This document shows, in pieces, positions 1-64,000 of a stretch of DNA of 64,000 bases. Each line of letters begins with the position of its first letter. The first letter of the stretch is position 1. The notes under the pieces are model-generated. The model saw nothing but the letters and a program-made list of their open reading frames with translations, was not told where the DNA came from and searched no databases. Source of the DNA: Bacteroidota bacterium. Its GTDB lineage: Bacteria; Bacteroidota; Bacteroidia; Bacteroidales; Prolixibacteraceae. Location of the stretch: assembly GCA_024278975.1 (NCBI GenBank), contig JAJRSD010000031.1, positions 1-64,000 on the forward strand, given 5' to 3'. Position numbers and translations under genes: made by a program.

Positions 1-106
1 CATTTTACAATGCGAAATTACCCATTTAACTGCCAAGTCTTACAACGTATTGAATTACAATCCTATCGGAATAAATAAAAAGCAAAACTAATGTTACCTC
101 TATATT

Positions 107-137
107 AACCAACTCGAAAAATTGTTGGTTTTTGATT
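107..137 (+). terminator. weak stem-loop with short T run
   Basis: AACCAAC pairs with GTTGGTT across a 10-nt loop and is followed by TTTTTG. It could end a plus-strand transcript entering from outside the window. I see no gene in 1-300 and the short ORFs of the track there look like noise. Confidence 0.3.
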
Positions 138-300
138 ATTGGCACCACTTCGACTAAAGGAAAAACACGTGACTTGATGTTGAAATTAATAAGGTTATCG
201 CGAAAGTTATCGTGTGTGGGTAAATTTATATGCCAAGGTTTAATATACTGAATAAGGTTTTTTTGAAATATTGATAAAACGCGATTGGGGGGAGATGGAT

Positions 301-332
301 AGTCAAGGCTTCACTTAAAGTGAAACCTTGAC
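301..332. repeat. 32-nt near-perfect inverted repeat
   Basis: AGTCAAGGCTTCACTT is followed directly by its reverse complement with one mismatch, giving a 16-bp hairpin with almost no loop. It has no strong T run on either side, so it may be a terminator, a cruciform-forming repeat or the edge of the structured element that starts right after it. Confidence 0.6.
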
Positions 333-540
333 TGTTAGATGCGGGCGGAATGGCTTGATAGTTACCGGGGTTTTGGTGCGGAGGCTGGCAGGGATTGCAG
401 TGCCACCCTGTTGAAGGCAACGACCTTGTTTTGTTTGGCGGCGGAGGCTGACGGAGGAAGCCCACGCACGGCAATACAAAACAGGGAGTTGACAAAACCG
501 GTAAAACGAAAAGCCCGGCTGCCAGTATAAAAATAAACGT
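333..540. other. GC-rich nested stem-loop element (copy 1)
   Basis: This stretch is far more GC-rich than its surroundings. It contains nested complementary arms: GGTTTTG near 370 with CAAAACC near 500, and TTGTTTTGT near 425 with ACAAAACAG near 476. It opens with GTTAGAT, which fits the attC core pattern GTTRRRY. A second, diverged element with the same layout and the shared string ACCCCGG lies at 30841-31000. The three short ORFs covering it in the track are translations of the arms and are not supported as genes. No integrase is present in the window, so an integron origin is only a possibility. Confidence 0.45.
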
Positions 541-568
541 ACCCAAAAATGGCACGGGATTGCTTCGC

Positions 569-627
569 TGCGCTCGCAAAATCGTGGACAATATTCATCA
601 TAAGAGATGCGCTCGCAAAATCGTGGA
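569..627. repeat. 20-bp direct repeat, two copies
   Basis: The string TGCGCTCGCAAAATCGTGGA occurs at 569-588 and again at 608-627, 39 bp apart. It lies between the structured element and the end of the fucosidase gene and is not part of any convincing ORF. Confidence 0.7.
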
Positions 628-682
628 GGGAGGTATTTACCGTTGTGGGTACTGTTTATCCTTTTACACTATATTATATGTG

Positions 683-2050
683 TTATTTCAGAAACAGCTC
701 GATAACGGGTATTTCGACGTCGGGTTTGTTAACGGGCAAAACCAAATTGATGTCGTTTTCACCGGTTTCCTGTTTTATCCAGTATCCGTGTGGTTTGCCC
801 ATTTTGATTTCGGAGGCGTCGTGTAAAAACTGTGCATATTTTACTTTGTCGCCATAATCTTTTAGCAGAAAATTTTGCAGCGGATAGTCGAGAAGATGAA
901 TGTACAGCCGATTTGTTTTTTCGTTGTATGTTAGGAGTGTGTTATCGGGCGCAACAAATTGGTCGGGTGCCTGTGTGCATCCATAAATAGACCGATCGTT
1001 TACTTTCATCCATTTTCCCATTTCGGCGAGGGCGTGGTCGGCGCGGGAGTCGAAAGTTCCGCGAGCAGTTGGACCGACATTTAACAGCAGGTTGCCGCCT
1101 TTACTTACCGATTCGATTAAAAGCACAAGCAACTGTTTTGTATCTTTCCAGATGTATTCGTCGCGGTAATAACCCCACGAGCCGGAAAATGTTTGGCATG
1201 TTTCCCACGGAATTTTTACTCCATCCTGCTCTGGCCATTTTTCGACTTTAAACTGCTCGGGAGTAGTAAAATCCCAACCTCCGGCGTAATCTTTTATATC
1301 GGCACGGTCGTTTACCAATATCTTGGGTTGTAGTTCGCGTACCATTTTCATGAGTTCAACAGAACCCCAGTCGCTATGATCTTTCCCGAATTTACCGGGG
1401 AAAGAGTAGTCGAGCCAAAGAATATCGACTTTTCCGTAATTGGTTAGAATTTCGCGAACTTCGTTTTTTAGATACTCGCGATAAACACTCATATCGCGGT
1501 CTTTATTAAGCTCGTCGTACTCCTCTTGTGTTTTTGCACTTTGCGGATGAACGCGGTCGATTGTATAATCGGGGTGATGCCAATCGATTAAAGAGTAGTA
1601 GAATCCGATTCCAAGACCTTCGGCGCGAAACGCATCGACCCACTCTTTTATAATATCCTTTCCGTAGGGTGTGTTCATTATATTATAATCGGTGTATTCT
1701 GATTTAAACATATTGAAACCTTCGTGGTGTTTTGTGGTGATTACGGCATATTTCATTCCGGCGGCTTTGGCTTTTTTTGCCCATTCGGCAGGGTCGAACA
1801 GATCGGGATCGAACATTTCGAAATACTTTTGATAATCTTCGTCGGAAATTCGTTCGCGTTTTTTCACCCACTCGTGGCGAGCTGCCTGCGCGTACAATCC
1901 CCAGTGAATAAACATTCCAAAACGTGCCTCTGTCCACCATGCGAGGCGTTCTTTTTTCTGGTCTGCGGTTTCGTCCCAGATTTTCTTTTGTGCAAAACTT
2001 AGTTGGCTAACAAATGCAGTTAGCAATACAATTAATAATACTCTTTTCAT
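683..2050 (-). CDS. GH29 alpha-L-fucosidase, exported
   Basis: Family GH29 exo-enzyme, expected to remove terminal alpha-L-fucose from glycans by a retaining mechanism. I chose the ATG giving MKRVLLIVLLTAF, which starts a classical signal peptide ending near SFAQ; the track's start seven codons earlier is a GTG. The protein (about 455 aa) is the catalytic barrel with little else. GH29 signatures are FGMFIHWGLY near residue 45, TTKHHEGF near 105 and DILWLDYSFPG near 210, where the Asp is the expected nucleophile. The end has a small beta-rich segment. No SPII cysteine is seen, so it is probably periplasmic. It is the last gene of a minus-strand group with a second GH29 and a GH36-like enzyme. 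Confidence 0.9.
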   Translation of the reverse strand: MKRVLLIVLLTAFVSQLSFAQKKIWDETADQKKERLAWWTEARFGMFIHWGLYAQAARHEWVKKRERISDEDYQKYFEMFDPDLFDPAEWAKKAKAAGMKYAVITTKHHEGFNMFKSEYTDYNIMNTPYGKDIIKEWVDAFRAEGLGIGFYYSLIDWHHPDYTIDRVHPQSAKTQEEYDELNKDRDMSVYREYLKNEVREILTNYGKVDILWLDYSFPGKFGKDHSDWGSVELMKMVRELQPKILVNDRADIKDYAGGWDFTTPEQFKVEKWPEQDGVKIPWETCQTFSGSWGYYRDEYIWKDTKQLLVLLIESVSKGGNLLLNVGPTARGTFDSRADHALAEMGKWMKVNDRSIYGCTQAPDQFVAPDNTLLTYNEKTNRLYIHLLDYPLQNFLLKDYGDKVKYAQFLHDASEIKMGKPHGYWIKQETGENDINLVLPVNKPDVEIPVIELFLK

Positions 2051-2193
2051 AATAAATTGATTTAGTGACACAACATAATGTATAGTATAGAATTTTGATT
2101 TGTTTTATTATTCTAAGAAATTGAAAAGAAAATTCTTCTAATTTAAAAAAGTTTTGTTTTATTCTGAAAATAAGTGAACTGCTTTTTCAAACT

Positions 2194-2279
2194 GTAAGTC
2201 ATCGCCTCAACTTTCTAACAACCGCATTTGCAAATGTCAACAGTCTGCTGTTTACCTTCCAATTGATACGATGACTTAC
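2194..2279. repeat. long-range inverted repeat with inner palindromes
   Basis: GTAAGTCATCG at 2194-2204 is exactly complementary to CGATGACTTAC at 2269-2279. Between them lie the palindrome CATTTGCAAATG and the hairpin AACAG/CTGTT. The whole folds into a multi-arm structure between the two fucosidase genes. It may be a terminator or processing site for the 2289-4370 gene, or a mobile palindromic repeat. Confidence 0.5.
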
Positions 2280-2288
2280 TGAAGAAAA

Positions 2289-4370
2289 TTATTCCGTGAT
2301 TATTCCGAATTCGGCAATTCCAACTTTACCATTTTCGATGGCAGACGAAATTGCACTTAGTTTTACATATCTTGCCTTAATTGGTTTAAACTCTTTTTTC
2401 TGCCAAACCGGGCTATTTTTGATGTTTGAGAATTCGCCTTTGGAAACAGGTTTCCCCCAAAACTTTCCATTTTTGCTAACATAAAGCTCGTAGCCAAATA
2501 TTATTCCCGGATTCCATTTTCCCTGATCGGGCAGGTAAGTAAATCCTTTAATATTTAGTTTCTCACCCAAATCGATTATAAAATCGACAGGTGGTTTATT
2601 TTCTACCGACCAGGAAGTTTTTTCGTCGCCATCGAAAATTAAGTTTGCGTGTTCAACTCCTTTAAAATTGCCAACAACTTTCCATTTCTCTTTTGACACA
2701 TCGAAACCGGCAACTGAAACCGGACTTGCTTTTTTATTATCGGGGTCGATTACAATTGCTTTTACTGTTGTTTTTTTGTTCAACAAAAACGGTTTTGTAT
2801 ATTTTGCTGATACCGAAGTTGGTGTTGAACCATCAGTTGTATAATATATATCCAATCCGTTATCGAAACCGTGAATTGAAACTTCTCCGCTCTGGTTTCG
2901 AATAATTTCGGGTTCGACAATAATTTTTGGTGCTTTATAGATTTCGATGTTTGAAATTACAGGACACGCTTTCGAATCGACAATATTCAGTCTGATTTTT
3001 GAAGCTGTTACATTTGGGAAACGTAAAATACGTTTCCTGCCAATTGTTGTTTGCGAATCAATCTCTTTCCACTCGTTATCGATAAAAGTTTCGAGAGTAA
3101 ACTTTTTAACGCGCTGCCCCAACCGGATATCTTCCTGAACAAGAAAACGGTTAAACTCGGTTGGTTTGTCAAAATCTATTGTAACCGATGCTTTTATTAC
3201 ACCGTCGTCGGTTGCCCAATAAGTATCGGGGTTTCCATCGGTAACATTATTAGCGCCATACTTTTTTGAGCCTCCACGAACATTTGTGGCTTCGGCATTT
3301 TTATCTGCAGCAAGATTATTTGCAAAATCGGCTTTTACCGCTTCGGCTAATTTTAAAATTTGCTCAACATCTTTTTCGTGAATGAGTCCGCGGGTATCAA
3401 CAGGGAAATTAATTAGCAGCGATGCGTTTCTTCCTATACTATTATAATATATATCTAAAAGATGTGGTAGTGTTTTTACTTTATGGTCTTCAGATTTATG
3501 ATAATACCAACCCGGGCGGATGGAAACATCAACTTCGGCAGGCACCCAGTAATTTCCGTTTTCGTGCCCCGTGCGCAACTCTTTATAATTTGGTGAACCC
3601 GGATAAAATTCGTCTTTATTTATAGCCGACCAATTTGTTTCCATTGCCCAGCCCTCTTCATTTCCTACCCAGCGAACATCGGGACCGGCATCGGAAAACA
3701 TACATGCCATTGGCTGATTTTCGCGAACAATTTTACGCGTAGTTGGCCAGTCGTAATAGGTTTTTCGGTCGATGCGGCGTTCTTCGTTTGCACCACCGTA
3801 GTAACCGGTTCCACCATTTGCCCCGTCGAACCAAACTTCGAAAACATCGCCGTAATTTGTCATTAACTCGGTAAGTTGATTTCTAAAATATGTGATATAT
3901 TCAGGTTTACCATAATCGGCGTGATTACGATCCCAGGGCGAAAGATAGATACCGAGTTTCAGATCGTACTCTTTGCAAGCGTCAGCAAGTTCGCGAACCA
4001 CATCACCTTTACCGTTTTTCCAAGGAGAGTTTTTAACAGAATGTTCGGTGTATTCCGATTGCCACAAACAAAAGCCATCGTGATGTTTTGCGGTCAGGAT
4101 TATCCCTTTCATACCGGCCTCTTTACAAACCCTTGCCCATTGTCGGCAATCTAATTCAGTAGGATTGAACAGTGCGGGACTCTCGCCACCAAGTCCCCAC
4201 TCCATATTTGTAAAGGTGTTCATATTAAAATGAACAAAAGCGTAAAACTCCATATCGTGCCAGGCAAGTTGCCGTGCCGATGGTAATGGCAAAACAGGTT
4301 CGGGAGGCGGAACTTGTTTACACGAGAGAATAAATACTGTGATAATAAAAAGTAAAATGCGATTTGTCAT
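2289..4370 (-). CDS. GH29 alpha-L-fucosidase lipoprotein with C-terminal binding domains
   Basis: A 693-aa multidomain fucosidase. The N terminus ends in the lipobox ILSC (Cys17), so it should be a lipoprotein, perhaps surface exposed. The catalytic barrel spans about 30-350, with TAKHHDGFCLW near 94 and EVWFDGANGG near 178; Asp182 is the likely nucleophile. After it come an F5/8 type C (discoidin-like) module around 360-475, a chitobiase C-terminal-like stretch with YYTTDGSTPT around 490-555, and a second discoidin-like module to the end. These extra modules suggest binding to galactose-containing glycans. It differs clearly from the GH29 at 683-2050, so the pair probably cuts different fucosyl linkages. 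A 9-bp inverted repeat (TTTATACAA/TTGTATAAA) sits about 80 bp upstream and could be regulatory. Confidence 0.9.
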   Translation of the reverse strand: MTNRILLFIITVFILSCKQVPPPEPVLPLPSARQLAWHDMEFYAFVHFNMNTFTNMEWGLGGESPALFNPTELDCRQWARVCKEAGMKGIILTAKHHDGFCLWQSEYTEHSVKNSPWKNGKGDVVRELADACKEYDLKLGIYLSPWDRNHADYGKPEYITYFRNQLTELMTNYGDVFEVWFDGANGGTGYYGGANEERRIDRKTYYDWPTTRKIVRENQPMACMFSDAGPDVRWVGNEEGWAMETNWSAINKDEFYPGSPNYKELRTGHENGNYWVPAEVDVSIRPGWYYHKSEDHKVKTLPHLLDIYYNSIGRNASLLINFPVDTRGLIHEKDVEQILKLAEAVKADFANNLAADKNAEATNVRGGSKKYGANNVTDGNPDTYWATDDGVIKASVTIDFDKPTEFNRFLVQEDIRLGQRVKKFTLETFIDNEWKEIDSQTTIGRKRILRFPNVTASKIRLNIVDSKACPVISNIEIYKAPKIIVEPEIIRNQSGEVSIHGFDNGLDIYYTTDGSTPTSVSAKYTKPFLLNKKTTVKAIVIDPDNKKASPVSVAGFDVSKEKWKVVGNFKGVEHANLIFDGDEKTSWSVENKPPVDFIIDLGEKLNIKGFTYLPDQGKWNPGIIFGYELYVSKNGKFWGKPVSKGEFSNIKNSPVWQKKEFKPIKARYVKLSAISSAIENGKVGIAEFGIITE

Positions 4371-4514
4371 AATATGATTTTATTTAACAATAATAATTGA
4401 TTTGTCTTTTAAACACAATTTAAACCCAAATGTAACTGAATTCTGTTTATACAAAAAAAATAATGTGTAATTGTATAAATAATTTCATTCAAAATTATAA
4501 GAAAAAGAACCAGA

Positions 4515-7022
4515 TTAAAAACCAATAGTAACTTTTGTCCCACTGTTAGTTGTTTCAATTTTTATTTTGAATCTCCCGTTTTCTTCATTCACCTTCGAAG
4601 TTACACCCTCTGCTTTTTTTACCACAGGTTTTCCTCTCTTTTTATCCCAGAAAATAGTCTGCACTCCGGGCTGCTCAACGGTGTATTCCAATGTTTCATC
4701 CTGAATCCGTGCGTCAGAAATCGGTGTCGAGGACGATTGAATGGAGATGCCCGATTCGTTGTTTGGAAGAACAAAAACGGCAACACTCCACTCGGTTGTA
4801 TCAGATTGAAAGGAGAGGTTTAAATGGTTCTCTTTAACCCGGTATGACTGATTTAAAACAGCAAGTAATTTCGATGAATTAATTTCGGCAGTAAAATCTT
4901 TTGCAAAAGGCAACTCCGAGAAAACGATAATCTGTCCGGCAGCTTCATTGCCGTTTACTGCGGAGTAAATCTCGGGCGAATCGCCAACTTTGCCGGTAAC
5001 CTCCGGATTTATATCAACCAAATATTTTAAAACTTTTTTCGACAGCCCGACTTGCTTTCCCACCCATTTTCGTTCGTCGGGAGTCATTAAATTGAGGTTT
5101 CCCCAAAAACCGTGACCGGTTAAAAGCGAGTTATTTACATTGTATTTCATTTTACCGCGTACGTTTTGCGGATAGTTGGCGTAGGTAAAGAGTTCGAGCG
5201 GAATAATGCCCGCAAATTCGTTGGCAATTGTGCGCATCGACTTTGTGCGGTAAGTGGTGTAATCGTTGTACCAGCTCGCCCCGTTATTCATCCAGAATAG
5301 TTTTCCCTGACTCAGTGATATCAGTCCAACCATTACCCGGCGCGATTCGGTTAAATCCATTTCAATAATGAGTTCCGGTTCGTAATCGGTTAAAATCTCC
5401 ATTGCCCGAACCACATAAATTGGCAACAGATATTCGTAACGTGCCCGTATCTCCTCTTCGGAATAGGAATCGGAACCGTGCTGTAAATTCGGCAAACTAC
5501 TGTAGAAAGTATTTATGGCATCCCATTTCATAAACCGGCACCCCTCGTCAATCATTTTTTTGCAGTCATCGACAAAAATATCGAAAAAGCCGCTCACAAA
5601 ATCGAAAGCCGGATGGTTCCACTGCGCCATTACCGGATTGCCCTCCGAGTCTTTAACAATCCACTCAGCATACTTTTTATAGCGCTGGGTGGTAGAATCA
5701 ATTCCCATGGGCGAATACCAAAGTCCCATTTTAATGCCGTGTTTATCGAGTCTCTTTTTTATGGGGGCGAGTCCTTCCGAAAACCTTTCGCTGTTGGGAT
5801 ACCAGTCGCCTTGCGCCCGATTCCACCCATCGTCTAAAACAAAAATATCTACACCAAGTTCGGCAGCATTTTCAATCTCCTTAAAAATTCTTTCATAGGT
5901 GAGGATTCCGCGCAGTGGTTTGCTTTTGTCTTCGCGCTGCATTCCCCACGTATTGTAGTAGAATTCGGGAATACGCGAAGCAGGCTTCTCACAAATTTGA
6001 TAAAAAAGGTAGTGGCGGATCATCTCTTTTCCCTTCTCCATATTTTCACCCTCATAAAAACCGGATGCAGTCCAAACAGTAGAGTAAGGATGTGTTTTGT
6101 CAATAACCTCTCCGTCGAGGTAGCCACCGCGCAAAACATCAACCGAAACCAAAATATTGTCTCCATCTAACCGGCTCGAAATCCCCAGAAATTTAAAATC
6201 GTCATCGTGAACGGGGAAATTGAAAACTCCCTTTGTTCCTTGCATGGCATCGTTTATTTGGTTGCCACTGCCCAGTTTCTGTTGGTCGAGCATCCCTTTC
6301 AGCCCATCTTGCGAAGCATGTTCGTACGCCGTTAACCAACTTGTCTCACCGTTGGAGAGAATCGACATAGGGCCTTTTACGGTGCAGCCACTCTCCAAAA
6401 CCGTTGTTACAATAATGTCGGGGTAATACATGTGGTTGCCCTTTTGCCTGTCGCCAAAGGTAACCGGCTTTTTCTCCCAACTGGCAATTCTAATCTCACT
6501 CAATTCCACACTCTTTTTAAACTTATTTTGAAGGACATACAAAGGAAAACGAAAATGAAGTTTGCCATTGGTTTTATTTAGTGTGAAAGATTTGTCATTC
6601 GTCTTCAACTCTAATTTCTCACGCATTAAAGTTGAGTTGGGAAATATTTGCTGCGTGATAACAACCTGCAACCCGTTAACATCGGCTTTTACCCCTTCGA
6701 AAGTTAAAATATACTCGGTGCCACCGTTTCCCATTTTTCGGTTCTTCTCACTGCGGAATACCCAAAGTTTATCGTTCGACGAAACAATGCGGTTATTTAT
6801 AACAAACTCGAAATAGGGTTGTTGCGATATTGTGTTTATCGCATTTGAGCCCACTTTATCGTAGAGTTGAACTGCAATTTTATTTGCCCTGGTTTTGCTG
6901 AAGTGAAATGTTTTTGAAAACAGTTCATTCTCAATTTTAAAAGATTTATGGTGTTGAAATGAATTGCAGGAGAATAAAAATAGGGAAAACAGAACAATCA
7001 GAATTGGTTTTAATGATTTCAT
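4515..7022 (-). CDS. GH36-like alpha-galactosidase lipoprotein
   Basis: An 835-aa protein expected to release terminal alpha-galactose (or a related alpha-linked sugar). The signal peptide ends in LFSC (Cys19), a lipobox. About 320 residues of beta-sandwich precede the catalytic barrel. Barrel motifs are YYNTWGMQRED near 355, FVLDDGWN near 394, KMGLWYSPMG near 431 and FMKWDAIN near 497; Asp501 is the likely nucleophile. A later IEMDLTESRR segment lies where GH36 and GH27 enzymes carry substrate residues. The C terminus is a small beta domain. GH36 is the best fit; clan GH-D cousins such as GH27 or GH31-like enzymes cannot be excluded by eye. It stands next to two GH29 fucosidases on the same strand. 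Confidence 0.82.
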   Translation of the reverse strand: MKSLKPILIVLFSLFLFSCNSFQHHKSFKIENELFSKTFHFSKTRANKIAVQLYDKVGSNAINTISQQPYFEFVINNRIVSSNDKLWVFRSEKNRKMGNGGTEYILTFEGVKADVNGLQVVITQQIFPNSTLMREKLELKTNDKSFTLNKTNGKLHFRFPLYVLQNKFKKSVELSEIRIASWEKKPVTFGDRQKGNHMYYPDIIVTTVLESGCTVKGPMSILSNGETSWLTAYEHASQDGLKGMLDQQKLGSGNQINDAMQGTKGVFNFPVHDDDFKFLGISSRLDGDNILVSVDVLRGGYLDGEVIDKTHPYSTVWTASGFYEGENMEKGKEMIRHYLFYQICEKPASRIPEFYYNTWGMQREDKSKPLRGILTYERIFKEIENAAELGVDIFVLDDGWNRAQGDWYPNSERFSEGLAPIKKRLDKHGIKMGLWYSPMGIDSTTQRYKKYAEWIVKDSEGNPVMAQWNHPAFDFVSGFFDIFVDDCKKMIDEGCRFMKWDAINTFYSSLPNLQHGSDSYSEEEIRARYEYLLPIYVVRAMEILTDYEPELIIEMDLTESRRVMVGLISLSQGKLFWMNNGASWYNDYTTYRTKSMRTIANEFAGIIPLELFTYANYPQNVRGKMKYNVNNSLLTGHGFWGNLNLMTPDERKWVGKQVGLSKKVLKYLVDINPEVTGKVGDSPEIYSAVNGNEAAGQIIVFSELPFAKDFTAEINSSKLLAVLNQSYRVKENHLNLSFQSDTTEWSVAVFVLPNNESGISIQSSSTPISDARIQDETLEYTVEQPGVQTIFWDKKRGKPVVKKAEGVTSKVNEENGRFKIKIETTNSGTKVTIGF

Positions 7023-7158
7023 TCAGGCTTTGGTTTAAAATTACGGAATAAATATAACCCTTATTTTTACAGTTGCCAAGAAACGGTTGTTTTTCCATTA
7101 ATTCTATTTCTTCAGAAAAACATCTAACTATCACCCCGCTTATAGCGGTTCAGATACT

Positions 7159-7890
7159 TTACCACTCAGGAGGCCATTTTGAGAGTCCTTTAAAAAACAT
7201 AAGGTCTTTATGGTAAGGTTTTGTTTTGGCTTCTATTGTCAATATTGCAACACAATATTCTGACCATAACCGGGCAAAAAATTTAGGACTGGATATTTCT
7301 CTATCAAATACCAATGTGAATCTGGGTAAGTCCGGGTCTTGCTCAAGCTGTTGGTCTGTTACGCTTATGGCTATTTCAGATAATAATCGTGGAAGTATTT
7401 GGTCTATTATCATCTCTTGCATCTTTTCATTTACTTCACCTGTTACCACAAAATAAGGCATGCCTTCTGAATTGTTCACCCAGTATTCTGTCATACCGGG
7501 TAGGCAAATCTTTAATCTGGAAATATGCTTCTTCCCTAAAGTAGCTTTGCTTCCGCTATAAACTTGCACATGTCCATCAATATAATAAAATGCATTATCC
7601 TCTTCATAAACCCACTTTTTTGCCATGGCGGTATTCCATTGCTCCGATTTTTTTTGATTAGCGATTTCTGATATTTTTTTACGCAAGATTTTTGCTTCAG
7701 GAATCCTATCGTATCCTAATAACTTACCAAATTCACCCGGGCTGATATGTTTTGTTTGTTCGGGGTTTTTTATCCTGCACAGATATAAAAAGGCTAAGCT
7801 GAGTATTGTAGCATCTAAATCATAATACCCGTTAAGGTCGTCATAATGTTCGCGATAGTGCTTCTGTCTTTCAACTAATCCTACTATATA
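7159..7890 (-). pseudogene. internal fragment of a DDE-type transposase
   Basis: The track shows 175 aa from a TTG, but the frame stays open upstream past the stop of the phosphoesterase gene, adding about 65 residues such as LFLYLCRIKNPEQ-like and PGEFGKLLGYDR segments. Together these resemble the middle of a large insertion-sequence transposase family with YIDGHVQVYSG, MTEYWVNNSEG and LVFDREISSPKFF motifs; I recognise the family by pattern but cannot name the IS. The N-terminal about 100 residues and the C-terminal part expected after the DRE motif are missing, and the ending KWPPEW looks out of frame. It is most likely a dead remnant. No terminal inverted repeats are visible. Confidence 0.65.
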
Positions 7891-9227
7891 AGTGCAAATC
7901 CGCCCACCATTGATTCTCCATTGGGAGTGAATTTAAAATATATATTTTCAGTTTGCCGTAATTTTTCAGGTATTTCGAAACTCATGGATTCGAACTCTGC
8001 TTTTTCGAGTGAAATCTCCTGCCACTCTTTTAAATTGGTTGAAACAAAATATTGTTCTGCCCCGTGTATATCTTTCATTTTTAAATACTTGCAAAGCATT
8101 ACAATTTTTGTACTCCGGTTTTTTGTCTCATTAAGTGGCATCCTGTAAACCAGCTCTTTAGAATAAGCCCAGAAATTTAAACAGTAGTTTGCATCTGCTT
8201 CTATTAAATAATCCTTATCGTTGCCAACAAATACCTTCCAAAGAATATTATCTAGATTATCGAAAGGTTTTGGAACTTTAGTGGCCTTTGTTAAATCTGG
8301 GAAACCCCCGGTTCTGTAGCCTTTGGTTCGTTGCTTAAAAATTCGTCCGGCAACTTTTCCATCCTGCAAACAATAAATCCAGTAGCCGGGTCTTTCCGGT
8401 CCGCCCCACATATTTGCTGTTCCACATGTAATTTCATGTTCGATAAGTTTTGTTTTTTTTAGTTGGATAATTTCTTGAGCATTTCCATGTTCGTGCCCGC
8501 CAATTAACCAAATCAGTCCACGATGTTTTTCAAAAGCTTTTGAAATTGCTTTTGGAATTCCACGTTCGTTGACCCTGTGTAACATAGAAGGTTGATGAAC
8601 AAGAACAATAACCGATTGATTTTTCGAGATACTTTTTACATCATTAGTCAGCCATTCCATCTGTTTAGCATCTATATAGCCAGTTGAATGTCCGTTTAGT
8701 TTAATAATATGAACTCCCGATTTATTAAACGATTGATATGCCGGATGGTTGGGGAAAACCTGCCAGAATATCTCGGGGTCAATTTCTTCCGGACTGGTAT
8801 CATGATTTCCCAAAGTAAGAACTAATGACACTTTAGAATTTAGAATATCGGCATCCTTTTTAAATGCCGTCAACTCAGAAATAGCTATTTGTCGTTGCTC
8901 CATACTTGGGTTCACTCCAAACGAGGGCGAAGCGTTACAAATCATATCGCCGTTAACGCAATAAAAATCGGGTAGCGGATTCATTTTATTAACCTCGTTA
9001 ACAGTTTCTATCATTCCGTCGGTTCCTTTGGTTTCGTAATGAACGTCTGCCGTAATCACAAAAAATGTATTACCCTTTTTATTCGGGTCGAAATTAATCG
9101 ATTCAAATGCATCGTTGAGAGTTTGATACGGATAATCTTTTTCTAATTGATTGCCAAACAATGTTTTGGGCAGAAAGGAATATCCAATTCCTGACAAAAC
9201 CAATCCGGTAAAATGCCTTCTTCTAAT
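7884..9227 (-). CDS. calcineurin-like metallophosphoesterase, probable Tat export
   Basis: The protein has the metallophosphoesterase series ITADVHYE, NGDMI, LGNHDTS, VLVHQPS and GGHEHGN, so a dinuclear-metal phosphatase or phosphodiesterase is expected; the substrate is unknown. A C-terminal beta-rich region of about 150 aa follows. The track begins at a TTG (9203), but codons upstream read RRRHFTGLVLSG, a twin-arginine signal continuing into the hydrophobic stretch, with a stop 9 bases before the first Arg. No ATG, GTG or TTG lies between that stop and the arginines, so the start is probably the ATT at 9225-9227. The C terminus ends abruptly at GGFALI, exactly where the transposase fragment begins, so a few residues may be lost. 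Confidence 0.75.
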   Translation of the reverse strand: MRRRHFTGLVLSGIGYSFLPKTLFGNQLEKDYPYQTLNDAFESINFDPNKKGNTFFVITADVHYETKGTDGMIETVNEVNKMNPLPDFYCVNGDMICNASPSFGVNPSMEQRQIAISELTAFKKDADILNSKVSLVLTLGNHDTSPEEIDPEIFWQVFPNHPAYQSFNKSGVHIIKLNGHSTGYIDAKQMEWLTNDVKSISKNQSVIVLVHQPSMLHRVNERGIPKAISKAFEKHRGLIWLIGGHEHGNAQEIIQLKKTKLIEHEITCGTANMWGGPERPGYWIYCLQDGKVAGRIFKQRTKGYRTGGFPDLTKATKVPKPFDNLDNILWKVFVGNDKDYLIEADANYCLNFWAYSKELVYRMPLNETKNRSTKIVMLCKYLKMKDIHGAEQYFVSTNLKEWQEISLEKAEFESMSFEIPEKLRQTENIYFKFTPNGESMVGGFALI

Positions 9228-9339
9228 ATATTAAACTTTTAGTATTAGCATTAATTATTACAATGTTAAAGATAAAACTTCAGACTTTCGATAATATTAC
9301 AAATCTGATTTATTCAACTACAATATTATTTACACTCTT

Positions 9340-9372
9340 TTGGTTTAGGTTTGGTTTAATTCTTTAATTTTG
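9340..9372 (+). promoter_or_regulatory. candidate promoter for the ybbR operon
   Basis: TAATTTTG at 9365-9372 matches the Bacteroidota -7 consensus TAnnTTTG, with TTG at 9340-9342 about 22 bp upstream. The start codon of the YbbR gene follows 19 bp later. Confidence 0.5.
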
Positions 9373-9391
9373 CCTAATTAATAATAATCAG

Positions 9392-10381
9392 ATGAATAAG
9401 AAATTATCAAAAGTATTAGGCTACTTTAACTTCGAAAAAATAAAAAATGACAAACGAATTATTGTGTTTCTTGTTTGCCTGTTAATTGCTACTTCTCTGT
9501 GGTTTTTAAATGCTTTAAGTAAAGATTTTTCTACTTCAATAACATATCCGGTCAAATATATAAATCCGCCGAGTAATCAGTTTCTATCAAATCAGCCACC
9601 ATCAGAAATAGATATAAAAGTAAATGCACACGGTTTTACGTTGTTACGTAACCGACTAAACTTTTCATTCTCGCCAATAATTCTGAACCTAACAAACATC
9701 ACAAAAGATATAGAACCTTCGGCAAATGGTTACAGAATAAATACAAATTCAATCATACGCCAGATTTCGGATCAGGTGAGTAGCGAAATTACCATTAACA
9801 ATATTTTACCCGAGATTTTCTATGTTAAATTAGATAGCCTAAAAACCAAACTCGTTCCCATAAAAACAGATATTAAACTTAGTTTTCAACCACAGTTTAA
9901 TTTAAAAGAGCCTGTTACTTTAATTCCTGAGCAAGTTGAGATTACAGGACCGGCAGAAATTTTAGACACTATTAATTTTTTAATCACCGAAAAGAAAACA
10001 ATTGAGAAATTAGATGCCGAAATTAGTATGACTATTAAGATTGTTCATCCAGAAAAAACAACTTTAAAACCCGCTAATACTGTACTTAAAATACCTGTTG
10101 AAAAATTTACGGAGAAAGAGATTTTAATGCCAATTAGAATAAAGAATATTCCGGAAAATGCAAATATTAAACTTTTTCCGTCTGAAATTAAATTAACCGT
10201 TTTAGTAGGCTTAAGTGAATATGAAAAAATAGATGCATCGAAATTCGAGGTTTTTGTTGATTATAAAGATATTGAAACTAAAATTGAAAATTTAGAAGTT
10301 AACGTGCAATCTACAATGTCGAATGTTGAAGTTTTACGTATTACTCCGGCAAGTGTTGAATATCTGATTGAAACTAATTAA
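9392..10381 (+). CDS. YbbR-like (CdaR-type) membrane-anchored protein
   Basis: A 329-aa protein with one N-terminal membrane segment (IIVFLVCLLIATSLWFLNA, about 23-41) followed by repeated beta-rich YbbR modules. In Firmicutes YbbR/CdaR binds and regulates the diadenylate cyclase CdaA. In Bacteroidota this protein usually sits beside coaE, as here: coaE starts 11 bp after its stop. No cdaA gene is visible in the window, so a link to c-di-AMP is only a family expectation. First gene of a plus-strand group with coaE and the TerB/J-domain gene. Confidence 0.85.
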   Translation: MNKKLSKVLGYFNFEKIKNDKRIIVFLVCLLIATSLWFLNALSKDFSTSITYPVKYINPPSNQFLSNQPPSEIDIKVNAHGFTLLRNRLNFSFSPIILNLTNITKDIEPSANGYRINTNSIIRQISDQVSSEITINNILPEIFYVKLDSLKTKLVPIKTDIKLSFQPQFNLKEPVTLIPEQVEITGPAEILDTINFLITEKKTIEKLDAEISMTIKIVHPEKTTLKPANTVLKIPVEKFTEKEILMPIRIKNIPENANIKLFPSEIKLTVLVGLSEYEKIDASKFEVFVDYKDIETKIENLEVNVQSTMSNVEVLRITPASVEYLIETN

Positions 10382-10392
10382 CCCTGTTTTTA

Positions 10393-10989
10393 ATGATTGA
10401 AATTGGAATAACCGGAGGAATTGGCAGTGGGAAATCAACCATTTGTAAAGTTTTCAAAGTACTGGGAGTACCAATATTTGAGGCAGATTTTATTGCCAAA
10501 AAGCTGATTAACTCAAATTCGGAAATAAAAGCCGGACTCATTCACCTTTTTGGAGACAATATTTATATACCAAATTTAGGTGTTGACCGAAAAAAGTTGG
10601 CTGATATTATTTTTAATGACGACATTCAACTCGCAAAAGTAAACAAGTTGGTTCATCCGGTTGTTAGAAACGAATATGCAAATTGGATAAAAGAACAAAA
10701 TACAGAGTATATAATTCACGAAGCAGCAATTTTGTTTGAAAGCGGATTTTACAAAATGATGGATTTTACAATCCTTGTTTCGGCACCTGAATTGCAACGA
10801 ATAGAACGTGTAACAAAAAGAGACAGAGTACATAGAAATCAGGTTATAGAGCGAATGGAAAAACAGTGGACAGATAAACAAAAACGAGAGCTCGCTTCGG
10901 TTGAAATTAAAAATGACAATGAGAATCTGATAATTCCTCAGATATTAAAAATTGATAATCAAATAAAAAGATATGGCAAAATTTGGTAA
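10393..10989 (+). CDS. coaE: dephospho-CoA kinase
   Basis: Phosphorylates the 3' hydroxyl of dephospho-CoA, the last step of coenzyme A synthesis, in the cytoplasm. The 198-aa length is normal. The P-loop GITGGIGSGKST is at residues 5-16, the substrate segment FEADFIAKKL follows near 30, and the lid-type segment KRDRVHRNQVIERM lies near 139. It follows ybbR closely and its last 17 bases overlap the next gene, which suggests coupled translation. Confidence 0.95.
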   Translation: MIEIGITGGIGSGKSTICKVFKVLGVPIFEADFIAKKLINSNSEIKAGLIHLFGDNIYIPNLGVDRKKLADIIFNDDIQLAKVNKLVHPVVRNEYANWIKEQNTEYIIHEAAILFESGFYKMMDFTILVSAPELQRIERVTKRDRVHRNQVIERMEKQWTDKQKRELASVEIKNDNENLIIPQILKIDNQIKRYGKIW

Positions 10990-11707
10990 ATGGATTGGCG
11001 GCGGACTCGGCTGGGCTTTTGGAGGTCCGATTGGCGCGATAATAGGATTTACAGTCGGATCGATGTTCGATGGCGGAACAAGTCAGGTGCAAAAAGGTTC
11101 GGTTACCGGCTTTTCGGGCAGAACAACAACCGGCGGATATGTGATGAGTTTATTGGTGTTGGTTGCAGCAGTTATGAAAGCCGATGGAAAAGTATTAAAA
11201 TCGGAACTCGACTATGTAAAGAAATTTCTGGTTCAAAATTTTGGACAATCATCGGCAGCCGAAGCAATTAAAATATTGCAAGACCTGCTAAAGCAAACAA
11301 TTCCGGTCGATGAAGTTTGTCAGCAGATTAGGCAAAATATGAATTACTCGGCGCGACTGCAATTGGTTCATTTTATGTTTGGTATTGCTCAGGCTGACGG
11401 GCACATCGATATAACGGAGAAAAAACTTATCGCCCATATTTGCGGGCAAATGGGAATAACAGACAGCGACTTCGAATCAATTCAGGCGATGTTTGTTCCG
11501 AATACAGATTCTGATTATAGAATTCTTGAAATAGAAGTAACTGCTACAGATATCGAATTGAAAAAAGCATATCGTAGAATGGCAATGAAATACCATCCTG
11601 ACAAAGTGAGCAATTTGGGTGAAGATTTCCAGAATGCTGCAAAAGAGAAATTTCAAAAGGTTAATCAGGCGTACGAAAATATTAAGAAGGAACGAAAAAT
11701 GGTGTAG
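10973..11707 (+). CDS. TerB-like and J-domain protein (DjlA-like)
   Basis: A 244-aa protein with three parts. A glycine-rich N terminus (GKWIGGGLGWAFGGPIGAII) could insert in or lie on the membrane. A TerB-like helical domain spans about 55-165, with the acidic metal-site signatures MKADGKV and AQADGHID. A C-terminal J-domain carries the diagnostic HPD in MKYHPDKV near 206. The J-domain should stimulate a DnaK ATPase, and the order matches DjlA-type co-chaperones. It overlaps coaE by 17 bp. Confidence 0.88.
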   Translation: MAKFGKWIGGGLGWAFGGPIGAIIGFTVGSMFDGGTSQVQKGSVTGFSGRTTTGGYVMSLLVLVAAVMKADGKVLKSELDYVKKFLVQNFGQSSAAEAIKILQDLLKQTIPVDEVCQQIRQNMNYSARLQLVHFMFGIAQADGHIDITEKKLIAHICGQMGITDSDFESIQAMFVPNTDSDYRILEIEVTATDIELKKAYRRMAMKYHPDKVSNLGEDFQNAAKEKFQKVNQAYENIKKERKMV

Positions 11708-11751
11708 TGAGTATATCATTACTCACTGCTAATAGTCTCAAATCTATAAGA

Positions 11752-12393
11752 ATGAAAATTATATCAACAAATATTGGTGAAGCCAGAACAATTTTATGGC
11801 ACGGAAAAGAGGTTAAAACCGGAATATTCAAATTTTCGGTTGATAAACCTATTCACCTCGGAACGGAAGATGTTGACAACGACCATGTTATTGACCGTAA
11901 ATACCATGGAGGAGTTGATAAAGCATGTTATTTGTATTCTGCTGACCATTATAAGTATTGGAAAAAGCTACACCCCAAAGTTAAAATGCCATGGGGAATG
12001 TTTGGCGAAAACCTTACTGTTGAAGGATTACACGAAGGCAAAATAAATATTGGAGATATTTTTAAAATTGGAAGTGCCACAGTTCAGGCAACACAACCAC
12101 GCCAACCTTGTTATAAATTAGATATTAGATTTGAAGCCAGCGGTTTAGTAAAGCAATTTATCGACTCAGGTTTCCCGGGAGTTTATGTACGTGTACTCGA
12201 ACAAGGAAGTGTGTCAGCGGGCGATACAATGGATATTATCGAGAGACAAAATACATTATCTGTTCAAAAAGTTTTTGAACTTATTTATACAAAAGAATTT
12301 GAAAAAGATGCACTTAAAGCAGCGGTTAACAACTCATTTATTGCCGAAAGCTGCAAAAAAGATTTATTGAAAAAGTGGGGTGACAAATTGTAG
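11752..12393 (+). CDS. MOSC-domain protein, YiiM-like
   Basis: About 213 aa. I use the ATG giving MKIISTNIGEART; the track's GTG start 15 codons earlier adds an unlikely leader and would abut the previous stop. The MOSC domain fills the first 160 residues, with DRKYHGGVDKA, MFGENLTVEG and RQPCYKLD; the Cys is the conserved sulfur or molybdenum-cofactor ligand of the family. MOSC proteins of this type reduce N-hydroxylated compounds with molybdenum cofactor or act in sulfur transfer. The C-terminal 3-alpha segment (about 165-213) is also YiiM-like. A bidirectional terminator follows. Confidence 0.85.
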   Translation: MKIISTNIGEARTILWHGKEVKTGIFKFSVDKPIHLGTEDVDNDHVIDRKYHGGVDKACYLYSADHYKYWKKLHPKVKMPWGMFGENLTVEGLHEGKINIGDIFKIGSATVQATQPRQPCYKLDIRFEASGLVKQFIDSGFPGVYVRVLEQGSVSAGDTMDIIERQNTLSVQKVFELIYTKEFEKDALKAAVNNSFIAESCKKDLLKKWGDKL

Positions 12394-12459
12394 GATTTTA
12401 ACTTTTTGAAGCTAAAGCGAATTTCAAAAAAAATGGAGATCGGTTAAAATACTTAAAAT

Positions 12460-12487
12460 AAAAATGGAGGTTAAAACCTCCATTTTT
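12460..12487. terminator. bidirectional rho-independent terminator
   Basis: AAAAATGGAGGTT and AACCTCCATTTTT form a 13-bp perfect stem with a 2-nt gap, flanked by A and T runs on the two sides. It separates the convergent MOSC and GH5 genes and can serve both. Confidence 0.85.
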
Positions 12488-12574
12488 CAGAATGGCATTT
12501 AATCCATTCTTCTCTCCCCCCAAATATACGTCCTAATATTTTTTATTTATTATTAAAATCTAAATATATTACAA

Positions 12575-14188
12575 CTATTTGATTGCAATTTCAGCCTCTT
12601 TTTCAGGGTGAATTTTAAAAGTCAGACTTCTCTTAATACTTTTTCCAACCGGAGATATAAACAAGCGACCTGCATTGGATTCGTCGCAATATTCAAAAAT
12701 AATTTGCTCCGAAGCCGGCGACATCAATATATCGTCCTGAGAAAGATTTCTTAAATTTGGGACAAAAACTACAGTTGGCGCACTGCTATCTTTAGTTTCA
12801 TTCCAAATACAAGTAAATTCACCACTACTAAAATTGTAATCGTATTTCACCAAATCGCCTGCAACACGTTCAGGATATGGTCTTATAATTGCATTATTAA
12901 AATATGGATAATCATGAATGTCGCTATAAAAAGCCCAGTATGTATTACTAAAATTGTACTCTTCAAAAAGGTTTACGACATGTTGTGCAGTTTCTGTCAT
13001 TTTAAGCGATTTGCCGTGATATGCGCCCCACTCTCCTATCATTACAGGCACATTCATTCTTTTTCCGGTTTCGTTAATTCTGTCGAAAATTAGCTCAACA
13101 CGTTCTAAACTGGGGTTCTCAACTTCTTTTGTATCCACAACCAAATCGTAACCATGCGCACCATAAGCAATTAAAGAATCGGTAGTTCCATCGGCAAGTT
13201 TTGTTGGTTCGAGTGCACTTCGCACACCGGTATTTGCAAAATAACTGTGATTAAAAAACAGAATATGTTTTTTATCTACTTCGCGAATTGCATCAGCCAT
13301 TTTTTGATACATTGGTTGCAACAGATTTTTTTCAAAATCGGCATTTAACTCATAAACTGCATCTACAATTTTTGAATATCTTTCTTTGGTGGCAACTAAT
13401 TCGAGAGCTTTTAATCTCGATTCTTCATCGCCCCACATTGCCATCAACTCTTCGGCTGTTGGCGGTGCCTGCCCGGTAAATTCTACCATAACTTGCGCGT
13501 AAGCACCCAACATTTGTGGCATTATATAATTTGCAGAACTACCAAGAAAAGGTTCGTTCATTATATCGTAACCAATTACTGTTGTGTTGTTTGCATACCT
13601 TTTTGCAATGTGGTTCCACAAATTTGCGTAGTGGTCTTGCAAACCAACTCCATCTGCTGCCGGAGTGTTCTTCCAGAAATTATCGAAAGCCGTTTGTACG
13701 GCAGGACTAATGAGATATGAATCGCTCCAAACTGCACCTGAATAGTGTGGTTGTCCTTCATCCAAAGTTGCCCAATCGGGTGCACCGTCAGAGAATTTTG
13801 CGCCATATAAATCCTGGTGCATATCGAGAAAGACATAAATTTCATTGTCTTCTGCCCACTGAATTCGTTTATCGATTTCCAATAAATACTCTTCGTTGTA
13901 TTTTCCTGGTTCCGGCTCCAGACCATCCCAGATAATGCCCAACCTAATACAGTTGAAACCCCATTTTTTAAAGCTCTCAAAAGTTTCCTGATTTTGGGGA
14001 GGCATATAATTATGTGATGGTTCCTTACTAATAAAGTTTATTCCGCTAAAAATAATCTGTCGACCATTCGAATCAACAAATTTTTGCCCTTCAATTTGAA
14101 CAAAACCTTTTTCTACCGGTTTTTTCTCGATTCCACACGACATAATCAGGAGAGAAACAAACAATAAAAATATGAGTTTTAAATACAT
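12575..14188 (-). CDS. GH5 endoglycoceramidase-like lipoprotein
   Basis: A 537-aa enzyme resembling endo-glycosylceramidases, which cut the bond between the glycan and ceramide of glycosphingolipids. The signal peptide ends in LIMSC (Cys18), a lipobox. GH5 features: GFNCIRLGIIWDGLEPEPG near 77-95, FLDMHQDLYG near 120, the acid/base Glu in YDIMNEPF (Glu212) and the nucleophile Glu in MIGEWGAYHG (Glu386). The long insert between these and the C-terminal beta domain are usual for the endoglycoceramidase subgroup. It lies downstream of a PKD lipoprotein and SusD/SusC, with an intervening terminator hairpin. Steryl-beta-glucosidase-like GH5 activity is an alternative. Confidence 0.85.
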   Translation of the reverse strand: MYLKLIFLLFVSLLIMSCGIEKKPVEKGFVQIEGQKFVDSNGRQIIFSGINFISKEPSHNYMPPQNQETFESFKKWGFNCIRLGIIWDGLEPEPGKYNEEYLLEIDKRIQWAEDNEIYVFLDMHQDLYGAKFSDGAPDWATLDEGQPHYSGAVWSDSYLISPAVQTAFDNFWKNTPAADGVGLQDHYANLWNHIAKRYANNTTVIGYDIMNEPFLGSSANYIMPQMLGAYAQVMVEFTGQAPPTAEELMAMWGDEESRLKALELVATKERYSKIVDAVYELNADFEKNLLQPMYQKMADAIREVDKKHILFFNHSYFANTGVRSALEPTKLADGTTDSLIAYGAHGYDLVVDTKEVENPSLERVELIFDRINETGKRMNVPVMIGEWGAYHGKSLKMTETAQHVVNLFEEYNFSNTYWAFYSDIHDYPYFNNAIIRPYPERVAGDLVKYDYNFSSGEFTCIWNETKDSSAPTVVFVPNLRNLSQDDILMSPASEQIIFEYCDESNAGRLFISPVGKSIKRSLTFKIHPEKEAEIAIK

Positions 14189-14219
14189 AAGTAACTCCTT
14201 AATAGTTTTTAATAAAAAA

Positions 14220-14255
14220 ATTACAGCTTTTTATGAATACACAAAAAGCTGTAAT
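14220..14255 (-). terminator. rho-independent terminator after the PKD gene
   Basis: ATTACAGCTTTTT pairs perfectly (13 bp) with AAAAAGCTGTAAT, and on the minus strand it is followed by a run of seven T. It lies 9 bases past the stop of the PKD lipoprotein gene and about 30 bases before the GH5 start, so it would reduce GH5 transcription from the SusC promoter. Confidence 0.8.
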
Positions 14256-14263
14256 CAAATAAA

Positions 14264-15217
14264 TTATTTTGTCTTATAAGTTATGGTTACCATCACCGAT
14301 GGATGTTCCATAAACTGTGCATAGGTAGGTGGGTTGGTGTGAAAAAGAATTGACAATTGCATTTTATCGGCGGTTATATCGCGGATAATAATATGCTGCG
14401 TAAAATCTTTTACACCAAACAAATCTCCTGTTGTTTCAAAATAATCTGTATCGGTAAAAGTTACATCTCTTGCATCGGGTGTGCCGCCGAACATTGGATC
14501 CTGATCGTCGCGAACGGTAACCGTAAAATCACCTTTTTTATGTTCCCAGGTTGAAGGGCTTATTGCGGTGTGGCTAATTCCTGCCATCATTATGTCGTAA
14601 CTTGTTGGCGGGAAAGTTATGGTATGCCATCCCTGTGCAACACCAACCTCGGCATAAACAACACCGGCAAGCACACTTCCGTTTACATTGTTTACCGAAT
14701 AACTACCGTCGTATTTAAACGTAAACTCATTGTCATATTCAGCCTCTAAACCAAATCCATATAACACATTGTCCTGCAAAGGCATTACATTGTTCACAGT
14801 TTCGTTAATCAAACCGGCTCCGTCGGTTGCCGAAACTTTTGTATCGAGCACCCATGTTTTTCCATTTGGCATACCCGGACCACCCGAAAGCAACTCGCCA
14901 ATTGAAGCTGCGATTGTAACCTCTTTTGTATCGGTAGCAGAACCTCCGTCGCCGGTTACTGTAACTTTAGCTGTATAAACACCCGACATGGCATAAACAT
15001 GACTTGGGTTTGCTTCAACACTCGACTCACCATCGCCAAATTCGTACAAGTAGTTTTTTACATTTTGAACATTAGCTGTAAAATTAACCTGATAAGGGTT
15101 GTCTGCATCTACTTCAGCAAACAGTTCAACTACCGGTGGAACCGGATCTTCACTACAAGAAAACATAATTGTTGCGATTACTACCATCGCAAATAAAGAA
15201 TAAAAACTCTTTTTCAT
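14264..15217 (-). CDS. PKD-domain surface lipoprotein
   Basis: A 317-aa lipoprotein: the signal peptide ends in IMFSC (Cys21). A PKD domain covers about 30-108, with YEFGDGESS and PSHVYAMSGVYTAKVTVTG typical of this beta-sandwich. The remaining 200 residues are beta-rich and not recognised. By position right after SusD it may be the glycan-binding protein of the locus (inference). It is followed by a strong terminator. No catalytic motif is visible. Confidence 0.75.
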   Translation of the reverse strand: MKKSFYSLFAMVVIATIMFSCSEDPVPPVVELFAEVDADNPYQVNFTANVQNVKNYLYEFGDGESSVEANPSHVYAMSGVYTAKVTVTGDGGSATDTKEVTIAASIGELLSGGPGMPNGKTWVLDTKVSATDGAGLINETVNNVMPLQDNVLYGFGLEAEYDNEFTFKYDGSYSVNNVNGSVLAGVVYAEVGVAQGWHTITFPPTSYDIMMAGISHTAISPSTWEHKKGDFTVTVRDDQDPMFGGTPDARDVTFTDTDYFETTGDLFGVKDFTQHIIIRDITADKMQLSILFHTNPPTYAQFMEHPSVMVTITYKTK

Positions 15218-15261
15218 AATACTAAAATTTAAATTAAATAATTATTTATAATCTATTTCTA

Positions 15262-16749
15262 TTAATCTCGAACGTCCCACCAAAGGTGAGTTGTAATTAA
15301 ATCGGGGCCTTGTTCAGCAATGGCCGCCTCGTAATTTTCTCTATTTATATTGACTTCAGATGAGGGATAACGGAGCCGTGTTGGCAACACACCATTTGTA
15401 ACACCTAGCGAGTGCGTTGGTTCAGTACGTTGCGGAATTCGCGGATAACCGGTCCTTCTTATGTTTGCCCATCCTTCGTGAGAGTTGGAATGAACTGCAA
15501 TCCAAAGTTGGGTGCAAATTTGCTCGAACTTCTGTTCCTGAGTTCCTTTCAATGTAGAATAATCGGCATTGGTCATGTACTCATAAATTTGTTCCTGAGT
15601 AACTTTCCACTGTTCGAACGACATCTCAATTCCTTTTCGGTATAGCTCGTTTGCATCGCCGGGTCCTAAATTATAGAGTGCTGCTTCGGCACGAAGTAAC
15701 CAAATTTCCGCCGCTGTCATTTCTGAAATGGAGGCGGCTCTGCCAACCAGTGTATCGGAAGGATCGGATACATCGGACCAAACCCATTTAGGCAGTTCCT
15801 GATCGCTTAATCCGTTGGGAATTCCTACATATTCTCCCTTGCGATTAGGTTTAACAAAAAGGTATAATCTTGGATCGTCGGTTGTTTTCAATGTTTCAAC
15901 AAACTTCTCGCTCATTTTCCATTTCCAGTACTGGTAATGGCTATACATTGGGTTTCCTAATTCATTTAAATCGCTGTCTTCGTTTTCGCCACCAGCAGCC
16001 TGATTGAGTTCCTCTATTAAAGGTAACGCAAGACATTCGGCAATTATGGGATTTGCCAACTCGGGAGCTACAAACCTGACACGCATTGCAAAACGTAAGC
16101 GCAAAGAATTGGCGAATCTTGCCCACTTCTTCAAATCGTTATTGTAGAGTGGATCTTCCTGAGTATAACCCATTGCCGGGTCGGCATTTTGCAATAGAGG
16201 GATAATAGTTTTAAGTCGCTCCATCATATCGGTATAAATAAACTCAACACTATTGTATTTCGGGAACAAAAAACCTTCCTGTCCCAATCCACCTTCGATG
16301 TATGGCACACTGCCAAACGTATCAGCCAAACGGGCATAATTCATAAAAGCTACTACCTGCGCCATTGCAAACCTGACTTCATTTTCCCGTTCTCCACCGG
16401 GGCGGGTAAATCTCATTACTTCAGTAACAAGCCTGATTGGCCCATAATAAAAATCCTGAAACAGGTCTTTGTACTCTGCTCCTGTAAAATAATCGTAATA
16501 TCTGTCGATAAACATGGCATTATTTTGCCCAACATAGTAGTGCCCAAGTTGCGAGCCAAAAGGAAATTGCAACCTTGTGTTATTGCCTCCACGAATGGTA
16601 CTTAAAACAGTATTCGAAAACAGGTAACCATCGTCGATTTCAGTAACGGCATTAGGATTTTTGTTTATTTCAGCAAATTTATCGTCACACGACGAACCAA
16701 AAATAAGTAACAAAACCAGTACTAAATATATATTTTTATGTTTCATCAT
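15262..16749 (-). CDS. SusD/RagB-family nutrient-binding lipoprotein
   Basis: A 495-aa outer-membrane lipoprotein that forms the lid of the SusC transporter and binds the incoming glycan. The lipobox is FGSSC (Cys21). The usual sequence KFAEINKNPNAVTEID follows, and the family ending RLRYPSSEVNINRENYEAA is near 460. It most resembles the SusD-like_2 subgroup. It begins 19 bases after the SusC stop, as expected for a translated pair. Two adjacent ATG codons are possible starts. Confidence 0.92.
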   Translation of the reverse strand: MMKHKNIYLVLVLLLIFGSSCDDKFAEINKNPNAVTEIDDGYLFSNTVLSTIRGGNNTRLQFPFGSQLGHYYVGQNNAMFIDRYYDYFTGAEYKDLFQDFYYGPIRLVTEVMRFTRPGGERENEVRFAMAQVVAFMNYARLADTFGSVPYIEGGLGQEGFLFPKYNSVEFIYTDMMERLKTIIPLLQNADPAMGYTQEDPLYNNDLKKWARFANSLRLRFAMRVRFVAPELANPIIAECLALPLIEELNQAAGGENEDSDLNELGNPMYSHYQYWKWKMSEKFVETLKTTDDPRLYLFVKPNRKGEYVGIPNGLSDQELPKWVWSDVSDPSDTLVGRAASISEMTAAEIWLLRAEAALYNLGPGDANELYRKGIEMSFEQWKVTQEQIYEYMTNADYSTLKGTQEQKFEQICTQLWIAVHSNSHEGWANIRRTGYPRIPQRTEPTHSLGVTNGVLPTRLRYPSSEVNINRENYEAAIAEQGPDLITTHLWWDVRD

Positions 16750-16768
16750 TTTTTTACTCTTTAAACAA

Positions 16769-19700
16769 TTAGAAGTTGAATTTTACACTAAGTCCATAAC
16801 TCGATGTCGATGGCAGCGACATGTGCTCGATTGCTGACCCGGTATTACCACTGCTAAAACCCGATTCGGGATCGACATGGTCGATGGCCTTATAAAAGAA
16901 AAACAGATTACGCCCAACCAGCGATACACTCAACCATTTCGACGGTAAAGTGTAACCCAAAACCATCTCTCTCATACGAACATTTGTTGCTTCCATAATC
17001 CACTCGGTACCAATTTGTTTGTTGTATAAATTATACCAACGGTAAACCGGTTGGATAGGGATATCATTGGGTTGCCCGTTCGTCTCTTTAATTCCATCCT
17101 CAACGAACCCTCCGGTTCCGGCATACCATTCGTCACGTCCTTCGAGAGTTTCGACACTGGTGCCAAACAAAGCGCGGTATGCTTTTCCCCATGAATATAT
17201 GTCGCCTCCTTTTTGAAAATCAATCAGGAAACTCATGTTAAACCCTTTGTAACTGAACTGGTTTGTTATACCACCAATCCAATCGGGATTTAAATCGCCC
17301 ATCGCTTTCCACTCTCCCGATTGCGCAAATCCGTTTTTGTCAATTAGTTTATTTCCAAAAGCATCGCGTTTATAATCGAGCGCATAAATCACTCCATAAG
17401 GTTGATCGATGTGTGCTTCAATTGACATGTGAAACTCGTTGGCCAACGATAAAAATTCCATATCGCCATATAACTCTTTCACAACCGAATTATTTTTCGA
17501 CCAGGTAACAATAATATCCCAGTTAAAACCATTCTTTAATGATACTGGATTTCCGTTTATCTGAACCTCAAGTCCTGTATTCTGAAGTTTTCCTGCGTTC
17601 ATCTTTTTGGTTGCATAGGCTGTTGACGGTGCCAAAGAAACATTCATAATTTGATTATCAGACATGCTATAATAATAGGCGACATCTAAAATTAACCGGT
17701 TATCAAAAAAACCAAGATTTGTTCCAAGTTCCCACGAGCTGGTCTCTTCCGGTTTTAAGTCGTAATAGGGTAACTGGCTTCCGATATTTGCCTGAGGATA
17801 ATCGGTATTGGTTTGCGATATATTGTAATATTGCTCGATTTGGTAAGGGCTTGTGTCGTTACCAACTTTTGCAAACGATGCCCTTATTTTTCCTTTTGTC
17901 AATATTTTTTTGCTGATATTGAATGCGTCGGAGAACAAGAAACTCAGGTTTTCGGAGTGATAGAAATATGAGTTGTTTTCGAGGGGCAAGGTAGAAGACC
18001 AGTCGTTACGTGCAGTAATATCGAGATAAATTAGACTCTTGTACGACAAAGTTCCGAGCGCATAAGCCGAATAGACCGCTTTTTGCGAATACCACTCTCC
18101 TGTTCCATAACCTTTGTAATTTGAAATGTGGTAGAAGTCGGGTACTCGTATTGCATATCCGCTTTGCGACATCGAGAAGTTTTCGTTGTATCTGTAATTT
18201 CCACCAACACTTACATTAAAATTAAAGTCTTCAATCTGCTTGTCGTAAGCCATCAAAACATCCGTATTCCACTCAATATTGTTATTCATGCTCTGCGACA
18301 TTTTCCCCCGGCTATTTTCAACATTTGGGTTACCGGGGTCTTCACTGCTTCGGTATCTTTTATTCGAGAAATCGAAACCTGTCCTTCCCATTAAAGCCAG
18401 ATTGTCCAGGATATCATATTTCATTTGGAACATAGCCTGAATCCGGTGTTTCTCATCGTTGTTTCGTTTATGTTCCATAATCCAGTACGGATTACTAAAA
18501 GTATTATCGGTATTCCATTTCATAATGTTACCATTCTCGTCGGTCGTATTATTTCGCAACGACTCTAACGTAATATTTCGTGGCATAACTCCCAAAGCCT
18601 GCACAACGTTTGCACCACTCTCTGCGAGGTACGGGCGATTTTCAACAACCGAACGTATGTAAGTAAGTTTGGCATCGACACCAAATTTTTTGCCCAATTG
18701 GGAAGTTCCACGAAGATTGATGTTTTGTCTTTTCAGATTGTTATTGGGCATAATTCCTTTCGAATCCTGATTGGTTATTGAAGCACGAAATGAAGATTCT
18801 TCGTTACCACCGTTAAACGCCACTGTATTTGTAAATGTAGAACCTGTCCTGAAAAACTCTCTGTATGGATCAGCCTGCGGGGTAAGCGTTTCTTCTACTC
18901 CAAGCCAATTAACTTCTGTTTGTCCTTCCATTTTAGACCCATAACTCCAAATCCATGGATAATCTTTTAAAGGTACTGCAGGATCTCCTGCCAATCCTGG
19001 ATATCGTCCGAAAGAACCTTGTGCATATTCGTTTTGAAAATCGGGAGTAACCATTGGGGTTTCAACCATGTAGCTCGACGAAATTGATACGCCAATACCT
19101 TGACGGCTTTTACCTTTTTTGGTAGTTACCAGAATAACACCGTTTGCTCCCCGCGAACCGTAAGCTGCTGCTGCTCCTGCACCTTTTAACACGGTCATCG
19201 ATTCAATATCTTCCGGGTTTAAATCCGACAGAGCATCTCCGCTGTCAGTACCTCCCCACCGGTCACCGCCACCGTAACTCGATTCCATCGGGATTCCATC
19301 GATTACGAAAAGTGGTCGGTTATTTCCCAGCATCGACGAAACACCCCGCAATACAACCCTCGACGAACCATCAACACCAGTGGGTGCTCTGGTAATTTGC
19401 AAACCCGCAACTTTTCCGGCAAGCGAATTAACCGGGTTGTTCTCTTTTGCATTGTTTATTTCATCGCTACCGATTTGGGTAACAGAATACCCCAACGAAC
19501 TTTTATTTCGCTGAATATTTAAAGCTGTTACAACTACCTCATCAATAGATTCTGTATTTTCTATTAATACAATGTCGATTGTATTATTTCCGGCAACAGG
19601 AATATCCTGTGTCTCGAAACCAATAAACGAAAATTGCAAAACAGTATAATTATCAGGTACTTCAATTGTGTATTCGCCATCTAAATTTGTGATAACCCCC

Positions 19701-20113
19701 GTTGTTGTTCCTTTTATAACAACATTCACCCCGGGTAATCCCAGTTTATCGGTGGGCGAAGTTACCTTCCCTGTAACTGTTTTAGCTTTCTGTATTTCGT
19801 CTGCCGGAACAACAACAATAAGTTTATCCTCTTTTAAACGGAATGTTAGGTTAGTTTGTCCTTCGAGTTCACCAATAATATCCTCAATTGTTTTATTCTT
19901 TATTGTAAGGTTGATTTGTTTATTAATATCAACCAAATCATCGCTGTAAAAAAATCGGTAACCACTCTCCTCCTGAATGGTTTTGAAAACCTCTTGTAAA
20001 GGAGAATTCTCAATTTTAAGTGAAATTTTCTCTTGCGAATAGCCTGTCGCCGAGAATAAAATAAAATAAAATAGTAGCACTTTTAATTTCATAGAAATAG
20101 TTTTAATATTCAT
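16769..20113 (-). CDS. SusC-type TonB-dependent transporter with STN domain
   Basis: A 1114-aa outer-membrane pump for oligosaccharides or glycoconjugates driven by TonB. Order of parts: signal peptide to about SQEK at 29, an STN signalling domain about 33-100 (EESGYRFFYSDDL), a carboxypeptidase-regulatory-like domain about 112-190, the plug from 192 with DEVVVTALNIQR and the SusC signature GVILVTTKKGK near 330, then the 22-strand barrel ending in F. The STN domain means it should signal to the adjacent FecR. The FecR stop and this ATG are directly adjacent. An internal ATG seven codons later (MKLKVLLFYF) could be the true start. Confidence 0.93.
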   Translation of the reverse strand: MNIKTISMKLKVLLFYFILFSATGYSQEKISLKIENSPLQEVFKTIQEESGYRFFYSDDLVDINKQINLTIKNKTIEDIIGELEGQTNLTFRLKEDKLIVVVPADEIQKAKTVTGKVTSPTDKLGLPGVNVVIKGTTTGVITNLDGEYTIEVPDNYTVLQFSFIGFETQDIPVAGNNTIDIVLIENTESIDEVVVTALNIQRNKSSLGYSVTQIGSDEINNAKENNPVNSLAGKVAGLQITRAPTGVDGSSRVVLRGVSSMLGNNRPLFVIDGIPMESSYGGGDRWGGTDSGDALSDLNPEDIESMTVLKGAGAAAAYGSRGANGVILVTTKKGKSRQGIGVSISSSYMVETPMVTPDFQNEYAQGSFGRYPGLAGDPAVPLKDYPWIWSYGSKMEGQTEVNWLGVEETLTPQADPYREFFRTGSTFTNTVAFNGGNEESSFRASITNQDSKGIMPNNNLKRQNINLRGTSQLGKKFGVDAKLTYIRSVVENRPYLAESGANVVQALGVMPRNITLESLRNNTTDENGNIMKWNTDNTFSNPYWIMEHKRNNDEKHRIQAMFQMKYDILDNLALMGRTGFDFSNKRYRSSEDPGNPNVENSRGKMSQSMNNNIEWNTDVLMAYDKQIEDFNFNVSVGGNYRYNENFSMSQSGYAIRVPDFYHISNYKGYGTGEWYSQKAVYSAYALGTLSYKSLIYLDITARNDWSSTLPLENNSYFYHSENLSFLFSDAFNISKKILTKGKIRASFAKVGNDTSPYQIEQYYNISQTNTDYPQANIGSQLPYYDLKPEETSSWELGTNLGFFDNRLILDVAYYYSMSDNQIMNVSLAPSTAYATKKMNAGKLQNTGLEVQINGNPVSLKNGFNWDIIVTWSKNNSVVKELYGDMEFLSLANEFHMSIEAHIDQPYGVIYALDYKRDAFGNKLIDKNGFAQSGEWKAMGDLNPDWIGGITNQFSYKGFNMSFLIDFQKGGDIYSWGKAYRALFGTSVETLEGRDEWYAGTGGFVEDGIKETNGQPNDIPIQPVYRWYNLYNKQIGTEWIMEATNVRMREMVLGYTLPSKWLSVSLVGRNLFFFYKAIDHVDPESGFSSGNTGSAIEHMSLPSTSSYGLSVKFNF

Positions 20114-21217
20114 TTATTCGTTAGTTTCAATATCTTTAAACCAAACATCTCTGTCTTTTATATTATATGCAATATTGGCAGCAATACCAATCGCTTCAAT
20201 TACCTGTTCAATGGTTTCATTCTCAATAGAACCGGTAAATTTAAGTTTCTTCAGATTTTCATTCTCGAAGTGAATTTTCACATCGTATTTACGTTCTAGT
20301 TTAACAGCAAGTTCATTAAGAGTTTCGCTTGTAATGAACAGAGTTCCATCTTTCCACGATGTAAATTCTCCGGCATTTATTCCTTTTGAAATAAGATAAG
20401 TAAGTTTCTGCTGCGGACGAACAACTGCTTCTGGTGTTGTTTCAATATTATTATCGTCTATATTTTCCTTTTTAACATATCTGTTTTTCCGATAATAAAC
20501 AACTCGTTGATTTGGTTCTAACATCACCTCATCGCTCTTTTTATTTTCAAAAGTTGTACGGGTTACGCCAATACTTCCTTCAATCAATGTAGTTTCTATT
20601 GTTCCTTCTTCAGCGTACGATTTTACATTAAAAGTTGTTCCGTACGCTTTTATATTTAATTCCGATGTGCGTACCAAAAATACTTTTGAAGGATTGGTTT
20701 CAACATCAAAAAATGCCTCGCCTGTTAAAAATACTTCTCTTGTTTTTTTATTGAATTGATTTGAATATTTTAAAGTACTTCCCGCATTAAGCCAAATAAC
20801 TGTTCCGTCGGGCAGTGTAACTTTAGATTTTGCACCTGACGGAGTATCTATTTCATTATAAACGAGCTCATTATTATTCGAATTAAAAACCTGATATGCT
20901 ACTGCAAAAGAGAGTATTGCACCGAGTAAAAATACGGCAGCAACTCTTGGCATCCAATACCAAAATATACTAACCGATTTACCTGTGGTTTTCTTTTTAT
21001 GCTTAACTTTTATGAGCAAAGTATTCCACTCTTCCCGAATTAAACTGGCATTAATTTTTTCAACGTTCTCCGATAGATTCCATATCTGCCTATAATCGTT
21101 TAACTCATTTAACGAACCCGGATTATTTTTAATCCATCGAATAAGCAAATCTTCATTCTCCGGGGAGATTGATTTCTCGAGATATGCGATAAATAATTCC
21201 TTAATTTTCTGATTCAT
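20114..21217 (-). CDS. FecR-family anti-sigma factor
   Basis: A membrane-spanning anti-sigma factor that would pass the signal from the STN domain of the neighbouring SusC to an ECF sigma factor. I use the ATG giving MNQKIKELFIAY (about 367 aa); the track adds 12 codons. The cytoplasmic N part covers about 1-85, a membrane segment AAVFLLGAILSFAVAYQVF follows near 98, then the FecR domain (KVTLPDGTVIWLNAGS) and a C-terminal DUF4974 domain (KLERKYDVKIHFEN). The cognate sigma factor usually lies just upstream; here that place holds an unrelated lipoprotein and no ECF sigma gene is in the window. Confidence 0.92.
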   Translation of the reverse strand: MNQKIKELFIAYLEKSISPENEDLLIRWIKNNPGSLNELNDYRQIWNLSENVEKINASLIREEWNTLLIKVKHKKKTTGKSVSIFWYWMPRVAAVFLLGAILSFAVAYQVFNSNNNELVYNEIDTPSGAKSKVTLPDGTVIWLNAGSTLKYSNQFNKKTREVFLTGEAFFDVETNPSKVFLVRTSELNIKAYGTTFNVKSYAEEGTIETTLIEGSIGVTRTTFENKKSDEVMLEPNQRVVYYRKNRYVKKENIDDNNIETTPEAVVRPQQKLTYLISKGINAGEFTSWKDGTLFITSETLNELAVKLERKYDVKIHFENENLKKLKFTGSIENETIEQVIEAIGIAANIAYNIKDRDVWFKDIETNE

Positions 21218-21330
21218 TTTATAGAATTTGATAATAAGGAAACTGAAAAGCAAAAATCACTTACAGCAAAACTGAGTTTTTTTAAAAAAATAAATTTCTT
21301 GAAATTGAATCGATAAGAATATAGAATCTC

Positions 21331-22032
21331 TTAGTCAATCTTTTTGAATAACAACAACTCTTTTCCTGAATCGTTGGATAATACTAATTGCATATTTTCA
21401 GTTTTATATCTGGCAACCTTGCTTAACGCCACATTAAACTTATCCGGAATGTCAGTCCCCATACATGCCATTTTGGTTATGGCAAGCTGACTTAATATCA
21501 AATTTTCAGCATCAATGTTTTTAATACTTCCGAAAAAATTGTTACATCCGTCGTTGCCCATCACTTTCATCTCGGCAATATGAAACTCAATCTGAGGTAT
21601 TTTATGTCTCTTATTTGTAGTAATTTGCTCAACGGTTTCTCCTTCAATAGATACCAAAACCCAAATATCGTTTATCCGAAAACGTACATCTTGTCTCTTT
21701 TCAATAACCTTTACCAAAATGAATTTTATTGATGAAGCATCGGCAGGAACTTTCTTCTTATCTATTTTTTCTTCGCGCACAATTAACTTATAAATATATC
21801 CCGGAACGTAATCAAACCCATCGATTGAAGAATAAAAATATTGCCAGCTCTCATTATTTAGAGTATCTCCTTTTTGTACTTTTAAACAATTTGTAGCCCT
21901 AACTCCTTCGCAAGGTACTTTAGAACTATTTACCCAATAAATGTACTCGTTGGGTTTGCTAATTTTGTTTGCTTTATGAGTGGCGCACGAAACCACGAAA
22001 AATAAAATTCCCAGCATTAAATAGTTTTTCAT
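21331..22032 (-). CDS. DUF4377 and META-domain lipoprotein
   Basis: A 233-aa lipoprotein with lipobox FVVSC (Cys16). The first half (about 25-110) fits DUF4377, including VNSSKVPCEGVRATNCLKVQ. The second half is a META (HslJ-like) domain: DIWVLVSIEGE, EFHIAEMKVMGNDGCNNFFG and KMACMG. META proteins are linked to heat resistance or secretion in other bacteria, with no firm biochemical role. It reads away from the MFS gene across a 172-bp divergent gap and towards fecR, but 110 bp separate it from fecR. Confidence 0.8.
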   Translation of the reverse strand: MKNYLMLGILFFVVSCATHKANKISKPNEYIYWVNSSKVPCEGVRATNCLKVQKGDTLNNESWQYFYSSIDGFDYVPGYIYKLIVREEKIDKKKVPADASSIKFILVKVIEKRQDVRFRINDIWVLVSIEGETVEQITTNKRHKIPQIEFHIAEMKVMGNDGCNNFFGSIKNIDAENLILSQLAITKMACMGTDIPDKFNVALSKVARYKTENMQLVLSNDSGKELLLFKKID

Positions 22033-22204
22033 TATTCCTGTTTTATGTAATTTCTTATTGAAACGAATATAAGGCTTTTATGTTTATACTTCCTTTAATA
22101 TCTCCTTTAACTTTAAACAACTTCCTCATTATATCCATTTTTACAAGAAATTTTTCTTTCTTTATGATACAAATTTTTCAATTAAAAAAACTAAATCAAT
22201 TATA

Positions 22205-23449
22205 ATGTCAGCAACTATTCTAAGCTCTAAATCCGACACACAAAGTTCGAAAACTTATATTATAGTTACCGCATTTGCAGCTCTTTTTGCACTCGTTGGA
22301 TTTGCCTATTACGGATTACCATTTTTCTTCGATTTTATGGTAAACGATTTTGGTTATTCGCGAGCTCAGGTAACATCCGGAAATGCAGTTGGCAAATTAA
22401 TAGTAGCCCCACTATTCGGATTTCTTGCCGGGTGGATGATTGACAAATACGGACCGCGCCGGTTAATGATGCTGGGAGCCGTTTTAATGGGAGTTGCATT
22501 TGTCGGGCTTAGCTATTCAAGCAGTATGTGGATGTTTTATATGTTCTACATTTTTAATGCTTTGGGTTATGTTTTTGGCGGGCCATTACCATGTCAGGTA
22601 CTAATATCGAAATGGTTTACCAAAAACCGTGGCAAGGCAATGGGAATTGCATATCTCGGAATTGGTGCCGGTGGTGCACTTGTACCACTGCTTGCCACAA
22701 AACTGGAGAGTAATCTGGGGTGGCAAAATGCTTTGTCAATTCTTGGTGTACTTATAATTATCATCGCATTTCCGTTGGCATTTTTTATAAAAGATTCAAC
22801 AAAAGCAAAGGCAAAAATTAAAACTAAAAAAGCCGAACTTGCAATACCTATGAAAGATATTTTAAGGAACAAAAACTTCTATCTTTTAGCTTTTGGAAGT
22901 ATGTGTTCCATTGGTGCTGTTGGTGGAGTAGGGCAACATTTAAAACTTTATTTAGGTGATCTCGATTTTACACAATCGCAGGCAGCAAATATATTTTCAA
23001 TTGTACTGTTATCCAGTCTTTTTGGAAGAGTTGCAATGGGTTGGCTCTCCGATATTATCGACCGCAAATATGTGATGGTTCTGATTTATCTTATCGTGGC
23101 AATGGCTATCGCTTCACTATTTTTGCCGCCGTTTGCAGGTAGAATTTATGTTTTTGCCGTTGTCTTCGGAATTGGTCTTGGTGGCGATTATATGATTATT
23201 CCGTTAATGGCAGGCGACCTGTTTGGGGTACGCGCTTTGGGGCGAACCATGGGAATAATTCTGGTTGCCGATGGTCTGGCAGAATCATTTTTTCCGGTAC
23301 TGGTAGGTTACTTATACAACGATGTGGCAAGGTATTCCATCGGATTTGGAGTCCTTATTTTTGTTGCTCTCACGGGCGTTTTGATTATTTCATTTCTGCC
23401 TAAAGTTAGAAAGAAAGACAGAATACAAGAAGCTGTTGAACACGCCTAA
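22205..23449 (+). CDS. MFS transporter, OFA/monocarboxylate-like
   Basis: A 414-aa inner-membrane carrier with 12 predicted membrane helices. The MFS loop motif GWMIDKYGPRRLMMLG lies between helices 2 and 3 and its second copy GWLSDIIDRKY near 280. The sequence around SKWFTKNRGKAMGIA is typical of oxalate/formate and monocarboxylate antiporter relatives, so an organic acid or modified amino acid is a reasonable guess for the substrate. It is the first gene of a four-gene operon and presumably brings in the compound the next three enzymes handle. The M20 gene begins 16 bases after its stop. Confidence 0.85.
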   Translation: MSATILSSKSDTQSSKTYIIVTAFAALFALVGFAYYGLPFFFDFMVNDFGYSRAQVTSGNAVGKLIVAPLFGFLAGWMIDKYGPRRLMMLGAVLMGVAFVGLSYSSSMWMFYMFYIFNALGYVFGGPLPCQVLISKWFTKNRGKAMGIAYLGIGAGGALVPLLATKLESNLGWQNALSILGVLIIIIAFPLAFFIKDSTKAKAKIKTKKAELAIPMKDILRNKNFYLLAFGSMCSIGAVGGVGQHLKLYLGDLDFTQSQAANIFSIVLLSSLFGRVAMGWLSDIIDRKYVMVLIYLIVAMAIASLFLPPFAGRIYVFAVVFGIGLGGDYMIIPLMAGDLFGVRALGRTMGIILVADGLAESFFPVLVGYLYNDVARYSIGFGVLIFVALTGVLIISFLPKVRKKDRIQEAVEHA

Positions 23450-23465
23450 AAATGAGACAGCAACT

Positions 23466-24596
23466 ATGAATTCACTAAATGTAATATCGCTAACACAGAA
23501 ATTAATTGCGTTTAATACAATTAATCCACCGGGCAACGAAAAAGAGCTGGCAAAATATGTGGGCAATCTACTTTCGGAAAATGGTTTCGATGTTGAATAC
23601 ATTTTATTCGAAGAGAACCGGCTGCATGTTATTGCTGAAAAAGGACTCTCTGAAACAGCACTGCCAGTGGTGTTTTCAGGTCATTTAGATACAGTTCCGC
23701 TGGGAGCAAAAAAATGGAGTTTCGCCCCATTTGCAGGAGAAATTTTCGATGGTAAAATATACGGTCGGGGTTCAACCGACATGAAAGCGGGAGTGGCTGC
23801 AATAATTGTAGCTGCAATACAATCGTTTAAAAACAGCTCGCCAAAAGGAGGAGTTAAACTTGTAATTACTGCCGGCGAAGAGCTGGGATGCCAGGGAGCG
23901 CAACATCTTGCAAAAACATATAAAAAATGGGGCAAAGCAAGTGGTTTAATAATTGCCGAACCCACAACAAATATTCCGGTAATCGGACATAAAGGCGGGT
24001 TATATATGAATGTATCAACCACAGGAATCACTGCACATTCGTCGATGCCTGAGTTGGGAGTAAACGCAATTTACAAAGCTGCAAAAGCAATCTCGGTAAT
24101 CGAAAATTTCAGTTTTGAAGCCGAAAAAGATTCACTGCTCGGATCGCCAACAATTAACGTTGGTAAAATGAGCGGCGGAATGAATCTAAACTCGGTACCC
24201 GACCATGCCGAATTTACAATCGACGTTCGTTCAACAACAAAAGTAAATCATACTGAAATTATTCAAAAAATAAATAATGAGTTGGGAGACGATACAAACA
24301 TCGAGATTCTTGTAAACCTGCCTCCCGTTTCAACAAACGAAAACCAGCCGTTTGTACAATTAGTTTACGATGTGTGCAAAGTTGACCCGACAAGCAGCGA
24401 ATTCCCAAAAGCATTACCCTATTTAACTGATGGAAGTGTTTTGCAAAGTGCTTTCAACAACGTGCCAACAATAATCTTGGGTCCGGGACAACCCGAAATG
24501 GCGCATCAAACCGATGAATTTTGTTATATCGAAAAAATTGAGGAAGCAGTAGAAATTTATAAAACAATAATAGATAGAAATGGAAAATTATCCTGA
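23466..24596 (+). CDS. M20-family metallohydrolase (ArgE/DapE-like)
   Basis: About 376 aa, a cytoplasmic two-zinc amidohydrolase of the deacylase/dipeptidase type. I use the ATG at 23466; the track's TTG start overlaps the MFS gene. The metal ligand series is complete: SGHLDTVPLG, GRGSTDMKAG, AGEELGCQG, IAEPT and MAHQTDEF. A dimerisation domain (about 170-280) is present. By motif it fits N-acyl amino-acid or succinyl-diaminopimelate deacylases, but position in a transporter-SDR-aldolase operon argues for a catabolic deacylation step rather than lysine or arginine synthesis (inference). It overlaps the next gene by 17 bp. Confidence 0.85.
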   Translation: MNSLNVISLTQKLIAFNTINPPGNEKELAKYVGNLLSENGFDVEYILFEENRLHVIAEKGLSETALPVVFSGHLDTVPLGAKKWSFAPFAGEIFDGKIYGRGSTDMKAGVAAIIVAAIQSFKNSSPKGGVKLVITAGEELGCQGAQHLAKTYKKWGKASGLIIAEPTTNIPVIGHKGGLYMNVSTTGITAHSSMPELGVNAIYKAAKAISVIENFSFEAEKDSLLGSPTINVGKMSGGMNLNSVPDHAEFTIDVRSTTKVNHTEIIQKINNELGDDTNIEILVNLPPVSTNENQPFVQLVYDVCKVDPTSSEFPKALPYLTDGSVLQSAFNNVPTIILGPGQPEMAHQTDEFCYIEKIEEAVEIYKTIIDRNGKLS

Positions 24597-25617
24597 ATAT
24601 TTTAAAAATGAAAATGAGTTAGAAGAGGCACTTTCAACACCAACACCGGAAGTTATTGAGTTGGTAAAAAAGTTAGAAGGTGATATTATCTTTTTGGGAG
24701 TAGCCGGAAAAATGGGAGTTTCCATGGCGCGGATGACAAAAAAAGCCTGCGATATTGCAGGTGTTAAAAAACGGATAATCGGAGTTTCCAGATTTAGCTC
24801 GGAAGAACAACGACAGTTTCTTGAGGAGAGTGGGATAGAGACATTCAAGGGCGATTTAATGGACATGGAATTTATTGGCAGTCTGCCCAAAATTGAGAAT
24901 GTTTACTATCTGGCAGGAATGAAATTCGGAACCTCAGGAAACGAATCTTTTACCTGGGCAATGAACTCTTATCTACCCGGACTTATTGCCGATAAATTTA
25001 AAAACTCGAAAATAGTAGCATTTTCAACCGGCTGTGTTTATCCGCTCGTTTCATATAAAACAGGTGGCTCTAAAGAGACCGACCACACCGGTCCGGTTGG
25101 CGAATACGCACAATCGTGCCTTGGCAGAGAGCGACTTTTCGAATTCGGAAGTATAAATAATCAAACTCCGGTTTTGCTAATTCGGCTGTTTTATGCCGTC
25201 GAAATGCGCTACGGTGTTCTTGTTGATATTGCCACAAAAGTGTATAACGAAGAGCCGGTTGATGTTACAATGGGTTATGCAAATGTAATTTGGCAAGGCG
25301 ATGCAAACGCAATGATATTGCAAACAATATTGCATTGCAAAAGTCCTGCATTCGCCATAAATATTACAGGCCCCGAACTTATTTCAATTAAAGAGACAGC
25401 CATAAAATTCGGCAAACTGATGAATAAAAAGGTAACAATCACCGGAACCGAAAACAGTACTGCATTGTTGGGAAATGCCGACTTATCATTTAAATTATTC
25501 GGAAAACCAAAAGTTAAACTCGATAAAATAATGGAGTGGACTGCAAAATGGATTGAAGATGAGAAAAGACTTTTAGGGAAACCAACTCATTTCGAAGTTA
25601 GAGACGGGAAATACTAA
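24580..25617 (+). CDS. NAD-dependent epimerase/dehydratase-like protein, altered active site
   Basis: A 345-aa extended-SDR fold protein. The nucleotide-binding motif GVAGKMG is near residue 39, and FSTGCVYPL near 148 holds the usual Ser/Thr. The catalytic YxxxK is changed: the matching segment is GEYAQSCLGRERLFE, with Cys where Lys is expected, so the chemistry may differ from normal epimerases or dehydrogenases. The C-terminal domain contains GYANVIWQGDANAM, a typical substrate-side motif of the fold. It overlaps the M20 gene by 17 bp and ends 10 bp before the DapA-like gene, so translation is probably coupled. The substrate is unknown. Confidence 0.78.
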   Translation: MENYPEYFKNENELEEALSTPTPEVIELVKKLEGDIIFLGVAGKMGVSMARMTKKACDIAGVKKRIIGVSRFSSEEQRQFLEESGIETFKGDLMDMEFIGSLPKIENVYYLAGMKFGTSGNESFTWAMNSYLPGLIADKFKNSKIVAFSTGCVYPLVSYKTGGSKETDHTGPVGEYAQSCLGRERLFEFGSINNQTPVLLIRLFYAVEMRYGVLVDIATKVYNEEPVDVTMGYANVIWQGDANAMILQTILHCKSPAFAINITGPELISIKETAIKFGKLMNKKVTITGTENSTALLGNADLSFKLFGKPKVKLDKIMEWTAKWIEDEKRLLGKPTHFEVRDGKY

Positions 25618-25627
25618 ATATTAGAAA

Positions 25628-26695
25628 ATGAATCACACAGAAATTCCAAAAGATATAAAAAACGCATTTCAAAAAGGAACAGTAATTCCTGCTCTCCCAC
25701 TCGCACTCGATAAAAATCGTAAACTCGACGAACGCCGCCAACGTGCGTTAATGCGATATTATCTCGATGCCGGAGTTGGAGGTGTTGCAGTTGCTGTGCA
25801 TACAACTCAGTTCGAAATTAGGTTGCCCGAAGTAAATCTTTACGGTAAAGTTCTCGAAATTGCAAAAGAGGAGTTCCACAGTTTTGAGGAACGAACTCAA
25901 AAGCCAATAATCAGAATTGCCGGAGTAATCGGGAAAACCGAACAGGCAACCAATGAAGCCAAACTGGCACTTAAAAATGGTTACCATGCAATTTTACTGG
26001 GACTTGCAGCTTTTGCCGATTCTGATAATGATGAAATAATTGCACACTGTAAAACCATTGCCGAAATAATTCCGGTTGTTGGTTTTTATCTGCAACCTGC
26101 TGTTGGAGGTCGTAGATTAGATGTTGATTTTTGGCGCGAATTTGCAAAAATAGAAAATGTAATTGCCATTAAAATGGCACCGTTTAACAGGTATCAAACA
26201 TTCGACGTTGTACGTGGTGTGGCAGAATCGGGCAGGGCAGATGAAATTGCTTTATACACAGGTAACGATGATAATATTCTAATTGATCTATTATCGGAAT
26301 ACAAAATTACTGTTGGCGATAAAGTTATTAAAAAACGGATTGTGGGCGGATTGCTTGGGCACTGGGCAGTATGGACACGAACAGCAGTTAAACTGCTTGA
26401 AGATATTAAAAGTGGAAAATACGACGCAGACACGCGGCAGGCGATAACTCTGGCAAATCAGATTACCGACAGTAATGCAGCCTTTTTCGATTCGGCAAAT
26501 AATTTTGCAGGATGTATTGTTGGACTTCACGAAGTACTTCGCCGCCAGGGAATTCTTGAAGGACTTTGGACTTTAGATAAAGACGAGGTACTTTCGCCCG
26601 GACAGATGGAGGAGATTGACAGAATTTACGCTGCATATCCCGATCTGAATGACGATGATTTTATTACGGAAAATTTAAGTAAATGGTTAGGATAA
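25628..26695 (+). CDS. DapA-family class I aldolase/lyase
   Basis: A 355-aa TIM-barrel protein of the dihydrodipicolinate synthase/N-acetylneuraminate lyase superfamily, which forms a Schiff base between Lys and a keto acid. The Lys is seen in VIAIKMAPFN near 185 and the Tyr in VVGFYLQPAVGG near 155. The usual GTTGE loop is replaced by AVHTTQFE near 58, and the protein is about 60 residues longer than DapA, with an extra helical C terminus. It is therefore unlikely to be the lysine-pathway enzyme and more likely an aldolase for a catabolic intermediate. Last gene of the operon; no terminator is evident before the convergent DUF3179 gene. Confidence 0.82.
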   Translation: MNHTEIPKDIKNAFQKGTVIPALPLALDKNRKLDERRQRALMRYYLDAGVGGVAVAVHTTQFEIRLPEVNLYGKVLEIAKEEFHSFEERTQKPIIRIAGVIGKTEQATNEAKLALKNGYHAILLGLAAFADSDNDEIIAHCKTIAEIIPVVGFYLQPAVGGRRLDVDFWREFAKIENVIAIKMAPFNRYQTFDVVRGVAESGRADEIALYTGNDDNILIDLLSEYKITVGDKVIKKRIVGGLLGHWAVWTRTAVKLLEDIKSGKYDADTRQAITLANQITDSNAAFFDSANNFAGCIVGLHEVLRRQGILEGLWTLDKDEVLSPGQMEEIDRIYAAYPDLNDDDFITENLSKWLG

Positions 26696-26704
26696 TGGTT
26701 TGTA

Positions 26705-27841
26705 CTAACTTAGTCTAAGCAATTTACTTTTGGGATGAAATTTTTTCCAAGAGAACCAATATTCATTCGATATTGCAATAGTTTCTAAATTATTTTTAAT
26801 TGTTCCGTCAATATGTCTGCCCGTAATATCCCAGTTAGTTTTAGTTATAGTATCTTCAATTACCTGGTTGTTTTTAAGTCTTAAAATAATGTTTTTGGTT
26901 CTGAATCCATTTACAGTATTGTCGATAGAGATAAGCGTGAAGTTTAATTTTTCATTTTTCACAACTGTTTGTTGTAACACTTCTGATTTTAAATAAAATA
27001 CAGGTTCACTTATGGCGGTATCTGTAATACCAACAACATCTGTTTTAGATGGAAATGTTTTATCTTTATTCGATAGTCCCGGAGTAAGTTCCGACGACAT
27101 TACTTTTTTCCAAACGCCTGGCATCGGAAGTTTAAAAGGTCTGAGGTCATTTTCATTTATAATAGCAACTTGAGGCTTGCTTTTTAATTTCTTAACTGTT
27201 TTCCAGGGTAAAATCTGAAATGTTATCATTTTTAGAGAATGAGGGTGTAATTTCCCGATAACTGAATTAAAGGATGCTTGCTGAAAAAAGGTTCCTGTTT
27301 TATTATCAGCCACAATCATATTTGCATTTTTAAACGACGCAACAAACAAGGGACCTATTTCTGTAACATCAAAAGGAATAATACTTTTGCACATAGCACA
27401 ATAAGTAAGTGCCACCGTTTTATCCTTGAAATAATCATTTACTACATGATGATGTATGACATAATTCAAGGGATATGCTTTCACGATACCTTCATATTCA
27501 ATAAGAGCAATTTCATGATCATCTGATAGGGGAAGTGAATCAAAATCATCCGTTAATTCAGGGAAATAAACAGCCTTAAACCAATTTGACTGATGAACTT
27601 TATAGGTTAAAATTACTGCTAAACCAATAATTATTAATGGAGGTATTACATTTGCATTAAATCCATTTGACGAGTTAATAAACTGATATCCAATGGAAAC
27701 TATGAATATACTCCAAATAAGTGGTTTCCTGAAGTGATAGTGATAATATAGTAATTTAACAGGAAATTTTTCTACTAAAGTAAAAATTGCTCCCATTCCA
27801 ATAATCAAAGAAAAAAAAGCTATTGTATAAAATATTGTCAT
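26705..27841 (-). CDS. DUF3179 membrane protein
   Basis: A 378-aa protein with three or four membrane segments in the first 90 residues (FFSLIIGMGAIFTLV, LIWSIFIVSIGYQFI, PLIIIGLAVILTY) and a DUF3179 domain from about 105. The domain shows GIVKAYPLNYVIHHHVVND and VALTYCAMCKSIIPFDV, whose CxxC pair is family-typical. The function of DUF3179 is not established. It ends only 10 bases from the end of the DapA-like gene on the other strand and is separated from the S9 gene by 48 bp. Confidence 0.85.
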   Translation of the reverse strand: MTIFYTIAFFSLIIGMGAIFTLVEKFPVKLLYYHYHFRKPLIWSIFIVSIGYQFINSSNGFNANVIPPLIIIGLAVILTYKVHQSNWFKAVYFPELTDDFDSLPLSDDHEIALIEYEGIVKAYPLNYVIHHHVVNDYFKDKTVALTYCAMCKSIIPFDVTEIGPLFVASFKNANMIVADNKTGTFFQQASFNSVIGKLHPHSLKMITFQILPWKTVKKLKSKPQVAIINENDLRPFKLPMPGVWKKVMSSELTPGLSNKDKTFPSKTDVVGITDTAISEPVFYLKSEVLQQTVVKNEKLNFTLISIDNTVNGFRTKNIILRLKNNQVIEDTITKTNWDITGRHIDGTIKNNLETIAISNEYWFSWKKFHPKSKLLRLS

Positions 27842-27888
27842 TATTTTTTTATTGAATTCTGTTAATTAGATGTTTCAAAAACAACTTA

Positions 27889-30684
27889 CTACTCTTCAAA
27901 TTCATAACCCATTTCAATACCTTTTTTAACTGCCGGAATACCGGATTTCATCCATTTTGGCATTGGCTCGTCTTTTAGGTAGTGGTCGAAAAACTGCGCC
28001 ATACGAATCTGAAAATCTTTTTTGTCGCGGAATTTTGTAGGCCAGTGGTCGGCTTCGTTGTAGTTGAGCAGCCACGCCGGTTTTTGCAGACGGCGCAGTC
28101 CAATAAAAAACTCAATTCCCTGATACCACGGTACTGCACCGTCATCGTCGTTGTGCATAATTAATATGGGAGTATTTATTTTATCGAGTGTAAACAGAGG
28201 CGAGTTTTCGAGATAGCGCAGCGGCGATTCCCAGATAGATTTCCCGATGCGACTTTGTGTATGTTCGTACTGAAAAGAGCGGTTCATTCCCGACCCCCAG
28301 CGAATTCCTCCATAAGCACTAAACATATTTACAACCGGTGCACCCGACTCAATTGCAGCAAACATATTTGTACGGGTTGCGAGGTATGCAACCTGATAAC
28401 CACCCCAACTGTGTCCTTGCGCGCCAATATGCTTTTCGTCAATAAAACCTTTGGCAATCATCGCTGTAACTCCCGGCATTACACAGTTAAATGCAGATTC
28501 TCCCGGGTAACCCTCTTTATAATAAACGTCGGGGTTAAAAATTATATAGCCGCGACTTGTATAATAGTGGTAATCGATTGTTGAACGACCAATTTGTGGA
28601 AGATGGTAACTCAATAATCCCTGCGAACTTTTTTCGTAGAAATTTACAATCATCGGGTATTTTTTGTTGGGGTCGAAGTTTGCAGGTTTGTGCAGCGTGC
28701 CTTCCAGTTTTTGCCCATCCAACGAAGTCCACGAAACCAACTCGGCAGTTCCCCATAAAAACTCGTTTTGTTGCGGTGCGGCATCGCTGATTTGTTGTTG
28801 ATTTTTAAAACTCAAATCGGTTGCAAGTAAATTTGGATAGGTTTCGAAATTCTCTTTTGTAAACAAAACCACTTCGGTATCTTTTGCTTTTCGTGGAGTG
28901 TTTAATTTGAAGTTCCCGGAAAATATCTCTGTTGGTGTATTTTTACTTTCTATGTCGAACCGGTAATAACTATCGGCACGGGTAATTTCGTTATGTCCTT
29001 TTAAATATGCCGTTTCCAAAGTATTAATTCCCTCCACGTTTTCTAACTCCTGCTTGCTGGTTTTGGAAAATTTAATCAATCGGTAAACGATATTTTGTTG
29101 CCGTCCGTTTTGTGTAATATTAACAGGTTCTGTTCTGTTTTCGGGATCAATTCTCCAAATATCAAATCTGTCGTAAATCAGCAGTGCAGCATCGTTTTGC
29201 AACCACCCGGCCAAACCGTACGAACCGGGAGGATTTGGAATATCATTCAATTCGTTAGCAATCTGAACTGTTTTGGGAGTTGTAATTTTATACTCCGTTC
29301 CGGTTTCAATATTGTATGTGTTCAATGTTGTGTCGATTGCATTGTACCAGTATAAATATTTCCCATTAGCAGAAACTCCGGGTGTGGCCCGGCAATCTTT
29401 TTTAATCATCTCCGGCTCACCGGTATTAATGTCGATCAGGTAAAAATCGTTATGTCGGGGACTGCCTTCCCACATCGACTGCACTGCATACGGTCGGTTC
29501 GACCATGCAACAAATCTATCGGAATCTCCCTTTTTTATCTTTCTGATACCTGTAAACTGCTTGGTTTCCAGTTGCACCATTTTATTATTGTCGAGATGAA
29601 CAACTGCGAGATACGATTTCTTCAAATCATTTTTCAAATGGTTAATCTGAACGGTGTGCAGTGTCTCTTCGTTCCATGTCCAAACATCTACATTTGGTAT
29701 TTCTTCCTCTAATTTAGTTGTATCTTTTTCAGCTTTTATGGGTGCAGTTCCCAAAAACAGTCGGTTGTTATTTTCAGAAAAAGTGAGAGAACCGTTTTCA
29801 CTTATTTCCCAATTATCGGTGAGTGCCTGGTTTTGGTTATCGGCAATTATTACGGCACTATCTTTTCCATTCCACAAATACAAACTGTACTTGTTAGTTT
29901 TTTCTTTAACCGATGTCGTGTCGGCAAGAAACGCAATTTTGTCTCCGGTTTTATTTATGGTTAGTTTTTTAAAATTTCCTTTCGCCGAAAGTATTTGCGA
30001 TGTATTATCTTTTTCTAAATCGTAAACATAAACTCCGGGATTAAAAGTGCTGTCTTTTCCTACTGAAATATATGTTATTACTTTATTTCTTTCGGAGAAA
30101 AAATAACTACTTACAGCCGGTATTTCTATAATCTTTTCGTTACTTAAATTTTTTATGAATAGCGGGTAAACTTTGTCGTCGCCATCTTTTTTGCCCTTCT
30201 CTTTTTTAGTTGTGTCTTTTGGGGCTTCGGTTTGATATGCAATCCAATCTGCCCATTTTGCCGGTATTTTAACGGATTTTAATTTTTCAATAGTATCGGT
30301 TTTATTACTTTCCAGATTATAAATTATCAGTTTATCCTGAGGTAAATCTTCCTTTTTTGTCTTTTTTAGTTTTAGTGTGCGGATTGTGTCTGCCGGTGGT
30401 TTTAACGTAAAAACTACAAATTTTGAGTTGGCAGTTATTTTGGCATTTGTTCCGCCGGTAACAGATGCATTTTCATCGGCGTTTGAAGTTGTTATTTTAA
30501 GTACCGCGTTGCCTTTGCCGGGCTGTAGTTTGTACACAATAAACTCGCCGTTATTCGAAATTTGTGTTTCGGTAATACGATTCCATTTTTGAATATCGTC
30601 GATAGTAAGTGAGCGTTTTGCGGTTTGTGCCGAAATAGTAATAACTGTGTATAGAAATATTAAAAGAGAGAGTAACTTTTTCAT
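27889..30684 (-). CDS. S9-family prolyl oligopeptidase-like peptidase, exported
   Basis: About 931 aa. I use the ATG giving MKKLLSLLIFLYTVITISAQ, a clean signal peptide; the track's start is 27 codons earlier. After it comes a long beta-propeller region (to about 650) and an alpha/beta-hydrolase domain. The catalytic triad is visible: Ser in GHSWGGYQVA, Asp in HNDDDGAVPW and His in EADHWPTKF. It should hydrolyse short peptides in the periplasm. A propeller insert contains Lys/Asp-rich KEKGKKDGDDK. The length exceeds that of DPP-IV-type enzymes but is common in Bacteroidota. Confidence 0.88.
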   Translation of the reverse strand: MKKLLSLLIFLYTVITISAQTAKRSLTIDDIQKWNRITETQISNNGEFIVYKLQPGKGNAVLKITTSNADENASVTGGTNAKITANSKFVVFTLKPPADTIRTLKLKKTKKEDLPQDKLIIYNLESNKTDTIEKLKSVKIPAKWADWIAYQTEAPKDTTKKEKGKKDGDDKVYPLFIKNLSNEKIIEIPAVSSYFFSERNKVITYISVGKDSTFNPGVYVYDLEKDNTSQILSAKGNFKKLTINKTGDKIAFLADTTSVKEKTNKYSLYLWNGKDSAVIIADNQNQALTDNWEISENGSLTFSENNNRLFLGTAPIKAEKDTTKLEEEIPNVDVWTWNEETLHTVQINHLKNDLKKSYLAVVHLDNNKMVQLETKQFTGIRKIKKGDSDRFVAWSNRPYAVQSMWEGSPRHNDFYLIDINTGEPEMIKKDCRATPGVSANGKYLYWYNAIDTTLNTYNIETGTEYKITTPKTVQIANELNDIPNPPGSYGLAGWLQNDAALLIYDRFDIWRIDPENRTEPVNITQNGRQQNIVYRLIKFSKTSKQELENVEGINTLETAYLKGHNEITRADSYYRFDIESKNTPTEIFSGNFKLNTPRKAKDTEVVLFTKENFETYPNLLATDLSFKNQQQISDAAPQQNEFLWGTAELVSWTSLDGQKLEGTLHKPANFDPNKKYPMIVNFYEKSSQGLLSYHLPQIGRSTIDYHYYTSRGYIIFNPDVYYKEGYPGESAFNCVMPGVTAMIAKGFIDEKHIGAQGHSWGGYQVAYLATRTNMFAAIESGAPVVNMFSAYGGIRWGSGMNRSFQYEHTQSRIGKSIWESPLRYLENSPLFTLDKINTPILIMHNDDDGAVPWYQGIEFFIGLRRLQKPAWLLNYNEADHWPTKFRDKKDFQIRMAQFFDHYLKDEPMPKWMKSGIPAVKKGIEMGYEFEE

Positions 30685-30760
30685 AGGAGTAAGATTATTT
30701 AATGTGTAAAATCCAGTTTTTATTTTGGGGTTGAAGATAGTTATTTTTATGAAAAAAATA

Positions 30761-30791
30761 TTCACGGTGCGACTTGAAGTCGCGCCGTGAA
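30761..30791. repeat. 13-bp hairpin upstream of the S9 gene
   Basis: TTCACGGTGCGAC and GTCGCGCCGTGAA form a 13-bp stem with one wobble and a 5-nt loop (TTGAA). It is GC-rich and lies about 75 bp upstream of the S9 start codon, at the edge of the structured element that follows. Confidence 0.6.
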
Positions 30792-30840
30792 TTTGAATTT
30801 TATGTCCGGTTCACTAAAAGAGCCGGGAGTTTATTATTAA

Positions 30841-31000
30841 CCGCTGCCGCCCGGCCAGGGGGTGCAGCGGTAGCTTGCCGAAATTGTGCCGATGGGTGAA
30901 TGTTTGTTGGCGGGCTGCCGAAGAAAGCCCCGCCAACAAACTATGAACCCCGGCAAAATGAGGCAACTACAAGCGGAAAACCCGTTAAGGCCGCACAATA
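30841..31000. other. GC-rich nested stem-loop element (copy 2)
   Basis: Three complementary pairs are visible: CCGCTGC/GCAGCGG (30841-30870), an inner 12-bp arm TTTGTTGGCGGG/CCCGCCAACAAA (30903-30940), and an outer arm ATTGTGC/GCACAAT (30883-30999). The inner and outer arms are nested, so it could fold as one RNA or as a folded single strand. CCCGTTAAGG near the right end is close to, but does not match, the attC core GTTRRRY. It shares layout and the ACCCCGG string with the element at 333-540. No ORF in it is credible. Confidence 0.5.
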
Positions 31001-31050
31001 AATAATCTATTTTATTTTAATATTTTTGTACCGAATAAATTTTATAAGAT

Positions 31051-32253
31051 ATGTCGGAATTTACAAAGCATAACAGGCGGAGAGCTGAGGGGCTGGAGGA
31101 GCTTTTTTATGGGATTTTAAAGGGTGAGAAACTGGGGCAGTTGGTGCGCGAGAATCAGGGAACAATTGACGGTTGTGTGCCGGCGGATGTGGTTGCGGTG
31201 GTGGATGTTTTGGTGGCAAAAAAGGTGCCGATGGCGGAGCTGAAAACGGGTATTAATAAGTTGCTGAATTTGTTGCATAAAACTTTGACTGAGTATCCGT
31301 ATTACAGGCCAGATAAAGATTGTTATCTGGGATGTTTGGTTGAGAATAACCGATTGATGGAAAAGCGTTTACTGGCAATAAAACCGCTTTTTAGAGATGT
31401 AAATAAAAAGGCGGACAATGATTATGTAAAGAGTGAATTGCTGGAAAAACTTAGCGATCTGGAAAAGTTTGGGAACTATTATACGATAAAAGAAAACCTG
31501 CTGTTTCCGGTTATCGAAAAGTATGTTACGGAATATCGTTGTTTGCAGGTTATGTGGTCGTTTCATGATGATATCAGGCGGAATTTAAAGTCGGCAATTA
31601 AGATGTTGCGAGGCGAATTACCAACCGATATGAAACTGTTTAATCGTTGGGTTGGCGACCTGTTTTTTAATATGTACGCCGTTAAATTTCGTGAGGAGCG
31701 GATTTTGTTTCCGCTGGTGCAGAGCGTTGTTGATGAGGATATTTTAAATGATCTTTTAAGTGAAAGTGTGGAAATTGGGTTTCCGTATTATCAGCCGGAA
31801 ATTGCTTTGGGTGAGGAAATTATTACACAAGCAACTGATAAAAAAGAGGTTGATTTGGAAACGGGAATTTTATCGGTTGAACAGATAAAGTTGCTGTTTA
31901 ATCATTTGCCGGTTGACATTACTTTTGTTGACGAAAATAATAAAGTTAAATACTTTTCGACTCCTAAAAAGAGGATTTTCCCGCGTACAAAATCGGTAAT
32001 CGGGCGCGATGTTCATAATTGTCACCCACCTGAAAGTGTGCATGTTGTGGAGCAAATTGTGGAGTCGTTTAGAGATGGGAAAAAAGATGTTGCCAGTTTT
32101 TGGATTAATATGAGAGGCGAACTTTCGTTGATTCAGTATTTTGCTGTTCGCGACGAGGATGGAAATTATAAGGGTGTTGTTGAGGTGTCGCAGGAGATTT
32201 CTGAGATTCGAAATTTGAAAGGCGAAAACCGGTTACTGGACTGGGAGAATTGA
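31051..32253 (+). CDS. DUF438 protein with hemerythrin-like and PAS domains
   Basis: A 400-aa cytoplasmic protein. DUF438 lies in about 1-85. A hemerythrin-like (HHE) helical bundle spans about 95-245, with metal-ligand type segments YYTIKENLLFP, WSFHDDIRRN and FREERILFP. A PAS domain fills about 280-390 and includes VDITFVDENNKVKYFS and the SLIQYFAVRDEDGNYKG ending. This combination is linked in the family to sensing oxygen, nitric oxide or redox state and to iron-centre metabolism, without a fixed reaction. The -7 type sequence TATTTTTG at 31021-31028 is just upstream. It is transcribed alone. Confidence 0.88.
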   Translation: MSEFTKHNRRRAEGLEELFYGILKGEKLGQLVRENQGTIDGCVPADVVAVVDVLVAKKVPMAELKTGINKLLNLLHKTLTEYPYYRPDKDCYLGCLVENNRLMEKRLLAIKPLFRDVNKKADNDYVKSELLEKLSDLEKFGNYYTIKENLLFPVIEKYVTEYRCLQVMWSFHDDIRRNLKSAIKMLRGELPTDMKLFNRWVGDLFFNMYAVKFREERILFPLVQSVVDEDILNDLLSESVEIGFPYYQPEIALGEEIITQATDKKEVDLETGILSVEQIKLLFNHLPVDITFVDENNKVKYFSTPKKRIFPRTKSVIGRDVHNCHPPESVHVVEQIVESFRDGKKDVASFWINMRGELSLIQYFAVRDEDGNYKGVVEVSQEISEIRNLKGENRLLDWEN

Positions 32254-32280
32254 GTAAAGATTTTTATTTGTTAGGGGGAG

Positions 32281-32377
32281 TTTTAATCCTCCGACTGCCT
32301 GCGGCAGCCATTATTTTAGCTTTGAGCCACAAGTCGCGAGCCATTAATTTTAATCCTCCGACTGCCTGCGGCAGCCA
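32281..32377. repeat. 30-bp direct repeat, two copies
   Basis: An identical 30-mer beginning TTTTAATCCTCCGACTGCC occurs at 32281-32310 and 32348-32377, 67 bp apart. Each copy contains the small hairpin CTGCC/GGCAG. It sits between convergent genes, just ahead of a terminator. Confidence 0.85.
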
Positions 32378-32396
32378 CCTCCTTTTGTAAAGGAGG
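32378..32396. terminator. hairpin terminator between convergent genes
   Basis: CCTCCTTT and AAAGGAGG form an 8-bp stem with a TGT loop, followed on the plus strand by ATTTTCT. It lies 11 bases from the stop codon of murF-alr and may terminate both that gene and the DUF438 gene. Confidence 0.6.
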
Positions 32397-32406
32397 ATTT
32401 TCTAGA

Positions 32407-34878
32407 TTATTCTTGAATATAAACCCGTTTTACCCGTTGCGAAATACCGGTTAAAATCTCGTACGGAATTGTGGAAGCATTTTTTGCCACCTCGGTAATC
32501 GATATATTTTTACCAAAAAATTCAACTCTGTCTCCCGGTTTTACATTTAGTCCAGTAACATCCAGCATCAACATATCCATACAAATATTACCTATTATCG
32601 GCACACGATTTCCGTTAATAAATGCGCAACCATTTTTGTTGCCAAGTTTCCTGTCCAGTCCGTCGGCGTAACCAAGCGGAATAATTGCAATTTTGCTGAC
32701 AACCGAAATTTCACCCTTTCTGCTGTACCCGACAGTTTCGTTCGGCTCCACAGTTTTAACCTGCGAAACGGTACTCTTTAAAGTGCCAATATTTTCGAGT
32801 GGCAGCCCTGTATTTGTAACCCCGTACAAACCAATTCCCAAACGAACCATCTCGAATTGCTTTTCAGGAAAACGTTCGATACCAGCAGAATTTAAAATAT
32901 GTCTGTCGATTTTATATTGAAATGATTTTGAAAAAAGCCGGAAATATTTTTCAAACTTGTTAAACTGATTTTTTGTGAACTCGTCAAACTCAGGTTCGTC
33001 GCTTGCAGCTAAATGCGAAAATACCGACTTAATTTTCACTCTGTTATTTGCTGAAATTATATCAATTACCTGACTAATTTCCGATTCAGATTTTAATCCA
33101 AGCCGGTTCATTCCCGTGTCAATTTTCAGATGGATTGAGAATTCGTGTAACCCATTTTGCGAAACAGTTTTTAGAAACCCTTTTAAAAGTCCGGCACTAT
33201 AAATATTGGGTTCTAAACTGTAATCAATAATATTCTGAAAACTATCCTGCTCGGGATTCATCACAATAATTGGAGTTCTGATTCCTGCATTTCGTAACTG
33301 CACACCTTCGTCGGCAACGGCAACAGCGAGATAATCAACATTTTCGTATTGTAGTAATTTGGCAATTTCAACATCGCCGCTACCATACGAAAATGCTTTA
33401 ACCATTACCATAATTTTGGTAGCCGGGTTTAATAAATTTTTAAAAATATTCAGGTTATTAACCAATGCATTCAGATTAATTTCCAATTGTGTTTGATGTG
33501 CTTTTTGTTGCAAAAGTGCCGATACTTTTTCGAACTCAAATTGCCGGGCACCTTTTATTAATATTACCGACGACTTAAAATTTTCGCGATTAAAATCTGC
33601 TGTAAAACTATTCCGAGAGTTGTAAAATCTGCTTTTTATTGAAAAGAGATTTGCATGATTCGAAATTTCGGTACCAATACCAATTATCTTATCAATTTTC
33701 CACTCTGTTAAAAGTTGGCTGACACGTTTATAGAGTTCGTTTGACGGCACTCCGGTTTGCTTAATATCCGACAAAATTACCTGTTTATATAAATCTTCTT
33801 TTGCCGCTTGCTGGTGCAAAACTGTTAACGCAATTGCGAGCGAGTTTAGGTCGGAGTTGTAATAATCGTTAACAAGCAGACAGTCATTAATTCCCTGTTT
33901 TATCTCCAGTCGCATTGCAATTGGCTCCAGTTTTTCGAACTTGCCGGCAACCTGCATTGGGTTATCCAGTAATATTGATGATACAACAAAACAGTGGCAG
34001 GCATTTTCTATTGATGAACTGTCGGTAAACGGTATTTTAAACTGATATTTTTTGTTTTCAAAATTTGCTAAAACTTCTGTAAAGTCGCTTTTGATGTTTG
34101 TTGTAAAATTTATTGAATGGGCGGTTTTTTTCAACGACCAGACTGTTTTTTTTATTGAATGAGTATTGCAGAATTCTTCAACTTCATTTTTTACAACCTC
34201 CGAATCGCTGCAATAAATAAGTTTTTTGCTATTTTTAAACAGGTTAAGTTTCTCTCTTATTTTATGCTGAAGAGATTTAAAATTTTCCTGATGAGCATCG
34301 CCAATATTTGCAAAAATCCCAATTTCGGGCGAAATAATTTCTGTAAGTTTTTCCATCTCGCCAGATTGCGAAATTCCGGCTTCAAAAATGCCAAGATTAA
34401 AATCGGGTTGCATCAATAAAACAGAAAGGGGAACGCCAATTTGTGAATTATAACTTTTGGGGCTGCGAACTATTTTAAACCCACCAGACAAAATTTCGTA
34501 CAACCACTCTTTAATAATTGTTTTGCCGTTGCTGCCGGTAATTCCGATAACCGGATAATTATATTGTTGCCGATGATAAGTTGCCAGTTTTTGTAACGCC
34601 AAAGTTGTGTTTTCGACTAAAACAAAAGTAGCCGTTTTGTTTATAACGGTTTTGTCGGAAACAACAAACGTTTTAACTCCCTTTTCAATTAAACCGGCGA
34701 TGTATAAATGTCCGTTATTTCGAGGACCAACCAAGGCGAAAAACAATGAGTTTTCGGTTTTGAAAAACGTGCGGCTGTCGGTTATTATTTGTGTAACTTT
34801 TTGATTGTAGAATTTGGGATGCCCAAATAATTTCCCGTTTACAATTTTCGATATTTCTGTTACTGAATATTTTATCAT
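32407..34878 (-). CDS. bifunctional MurF ligase / alanine racemase
   Basis: An 823-aa fusion seen in many Bacteroidota. The N-terminal part (about 1-450) is a MurF-type ligase that adds D-Ala-D-Ala to the UDP-MurNAc tripeptide: P-loop GITGSNGKT near 114, and IFEAGISQSGEM near 162. The C-terminal part (about 455-823) is a PLP-dependent alanine racemase, with the PLP Lys in VMVKAFSYGSGD near 489, LKIDTGMNRLG near 598 and LGYADGLDR near 732. The fused protein supplies D-Ala and the ligation step for peptidoglycan. The MurF part's catalytic residues should be checked, since such fusions sometimes carry an altered ligase half. The ddl gene lies about 20 kb away. Confidence 0.93.
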   Translation of the reverse strand: MIKYSVTEISKIVNGKLFGHPKFYNQKVTQIITDSRTFFKTENSLFFALVGPRNNGHLYIAGLIEKGVKTFVVSDKTVINKTATFVLVENTTLALQKLATYHRQQYNYPVIGITGSNGKTIIKEWLYEILSGGFKIVRSPKSYNSQIGVPLSVLLMQPDFNLGIFEAGISQSGEMEKLTEIISPEIGIFANIGDAHQENFKSLQHKIREKLNLFKNSKKLIYCSDSEVVKNEVEEFCNTHSIKKTVWSLKKTAHSINFTTNIKSDFTEVLANFENKKYQFKIPFTDSSSIENACHCFVVSSILLDNPMQVAGKFEKLEPIAMRLEIKQGINDCLLVNDYYNSDLNSLAIALTVLHQQAAKEDLYKQVILSDIKQTGVPSNELYKRVSQLLTEWKIDKIIGIGTEISNHANLFSIKSRFYNSRNSFTADFNRENFKSSVILIKGARQFEFEKVSALLQQKAHQTQLEINLNALVNNLNIFKNLLNPATKIMVMVKAFSYGSGDVEIAKLLQYENVDYLAVAVADEGVQLRNAGIRTPIIVMNPEQDSFQNIIDYSLEPNIYSAGLLKGFLKTVSQNGLHEFSIHLKIDTGMNRLGLKSESEISQVIDIISANNRVKIKSVFSHLAASDEPEFDEFTKNQFNKFEKYFRLFSKSFQYKIDRHILNSAGIERFPEKQFEMVRLGIGLYGVTNTGLPLENIGTLKSTVSQVKTVEPNETVGYSRKGEISVVSKIAIIPLGYADGLDRKLGNKNGCAFINGNRVPIIGNICMDMLMLDVTGLNVKPGDRVEFFGKNISITEVAKNASTIPYEILTGISQRVKRVYIQE

Positions 34879-34909
34879 TTTGTTTTCTTATTCCTTCCCT
34901 CCTGCAAGG

Positions 34910-35494
34910 TTAGGATGGGCTTCTATTTGCTTCGCGGAAACAACTTCGACACAACGGTTCGTAATTATCTTTTTCGCCCAATAAAACCAACTGCTCTTTT
35001 TCTGACATCCGATGCGAAAATTGAGCTACATTTCCACACCTTACACAAATGGCGTGTACTTTTGTAATGTGGTCGGCAATTGCCATTAACCCGGGAATTG
35101 GACCAAATGGCACTCCCTTAAAATCCATATCTAATCCGGTAATAATTACCCGGGTTCCACTATTTACAAGTTTGGTTACAACTTCAATAATTCCTTTATC
35201 GAAAAACTGTGCCTCGTCAATTCCAATAACATCAACATCGCCGGCAAGCAGTAAAATATTTGCAGAGTTTTCAACCGGTGTGGAGCGAATAGAATTCTCG
35301 TCGTGCGAAATAATATCGGTTTCTGAATAACGAACATCAATTACAGGTTTAAAAATTTCAACTTTTTGTTTAGCAATTATTGCACGTTTCAGGCGGCGTA
35401 TTAATTCCTCTGTTTTACCCGAAAACATCGAACCGGCAACAACTTCTATGACACCGGTTTTTTTATTGTTATTTATATCCCTTTCAACAAACAT
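34910..35494 (-). CDS. tdk: thymidine kinase
   Basis: A 194-aa type II thymidine kinase that phosphorylates thymidine for salvage. The P-loop [11 protein letters not shown] is at about 22-32, the DEAQFF motif is near 96, and a zinc site is formed by CVRCG and CRSCF. A -7 like sequence (TATTTTTG, minus strand, 35526-35533) lies upstream. It is separated from murF-alr by 31 bp and probably read with it. Confidence 0.95.
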
Positions 35495-35560
35495 TTACGT
35501 TATATGCATAAGATTTGTACTTTTACAAAAATAGAATTTAAATACATTAGCCTGCATATA

Positions 35561-36361
35561 ATGGAAAATAAAAAACTTTTAAAATTTCTTTTGCGCGATT
35601 TAAGAGAACTTGAGGAGTTAATTGTGGAAAAAGAGGACAATACTTTTGATGAACTGGAGATGGAATTTTTGCAAACCCGGGTAAGTGGCGCGAAAAGAAT
35701 GATACAGATTTTATTCGACCGAGAGAGTTCTTCATTCAGTAAAATTATTGAAGAACCTGAAATTACTATTCAGGAAGAAGTTGAAATTAAGCAAGAAATT
35801 GCTGAAGAGCCAGTAATTATTGAAGATAAAACAATTCCAGAAGTTGAAACGAAAGTTGAAGAAACAGAACCTGAAATTCGCGATGAAGTTGAAGAAGCGT
35901 TAGATAGAATTACTGAAGAAGTTGACGAAGTTGACGAAGCAGAAAGTATTGATTTAATAGAAGAACAGGAAACAGAGCCTGAAATAGTTGTGCAAAATGA
36001 AGTTAATTTAGATGACGACAAAGATATTGATGAGGCAAACCATCGGTTGGGAGATAGTTTTTCGAAAGAGAAATCGATAAATGATTTGATTGATAATGAA
36101 GACTCAAAATTAGATCACAAAATCTCAAATCGTCCAGTGGAGAGTATCAAAAAGGCAATTGGAATAAACGACAGGTTTCAGTACATACGCGAGTTATTTG
36201 AGGGTAATGCCGAGAAATTTATTGATACGGTTGCCGAGCTCGATGAAAAAACAGATATTAACGAAGCTGTTGATTATTTAAAGAAAAATTTTAAATGGAA
36301 AAAAAATGAGACAAGTTTAAAGTTTGTAAATCTGGTAAAACGAAGATTTCATAATGAGTAA
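35561..36361 (+). CDS. acidic protein with conserved C-terminal domain, unknown function
   Basis: About 266 aa. I use the ATG giving MENKKLLKFLLRD; the track's start is 19 codons earlier. The first 60 residues form charged helices. Residues about 65-165 are an extremely acidic, repetitive linker dominated by Glu, Val, Ile and Pro. The C-terminal 80 residues (KAIGINDRFQYIRELFEGN, then FIDTVAELDEKTD) are a compact helical segment that looks conserved in Bacteroidota. No enzyme motif is seen. It overlaps the start of rsmI by 8 bp, so the two are probably co-translated. Confidence 0.75.
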   Translation: MENKKLLKFLLRDLRELEELIVEKEDNTFDELEMEFLQTRVSGAKRMIQILFDRESSSFSKIIEEPEITIQEEVEIKQEIAEEPVIIEDKTIPEVETKVEETEPEIRDEVEEALDRITEEVDEVDEAESIDLIEEQETEPEIVVQNEVNLDDDKDIDEANHRLGDSFSKEKSINDLIDNEDSKLDHKISNRPVESIKKAIGINDRFQYIRELFEGNAEKFIDTVAELDEKTDINEAVDYLKKNFKWKKNETSLKFVNLVKRRFHNE

Positions 36362-37040
36362 TTCAGGGAAATTAATACTTGTACCCACACCAATTGGAAA
36401 CCTTGAAGACATAACTCTCAGGGCAATTACAGTTTTAAGAGAGGCGGATATTATTCTTGCTGAAGACACTCGTGTCTCATCGCGGTTGCTTAATCATTTC
36501 GAGATTGAAAAGAAACTCTCGCCACACCATAAATTCAACGAACATAAAACGGTTAATTCGCTTATTTTAAAACTTCAGCAAGGAAATATAATTGCAATGA
36601 TTTCTGATGCCGGCACTCCAGGAATTTCCGACCCGGGATTTTTGCTTACCCGTGCCTGTGTTGAAAACGATATTGAAGTTGAGTGTTTACCCGGGGCAAC
36701 TGCATTAATTCCGGCACTGGCAGTTTCCGGCTTACCAACCGAAAAGTTTGTTTTCGAAGGATTTCTTCCACAAAAAAAAGGCAGACAAACCCGTTTGATT
36801 CTTCTTTCGGAAGAGCGGCGGACAATGGTTTTTTATGAATCGCCACACCGTTTGGTAAAATGTTTATTACAGTTTACCGAGTTTTTTGGTGGCGACCGCC
36901 GGGCGTGTGTTTGCCGCGAACTCAGTAAAATATACGAAGAGAAAAAACGTGGAACAGTAACTGAACTTTCAGAGTATTACACCGCCAACCCGCCAAAAGG
37001 AGAAATTGTAATTGTGGTTGAGGGAAAATTGACAAAATAA
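36354..37040 (+). CDS. rsmI: 16S rRNA (cytidine-1402-2'-O)-methyltransferase
   Basis: A 228-aa SAM-dependent methyltransferase of the tetrapyrrole-methylase fold that modifies C1402 of 16S rRNA. The signature VPTPIGNLEDITLRA is at 9-23, AEDTRVSSRLL near 35, MISDAGTPGISDPG near 82 and FEGFLPQKKG near 135. The overlap with the preceding acidic gene fixes its start. Confidence 0.95.
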   Translation: MSNSGKLILVPTPIGNLEDITLRAITVLREADIILAEDTRVSSRLLNHFEIEKKLSPHHKFNEHKTVNSLILKLQQGNIIAMISDAGTPGISDPGFLLTRACVENDIEVECLPGATALIPALAVSGLPTEKFVFEGFLPQKKGRQTRLILLSEERRTMVFYESPHRLVKCLLQFTEFFGGDRRACVCRELSKIYEEKKRGTVTELSEYYTANPPKGEIVIVVEGKLTK

Positions 37041-37111
37041 TTCATATAATGTGGAGGCACTACTTTACGTCGCACCCTCATAAATGTCAAGTTGAGTATG
37101 TTTATTTATGG

Positions 37112-37179
37112 CGTCATGCTGAATTCATTTCAGCATCTCTTTAATAAACAAAAGATTCTGAAACAAGTTCGGAATGACG
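37112..37179. repeat. palindromic intergenic repeat
   Basis: CGTCAT at 37112 pairs with ATGACG at 37174, inside which are GCTGAA/TTCAGC and a second part with TTCTGAAACAAGTTCGGAA. This resembles the common Bacteroidota intergenic repeat in which a C-T-G-A-A-type arm is followed by an A-C-A-A-G-T-T-C arm (recognised by pattern only). The rest of 37041-37223 shows nothing else. Confidence 0.6.
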
Positions 37180-37223
37180 TTACAATCAATTGACACTTAA
37201 CTAAACGCTAATTTAAAAGACTT

Positions 37224-37937
37224 ATGCAAAAAAAATATACCCACCTGTTTTTCGATTTAGATAATACTCTTTGGAACTTCAGAAAGAATTCCAAACTGGC
37301 AATGCAGGAGACTTTTAACCAGTTTCCTTTGGCGGAAAAACAAATTGATTTCGAAAAGTTTTTTGAAGTTTACGAAAGACACAACCATGCACTCTGGACA
37401 AGTTACAGAAAAAAAGAGGTGGTTAAAAAAGAGTTGATACGAAGAAGATTTGAAGATACTTTTGCTGAATTAAAAATTACGGGAATTAACCCAAACGAAA
37501 TGAATAGCTGCTATTTAAACGAGATGCCAAATCAAAAAGCATTGTACCCGGAAGTAATTGAAACTCTCGAATATTTGACAGCAAAACATTACCACCTAAA
37601 TATTATCACAAATGGTTTTAAAGAGGTGCAACATAAAAAATTAGAAAGTTCAGGATTACGGAAGTTCTTTAATAAGGTGTTCACATCAGAAGAGATAAAA
37701 ACACCAAAACCCGGACGAGAAATATTCGAACATGCAATTAAATCTGTAAATGCGAAAAAAGTAAACAGCCTGATGATTGGCGACGACTGGGATGTTGATA
37801 TTCTTGGTGCCACAAAATTTGGGATTGATGCCGTTTATATTGGAGATAATTCAAATGAGCACAAAAGAACCTATGTTGAAAACAAGAATTCTATCTGTTT
37901 TCTTAAAATTATCGGGGATTTAAAGTCTATATTATAA
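37224..37937 (+). CDS. HAD-family pyrimidine nucleotide 5'-nucleotidase, YjjG-like
   Basis: A 237-aa haloacid-dehalogenase phosphatase of the type that removes phosphate from noncanonical pyrimidine nucleotides. Motif I is FFDLDNTLWNF at 9-19, motif II NIITNGFKE near 129, motif III KTPKPGREIF near 156 and motif IV MIGDDWDVDILG near 180. A helical cap lies between motifs I and II. It stands alone; 37938-38315 holds no gene, only the promoter described next and a short TA run. Confidence 0.88.
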   Translation: MQKKYTHLFFDLDNTLWNFRKNSKLAMQETFNQFPLAEKQIDFEKFFEVYERHNHALWTSYRKKEVVKKELIRRRFEDTFAELKITGINPNEMNSCYLNEMPNQKALYPEVIETLEYLTAKHYHLNIITNGFKEVQHKKLESSGLRKFFNKVFTSEEIKTPKPGREIFEHAIKSVNAKKVNSLMIGDDWDVDILGATKFGIDAVYIGDNSNEHKRTYVENKNSICFLKIIGDLKSIL

Positions 37938-38120
37938 TGAATAACTTGGGTTATCCCGTTAAATAGTCTCTGCAAGCATCAACAGCCGAGGTTAAAAAAA
38001 GGGGCTCTCTATTGAAAACAACGAACATTTTTCAAACCTCCCGAAATCGCTAAATATCTATAAACAAACAGTTTAAAACATGACAATAATCATGTGCATA
38101 AAAATCTAATCTTTATCTTT

Positions 38121-38149
38121 TTGATAATTCAATTCTTTTCATAAATTTG
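38121..38149 (+). promoter_or_regulatory. promoter of the second SusC/SusD operon
   Basis: TTG at 38121-38123 and TAAATTTG at 38142-38149 are separated by 18 bp and fit the Bacteroidota -33/-7 consensus. The expected start lies near 38156, leaving a leader of about 160 nt before the SusC ATG with an AT-only stretch at 38273-38284. Confidence 0.6.
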
Positions 38150-38315
38150 TCGCATTAATATTTTTTAACATTTGAGAAATATGAGGGTTGTAAATTATCA
38201 AATTACTTATAAAACGGTTACAAACGCATTGGGGATGCGTAATTTCTGTTGTCATAATTTGTAAATTCATTTATATATATATATGCTGTTTAATTATTAA
38301 TTTAAAATTATTTCT

Positions 38316-41300
38316 ATGAAAAAAATTGCGCTTTTTTTATCGATTCTCCTTTTTATGGGAACGTTGGTAGCAAATGCTCAAACGAGGAGTATTACCGGTA
38401 CGGTAACCTCGACTGAGGATAGCCAACCAATACCCGGGGTCTCGGTATCTGTGAAGGGAACTACCCTTGGTACAATTACCAACATCGATGGAGTCTTTGA
38501 CTTGAAAGTTCCTGAAGATGCGGCTGCATTGGTAATTAGTTTTGTAGGTATGAAAACTCAAACAGTTGAGTTAAGTTCTGCATCTGATTACACAATTTCG
38601 TTAGAGCCCGATCTCGTTGGTATCGACGAGGTGGTAGTAACTGCTATTGGTATTGAACGTTCTTCTCGCGAAATTGGTTACTCAATGAGTAACATCGACG
38701 AAGAAAAACTTAACACCGTTAAGCCACTAACAATTGCAAGTGGGCTTGTGGGTAAAGTTGCAGGTTTGCAAATTTCTACAGTTAGTACTGGTGTTAATCC
38801 AAGTCAAAGGGTTATTTTAAGGGGTAACCGGTCGTTAACCGGTAACAACCAGGCACTACTTGTATTAGATGGTGTTCCTGTTTCGTTAAGCTACCTAACT
38901 TCTTTAAACCCAAACGATGTTCAGGATATTAGTATTCTGAAAGGTGCGAATGCATCTGCTCTTTATGGTTCCGATGCTGCCAATGGTGTTATTATGGTAA
39001 CAACCAAGCAGGGAAGTAAAGAGAACATCCAGGTCCAGTTTAGTAACACAACTACATTCGACAAAGTTGCTTACCTTCCTGAGTTTCAAACCCGTTTCGG
39101 AACAGGTTCCTCCAGTGATGGCTATGGAAATCCTGTATTTGAATCTTACGAAAATCAGCAGTATGGTGACGAATTTGATGGATCAATCAGAACTATTGGT
39201 CGCCCTGATGAATATGGCAGAACGCAGGATGTCCCCTATTCAGTTGCTTCTGGTGAAGTAGAAGGATTTTTCGATACCGGTTTAACAATGCAAAACGACC
39301 TTTCGTTTTCTGCCGGAGACGATAAAAGTACATTCTTTGTTTCTATTCAGGATGCGATTGTTAAAGGTTTAATTCCTGACGATGAATTAAGAAGGAATGC
39401 CATTCGGTTAAATGCTTCAAGAAAATACAAAGGGTTTAAAGCAATCGCAAATGTGAACTATACACACACAGAAGACGAAGTTGCAACCTCAGATATTCTT
39501 TGGCAAATTTATAACACTGGACAAAATGTTCCTTTAACTCAATACAAAGATTGGCGTACTCTTTCTACTCCCGAGAAAACCAATTGGGCTGACATTAACC
39601 ACTTTTACAACGATTATTATAACAACCCTTATACTGTTAAGGATAAAAATCGCAGAAAAAGAAGACGTGACCAATTGATTGGAACACTTACTCTCTCTCA
39701 GGATATTACATCGTGGTTAAATTTTAAAGTAAGAACAGCTTTATCTATGAATAATAGTACTTACAAACAAACTTGGGAAGCATGGGATTATTCTTATTGG
39801 GCTGTACACGAATCGAACAGATCTAATTCGAGTGGTGGAGATGTAAAAGCAGACGTTAGAGATCGTTCGGATAATAGTTTCCGGTGGACCAACGACTTTA
39901 TTTTAACTGCAAATAATCAGTTTGGCGATTTCACTCTTACATCTATTCTCGGTGCAACAACACGCTCAACTTATTCTCACTATATACAGGTTGATGTTTC
40001 TGCCCTTGAAGTTCCGGGTTTATACAATATAAGTAACCGTTTGGGAGAACTGGGAGGATCGCAGGCTTATTACGAAACAAGACGAATGGGTGTATTTGGT
40101 GATTTTACTTTAGGTTATAAAAACTTTTTATTCTTACATGCCACCGGACGTAACGACTGGGACTCAAGATTAGACCCAAGTCAATGGTCATTCTTCTATC
40201 CCGGAGTTGACGTATCGTTTATATTTACCGAAGCTATTCCTGCTTTGGCAGATAATAACATACTTAGTTATGGTAAACTACGTGGAGGTATTGCAAAAGT
40301 GGGTAGTATTAATATCAGCCCCTACGACTTAGAAAATGAATTTGGAGTTACCGGTGGTTTCCCTTATGGCGATTTAACTGCACACTCTATTAAAGGTGCT
40401 TTAAAAAACCGGTATTTAGAGCCTGAATTTACACTGTCGAAAGAGATTGGTTTAGACTTGAACTTCTACGAATCAAGAATTAATCTCGAATTGGGATGGT
40501 ACTCAATGTCAACAACTAACCAAACACTACCGGCACAAATTGCTTACAGTTCGGGTTATAGCTCGATGTATGTAAATGCTGGTGAGATGAAAAACAGTGG
40601 TGTCGAAGTTGAACTGGGACTTGTTCCAATTACAAATGCCGATTGGCGCTGGGACGTTAATATTAACTATGCCAACTGGAATAGTGAAGTAGTTTCGTTA
40701 ACTGATGAATTTGACGAACTTTCTCTTGGTAATTATGTGTATGCAATAAAAGGGCAACCTTATCCGGTAAACAAAGCATCCGATTTTGATAGGGTAATGG
40801 ATGAAAATAGTCCTCATTATGGTAAAATTATTGTTGATGCAAAATCGGGTACACCTACTAAAAGTACCGACCTTTTTGTAACCGGACAAACTACTCCGAA
40901 ACACATTTTAGGTTTACAAACTTACCTTAAATATAAAGGTTTTACAGCAGGTATTTCTGCTGAATACCGTGGTGGCTTTGTAATGCGAAGTGGACCGGCC
41001 CGAGCTATGATGTTCCCAGGTATATCAGCAGTTTCTGCTGCTGCTGGTCGCGAAAGATTTGTATTCCCTGAATCTGTTATCAACACAGGAACTAAAGAAA
41101 ATCCTGAGTATGTTGAAAATACTAATATTACAACTGCCGATGGAAACGTTGATTTCTGGACACAAACATATCGTAGTGTAAGTCGCCCGTTCGTTACAAA
41201 CGGAGCATTTTGGAAAATACGTGAAATTAGTTTGTTCTACGATGTACCTAAACAGTACCTCACAACCGGAACAAACGGATTTGTACAAGGAGCTAAAGTA

Positions 41301-41459
41301 GGATTTGTGGGAAGAAATATGTTTATGTTCTTGCCTAAATCGAATATGTATGGAGATCCTGAGGCAAATAATGGATCTGGAAATGCCGTTGGTTACTCAC
41401 CCGGTTCTTCTATTCCTCCTACAAAGTCGTATGGATTTAATCTAACTATTACATTCTAA
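38316..41459 (+). CDS. SusC-type TonB-dependent transporter
   Basis: A 1047-aa outer-membrane transporter. The signal peptide runs to about VANAQT, then the carboxypeptidase-regulatory-like domain (ITGTVTSTEDSQPIPGVSV, about 25-105), the plug from DEVVVTAIGIER, the SusC signature GVIMVTTKQGS near 228, and the barrel to the final F. Unlike the SusC at 16769-20113 it has no STN domain, so it should not act through FecR. It is the first gene of a set with SusD and a DUF1735 protein. The nutrient is unknown. Confidence 0.93.
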   Translation: MKKIALFLSILLFMGTLVANAQTRSITGTVTSTEDSQPIPGVSVSVKGTTLGTITNIDGVFDLKVPEDAAALVISFVGMKTQTVELSSASDYTISLEPDLVGIDEVVVTAIGIERSSREIGYSMSNIDEEKLNTVKPLTIASGLVGKVAGLQISTVSTGVNPSQRVILRGNRSLTGNNQALLVLDGVPVSLSYLTSLNPNDVQDISILKGANASALYGSDAANGVIMVTTKQGSKENIQVQFSNTTTFDKVAYLPEFQTRFGTGSSSDGYGNPVFESYENQQYGDEFDGSIRTIGRPDEYGRTQDVPYSVASGEVEGFFDTGLTMQNDLSFSAGDDKSTFFVSIQDAIVKGLIPDDELRRNAIRLNASRKYKGFKAIANVNYTHTEDEVATSDILWQIYNTGQNVPLTQYKDWRTLSTPEKTNWADINHFYNDYYNNPYTVKDKNRRKRRRDQLIGTLTLSQDITSWLNFKVRTALSMNNSTYKQTWEAWDYSYWAVHESNRSNSSGGDVKADVRDRSDNSFRWTNDFILTANNQFGDFTLTSILGATTRSTYSHYIQVDVSALEVPGLYNISNRLGELGGSQAYYETRRMGVFGDFTLGYKNFLFLHATGRNDWDSRLDPSQWSFFYPGVDVSFIFTEAIPALADNNILSYGKLRGGIAKVGSINISPYDLENEFGVTGGFPYGDLTAHSIKGALKNRYLEPEFTLSKEIGLDLNFYESRINLELGWYSMSTTNQTLPAQIAYSSGYSSMYVNAGEMKNSGVEVELGLVPITNADWRWDVNINYANWNSEVVSLTDEFDELSLGNYVYAIKGQPYPVNKASDFDRVMDENSPHYGKIIVDAKSGTPTKSTDLFVTGQTTPKHILGLQTYLKYKGFTAGISAEYRGGFVMRSGPARAMMFPGISAVSAAAGRERFVFPESVINTGTKENPEYVENTNITTADGNVDFWTQTYRSVSRPFVTNGAFWKIREISLFYDVPKQYLTTGTNGFVQGAKVGFVGRNMFMFLPKSNMYGDPEANNGSGNAVGYSPGSSIPPTKSYGFNLTITF

Positions 41460-41479
41460 TCAATTAAAAAAGAAATAAG

Positions 41480-43039
41480 ATGAAAAAAATTAGAATATAT
41501 TTATTATTGGCACTCTTTTTTACAGGAGTAACCGGATGCACTGAATGGTTAGACGTTAATCAAAATCCTAACGATTTAACCACTTCAACAAAAGATCTCG
41601 TATTGGCTGGTGCAACTAAACAATTTGCCGAACGCCAGCATACAGGTTCAAGTTTTACATTAACAGGAGCATGGATTGGGTATTTTGCTCACTCAGGCGG
41701 TTGGTCGGGATGGAACAATGTTAAAAGTTACAACATGACCTCGTCGGATTATAATAACATCTTCAATCAACCTTATCTTAACGAGCTTAAAAGTTTAAAG
41801 TTTGTAAAAGAGCAAGGTGTTATAGATGGAAACCCTGCGTATGTAGCGGTAGCTAAAATTATGGAATCGGCACTCTACCAAAGGCTTGTTGATACTTATG
41901 GCGATATTCCGTATTTCGAAGCTGTACAAGGTTTTGAACAAAATACACAGCCTGTTTACGACGATGCACAAACAATTTACAACGATTTGGTTATTCAATT
42001 AGATTCTGCAATACTGCTTTTAAAAGCGGCAGAAGAAGCAACTCTTGCAATTGAAAGTAGATTCGATGTTATTAACGGCGGCGACTTAGTTGCCTGGAAA
42101 CAGTATGCTAACACTTTAAAATTACGTGTTTTATTGCGTCAGTCGGAAATTGGAGATTTATCTGGAAAGATGACTTTTGATGAAGCTGGTTTTATTACCG
42201 AATCTATTACCGGAAATCCGGGATACATTGCCAATCAATCGGGCAAAATGACCCCTATTTATGGTTATGGAAAAGATTATAAAGGAACATTAACCAGCGC
42301 AAATCAACAGTACGGGCTTAACATTTTCTTGTCAACTCTGTATAAAGCCAGTGCCGACCCAAGGTTAGAGATTTGCTGGGAGCCCGGTGTTGAATCGGGA
42401 GACTACAGTTGGGCAACTCAATTGGGAAACAATGCACCTCCTGAGTCGCACTGGAATCATAGTGCGGTTCGTATGGGTCCTGGTATTTATGGCGAAAGTG
42501 ATGGCGATGCAATGGTAATGTCGATTATGGAAGCTGACTTTCTGATTGCAGAAGCTTTGGCACGAGGTTATAACTTATCGTCGGCAGGTGTTTCAGCAAC
42601 TGCAGAAGAGATGTTTAACAAAGGAATCGACGACTCTTTCGAATACTACGGAACAAGAGCCGGCGTTGAAGATATTGATGCTGTATTAGTAACCTACCGC
42701 GAAACTTTAAAAGGCGACGCAGCATGGAATTCGGGCAATCCTGTTAAATCTATTATGCATCAGAAATACCTTGCAGGTGTTGGTGTTTATCATTACGAGA
42801 CCTGGGCTGATTTCAGAAGAACCGGATATCCGGATCCACTGAATCCTAATGAAGTAGATAACTCTATGATTTCATACTTTACTAATATTGTTAGAGCTCA
42901 GGTTCCGGTGCGTATGCTATATGTTCAGAAAGAGCTGGATATTAATTCAGAAAATGTTAAAGCTGCCATTGATAAAACAGGTGTTAACTACGACAGTGAC
43001 TTTATTATGGATGCCAGAATTTTCTGGGATGTTAATTAA
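41480..43039 (+). CDS. SusD/RagB-family nutrient-binding lipoprotein
   Basis: A 519-aa lipoprotein partner of the preceding SusC. The signal peptide ends in the lipobox VTGC (Cys20), followed by the family-typical DVNQNPNDLTTS. Helical repeats and YETWADFRRTGYPDPLN near 438 are usual for the SusD-like_2 type. It begins 20 bases after the SusC stop and precedes a DUF1735 protein by 28 bp. Confidence 0.92.
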   Translation: MKKIRIYLLLALFFTGVTGCTEWLDVNQNPNDLTTSTKDLVLAGATKQFAERQHTGSSFTLTGAWIGYFAHSGGWSGWNNVKSYNMTSSDYNNIFNQPYLNELKSLKFVKEQGVIDGNPAYVAVAKIMESALYQRLVDTYGDIPYFEAVQGFEQNTQPVYDDAQTIYNDLVIQLDSAILLLKAAEEATLAIESRFDVINGGDLVAWKQYANTLKLRVLLRQSEIGDLSGKMTFDEAGFITESITGNPGYIANQSGKMTPIYGYGKDYKGTLTSANQQYGLNIFLSTLYKASADPRLEICWEPGVESGDYSWATQLGNNAPPESHWNHSAVRMGPGIYGESDGDAMVMSIMEADFLIAEALARGYNLSSAGVSATAEEMFNKGIDDSFEYYGTRAGVEDIDAVLVTYRETLKGDAAWNSGNPVKSIMHQKYLAGVGVYHYETWADFRRTGYPDPLNPNEVDNSMISYFTNIVRAQVPVRMLYVQKELDINSENVKAAIDKTGVNYDSDFIMDARIFWDVN

Positions 43040-43067
43040 TTATGTGTAAATATAAATTGAATATAAA

Positions 43068-44000
43068 ATGAATACATTAAGAAAAATATTTGTATCAATA
43101 ACAGCCATTGCACTGCTTTTCTTGACATCTTGTTTAGATGATAAGGATATAACTGAATTTAATGGTGTAATGAATCCTGATTACGCTGGATCGCCAAATA
43201 TTGTCGATTTCAACGAAGTACCTAACTCTGCCGGGTATATTATCAGAACTTTCCCGGGCACAGTCGATCCTAATCAATCATATCCGACTAACTTTAGAGT
43301 GAACCTATCTTCGCCCTTTCAGTTAGACCATGATATACAGGTAACAGTTTCGCTCGACGATGAAGCAGCAAATAAATTTATTGCTGAAAATCCCGGCTTT
43401 AAACTGTTCCCAAGTAATAAACATGATTTTCTTTCCACAGTGGTTACAATACCAGCTGGAGAGCGCGAAGTAGAACTTCCTGTTAATTTCTTTTCGGAAG
43501 GTTTATCGGCTGACGATAAATTTATGATGGCAATATCAATCACAGAGGTTTCAGATCCTAATGTTATGATTAGCGGAAACTTTGGGACTCACTACATTAA
43601 AGTTGGTGTAACTAACCTTTTCCACGGAGTTTACGATGTAGATGCATATTGGTTATATAGAGGTAGTACAGACTATTCGTTCCTTGCTAAAACTCCGGTT
43701 AATTTCGGAACATTATCTTCCAGAGGAATATTAACTAATTATACTTACTCTGCATGGGGTAATTATATTATTACTGTTGATTTAGACAATACAGAAACAA
43801 TTGAAGGACATGAAAATGCCCATAGATTTACTGTTATTGTTGAAGGTTCTGAAGATGCAAGTGAGCAGGTTGACGATTATAACGGTGAAGTTTGGAACTA
43901 CTGTTATATGGACGGTGCTGGTAAATGGCATTTTAAACTTTGCCAGATACTGCACGGAAGTGGACCACACTTCTCGGCTAACTGGTATCATCAACAATAG
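43068..44000 (+). CDS. DUF1735-type surface lipoprotein
   Basis: A 310-aa lipoprotein; the signal peptide ends in LTSC (Cys22). The DUF1735/BT_3987-type beta-sandwich covers about 50-165 (NFRVNLSSPFQLDHDIQVTV). The second half is beta-rich, rich in Tyr, Trp and His, and of unknown family. By position it may be the surface glycan-binding protein of this SusC/D locus (inference). A strong terminator follows, so the locus ends here without any enzyme. Confidence 0.82.
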   Translation: MNTLRKIFVSITAIALLFLTSCLDDKDITEFNGVMNPDYAGSPNIVDFNEVPNSAGYIIRTFPGTVDPNQSYPTNFRVNLSSPFQLDHDIQVTVSLDDEAANKFIAENPGFKLFPSNKHDFLSTVVTIPAGEREVELPVNFFSEGLSADDKFMMAISITEVSDPNVMISGNFGTHYIKVGVTNLFHGVYDVDAYWLYRGSTDYSFLAKTPVNFGTLSSRGILTNYTYSAWGNYIITVDLDNTETIEGHENAHRFTVIVEGSEDASEQVDDYNGEVWNYCYMDGAGKWHFKLCQILHGSGPHFSANWYHQQ

Positions 44001-44019
44001 TTGATTTAAGAGTATATTA

Positions 44020-44058
44020 AAAAGGTTGTCCGTTGTTTGACGGATGACCTTTTTTTTT
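44020..44058 (+). terminator. rho-independent terminator of the SusC/D operon
   Basis: AAAAGGTTGTCCGT pairs with ACGGATGACCTTTT (14 bp, two wobble pairs) around a 6-nt loop and is followed by a T run. It ends transcription 20 bases past the DUF1735 stop. The gap from here to 44375 contains only a -7 like TACATTTG at 44323-44330. Confidence 0.88.
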
Positions 44059-44374
44059 GTCGAATAATTAAGGGGACTCTTCATAATTTATAACAGATAC
44101 TCCGCCAGCAGTAGGACACGGTTTGTACCGGGTTATTACTGTTCTACACTTTCATTGTGAATTATCCAAAGTTGTAATCTTCTACAGAATAAACCACGAA
44201 TGTGGTTTCACACTAATAACAGGGGGGCAACACCATGGGCATTATGTGTCAGAAAAAAAGGTGCAACCAAAAATCCTATTTAAAATAATGACAGGCATCA
44301 GGTTATTTATTCTCATATTTTTTACATTTGCATCTTCTATAGAAAATAAATTATTCAGTAAACAATTTACGCAC

Positions 44375-45007
44375 ATGAAACAATTTTTATTAGTAATCTT
44401 TTTATTGTCTGCACTATATACAAACGCAGCAAACTCAAAAGATAAAACTACTGTTGAAGAGGAGAAAACGTTAGGAACTGACAGTGAAGAACCCAAATAT
44501 TCTCTTCTGAGAATGCAAAACAAAGTTATTGCAGGTCTCGAACTAAATGTAAACCCTTCCGTTACTTTAATCGACGAGTTTTTAGTGCGTAGCGTAGTCA
44601 ATTTCAGAATTGGATACCGCCTGAATAAACATGTTTTAACAGGTTCGTTAGGTGTAGAATTCTCTGAAAAGCTAATGTTTATGCCAATAACTATCGATTA
44701 TAAATATTATTTTAACAGAGAAAAAGTATGGGCTCCGTATATTTACGGGCAAGCAGGTTATAGCTGGCATCTGAAAGGCAATATCAATTCGCGATATAAT
44801 ACCTCTAAATATTCGCAATACGACCCGGGAGCCTTAGCATCAATTGGATTGGGTTATTCATTTACAACAACACTAAACGAATTTTACTTTGCATTGGGCT
44901 ACTCATATCGCAACTATGTTGAGGCGGTACCTGGCCCAAATAAGGAGATGATAAGAACAGACCGCTCGATGAATGGTGTAGCAATTACTGTTGGAGTAAA
45001 TTTTTAA
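44375..45007 (+). CDS. outer-membrane beta-barrel protein, unknown role
   Basis: About 210 aa. I use the ATG giving MKQFLLVIFLLSALYTNA, a clear signal peptide; the 294-aa version in the track has an unlikely leader. After a short acidic segment, alternating hydrophobic strands (FRIGYRLNKHVLTGSLGVEF, then YIYGQAGYSWHL) lead to a terminal Phe, as in small 8-stranded outer-membrane proteins. No enzymatic motif was recognised. The MORN gene follows 10 bases later, suggesting a two-gene operon. Confidence 0.7.
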   Translation: MKQFLLVIFLLSALYTNAANSKDKTTVEEEKTLGTDSEEPKYSLLRMQNKVIAGLELNVNPSVTLIDEFLVRSVVNFRIGYRLNKHVLTGSLGVEFSEKLMFMPITIDYKYYFNREKVWAPYIYGQAGYSWHLKGNINSRYNTSKYSQYDPGALASIGLGYSFTTTLNEFYFALGYSYRNYVEAVPGPNKEMIRTDRSMNGVAITVGVNF

Positions 45008-45017
45008 AAAATATGAT

Positions 45018-45725
45018 ATGAAGAATTTGACTTTACTCAGCATCCTTTTTTTTATTTTTATTTCGAATGGGTTTTCGCAATACGATTGTAAAGTTTTGGT
45101 AGAAAAACTTCAGGGACAATATAATGGAGACTGCAAAAAAGGTTTGGCAAACGGCGAGGGTTATGCGAAAGGAGTAGATTCATACACCGGTCGTTTTAAA
45201 AAGGGGTTGCCAAATGGGTTTGGAGTTTATACATACGAAAATGGTTCGAACTACATTGGTAAATTCAGAAAAGGTTTAAAAGATGGCTACGGATTGCTAA
45301 ATACAATTACCGAAGCGGGAGATTTAGTTCAGGACTACGGCTTGTGGATGGCTGATTCGCTTATAGTTCCAAACGATTCGAAAGCACTTTTCAAGGTTAA
45401 TATAAGCAAAGGGATTAAAGTTGTCGATCCGAAATTAACAAGAGATATAACAACAAAAAATCAGGTTTGGATTAATTTCCAAGTTGATGGAGTTACTGAC
45501 AAGTCTGTTGTTATCAGTGAAGCAGAGATTTCGAATGGCAAACAAATCGATACAAAAGCACGCTCGTTAAATACATTAATTGCTTTCGATAACATTGAGG
45601 AATTTCCGGTAACAATAAAATTAAAATACGAAATTAGAAAAACCGACCAACTATTTCCGGTTGAATGCCAAACCGAAATAGTTCTTTTTACAGCCGGAAT
45701 GTGGGAGATAAATATAAACCATTAG
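45018..45725 (+). CDS. MORN-repeat protein, exported
   Basis: A 235-aa protein with a signal peptide (to about SNGFSQ). Three MORN-like repeats are seen in about 33-92: GQYNGDCKKGLANGEG, GRFKKGLPNGFGVYTYENG and GKFRKGLKDGYG. The C-terminal 130 residues are beta-rich and not recognised. MORN repeats bind lipids or proteins in other systems. It directly follows the beta-barrel gene, so both may act at the envelope. Confidence 0.78.
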   Translation: MKNLTLLSILFFIFISNGFSQYDCKVLVEKLQGQYNGDCKKGLANGEGYAKGVDSYTGRFKKGLPNGFGVYTYENGSNYIGKFRKGLKDGYGLLNTITEAGDLVQDYGLWMADSLIVPNDSKALFKVNISKGIKVVDPKLTRDITTKNQVWINFQVDGVTDKSVVISEAEISNGKQIDTKARSLNTLIAFDNIEEFPVTIKLKYEIRKTDQLFPVECQTEIVLFTAGMWEININH

Positions 45726-45769
45726 AGTAAACAAACTTCGATAATTCATTTTGTATTAGCAGTCAAAAC

Positions 45770-45986
45770 TTAAATATTAACCCCGTAAAGTGGATTATAA
45801 ACTGAATAGTCCTTTAAATAAATAATCCCCTCTTCTTCAACTCCACAAGCAACTACAGATGTAACTTTTTGTTTAAACAGAGGAGCAATTTTACTGAAAT
45901 TTAGTTTTTTGGGATTTGGACGCTCACTACTTTTTGCTTCAACAAGAATAACTTTACCTTCTTTCTCGATAATAAAATCAACTCAA
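45770..45986 (-). pseudogene. 3' end of a duplicated DUF4143-type ATPase gene
   Basis: On the minus strand this encodes about 66 intact codons (DFIIEKEGKVILVEAKSS onward) and an in-frame stop. It is nearly identical at DNA level to the 3' end of the ATPase gene at 47792-48946, but the rest of the gene is missing. At its broken end the sequence jumps directly to ATTGCAAATTATCCT (45988-46002), the repeat found upstream of that intact gene. It therefore looks like an internal deletion that joined the last part of the gene to its own upstream operator. Confidence 0.8.
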
Positions 45987-46059
45987 TTGCAAATTATCCT
46001 AATTAGAGTTATTGAATTAGGCGCATAATAAATATTTGCAAAATGCTATTACTGATGTT

Positions 46060-46145
46060 GAACCCTTATAAGGGTTCCTTATTTATTCGCATCTCATTTC
46101 CGTATGTTGCACATACGGCTATTATTGTTTCACCCTTTTAGGGTG
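46060..46145. repeat. REP-like cluster of three hairpins
   Basis: Three palindromes occur in 86 bp: GAACCCTTATAAGGGTTC (46060-46077), CCGTATG/CATACGG (46100-46118) and CACCCT/AGGGTG (46131-46145). The spacing and the CTATTATTGT linker resemble REP-type repeats that accompany IS200-like transposases in Bacteroidota, but no such transposase is in the window. Confidence 0.6.
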
Positions 46146-46163
46146 AGAATATGTAAGAATGCA

Positions 46164-46255
46164 ATCCCGGATTTGGGTGCAAACTCAAATCCGTAGGTGG
46201 GTTGTTAACTAAATGCCGGCAATCTTTTAGACGTGACCGAAGTAAAGCAAAGGTC
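46164..46255 (-). pseudogene. degenerate piece of the 49104-50363 gene
   Basis: This segment aligns by eye with 49166-49258, including a run of 14 identical bases TGCAAACTCAAATC and several other matched blocks, about 70 percent overall. It corresponds to the codons near DPEDYRHLVGDPP of the secreted protein, but reading frames are broken by stops. It is on the same strand as the intact gene. Confidence 0.6.
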
Positions 46256-46271
46256 TATAAATATAAAATCA

Positions 46272-46398
46272 GCACTTTTCTACACTATATAATAGATAAG
46301 TTTGACACTTTTTTATACTTGTTTGATAAAAAATTAACTTTTCCACACTATTTTTTTTAATAAAACTAACACTTTTTTACACTTAATTTATATATTTG
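46272..46398 (+). promoter_or_regulatory. four direct repeats overlapping the ATPase promoter
   Basis: A motif CACTTTTYTACACT recurs at about 46273, 46306, 46336 and 46370, spaced 30-34 bp (about three helical turns). The last copy lies in the -33 region of a -7 box TATATTTG at 46391-46398. A repressor or the ATPase itself bound here would block transcription. The predicted start is about 12 nt before the TTG codon. Confidence 0.6.
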
Positions 46399-46417
46399 TC
46401 TATAAAAAATTAATGAA

Positions 46418-47722
46418 TTGTACAGGAATATATACATAGAGCTACTAAAATGGAAGAAAAGTGAAGTTCGGAAACCATTGCTATTGCAGGGGGCAAGACA
46501 GGTGGGTAAAACATATATTATTAAACAATTCGGAAGAAAAGAATATTCGAATCTTGCATATTTAAACTTTGAGCAAACTCCTGAACTATCGCAATTTTTT
46601 GAGGGAAATCTAATTCCTGAAAAAATTCTTGAAAATATTGGATTTTACTTAGGTGCAAAAATTACTAAAAACACCCTGGTGTTTTTAGATGAGATACAGG
46701 TAGCACCAAAAGCCATTACCAGTTTAAAATATTTTCAGGAACAGGCTCCGGAATACCATGTAATTGCTGCAGGCTCGCTACTTGGTGTTGGTGTCGGAAA
46801 AGAAAGTAGTTTTCCGGTAGGTAAGGTTAATTTTTTAAGAATGCACCCAATGTCTTTTTCAGAATACTTAATTGCAGTAAACGAAAAGTTCACTTTGGAA
46901 AAACTATTAGAGAATGATTTAGACAGTAAAATTCCTGAACCAATACATAATAAACTTACTGACCATTTTAAGAAATATCTTTTTATTGGAGGAATGCCCG
47001 AAGCAGTGAGCAGTTACATAAAAAACAGGGATATAATAACTGTTCGTAAAATTCAAAATGATATTTTAAAAGCATACCAACGGGATTTTTCGAAATACAC
47101 GACAAAAGCTCAGTCGATTAAAACTTCCGAAATATGGCATTCTCTACCGCAACAATTATCTAAGGAAAATAAAAAATTCAAATATTCCGATGTAAGGAAG
47201 AAAGCAAGAGCAGCACATTACGAGCTTACAATAGAATGGCTAAAAAATGCCGGGCTGGTAAATATTGCATATAATATAAGCACACCCAAACTACCATTAT
47301 CAGGCTATGCTGATGAGACTAAATTTAAACTTTATCTCCTCGATACAGGAATATTGGGTGCAATGCTAAATATTAGTTCTAAAATTATTACAACACCCAA
47401 CAGATTATTTGTAGAATATAATGGGGCTTTTGTTGAGAATTTTGTTGCAATGGAAATGGTAGCAGAGGGAATTGAAAAGTTATTTTATTGGACATCGGGA
47501 AATAAAGCAGAGGTGGATTTCATTATACAAAAAGATGACACTGTTTATCCTGTAGAAGTAAAAAGCGGAATGAGCCGAAACAAGAAAAGCATACAGAGTT
47601 ATATAACGAAATATGCACCAGATTTGGCAATTAGAGTTTCGCCCCGCAATTTTACAAAAGATAATAATTTTATTAATATCCCTTTGTATGCTGTATTTTT
47701 ATTGAAAAGCAGAGGTTTCTAA
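46418..47722 (+). CDS. AAA+ ATPase with DUF4143 domain (copy 1)
   Basis: A 434-aa protein. An AAA_14-type ATPase domain lies in about 1-200: Walker A QGARQVGKTYI near 24 and Walker B TLVFLDEIQ near 88. A winged-helix-type middle follows and a DUF4143/PD-(D/E)XK-like domain ends it, with AEVDFIIQKDD and the ExK of YPVEVKSG near 390. The biological role of the family is not established. The only in-frame start is the TTG at 46418; an ATG at 46413 is out of frame and stops after eight codons. It differs strongly from the second ATPase and is on the opposite strand. Confidence 0.85.
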   Translation: MYRNIYIELLKWKKSEVRKPLLLQGARQVGKTYIIKQFGRKEYSNLAYLNFEQTPELSQFFEGNLIPEKILENIGFYLGAKITKNTLVFLDEIQVAPKAITSLKYFQEQAPEYHVIAAGSLLGVGVGKESSFPVGKVNFLRMHPMSFSEYLIAVNEKFTLEKLLENDLDSKIPEPIHNKLTDHFKKYLFIGGMPEAVSSYIKNRDIITVRKIQNDILKAYQRDFSKYTTKAQSIKTSEIWHSLPQQLSKENKKFKYSDVRKKARAAHYELTIEWLKNAGLVNIAYNISTPKLPLSGYADETKFKLYLLDTGILGAMLNISSKIITTPNRLFVEYNGAFVENFVAMEMVAEGIEKLFYWTSGNKAEVDFIIQKDDTVYPVEVKSGMSRNKKSIQSYITKYAPDLAIRVSPRNFTKDNNFINIPLYAVFLLKSRGF

Positions 47723-47727
47723 TTAAA

Positions 47728-47785
47728 ATATTATGTCTTCCTTTTTTCTTCATAGCTGCCGATTACGGTACATTTTTAATCCCTC
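47728..47785 (-). pseudogene. diverged copy of the 3' end of the 49104-50363 gene
   Basis: This segment aligns with about 49098-49155, the very 3' end of the secreted-protein gene, including ATTATGT.TTCCT, CTT..TAGC.GCCG and ACATT blocks, roughly 65-70 percent by eye. It sits between the two ATPase genes, so the second ATPase is flanked by two versions of the same gene end. Confidence 0.45.
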
Positions 47786-47791
47786 ACAAAC

Positions 47792-48946
47792 CTAAAGGCT
47801 AAATCCAAACAACGGATTATAAACTGAATAATCTTTTAGCGAAATAATCCCCTCTTCTTCAACTCCACAAGCAACTACCGACGTAACTTCTTGTTTAAAC
47901 AGAGGAGCAATTTTACTGAAATTTAGTTTTTTGGGATTTGGACGCTCACTACTTTTTGCTTCAACAAGAATAACCTTACCTTCTTTCTCGATAATAAAAT
48001 CAATTTCAACTCCATTCTTATCTCTAATATAAAACAGGTTCTTTCCGGCAATTAACCCATCTTTTAAATATTCAGTAAAAACAAAATTCTCCCAAATATT
48101 ACCAAGATGCAGTGAGTTTTCTAAAGACTCAAGCGAATTGATATTAAGTAAAGCTGCAACCAATCCATTGTCGCAAAAATATAGTTTTGGTGCTTTAATT
48201 ATACGTTTACCAAGATTATTATAATAAGGCGGCAACAGAATAATTAACCCGGAAGTTTCCAGAGCACTCACCCATGCTTTTACTGTATTTACTGCAACTC
48301 CAACTTCTTTCGATATTTCTGAATAGTTCATTAATTGTCCAACCCTAAAAGCAAGTAACGACAAAAAACGCCTGAAATCTCTCAAGTTGGTTACTTTTAG
48401 AATATTGCGCAAATCTCGTTCAAGATAAGTTTGAATATAATCTTCGAAAAAATCGGTTGAATCTAAATTCTCTGCCCAAATTTCAGGAAACCCGCCTCGC
48501 CATAAAAGGTCTCGCCGGTTTATTAATAAATCAGTATTATTAAGTTCTGTAGCACTGAGTGTTCCAAGGTTTAATATTCTTATCCTTCCTGCCAACGACT
48601 CGCTTATTTGTTGCATTAACATAAATTGTTGGCTGCCGGTTAAAATCCATTTTCCCTTAATATTCCTATTTTCATCTACCCTGATTTTTAATTCGCGAAA
48701 TAACGAAGGTGCATATTGAATTTCATCAATAATAACCTGAGATTTGAATCGGTCTAAAAATTTCGTGGGATTTGTTTCCGCCTCTTCAGCAAGTATTATC
48801 TTGTCTAATGTAATATATTTTGTTTTTTTGAAGAGCTTTTGCAACAAAGAACTTTTACCAACTTGACGAACTCCTGTGAGAAGTACAACCGGTCGTGTTT
48901 TTATCGCTTCTTCTATTCTATCTGTATTTTTCCTGTCAATCCACAT
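47792..48946 (-). CDS. AAA+ ATPase with DUF4143 domain (copy 2)
   Basis: A 384-aa protein of the same family as the 46418 gene. Walker A is TGVRQVGKSSL near 24, followed by KFLDRFKSQVIIDEIQ with the Walker B, and TGSQQFMLM near 104. The middle contains a winged-helix segment (YSEISKEVGVAVNTVKAW). The C-terminal PD-(D/E)XK-like part has VEIDFIIEKEG and VEAKSS. Tandem repeats cover its promoter, which suggests autoregulation. A near-identical 3' fragment remains at 45770-45986. No toxin or partner gene is adjacent. Confidence 0.87.
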   Translation of the reverse strand: MWIDRKNTDRIEEAIKTRPVVLLTGVRQVGKSSLLQKLFKKTKYITLDKIILAEEAETNPTKFLDRFKSQVIIDEIQYAPSLFRELKIRVDENRNIKGKWILTGSQQFMLMQQISESLAGRIRILNLGTLSATELNNTDLLINRRDLLWRGGFPEIWAENLDSTDFFEDYIQTYLERDLRNILKVTNLRDFRRFLSLLAFRVGQLMNYSEISKEVGVAVNTVKAWVSALETSGLIILLPPYYNNLGKRIIKAPKLYFCDNGLVAALLNINSLESLENSLHLGNIWENFVFTEYLKDGLIAGKNLFYIRDKNGVEIDFIIEKEGKVILVEAKSSERPNPKKLNFSKIAPLFKQEVTSVVACGVEEEGIISLKDYSVYNPLFGFSL

Positions 48947-48983
48947 TATTCTTTAGATAATTTTTATTGAAATAAAAGTATAA

Positions 48984-49054
48984 CAAAATTATTACAATTG
49001 CAAATTATCCTTATATCGATTGCAAATTATCCTTATATCGATTGCAAATTATCC
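48984..49054 (-). promoter_or_regulatory. tandem operator repeats and promoter of ATPase copy 2
   Basis: On the minus strand TAATTTTG (48984-48991) is a -7 box 38 bp from the ATG. Immediately upstream lie two exact 22-bp units (48997-49018, 49019-49040), each with ATTGCAAATTATCC, and a third partial unit (49041-49054). The unit length is about two helical turns and the first unit covers the -33 region. Confidence 0.72.
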
Positions 49055-49103
49055 TAAATATAAAATATTGTAAACTACACTTATTGATTAGATCTTTAAC
49101 AAA

Positions 49104-50363
49104 TTATGTTTTCCTCTTTTTCTTTTTAGCAGCCGGAAACAGAACATTGTTTAGGATTAACCGATAACCCGGCGAGTTGGGATGCAAACTCAAATCTGTT
49201 GGAGGGTCGCCAACGAGATGTCTGTAATCTTCCGGATCATGACCACCGTAAAAAGTCCAAAAACCTTTTCCTTTTTCACCATGAATATAACGTGCTTCAT
49301 TGGCAGGCTTATTTTCTCCTAAAATTAAAACATTTGGTTTTATTACCTCTTTTCTGTACGATGTTGTTTGACCCATAAAACCTTTAATAAGATTTTTATG
49401 ATTCTGGCATAGCATTGTTGGAATCGGATCCCATTTTGCAGAAAAATCGAAGAGAGTAAAATAATCGTTTTCGCGGGCTACACGCCGGGTTGTAGTAGCG
49501 TCTATATCAGAGAATTCATATTCATACGGACTCTCAACCAATTTAAAATTTTCGAATGCAAAAGTATTATTAAAGTCCAGCTTTTCCTGAGCATTTTTAT
49601 CGGCCGGGTCACCGTCAAACATAGTCTCGCAAATATCAATACCGATTGCGGCCAGCGAAATATCGTAAGTATCGGTGGCTGCACACATTGCAAATAAAAA
49701 TCCTCCCCGCTGAACATACTTTTCTATTTCGCGGGTAACAAACGACTTCATTTCCGAAACCTTCATAAACCCCAGGTTTTTAGCAAGTTCCTGATTAATT
49801 TTCACCTCTTGCTGGTACCACGGTGCATGTTGGTACGCCCGCCAAAACTTCCCGTACTGACCCGTAAAATCTTCATGATGAAGATGCAACCAATCGTAAT
49901 CTTTAAGTTTACCATTAAGAATTTCTTCGTCGTAAATAATATCATAATTAATTTCGGCATAAGTTAAAACCAATGTTACTGCATCGTCCCAGGGCTGTTT
50001 GTTTGGTGGCGAATAGACTGCAATTTTTGGTGCTTTATTCATTGCAACAGCATCCATATTTACATCGGGTTCGGCAATTTCGGTTAAAATAGCCGATGCC
50101 TGTGCATCAGTTATCGTTTCAAAACTCACACCACGAATCACACATTCATTTTCAATTTCGGGGTAATATTGCATCATAAAACTTCCGCCACGGTAGTTAA
50201 GCAGCCATTTTACTTCTACATCTTTTTCCAGTGTCCAAAAAGTAATTCCATACGATTTTAGATGATCTTTTTGAGAATCGTCCATTGGAATTAAAAGATG
50301 AATACTTTTAGCCTGAAAGGATAAAAACAGTAGTGCTAATATTATATAACTTTTGTAGTTCAT
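49104..50363 (-). CDS. secreted protein, homologues labelled asparagine synthetase B
   Basis: A 419-aa protein with a signal peptide (to about SFQAKS). Conserved-looking segments are LIPMDDSQKDHLKSYGITFW near 24, YDWLHLHHEDFTGQYG near 154, GGFLFAMCAATDTYDISLAA near 219, YGGHDPEDYRHLVGDPP near 371 and a basic tail KKKKRKT. From memory, similar proteins are labelled asparagine synthetase B, but neither a glutaminase N-terminal Cys nor an ATP-PPase motif is seen. The FAMCAA segment could be the elbow of a class I amidotransferase-like or ThuA-like fold. The function is unknown. Partial copies of its 3' end lie at 46164 and 47728. Confidence 0.8.
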   Translation of the reverse strand: MNYKSYIILALLFLSFQAKSIHLLIPMDDSQKDHLKSYGITFWTLEKDVEVKWLLNYRGGSFMMQYYPEIENECVIRGVSFETITDAQASAILTEIAEPDVNMDAVAMNKAPKIAVYSPPNKQPWDDAVTLVLTYAEINYDIIYDEEILNGKLKDYDWLHLHHEDFTGQYGKFWRAYQHAPWYQQEVKINQELAKNLGFMKVSEMKSFVTREIEKYVQRGGFLFAMCAATDTYDISLAAIGIDICETMFDGDPADKNAQEKLDFNNTFAFENFKLVESPYEYEFSDIDATTTRRVARENDYFTLFDFSAKWDPIPTMLCQNHKNLIKGFMGQTTSYRKEVIKPNVLILGENKPANEARYIHGEKGKGFWTFYGGHDPEDYRHLVGDPPTDLSLHPNSPGYRLILNNVLFPAAKKKKRKT

Positions 50364-50403
50364 TATTCTGATTTAATTATTCTAAGACAATAATAGCATA
50401 ATA

Positions 50404-51918
50404 TTAAAATGGTGCATCCGAAGTTTCCGCTTTCTGTTTATCGAAACCATTGTTAATCGAAATTCCCGAAGATTTTGCACTCTCATCTTCATTCATTTTC
50501 GAGCTAAATGTTTGGTCAGTATTCCCAAACTGGTTTTCCATATCGGAGAATTTTGCAAGCTCTTTTTTAAATGTCAGATGAACATCGCCAATGGGACCAT
50601 TTCTATGTTTCGAAATAATAATTTCGGCAACTCCAAGAAGCGAGTTACCAGATTCATCTTCGGTGATACCAAAATATTCTGGTCGGTGAATAAACAGCAC
50701 GATATCAGCATCTTGCTCGATTGCTCCCGACTCGCGTAAATCCGACAGTTGCGGGCGTTTACCTTCGCGCGATTCCACCGAACGGTTTAACTGCGACAGG
50801 GCAATAATTGGAATATCCAGCTCTTTCGCAATGGCTTTTAACGAACGCGAAATCATACTAACTTCCTGCTCGCGACTGCCACGGCTATCAGTGCCGGCTG
50901 TCATAAGTTGAAGATAATCGATAACTACAACCTGAATATCGTGCTGCATTTTTAGACGACGGCATTTTGCACGTAACTCAAATATAGAAAGTGCCGGAGT
51001 ATCGTCGATAAACATTGGCGCATTGTCGAAAGCCTTTATTCTCTGGTTTAGCTGTGTCCACTCGTGTTCTTCAAGTCTTCCCGATTTTAATTTTTGAGAA
51101 CCCAATTCGGTTTCGGCAGCAATTAAACGTGTAACCAATTGTAACGACGACATTTCGAGCGAAAAAACCGCGACAGATTTGTTATGGTCGATTGCAATAT
51201 TTCGCGCCATAGAAAGTACAAAAGCTGTTTTTCCCATCGAAGGACGGGCAGCAATAATTACAAGGTCGGTTTTTTGCCAACCCGATGTAATCCTGTCTAA
51301 CGAAGTAAAACCCGAAGGCACACCGCTTAACCCATCTTTTTGGTTCCGTGCCTTTTCAATTTGTAATATTGCTTCGTTAAGAACAGGTTTTATTGGTCGT
51401 GTCTCTTTTTTAATATTCCCCTCGGCAACCTGAAATAGCGACGATTCAGAGAAGTCGATCAAATCGTCAACATCAACAGTATCGTCGTATGATTTGGTTT
51501 GAATTTCGGACGAAACCCGAATTAATTCGCGCTGAATATATTTTTGAGCAATTATACGTGCATGAAATTCGATATGAGCAGCAGAAGCAACCCGCCTTGT
51601 TAATTGAGTAATGTAACCCGGTCCGCCAATTTCGTCAAGTTGCTCGCGGTCTTTCAGTTCCTGCGTTACCATTAAAAGGTCAATCGGTTTCTCTTTCTCC
51701 GAAAGATTTCTGATAGCATCAAATATTTTTTGATTCTCTTCTTTGTAAAAGCTATCTGTTTTAATAATATCGGCAACAGTTACGTACGCATCTCGCTCGA
51801 GCATTAATGCGCCTAAAACAGCCTCTTCAACGTCGATTGCCTGTGGCGGTAATTTCCCGTATTGCGCATTTATCTGTTCTATATTGAATTGAGAATTAGT
51901 TTTTTTCTTTTCTGCCAT
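50404..51918 (-). CDS. dnaB: replicative DNA helicase
   Basis: A 504-aa hexameric helicase that unwinds DNA at the fork. The N-terminal domain (about 15-120) includes PQAIDVEEAVLGALMLE. The RecA-like motor shows Walker A ARPSMGKTAF near 223, VVIDYLQLM near 324 and the DnaB signature SQLNRSVESREGKRPQLSDL near 366. No intein is present. The first ATG is well placed. The last 50 residues are a disordered tail rich in Asn, Ser and Lys. Confidence 0.97.
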   Translation of the reverse strand: MAEKKKTNSQFNIEQINAQYGKLPPQAIDVEEAVLGALMLERDAYVTVADIIKTDSFYKEENQKIFDAIRNLSEKEKPIDLLMVTQELKDREQLDEIGGPGYITQLTRRVASAAHIEFHARIIAQKYIQRELIRVSSEIQTKSYDDTVDVDDLIDFSESSLFQVAEGNIKKETRPIKPVLNEAILQIEKARNQKDGLSGVPSGFTSLDRITSGWQKTDLVIIAARPSMGKTAFVLSMARNIAIDHNKSVAVFSLEMSSLQLVTRLIAAETELGSQKLKSGRLEEHEWTQLNQRIKAFDNAPMFIDDTPALSIFELRAKCRRLKMQHDIQVVVIDYLQLMTAGTDSRGSREQEVSMISRSLKAIAKELDIPIIALSQLNRSVESREGKRPQLSDLRESGAIEQDADIVLFIHRPEYFGITEDESGNSLLGVAEIIISKHRNGPIGDVHLTFKKELAKFSDMENQFGNTDQTFSSKMNEDESAKSSGISINNGFDKQKAETSDAPF

Positions 51919-52060
51919 AATTGTTGTAATTGAAAAACCTTTAACCGAATAAAGATGCTAATAATTTTGAGGGACTAAAAGTACAAATTTTGAGAGGGTG
52001 TTTGCAAATAATGTTTTGAAGTTTTTAACCTTTGCTATTCACAATTGTTAATTGTATATT

Positions 52061-53044
52061 TCAGTTTAAACCGTTGTCAATTATTCGTGTAATCATCTCT
52101 TTAAGTGTCAGACCCATAGCAGCAATTTGTTGCGGTATAAAACTTGTTTCCGTCATTCCAGGCGTGGTATTTACTTCAAGAAAATAAAACTCGTTATCTT
52201 TTAAAATATAATCGACCCTAACAATTCCTTCACATTCGCAAAAATCATAAATTTCTGAACTGATATTTTGGCATTTCTCAAACAGATCTTTTGGTAACCG
52301 TGCCGGGGTTATTTCCTCAGCAACACCGGGAATATATTTTGCTTCAAAATCGAAAAACTCGTTTTTAGTAACTATTTCTGTTACCGGAAAAATAATTTTA
52401 TCGTCACCAATTTTCACCAAGCCACATGTAAATTCAGAGCCATCAATAAACTGTTCAATTAAAGCATCGTTGCTCTCTTCCCATGCTTTATTTATTGCAG
52501 GTTCTATCTCATCCACCTTTTTTACTTTCGTAATTCCAAAGCTCGAACCGCCGGCATTTGGTTTAATAAATACAGGCAATCCCAAATTTTTAGCTATTTC
52601 TGACGAATCGATTTTTTCTCCTTTTGAGATTTTAACCGACTTGGCCATTTTTACTCCAAAACTGCGTAAGTAATTATTGCAAAACCATTTATTAAAAGTT
52701 AACGACGATGTTTGGACACTACAAGTTGAGTATGGAATTTTCAGTAAATCGAAATACGCTTGTAAAATTCCATCTTCGCCGGGAGTTCCGTGAATGGTAA
52801 TGTATGCAAATGCAAAAGTTATTTTTTCGCCATTTAACCGAAAACTAAAATCTGATTTATCGATGACAGCAATTTTTTCATCATTTTGAAAAACACCCCA
52901 CTCCTCACCTTTCATATGAACAAGCCAGCGTGTATATTTTGTTGTATCGACAGCACTAAAAACATTTGCGCCACTTTTTACCGACACTATAAATTCCGAC
53001 GAATCGCCACCAGCAATTACAGCAATATTTGGCTTTTTACTCAT
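52061..53044 (-). CDS. ddl: D-alanine--D-alanine ligase
   Basis: About 327 aa, an ATP-grasp enzyme joining two D-Ala for peptidoglycan. I use the ATG giving MSKKPNIAVIAGGDSSE; the track extends 40 codons into the previous gene. ATP-grasp signatures include LPVFIKPNAGGSSFGITK near 140 and FYFLEVNTTPGMTETSFIP near 290. The start overlaps the RluD-like gene by 8 bp. It follows the PASTA and pseudouridine-synthase genes in one transcript. Confidence 0.95.
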   Translation of the reverse strand: MSKKPNIAVIAGGDSSEFIVSVKSGANVFSAVDTTKYTRWLVHMKGEEWGVFQNDEKIAVIDKSDFSFRLNGEKITFAFAYITIHGTPGEDGILQAYFDLLKIPYSTCSVQTSSLTFNKWFCNNYLRSFGVKMAKSVKISKGEKIDSSEIAKNLGLPVFIKPNAGGSSFGITKVKKVDEIEPAINKAWEESNDALIEQFIDGSEFTCGLVKIGDDKIIFPVTEIVTKNEFFDFEAKYIPGVAEEITPARLPKDLFEKCQNISSEIYDFCECEGIVRVDYILKDNEFYFLEVNTTPGMTETSFIPQQIAAMGLTLKEMITRIIDNGLN

Positions 53045-54074
53045 TTCTGTTTGCAATATAATTTTCCCATTTCTCGATTGCCGACGCCATATCTTCTGGC
53101 AAATCGGAATTAAATAACATTTTATCGTTTGTGGTTGGATGAATAAAACCCAATGTTTTAGCATGCAACGCCTGCCGTGGCAACACTTTAAAACAGTTAA
53201 TTACAAATTGCCTGTATTTACTGAAAGTTGTTCCACGCAAAATTTTATCGCCACCGTAATTCGAGTCGTTAAAAATTGTGTGATTTATGTGTTTCATGTG
53301 TACCCTAATTTGGTGTGTCCTCCCTGTTTCAAGCCGGCATTCTACCAAAGTAACATAACCAATTTGCCTTAATACCTTGTAATGTGTAACCGCGTGCTTT
53401 CCAAAATCGGCTTCAGGAAAAACAGTAAAAACCTGTCGGTTTTTTAAACTGCGGCCAATATTTCCGGTAATTGTTCCCTCGTCTTCTTTTACACTTCCCC
53501 AAACTAACGCCTGATAACGCCGCTCCGTGGTTTTCTCGAAAAACTGAAGTGCCAGTTTATTTTTTGCCAACTCGGTTTTTGCAACAACCATTAATCCCGA
53601 TGTATCTTTATCGATACGGTGTACCAATCCCGGGCGCGGGTCTTCGCTGTTAAACAGTGGCAAATCTTTAAAATAATATGCCAGTGCATTTACCAAAGTC
53701 CCCGAATAGTTACCATGTCCGGGATGCACAACCAAACCCGGAGGTTTATTTATTACCAACAACTGCTCGTCCTCGTAAACAATATTTAACGGAATATCCT
53801 CGGCTATAATTTTCAGTTCGCGCCGCGGGTAATCCATTACAATTACAATTTCGTCGTTTGGTTTTACCTTGTAATTTGGTTTTACCGGTTTATTGTTGGC
53901 AAGAATATTTCCTGCATCGGCGGCGGCCTGAATTCGGCTTCGCGACGCATTTTCAATCCTGTTCGACAAAAATTTATCGATACGCAAAGGAGATTGCCCC
54001 GGGTCAACGGTTAAACGATAATGTTCGTATAAACCCTCATCCAACTCCTCCTTGTCGTCTGTATATTCTACCAT
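53037..54074 (-). CDS. RluD-family 23S rRNA pseudouridine synthase
   Basis: A 345-aa enzyme that isomerises uridines in 23S rRNA. An S4 RNA-binding domain spans about 30-85 (RIDKFLSNRIENASRSRIQ) and the catalytic domain has GLVHRIDKDTSGLMVVAKT near 148, with the conserved Asp in the RIDKDTSG motif. ECRLETGRTHQIRVHMKH near 265 is typical. The exact target uridines cannot be read from the sequence. It lies between the PASTA gene (9 bp) and ddl (8-bp overlap). Confidence 0.92.
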   Translation of the reverse strand: MVEYTDDKEELDEGLYEHYRLTVDPGQSPLRIDKFLSNRIENASRSRIQAAADAGNILANNKPVKPNYKVKPNDEIVIVMDYPRRELKIIAEDIPLNIVYEDEQLLVINKPPGLVVHPGHGNYSGTLVNALAYYFKDLPLFNSEDPRPGLVHRIDKDTSGLMVVAKTELAKNKLALQFFEKTTERRYQALVWGSVKEDEGTITGNIGRSLKNRQVFTVFPEADFGKHAVTHYKVLRQIGYVTLVECRLETGRTHQIRVHMKHINHTIFNDSNYGGDKILRGTTFSKYRQFVINCFKVLPRQALHAKTLGFIHPTTNDKMLFNSDLPEDMASAIEKWENYIANRNE

Positions 54075-54083
54075 TATATTTGT

Positions 54084-54890
54084 CTAAAGTTCTTGTTCGG
54101 TAATAATATTAATTTTCTCCTCGTCAACGGTAACCCACAAATCAACCGAAGTACCCATTCTAATTAACGACCCGGAATTAACATCGGGGCGCTGTTTCCA
54201 AATTATTGCATTTGTAGAATCTTCGGCCGAAATGAATGACTCGTCGTAAATTAAAACGCCAAAGTTTAGCATCGCATCGGTGATAATCTTTTTAGCATTT
54301 TCAATATTCTCACCTTTCAAATCAGGAAGTGATGTCTGTTCATTTTCAGAATCGCGACCGATTATAAAATTAACTTTGCTCCCTTTCAATACTACTTTCC
54401 CCTGAAATAGTTCCATGGAATCTTGCTCTACCTTTAAAACCAGATTATTGTATTCTGATGGTTGATATGAAATTTCGCCAATTAACAACCCACAATTTTC
54501 GACTAAAACCTGTGCCTGCCGAAAAGAGATATCGGTAAGTTTTGGTAAAACAACCTGCTCTTTTTGTGTTGAATTAATTGTAAGAAAAATTGTACGATTG
54601 TTTTTTACACCAAACCCTGCATCCGGCACTTGCTCAATTACTTCGCCGGGATTTACTTCGTCGGTAAAAACTGAATCTATAACCACAATTACTAAGTTTT
54701 GTTGAGTGGCAATTTCTATCGCTTCTGTTGGTGTTAATCCCTTAAAATCGGGTACAGGATTCGACTGCCCGTGGCGTGTGTAAGAATCTAAACTTTCCAG
54801 TGCAACGAAAATAATTATGGCAACCAAAATAATTGCTAATAATAAATTCACTAAAAACAGACGACTGACTATAAACTTTTTGAAACTCAT
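54084..54890 (-). CDS. PASTA-domain membrane protein
   Basis: A 268-aa protein with one N-terminal membrane segment (about 8-30, LVNLLLAIILVAIIIFVAL) and three PASTA-like modules outside: about 40-105 (VPDFKGLTPTEAIEIA), 110-175 (LPKLTDISFRQAQVLVE) and 182-255 (LPDLKGENIENAKKI). PASTA modules bind peptidoglycan or muropeptides; here there is no kinase or transpeptidase domain. The cluster with ddl and murF-type functions fits a cell-wall link (inference). Confidence 0.85.
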   Translation of the reverse strand: MSFKKFIVSRLFLVNLLLAIILVAIIIFVALESLDSYTRHGQSNPVPDFKGLTPTEAIEIATQQNLVIVVIDSVFTDEVNPGEVIEQVPDAGFGVKNNRTIFLTINSTQKEQVVLPKLTDISFRQAQVLVENCGLLIGEISYQPSEYNNLVLKVEQDSMELFQGKVVLKGSKVNFIIGRDSENEQTSLPDLKGENIENAKKIITDAMLNFGVLIYDESFISAEDSTNAIIWKQRPDVNSGSLIRMGTSVDLWVTVDEEKINIITEQEL

Positions 54891-54977
54891 ATTGTAAACT
54901 ATAATCTTTAAAAAAACAAAAATAAGCCAAAAAAAGTATGTTGAAAGTTAAATACCAATTTTTAATTGAAATTTCAA

Positions 54978-56093
54978 CTAAAACGTTTCCAGAATATTAT
55001 AAACAGTATCTCTTTCGGCCGGAACAAGATTTAATTCTTTAATCAATTTAATTAGCTCAGTTCTACTTGCCGATGGTTTTTCCTCTCCGCCAGCCATCGA
55101 ATAAATTTTAGTCGAATCATCAATTGTTCCATCTAAATCGTCAACTCCAAAACTCAGCGAAAGTTGTGCTGCCTGTTTTCCAATCATTGGCCAGTAGGCT
55201 TTTAAGTGTGGAATATTATTCAGAAAAATACGCGAAACAGCATAGTTTTTTAGGTCTTCAACCAAGGTAGTCTCCTTAACTTTTGAATATTCATTGTTTT
55301 CGCGTTTAAATTTCAACGGGATAAAAGCGTTAAATCCATTAGTTTTTTTCTGTAATTCGCGCAAACGGTTCAGGTGGTCAACCCGGTGTTTGTAGCTTTC
55401 CAATAATCCGTATAAAATTGTTGCATTGGTTGGTAAACCCATGCTGTGAGCAACAGAATGAATTCGAAGCCACTCTTCCGAACCAGTTTTATCGGGACAA
55501 ATTTCAGCACGTATTTTTTCGTCAAAAATCTCTGCTCCTCCACCCGGCATCGATTCCAATCCGGCAGCTTTTAATTTCCGTAATCCCTCTTCAACAGAGA
55601 CATTTCCCATCTGGCACATTTGGTCGATCTCTACCGCGGTAAATGCTTTTATGTGTAGATTTGGTGCAGCCTTTTTAATGGAGTTGAGCATATCAACATA
55701 ATAGTTAATATTCCGGTTTGGATGAACGCCGCCAACAATATGAACTTCGGTAGCACCTTTTGCTCTGTATTTTTTTACATCTTCAACAATATCTTCAATG
55801 CTGCATTCCCATGCACCTTTCTGTCCTTCGCGCCTGCGGTAAGAACAGAACCTACAGTGGTTTACACAAATATTTGTAGGCTCGATATGAAAATTCCGGT
55901 TAAAAAAAACTAGATCTCCACTCAATCGTTTTTTTGTTACATCAGCCAAAACCCCCAAAAATGCCAAATTAGAACAGTTATACAATTCCAGTGCATCGGA
56001 GGTTGATATCTCCTTGGCATTAAAAACTTTTCCGGCAATAGTTTTTAATGAATTTGAAAGGTTTAGAGAGTCGATAAGATTGATATTATTCAT
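54978..56093 (-). CDS. mqnE: aminofutalosine synthase
   Basis: A 371-aa radical SAM enzyme of the futalosine route to menaquinone, converting chorismate-derived 3-enolpyruvoylbenzoate to aminofutalosine. The [4Fe-4S] motif CxxxCxxC is in NICVNHCRFCSYRRREGQKG near 78, followed by the radical-SAM barrel with TEVHIVGGVHPN near 115 and SMPGGGAEIFDEKIR near 181. MqnC is the closest alternative; the motif context and length favour MqnE. Confidence 0.9.
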   Translation of the reverse strand: MNNINLIDSLNLSNSLKTIAGKVFNAKEISTSDALELYNCSNLAFLGVLADVTKKRLSGDLVFFNRNFHIEPTNICVNHCRFCSYRRREGQKGAWECSIEDIVEDVKKYRAKGATEVHIVGGVHPNRNINYYVDMLNSIKKAAPNLHIKAFTAVEIDQMCQMGNVSVEEGLRKLKAAGLESMPGGGAEIFDEKIRAEICPDKTGSEEWLRIHSVAHSMGLPTNATILYGLLESYKHRVDHLNRLRELQKKTNGFNAFIPLKFKRENNEYSKVKETTLVEDLKNYAVSRIFLNNIPHLKAYWPMIGKQAAQLSLSFGVDDLDGTIDDSTKIYSMAGGEEKPSASRTELIKLIKELNLVPAERDTVYNILETF

Positions 56094-56266
56094 CCCAACT
56101 AATTTCTTAATAGATACTAAATATCTTTAATTTACAAAGTTTTGTTTTCTGCCTTTTTATCTATTTCAAATTGAAATAGATAAACCACTACTCCCAAACA
56201 TCCATAAACACGAAAAGGTAAAGAACTATATTCTTTACCTTCCCACAAAACTTAAAAGTTTAAAAG

Positions 56267-56425
56267 CTATCTTTTATGTCTCGGCTCGTCCGACACAGAT
56301 AATTTTACTCTACCTTTTGCACGTCGTCTTTTTAAAACTTTACGTCCGCTAACCGAAGACATTCTCTCTCTAAACCCGTGCTTATTCTTTCTTTTTCTGT
56401 TTGATGGTTGAAATGTTCTTTTCAT
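56267..56425 (-). CDS. rpmH: 50S ribosomal protein L34
   Basis: A 52-aa protein absent from the ORF track because of its size. It begins [19 protein letters not shown] and has the L34 core [19 protein letters not shown], with a short acidic C-terminal extension ([10 protein letters not shown]). A textbook promoter stands upstream, which supports its reality. It is part of the large ribosomal subunit. Confidence 0.97.
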
Positions 56426-56469
56426 CTCTATCTATTTTTAAATCTTAATTCTCTATAATTTTCGGATTG

Positions 56470-56499
56470 CAAAAATAGTTGTTTTTTTATTTCTGCCAA
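56470..56499 (-). promoter_or_regulatory. rpmH promoter
   Basis: On the minus strand TTG (56497-56499), a 19-bp spacer and TATTTTTG (56470-56477) match the Bacteroidota consensus exactly. The leader to the rpmH ATG is about 40 nt. Confidence 0.75.
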
Positions 56500-56565
56500 A
56501 ACTATATTGTATTTTTATGAAAAACAGTGAAGAATTTAACCCGAAAATAAAAAAATAAAATACAA

Positions 56566-56934
56566 CTATTTCGAAAAAATCATTTTAACGGCCATAACCA
56601 ACATCAAAACACCAAAAACACGGCGCAATATTTTATCCGAAATATTTATAGAAAATTGCGAGCCAAAATATGCACCAACAACAAAAGTAAGCGATAAAAC
56701 CAGAGCAATTTTCCAGTCAACATGCCCGGCTTTCCAATAGTTCCATGTGGCAAGTATTCCAACCGGAGGCAACATAAATGCCAGACTTGTTCCTTGCGCA
56801 TCGTGTTGCGAAAGACCCAAAATAAACACCAGTGCCGGAATTACAATAATTGCTCCGCCAATTCCGAAAACCCCTGCAAGAAGTCCTGAAATTACTCCAA
56901 TTAAAATTAATATTACCAAGTGTGTTATACTCAT
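56566..56934 (-). CDS. half-size TauE/SafE (TSUP) permease
   Basis: A 122-aa membrane protein with four hydrophobic helices and the TSUP signature GLLAGVFGIGGAIIVIPAL near 18. Full TSUP carriers of 240-260 aa are two such halves in tandem, so this should work as a dimer. Family substrates are sulfite, sulfonates and related anions. It lies 5 bp after the response-regulator gene and probably belongs to the same transcript. Confidence 0.85.
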   Translation of the reverse strand: MSITHLVILILIGVISGLLAGVFGIGGAIIVIPALVFILGLSQHDAQGTSLAFMLPPVGILATWNYWKAGHVDWKIALVLSLTFVVGAYFGSQFSINISDKILRRVFGVLMLVMAVKMIFSK

Positions 56935-56939
56935 AACTT

Positions 56940-57641
56940 TTATTTTATTGAGAACCGAAATCCAATACCGTGCAAATTGGTGATTTTTATATTAGTGTCG
57001 GGCTTAAAATATTTACGTAACCTCGAAATAAAAACATCGAGACTGCGCCCTAAAAAATAGTCGTCGGAACCCCAAACTGTTTGTAAAATATCGTTTCTGC
57101 TTAAAACTTTATTTGGATTATCGGAAAAGAAACGGATAAGTTCGGCCTCTTTAAGTGTCAGTGTTCTGGCATCTCCTTTTATCGAAAGTATTAACTCTTC
57201 AGGATTAAAAACAAACTCTCCAATATTTATCGTTTTTGTAGCATTAATATTCGGAACAGCTTTCAACTGACTTCGTTTTAAAAATATTCTAATTTTCAAA
57301 AGCAGCTCTTCCATACTAAAAGGTTTTGGTATATAATCGTCGCCACCAATTGTTAAACCGGTAATCTTATCTTCGGTCATAGAGCGGGCTGTCAAAAAAA
57401 TAATTGGAACCTGCTCGTTGGTTTCCCGAATTGTTTTAGCAATCTGGAAGCCATCAATTTTAGGAAGCATCACATCTAAAATAATCAAATCGAAATTGTT
57501 TTGCTTAAAAAGTTTTAACGCAATTTCGCCATCTTCTGCAATTTCAACGTCATAATTATTTTGCTCCAAATTGTCTTTTACAATAAAACGCAAAGCCTCA
57601 TCGTCTTCTACCAACAGTAATTTAAATTCCTTATCGCTCAT
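56940..57641 (-). CDS. OmpR-family response regulator
   Basis: A 233-aa DNA-binding regulator. The receiver domain (about 1-125) has acidic residues in LLVEDDEAL, the phosphoacceptor Asp in LIILDVMLPKIDG near 55 and the Lys in DDYIPKPFSMEE near 106. The winged-helix domain follows (LTLKEAELIRFFSDNPNKVL, and RSLDVFISRLRKYF near 205). It is encoded downstream of the histidine kinase with a 4-bp overlap (ATGA type), the usual sign of a matched pair. It resembles RprY. Confidence 0.93.
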   Translation of the reverse strand: MSDKEFKLLLVEDDEALRFIVKDNLEQNNYDVEIAEDGEIALKLFKQNNFDLIILDVMLPKIDGFQIAKTIRETNEQVPIIFLTARSMTEDKITGLTIGGDDYIPKPFSMEELLLKIRIFLKRSQLKAVPNINATKTINIGEFVFNPEELILSIKGDARTLTLKEAELIRFFSDNPNKVLSRNDILQTVWGSDDYFLGRSLDVFISRLRKYFKPDTNIKITNLHGIGFRFSIK

Positions 57642-58909
57642 CTTTTGTTTGAAATTGAAAGTGCAAATATACTACCTCCTTCGGGATTTTCATCAACTCT
57701 AATTTTCCATTTATGGGCAACCACAATTTTATACACATAATCCAAACCAAGTCCAAACCCCTTAACATTGTGTACATTCCCTGTGGGAATCCGATAGAAT
57801 TTTTTAAATATTTTCTTTCGTTGGTCTTTATGAATCCCAATGCCATTATCGAAAAATGAAAGTTCAAGTCGCCCTCTTTTCTCAATAAGTTTAATTTTTA
57901 TTACCGGCTCTTGCTCGCAGTATTTAACTGCATTTTCAAGAATATTCAAAATTAAATGCGAAAAATAGAAACTGTCGGCGACAATAATTACGTCGTGTTT
58001 GTACAAGTCGAACTCGATATTTGCTTTCTGCCCAAAATCGGTTTGTTCAAATTGCTCGATAGTTTCGGCAAGAATAACATCTAAATTGGTCTCCTTCAAA
58101 TTTAAATGAATTCTATTTTTCTCGAGCGAAGCAAGGTTTAAAACCTTTTCAACATTTTTCGATAACCGCTGGTTTTGCTCCTTAATTATTCTGGCATATT
58201 CGAATAATCTTTTGGGCGATTTAAGAATATCTTTACTACTTATAACATTTGCAGATAGAGCGATGGACGATATAGGGGTTTTTAATTCGTGGGTTAAATT
58301 ATTGATAAAATTCTTTTGAACTTCGGAAAGTTGACGCTGACGAATTATGACCGAAAGAGTGTAGCCGAAAAACATAATAATAATGACCAGCAAACCGGTT
58401 AAGAAATAAAAGACTGAAAGTTGCGTATGGAAAAATGCAGAACGGTCGGGAAAATGAATACCAAAATAATATGTATAACTCTCGTTAACCGAGAAATTGA
58501 ATTGCGAAATTTGTTCTTCATTATTTACATTTATAAGTGTCCCATCATCCATCCTATCTAACTCCTGATCGAAAATAGCAAATTCAAAATCGGTACGAAT
58601 TTCATGTTTTTTTAACTGCTCTATTAAATTAGTTTTAAGCAAATCGTTATCAATAACTGCATTTACGTTAACAAGGTAATAGTTTCCCGACACCATTTCC
58701 ACGGGAGTTAAACTATCGAAATTTGCTGTATTTCCGCCGGCAAGCAGTATTTGCCAGGCAACTTCTTTTAGCGCAACACTGGTACTTTCTCTAAACTGTT
58801 TTTCAGAATAATTATATGAACTTCTTAAAAATACAAATTGAATGAGAAAAACTCCGGCAATGGAAATTGTTGCTAAAAAAATGATAAATTTAAATGTTTT
58901 ACTCTTCAT
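57638..58909 (-). CDS. sensor histidine kinase
   Basis: A 423-aa inner-membrane kinase. A first membrane segment lies at about 8-28 and a second at about 167-190 (FYFLTGLLVIIIMFFGYTLSV), enclosing a periplasmic sensor of about 135 residues. The His box is NLTHELKTPISS near 223, the N box LNILENAVKYCEQ near 328, G1 FDNGIGIHKDQRKK near 355 and G2 FGLGLDYVYKIV near 388. The signal is unknown; the neighbours (TSUP carrier, DUF1573 protein) do not settle it. Confidence 0.93.
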   Translation of the reverse strand: MKSKTFKFIIFLATISIAGVFLIQFVFLRSSYNYSEKQFRESTSVALKEVAWQILLAGGNTANFDSLTPVEMVSGNYYLVNVNAVIDNDLLKTNLIEQLKKHEIRTDFEFAIFDQELDRMDDGTLINVNNEEQISQFNFSVNESYTYYFGIHFPDRSAFFHTQLSVFYFLTGLLVIIIMFFGYTLSVIIRQRQLSEVQKNFINNLTHELKTPISSIALSANVISSKDILKSPKRLFEYARIIKEQNQRLSKNVEKVLNLASLEKNRIHLNLKETNLDVILAETIEQFEQTDFGQKANIEFDLYKHDVIIVADSFYFSHLILNILENAVKYCEQEPVIKIKLIEKRGRLELSFFDNGIGIHKDQRKKIFKKFYRIPTGNVHNVKGFGLGLDYVYKIVVAHKWKIRVDENPEGGSIFALSISNKR

Positions 58910-59074
58910 TTTTTAAAATTGAATGTTGCTAATCTAAGTAATTTTTCTCCTTATTATTATAGTTAACACTTCATTAACAAAATATTATAGACAGTTAACA
59001 ATAATATTCCAAAGCATTCTTACTTTTGTTATATCAAATTAGCAAAATAATATCAAAATTAAACAAATAAAATT

Positions 59075-60172
59075 ATGAAACGATTATTACTATTAGTTAC
59101 AATTATCAGTTTTGTTGCTCTGTTAAGCGTTGTTACAGCTCAGGAAAAAGCAAAAATCACTTTCGAAGAAGTAGTGCACGATTATGGCTCTTTTAAAGAA
59201 TCTGCAGGCGTTCAAACCACCTCTTTCAAATTTACAAATACAGGTGCTGTTCCATTGGTTTTAAGTAATGTTAGAACATCGTGCGGATGCACCACTCCAA
59301 AATGGACACGCGAGCCGGTTGCTCCCGGAAAAGATGGCGAAATTCAGGTAAGTTACAATCCTAAAAACCGTCCGGGGACGTTTAACAAAACTGTTACAAT
59401 TAGCTCTAACGCCGAAAATGCATCGGTTATTCTTCGTATTAAAGGAACTGTTGCACCGCGCGAAAAAACTTTGGCAGAGAAATATCCACGTAAAATTGGG
59501 TCACTCCGTGTAAAATCTAATCACATCTCTTTTGCCAAACTGAATCAAAACTCGGTTGAAACTGAAGAGCTGGAATTAATTAACGATACAGATAAACCGG
59601 TTGTTGTTGGTATGCGCACCGTGCCGAAACACATGAAAGTAACGGTTGAGCCTTCGACTATTCCTGCAAAAGGAAAGGGGAAATTAATTGTTACATACAA
59701 CGCAAAAGAGGCCAATACTTACGGTTTTGCATCGCATCGCATCTATCTTTCGTTAAACGGAAGTAAGGATTATAAAAGCTCGATTGGAGTTAGTGCAACT
59801 ATCGAAGAAGATTTTTCTAAATTAACTCCTGAGCAGTTAGCAAGTGCTCCAGTTGTTTCTTTTACTGAAAAATCGCACGATTTTGGTGAGATGAAACAGG
59901 GCGATAAAAAAGATTTTACTTTTACCATTGCAAATAGTGGTAAATCAGATCTGATTATCCGTCGTGTTCGAACTTCGTGTGGATGCACAGCAGTAGCTCC
60001 TTCTACAAAAACTATTGCTGCCGGAGAATCTGCTCCTATTAAAGTAACTTTCAACTCGAGAGGTAAAAGAGGTCGCCAAAGTAAATCTATTACGGTTATT
60101 ACAAACGACCCAAAAACACCAACAACTACATTGCGAATTACAAGTAATGTAATTGTACCCGCTGCTAATTAG
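59075..60172 (+). CDS. DUF1573 tandem-repeat secreted protein
   Basis: A 365-aa exported protein (signal peptide to about VTAQ). Two DUF1573 modules are obvious from the repeated VRTSCGCT: one in about 28-125 and one in about 258-355, with a related immunoglobulin-like middle. The repeats are ASPM-SPD-2-Hydin-like beta sandwiches. The role is unknown; abundant surface or periplasmic scaffolding is plausible. The -7 like TACTTTTG at 59021-59028 precedes it. Confidence 0.88.
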   Translation: MKRLLLLVTIISFVALLSVVTAQEKAKITFEEVVHDYGSFKESAGVQTTSFKFTNTGAVPLVLSNVRTSCGCTTPKWTREPVAPGKDGEIQVSYNPKNRPGTFNKTVTISSNAENASVILRIKGTVAPREKTLAEKYPRKIGSLRVKSNHISFAKLNQNSVETEELELINDTDKPVVVGMRTVPKHMKVTVEPSTIPAKGKGKLIVTYNAKEANTYGFASHRIYLSLNGSKDYKSSIGVSATIEEDFSKLTPEQLASAPVVSFTEKSHDFGEMKQGDKKDFTFTIANSGKSDLIIRRVRTSCGCTAVAPSTKTIAAGESAPIKVTFNSRGKRGRQSKSITVITNDPKTPTTTLRITSNVIVPAAN

Positions 60173-60191
60173 AAATTATTATAGAATAAAG

Positions 60192-60228
60192 ATGCTGCCA
60201 GATAAAAATCTTGCAGCATTTTTTTTGT
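60192..60228 (+). terminator. rho-independent terminator
   Basis: ATGCTGC pairs with GCAGCAT, with inner AGAT/ATCT extending the stem around an AAAA loop, followed by a run of eight T. It lies 20 bases after the DUF1573 stop. Confidence 0.9.
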
Positions 60229-60274
60229 TCTTTTTTTGCTGAATTGGTTTACTTTTGTCTTAAAAACAAACTAA

Positions 60275-61390
60275 ATGTCAGAAAAAGATTTACACCATCA
60301 TATCGAAAACGATACCGATTTTAAAGGATTAAAGGTAAACGAAGGGATTCCCCAGCCCGATTCGGTTGATAACGATTCTGTTAAACGATTTCTGAAAAAA
60401 AGAAGAAAACTACATACGGTGCAGGAATATGTTGATGGTATTTTGTCAGGCGACATTACACTTTTAAGTAAAGCGGTTACTCTGGTTGAAAGTGCAAATA
60501 CAAAGCATCAGAAAATAGCTCAGCAAATAATTACTGAATGTTTACCACACAGCGGGAAATCAATCAGAATAGGAATTACCGGAGTGCCGGGTGTTGGTAA
60601 AAGTACTTTTATAGAAGCACTTGGAAGTTATATTACGGAGCGTGGCGAAAAACTTGCAGTTTTGGCAATCGACCCGAGCAGCGAACAAACCAAAGGAAGT
60701 ATTTTGGGTGATAAAGCCCGGATGGAAGATTTATCGGGCGATAAAAATGCGTATATCCGACCAAGTCCGGCGGCAGGTTCTCTTGGTGGTGTGGCGCGTA
60801 AAACCCGCGAAATAATTATTCTTTGCGAAGCAGCCGGTTTTAACCATATTTTTATCGAAACTGTTGGTGTAGGACAGAGTGAAACTGCTGTACACTCGAT
60901 GACAGATTTTTTTCTGCTGTTAATGTTAGCCGGTGCCGGCGACGAATTACAGGGAATAAAGCGTGGAATTATGGAAATGGCTGATGTTATTGCAATTAAT
61001 AAAGCAGATGGAAATAACAAGGAAAAAGCACAAATGGCACGGGTGCAATATCAAAATGCAATTCACCTGTTTCCAACAAAAGAGTCGGAATGGACTCCGA
61101 GTGTTCTTACCTGTTCAGCAATAAAAAAAGAAGGTATTTCTGATGTTTGGGAACAAATAGAAAAATACAAATTACTAACAGAAAAGAACAACTACTTTTC
61201 AAGAAAAAGAAACGAGCAATCGACTTACTGGATGCACGAAACCATTGAAGAGCAGTTAAAACGCAACTTTTATAATAATCGTGAGATAAAAGAGAAATTA
61301 GATATTTTAGAAAACAGAGTTTTAAGAAATGAGATGACTCCATTTGCAGCAGCAGGAAAAATGTTGAAAATGTTTTCGAAAATAAAATGA
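60275..61390 (+). CDS. meaB: methylmalonyl-CoA mutase-associated GTPase
   Basis: A 371-aa G3E-type GTPase that guards the B12-dependent methylmalonyl-CoA mutase during cofactor loading. The P-loop GVPGVGKSTF is near 110, the Walker B-like segment FIETVGVGQSE near 193 and the guanine-specificity NKAD near 240. The mutase genes are not in the window. A -7 like TACTTTTG (60250-60257) is only 17 bp from the ATG, so the leader is very short. Confidence 0.92.
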   Translation: MSEKDLHHHIENDTDFKGLKVNEGIPQPDSVDNDSVKRFLKKRRKLHTVQEYVDGILSGDITLLSKAVTLVESANTKHQKIAQQIITECLPHSGKSIRIGITGVPGVGKSTFIEALGSYITERGEKLAVLAIDPSSEQTKGSILGDKARMEDLSGDKNAYIRPSPAAGSLGGVARKTREIIILCEAAGFNHIFIETVGVGQSETAVHSMTDFFLLLMLAGAGDELQGIKRGIMEMADVIAINKADGNNKEKAQMARVQYQNAIHLFPTKESEWTPSVLTCSAIKKEGISDVWEQIEKYKLLTEKNNYFSRKRNEQSTYWMHETIEEQLKRNFYNNREIKEKLDILENRVLRNEMTPFAAAGKMLKMFSKIK

Positions 61391-61431
61391 TTTTATTTCC
61401 TTTAAAAATGATATTAAAGTAAATTTGCAAA

Positions 61432-61731
61432 ATGATTCTGAGTAAAGAAAATAGTGAAATAATAAATACAACTTGTAAATCTCATTCAGTCGAGAAGATG
61501 TATATGTTTGGATCTGCTGCTTCCGGAACTATAAAAAAAAATAGTGATGTAGATATTCTGGTAAAATTTAATAAAATGGATTTATACTATTACTTTGACA
61601 ATCTACTTTCGCTAATAGAAAAATTAGAACTCATTTTTAAAAGACCTGTTGATTTATTAGAAGAACAAGCGGTTAATAATCCCTTTTTAAAACGTTCGAT
61701 TGATAAAAACAAAATACTAATTTATGGATGA
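61432..61731 (+). CDS. MNT-type minimal nucleotidyltransferase antitoxin (MntA-like)
   Basis: A 99-aa protein with the GSx10DxD motif in FGSAASGTIKKNSDVDILV near 25. In the HEPN/MNT systems such proteins add AMP to the HEPN toxin to silence it. The start is close to TAAATTTG (61420-61427), so the mRNA may be leaderless. The toxin gene expected next is represented only by a fragment that overlaps this stop by 8 bp. Confidence 0.85.
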   Translation: MILSKENSEIINTTCKSHSVEKMYMFGSAASGTIKKNSDVDILVKFNKMDLYYYFDNLLSLIEKLELIFKRPVDLLEEQAVNNPFLKRSIDKNKILIYG

Positions 61732-61822
61732 AACTATTTGGGCAATTATTATAAACCATCTACCAAAGTTAAAGAAAAATGTTACCTCTATTTTAGACAA
61801 ATACAAGGATAGACAAGGATAG
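61724..61822 (+). pseudogene. C-terminal remnant of a HEPN (DUF86) toxin
   Basis: An ATG overlapping the MNT stop opens a 32-aa frame containing DETIWAIIINHLPKLKKNV. This matches the usual end of DUF86/HEPN toxins (Trp, then ...LPxLKxxI... ) by pattern. The RX4-6H catalytic part is missing, so no RNase activity is expected. Whether it is a decayed gene or a kept short peptide cannot be told. Confidence 0.65.
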
Positions 61823-61905
61823 AATTAATAAAATACCAAATTAACTTTGCCAAAACCTTTCAATCGTTTAAATGTTATAATTACTGAAAACAAATAAAAA
61901 AAAAT

Positions 61906-63297
61906 ATGAATTACGATGTAATAATTATTGGTAGCGGTCCCGGAGGATATGTTACCGCAATCAGGGCAGCTCAATTAGGTTTAAAAGTGGCTGTTGTTGA
62001 AAAAGAAAATTTGGGTGGAATTTGCCTGAACTGGGGATGTATTCCAACCAAATCGTTATTAAAAAGCGCACAGGTTTTTGAGTATGCAAATCATGCAGCC
62101 GATTATGGTGTTTCTATTGCCGGCGATATAAATCCCGATTTCGAAGCAATGGTAAAACGCAGTAGAGGCGTTGCCGGCGGGATGAGCAATGGAATTGAAT
62201 ACCTGTTCAAAAAAAACAAAGTTGAAACAATTGTTGGAACGGCTAAACTTGCCGGTAAAAGCGGAGTTGAAGTAACCGACGGTTCAGGTAAAAAAACAAC
62301 TTACACAGCAAAACATATTATTCTGGCAACCGGAGCACGTTCCCGCGAATTGCCAAATTTACCGCAAGACGGGAAAAATATTATAGGTTACCGGAAAGCA
62401 CTCACCCTCGACAAACAACCCGAAAGTATGGTTGTGGTTGGCTCCGGAGCAATAGGCAGCGAGTTTGCATATTTTTATCAGTCGATTGGAACAAAAGTTA
62501 CACTGGTTGAATTTATGCCAACGTTAGTTCCGAACGAAGATATTGATGTTGCAAAGCAGTTGGCACGCTCTTTCAAAAAAATGAAGATGAAAGTGTTGGT
62601 AGATTCTTCGGTTGAAAGTGTTGATACATCGGGCGAAAAATGCAAAGTTACAATTAAAACCAAAAAAGGCGAGCAGGTTGTTGAAGCCGATATTGTGCTT
62701 TCGGCAGTTGGTATAACACCAAATACCGAAGGAATTGGTTTGGAAGAACTCGGCATTGAAACAGAAAAAGGACATGTAAAAGTTGATGAGTTCTACAAAA
62801 CTAATATTGAAGGTATTTATGCAATTGGCGATATTGTTGCAGGGCCGGCACTTGCACACGTTGCATCTGCCGAAGGAATTGTTTGTATCGAAAAAATTGC
62901 CGGTTTAACTCCCGACCCAATTGATTATGGAAATATTCCGGGTTGTACTTATACAAATCCCGAAGTTTCGTCGGTGGGATTAACAGAAGCTAAAGCAAAA
63001 GAGGCAGGCCACGAAATTAAAGTGGGTAAATTCCCATACTCGGCAAGCGGAAAAGCGAGTGCTGCCGGACAGAAAGATGGTTTCATAAAACTTATTTTTG
63101 ATGCAAAATACGGCGAACTACTTGGTGCACACATGATTGGCGGTAATGTTACCGAAATGATTGCAGAAATGGTAGTGGCTAAAAAACTGGAAATTACGGG
63201 GCACGAACTTTTAAAAACAATTCACCCGCACCCTACAATGAGTGAGGCGATTATGGAAGCCGCTGCTGCAGCTTACGACGAAGTTATTCATATTTAG
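61906..63297 (+). CDS. lpdA: dihydrolipoyl dehydrogenase
   Basis: A 463-aa FAD enzyme that reoxidises the lipoyl groups of 2-oxo-acid dehydrogenases or the glycine cleavage system. The FAD-binding GSGPGGYVTAIRAAQLG is at 9-25, the redox disulfide in GGICLNWGCIPTKS near 37, the NAD site VVGSGAIGSEFAYFY near 178, and the active-site His-Glu in TIHPHPTMSEAIMEA near 440. The -7 like TAACTTTG at 61842-61849 precedes it. No partner subunit genes are in the window. Confidence 0.93.
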   Translation: MNYDVIIIGSGPGGYVTAIRAAQLGLKVAVVEKENLGGICLNWGCIPTKSLLKSAQVFEYANHAADYGVSIAGDINPDFEAMVKRSRGVAGGMSNGIEYLFKKNKVETIVGTAKLAGKSGVEVTDGSGKKTTYTAKHIILATGARSRELPNLPQDGKNIIGYRKALTLDKQPESMVVVGSGAIGSEFAYFYQSIGTKVTLVEFMPTLVPNEDIDVAKQLARSFKKMKMKVLVDSSVESVDTSGEKCKVTIKTKKGEQVVEADIVLSAVGITPNTEGIGLEELGIETEKGHVKVDEFYKTNIEGIYAIGDIVAGPALAHVASAEGIVCIEKIAGLTPDPIDYGNIPGCTYTNPEVSSVGLTEAKAKEAGHEIKVGKFPYSASGKASAAGQKDGFIKLIFDAKYGELLGAHMIGGNVTEMIAEMVVAKKLEITGHELLKTIHPHPTMSEAIMEAAAAAYDEVIHI

Positions 63298-63299
63298 AA

Positions 63300-63423
63300 A
63301 GGTAACCTCTAAAAATGCAAACTTCGGCGTTACCGCACGAATTCAAAATCCTCATTTACAACAGTAAATTCCGGTATTTGAATTCGCTTGCGCCTTGAAT
63401 TTTACTATTTTTAGAGATTACCT
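63300..63423. repeat. 124-nt nested palindromic element
   Basis: Outer arms AGGTAACCTCTAAAAAT (63300-63316) and ATTTTTAGAGATTACCT (63407-63423) pair with one mismatch. Inside are CGAATTCAAA/TTTGAATTCG and TTTAC/GTAAA, giving one long hairpin. It starts 3 bp after the lpdA stop codon. Family resemblance to palindromic repeats in other Bacteroidota is my impression and is not tested. Confidence 0.7.
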
Positions 63424-63883
63424 CAATAGCTATCAAGATTTTGAGACTGAACTCGATATTGAAAGTACTTAATAACAACTATTTACTATCAATACTCGTG
63501 CTTTATATTCAAATATTTTTCCCACTCTAAAGAGTCATCATATAAATGATTTAGCAAAAAGCATAGAATATTTTCATTTGACAATCAGCCTATTACATAT
63601 TCATCAGATAATTAAATTATTGTTTTTTTACTTTTTGGAGAGGACTCAAATTTATGGTATAAAACAAATTCAATTGCTGAGCATCACTCGAAGTTGAACA
63701 AATGATTAATCTGTTTGAATATTCTACAATCTATTGAATATCAGCAAAATGTTTTGTCTTATGATTATTAATTATATTTTTGCTTTGCCTAATAAAAGTT
63801 TACTACTACTAATTGATAAAACAATTTCAAAAATAAAAATTTAAGTATTTATAAAGTGTATTGTATAATTTAAACAAAAATCA
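63424..63883. other. AT-rich gap without a recognisable gene
   Basis: I found no ORF, RNA gene or clear repeat here. The stretch upstream of 63884 contains AT-rich sequence where the promoter of the last gene should lie, but no box fits the consensus convincingly. Confidence 0.6.
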
Positions 63884-64000
63884 ATGAAAAAACTAACATT
63901 TCTTGTGGCCTTTGCTTTGCTTTCGAACATGGCATTTTCTATCGGCTTGTTAACCAACACTAACCAGAGTGCACAGTTTATACGAATGATGTCGCGAAAT
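63884..64000 (+). CDS. outer-membrane FadL-like protein, N terminus only
   Basis: The frame runs off the window end after 39 codons. It begins with a signal peptide (MKKLTFLVAFALLSNMAFS) followed by TNTNQSAQFIRMMSRN, which resembles the start of FadL/OmpP1-like transport proteins in Bacteroidota (by pattern). The function cannot be judged from the fragment. Confidence 0.6.
   Translation, partial: MKKLTFLVAFALLSNMAFSIGLLTNTNQSAQFIRMMSRN

Follow-up and report, generated by a model that had tools for sequence, protein, structure and literature searches.

The conserved unit at the locus described here is a pair of genes coding for an SDR-like protein and a DapA-like aldolase, which recurs in many genomes behind interchangeable front ends. 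The window (the whole 64,000-nucleotide stretch of Prolixibacteraceae DNA that was analyzed) contains this pair as the last two of four plus-strand open reading frames, P0001 to P0004, that fill positions 22205-26695 and code for an MFS carrier, an M20 hydrolase, the SDR-like protein and the DapA-like protein. With confidence somewhat short of even, we propose that P0001-P0004 form a catabolic operon built on this conserved SDR and class I aldolase-like pair, by which an N-acyl compound would be imported, deacylated, converted and then cleaved. The system is real and conserved, and its interest lies in its breadth and testability and not in proven new chemistry. The features referred to below are as follows.

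22205..23449, + strand: P0001, MFS carrier of the monocarboxylate/oxalate-formate type, 414 aa (PF07690, E 5e-55)
23466..24596, + strand: P0002, M20 metallo-deacylase of the ArgE/DapE family, 376 aa (TIGR01910, PF01546, PF07687)
24580..25617, + strand: P0003, extended-SDR-fold protein, 345 aa (G40xxG43KxG46, S149, Y176, with Cys180 replacing Lys)
25628..26695, + strand: P0004, DHDPS/NAL-superfamily aldolase-like protein, 355 aa (Schiff-base Lys182, Tyr154, loop VHTTQF; PF00701, E 3e-10)
25799..25807, + strand: H58-T59-T60 codons of P0004, in place of the GTTGE loop (H58 and T60 invariant in 143 sequences)
26171..26173, + strand: Schiff-base Lys182 codon of P0004, aligned with the DHDPS catalytic lysine (invariant in 143 sequences)
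25117..25119, + strand: Cys180 codon of P0003, at the Lys position of extended SDRs (Cys in 106/130 sequences)
22033..22204, + strand: intergenic region, the expected promoter site of the P0001-P0004 unit as predicted from position

The tight packing reported by the sequence-only reading (gaps of 10-16 bp and a 17-bp overlap) is indeed observed, with a 16-bp gap after P0001, a 17-bp overlap between P0002 and P0003, and a 10-bp gap before P0004. The flanking genes at 21331-22032 and 26705-27841 both lie on the opposite strand, and thus P0001-P0004 constitute a complete unit. For P0002, the ATG that aligns with the starts of its relatives gives 376 aa, and an upstream TTG at position 23436 is also open. 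In the upstream region 22033-22204 a search for RNA families gave no match and a Bacteroidota-type promoter pattern was not found; the single sigma-70-like site upstream of P0001 (10/12 positions, at 22140-22168) is at chance level. The P0003 and P0004 families are each present as a single copy in the genome of the window. The literature searched, with most subscription journals outside its scope, contains no description of this gene combination or pathway, in agreement with the initial view of the operon as uncharacterised. All four families belong to known superfamilies, with the subfamilies and the pathway appearing undescribed in that literature.

P0004 was modeled with a DHDPS/NAL fold (pLDDT 81) and shares with that superfamily (DapA, NanA, KdgD) the TIM barrel, the Schiff-base lysine and the catalytic tyrosine. 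Specifically, when P0004 relatives are aligned to DHDPS of solved structure, Lys182, invariant in 143/143 sequences, falls on the Schiff-base lysine, and Tyr154, kept in 140/143, on the catalytic tyrosine. However, P0004 differs from DapA, NanA and KdgD in its loop, in its longer chain and in scores that fall far below all curated cut-offs. Where DapA has the GTTGE carboxylate-binding loop, nearly all of the 143 sequences read V-H-(T/S)-T-Q-F, and H58, T60, Q61 and F62 are invariant. A HMMER alignment to 1xky puts H58-T59-T60-Q61 on the T-T-G-E places, and therefore one threonine is kept in P0004, which does otherwise depart from GTTGE as noted from the sequence. The extra C terminus ascribed to the aldolase is only part of the picture. 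At 355 residues the chain exceeds that of solved DHDPS (about 292) by ~60, but in the model some of the surplus seems to be internal (a strand pair at 224-229/232-241) and not C-terminal only. The P0004 profile has as its best match among solved structures an N-acetylneuraminate lyase, and the libraries searched hold no specific model for the aldolase family. P0004 was rejected as the DapA of the lysine route, given that it scores 21.9 bits on TIGR00674 against a cut-off of 206 and that another gene of the same genome scores 308.7 on this model. Membership in NanA was also rejected (27.7 bits on TIGR00683 against a cut-off of 382). The poor fit to lysine and sialate routes that had been noted from the sequence is thus upheld.

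The partner protein P0003 has no match of its own in Pfam or NCBIfam, while the Epimerase family is matched by eight of ten relatives. Its structure model, sound like that of P0004 and built in the same way on an alignment of ten relatives, has an extended-SDR fold (pLDDT 85) for which Foldseek gives TerB (6d2v) as nearest, with sugar-nucleotide epimerases, GalE structures, also close. TerB is an NADP-dependent oxidoreductase with 17% identity to P0003 over the Foldseek alignment. P0003 has in common with TerB and the UDP-glucose epimerases the fold, the GxxGxxG motif of the Rossmann fold (G40, G43 and G46 invariant in 130 sequences) and the active-site Ser and Tyr; S149, Y176 and K44 are invariant in 130/130 sequences. 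In contrast to extended SDRs, which have the lysine of YxxxK, the whole P0003 family is without it. Position 180 is Cys in 106/130 sequences, V, A, T and S are the commonest other residues, and Lys occurs in none of the 130. An altered SDR active site, as first suspected, is therefore present, with Ser149 and Tyr176 kept and the classical Ser-Tyr-Lys triad incomplete. Because the catalytic lysine is missing, oxidation by P0003 is not assured, and this protein may not be a normal dehydrogenase. Judging by its position past the second strand, R71, which is kept in 118/130 sequences, would suit NADP(H).

The first two proteins of the operon are more conventional members of their families. P0001 belongs to the same family as the SfMCT-type L-lactate/oxalate-formate MFS carriers, with 6g9x, an L-lactate transporter, as its nearest solved relative, but it lies below the equivalog cut-offs; its best NCBIfam match, the L-lactate transporter SfMCT (NF049980), scores 154.9 bits versus a cut-off of 320. 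P0002 scores 243.9 bits on TIGR01910, above the cut-off of 217.6 for the ArgE/DapE M20 family, and retains intact SGHLDT, GRGSTDMK, AGEELG, AEPT and AHQTDE motifs, including those of the metal ligands. It shares this family score and these motifs with the ArgE/DapE deacylases but stays below the cut-offs of the specific ArgE and DapE models listed, at 203.3 bits versus the 297.7 needed for the AcOrn-deacetyl equivalog and 139.4 versus the 361.8 needed for dapE_proteo.

The gene-neighborhood search that had been suggested as a check shows that the families co-occur elsewhere and that the pair recurs across phyla. The P0004 profile led to 80 loci in named genomes of many phyla, and at 70 of them a same-strand P0003 relative lies upstream of the aldolase, in most cases no more than 300 bp away. 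No P0003 relative is present in the stretch examined at nine of the 80, two of which have the aldolase at a contig end. The same order and strand are observed in most of 144 loci. Note that counts of pairs and neighbors come from six-frame profile searches, because ORF calling in GC-rich loci misses some genes that are covered by a longer frame on the opposite strand. The pair is also present in deposited plasmid records from Alphaproteobacteria, Actinomycetes, Bacilli and Planctomycetes, in reversed order in some of the Actinomycetes. In two records from haloarchaea the SDR stands with no aldolase close by; the gene that follows it in one of them encodes an FAH-type hydrolase, which matches among other models, though below cut-off, that of 2,4-didehydro-3-deoxy-L-rhamnonate hydrolase. 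Sequence identities within the SDR family and within the aldolase family, compared pair by pair, are correlated (r 0.84, to which common ancestry contributes). Recurrence of the pair across phyla shows that chance does not explain it. Among named genomes, Draconibacterium and Maribellus carry the relatives closest to P0004, and about one in six sampled relatives of the window's genome carry a P0004-type aldolase. The family occurs in 90/201 sampled genomes from the order of a Paenibacillus and in 22/249 from the order of a Hyphomicrobiales genome. Deposited annotation calls the aldolase a ‘dihydrodipicolinate synthase family protein’ and the SDR an ‘NAD(P)-dependent oxidoreductase’ or ‘NAD-dependent epimerase/dehydratase’.

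The contexts of the pair differ widely between phyla. Bacteroidota loci have a carrier, an M20 enzyme, the SDR and the aldolase, often with a GNAT, the carrier being Nramp-like in most relatives or MFS as in the window. Overall, 39/138 loci have a same-strand M20 gene no more than 6 kb away, versus about 1.3 expected by chance from a density of 84 M20 genes per roughly 59 Mb. This contrast is rough, the loci being related, but on the tree of the aldolase M20 switches between present and absent at least 25 times. M20 enzymes of different types occupy the same place beside the pair, for which reason the link is convergent. Deacetylases of other families (NagA type, D-aminoacylase-type Amidohydro_3 and YdjC) also recur nearby. 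Serine ammonia-lyase types, both L- and D-, are found in 18/138 loci. In Paenibacillales SdaBA is directly downstream of the aldolase in 32/60 loci, 23 of the 60 having the full order SDR-aldolase-SdaB-SdaA-M20 with one adjoining regulator family, and this SdaA is often the only copy in its genome. Enolase-superfamily partners, for which no solved relatives were found by sequence, occur in Alphaproteobacteria, Acidobacteriota and one actinomycete. The Hyphomicrobiales show two arrangements, one with an ABC importer and a GNAT between the SDR and aldolase genes, and the other with a TTT importer, an enolase-superfamily protein and a TIM-barrel epimerase. Some pair loci contain NagA, NagB-like or NanE genes. 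Import systems of many kinds, including substrate-binding proteins, adjoin the pair and argue for catabolism.

Serine-type ammonia-lyases acting on 2-amino-3-hydroxy acids and enolase-superfamily dehydratases acting on sugar acids both yield 2-keto-3-deoxy acids, the compounds on which class I aldolases of the DHDPS/NAL superfamily usually act. This chemistry of the partners, together with the deacylases that recur in front of the pair and suggest an N-acyl substrate, is the reason for proposing import, deacylation, an SDR step and cleavage of a 2-oxo acid. Specifically, P0001 would import a small organic anion, P0002, in keeping with its family and motifs, would remove the N-acyl group, and P0003 would act on the acid thus freed, altering its hydroxyl/keto state. 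P0004 would then bind the 2-oxo acid so formed through a Schiff base with the conserved Lys182 and cleave it, most likely to pyruvate and an aldehyde. Other hosts would enter the same step by way of the serine-type ammonia-lyases or, alternatively, the enolase-superfamily dehydratases. Because such front ends would give 2-keto-3-deoxy acids, we hypothesize that the likeliest substrate class is an N-acylated 2-amino-3-hydroxy acid, for example an amino-sugar acid. It is possible, though on balance doubtful, that many bacterial phyla degrade such acids by an undescribed, non-phosphorylative pathway that has the pair at its core and in which a lysine-less SDR hands its product to a histidine-loop class I aldolase.

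Several observations count against the proposed route. The four genes of the window operon include neither an ammonia-lyase nor a dehydratase, which would leave formation of the 2-oxo acid to P0003, a protein without the usual lysine. The Paenibacillales SdaA, being often the sole genomic copy, may serve ordinary serine. Also against the route are the wide differences of context between phyla and the lack of support for a correlation, beyond ancestry, between the presence of M20 and serine-lyase genes.

The same neighbors allow other readings. The pair could belong to a nitrogen-free sugar-acid module, where a dehydratase of the enolase superfamily or another kind supplies a 2-keto-3-deoxy acid for oxidation by the SDR and subsequent splitting by P0004, with the M20 enzyme serving a different branch. 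The enolase-superfamily, TIM-barrel epimerase and Gfo/Idh neighbors in Hyphomicrobiales, Acidobacteriota and Glaciihabitans fit this, as does the haloarchaeal SDR followed by the FAH-type hydrolase, yet we regard it as rather unlikely when M20 genes recur far above chance, in different types, and one belongs to the window operon itself. A serine route, with M20 freeing L-serine from a conjugate, Sda deaminating it and the pair degrading the other half, would account for SdaBA, usually the only Sda of its genome, right after the aldolase in Paenibacillales. It is also in line with an Sda at locus L105 that scores above the equivalog cut-off for L-serine ammonia-lyase, and with D-serine-dehydratase-like genes in other pair loci. 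A serine enzyme is, however, absent from the window operon and from most other phyla, which makes this distinctly improbable.

Very unlikely, in our view, is an anabolic logic like that of diaminopimelate, in which a DapA-like condensation with pyruvate, an SDR reductase, a GNAT acyltransferase, a DegT aminotransferase and an M20 deacylase would produce a modified amino acid. The families present do mirror dapA-B-D-C-E (GNAT in 30/138 loci, DegT in L085 and L114, M20 of the ArgE/DapE type), but joint occurrence of GNAT, DegT and M20 is rare, the pair has importers and substrate-binding proteins as neighbors, and the genome carries its own DapA. Finally, the profile match to N-acetylneuraminate lyase and the NanE gene that adjoins the pair in L128, L167 and L186 would be expected if P0004 were a lyase for a sialic-acid-like nonulosonate in NanA's place. 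This we hold to be highly improbable, given the NanA score of P0004 noted above and the finding that other DapA-family proteins in the NanE-bearing genomes reach up to 246 bits on the NanA model, with the P0004 relatives near the floor.

Assigning a substrate to the P0001-P0004 route would put right the annotation of a very large number of genomes and bring a further degradation route to light, and the fixed Paenibacillales operon makes the system testable in ordinary soil bacteria.

Among known systems, the route that we favor, deacylation of an N-acyl acid followed by cleavage of a 2-oxo acid, draws support from a parallel with the proven N-acetylglucosaminate (GlcNAc1A) catabolism by the ong pathway of Pseudoalteromonas, which proceeds by uptake, de-N-acetylation without phosphorylation, and deamination to a 2-keto-3-deoxy acid (PMC9537276). 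In that pathway OngB is a D-aminoacylase-fold enzyme (PMC9537276; OngB structure, PMC12017989), OngC is a PLP deaminase and KdgK phosphorylates KDG (PMC9537276). The first steps resemble those proposed for P0001-P0004 but use other enzyme families, and the GH20 and RpiR-type regulator of the ong pathway are also found near some relatives of the SDR-aldolase pair. The window operon differs in having an M20 enzyme, an SDR and a DapA-like protein with no kinase and no PLP enzyme; none of its four genes is of the OngB type, OngC or KdgK, the proteins that would define an ong cluster. This comparison places the operon outside the ong pathway, which is its closest worked-out parallel.

Several relatives of the genome that holds the window (G004, G032 and G022) carry two copies of the SDR-aldolase pair, and the contexts of the two copies differ. 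The duplicate loci are as follows.

L016 and L024, in G004
L017 and L025, in G032
L020 and L026, in G022

A GNAT protein containing an Acetyltransf_18 domain is found at the pair in 30 of the 138 loci in which neighbours were counted. Its gene lies between the SDR and aldolase genes in Alphaproteobacteria (L066, L078, L108, L109 and others) and follows the pair in Bacteroidota loci. On two haloarchaeal plasmids (L114 and L115) the SDR gene is present with no aldolase gene nearby, and in L115 it is followed by a gene for a FAH-type hydrolase.

In many Paenibacillales the SDR-aldolase operon is flanked by a regulator family of about 450 amino acids, which gives weak matches to GGDEF/GTP-cyclohydrolase-III and Crp-type HTH. 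Two members are the following.

L121, 3839-5215: regulator
L120, 12732-14078: regulator

Upstream of the window operon, and divergent from it, is the following locus, whose GH5 protein has a sub-cut-off match to endoglycoceramidase I.

12575-21253, minus strand: SusC/SusD-like proteins, a FecR-like protein, a PKD protein and a GH5 protein

Nramp-family carriers also adjoin the pair.

L018, 9039-10262: Nramp-family carrier P0005; many Bacteroidota loci have such a carrier in this position
L115, 8358-9608: Nramp-family carrier

These carriers lack the metal-binding motifs, with DPGN replaced by GPGS and a sixth helix without MPH. They may carry an organic substrate, but alterations of this kind also occur in the Mg2+ and Al3+ branches.
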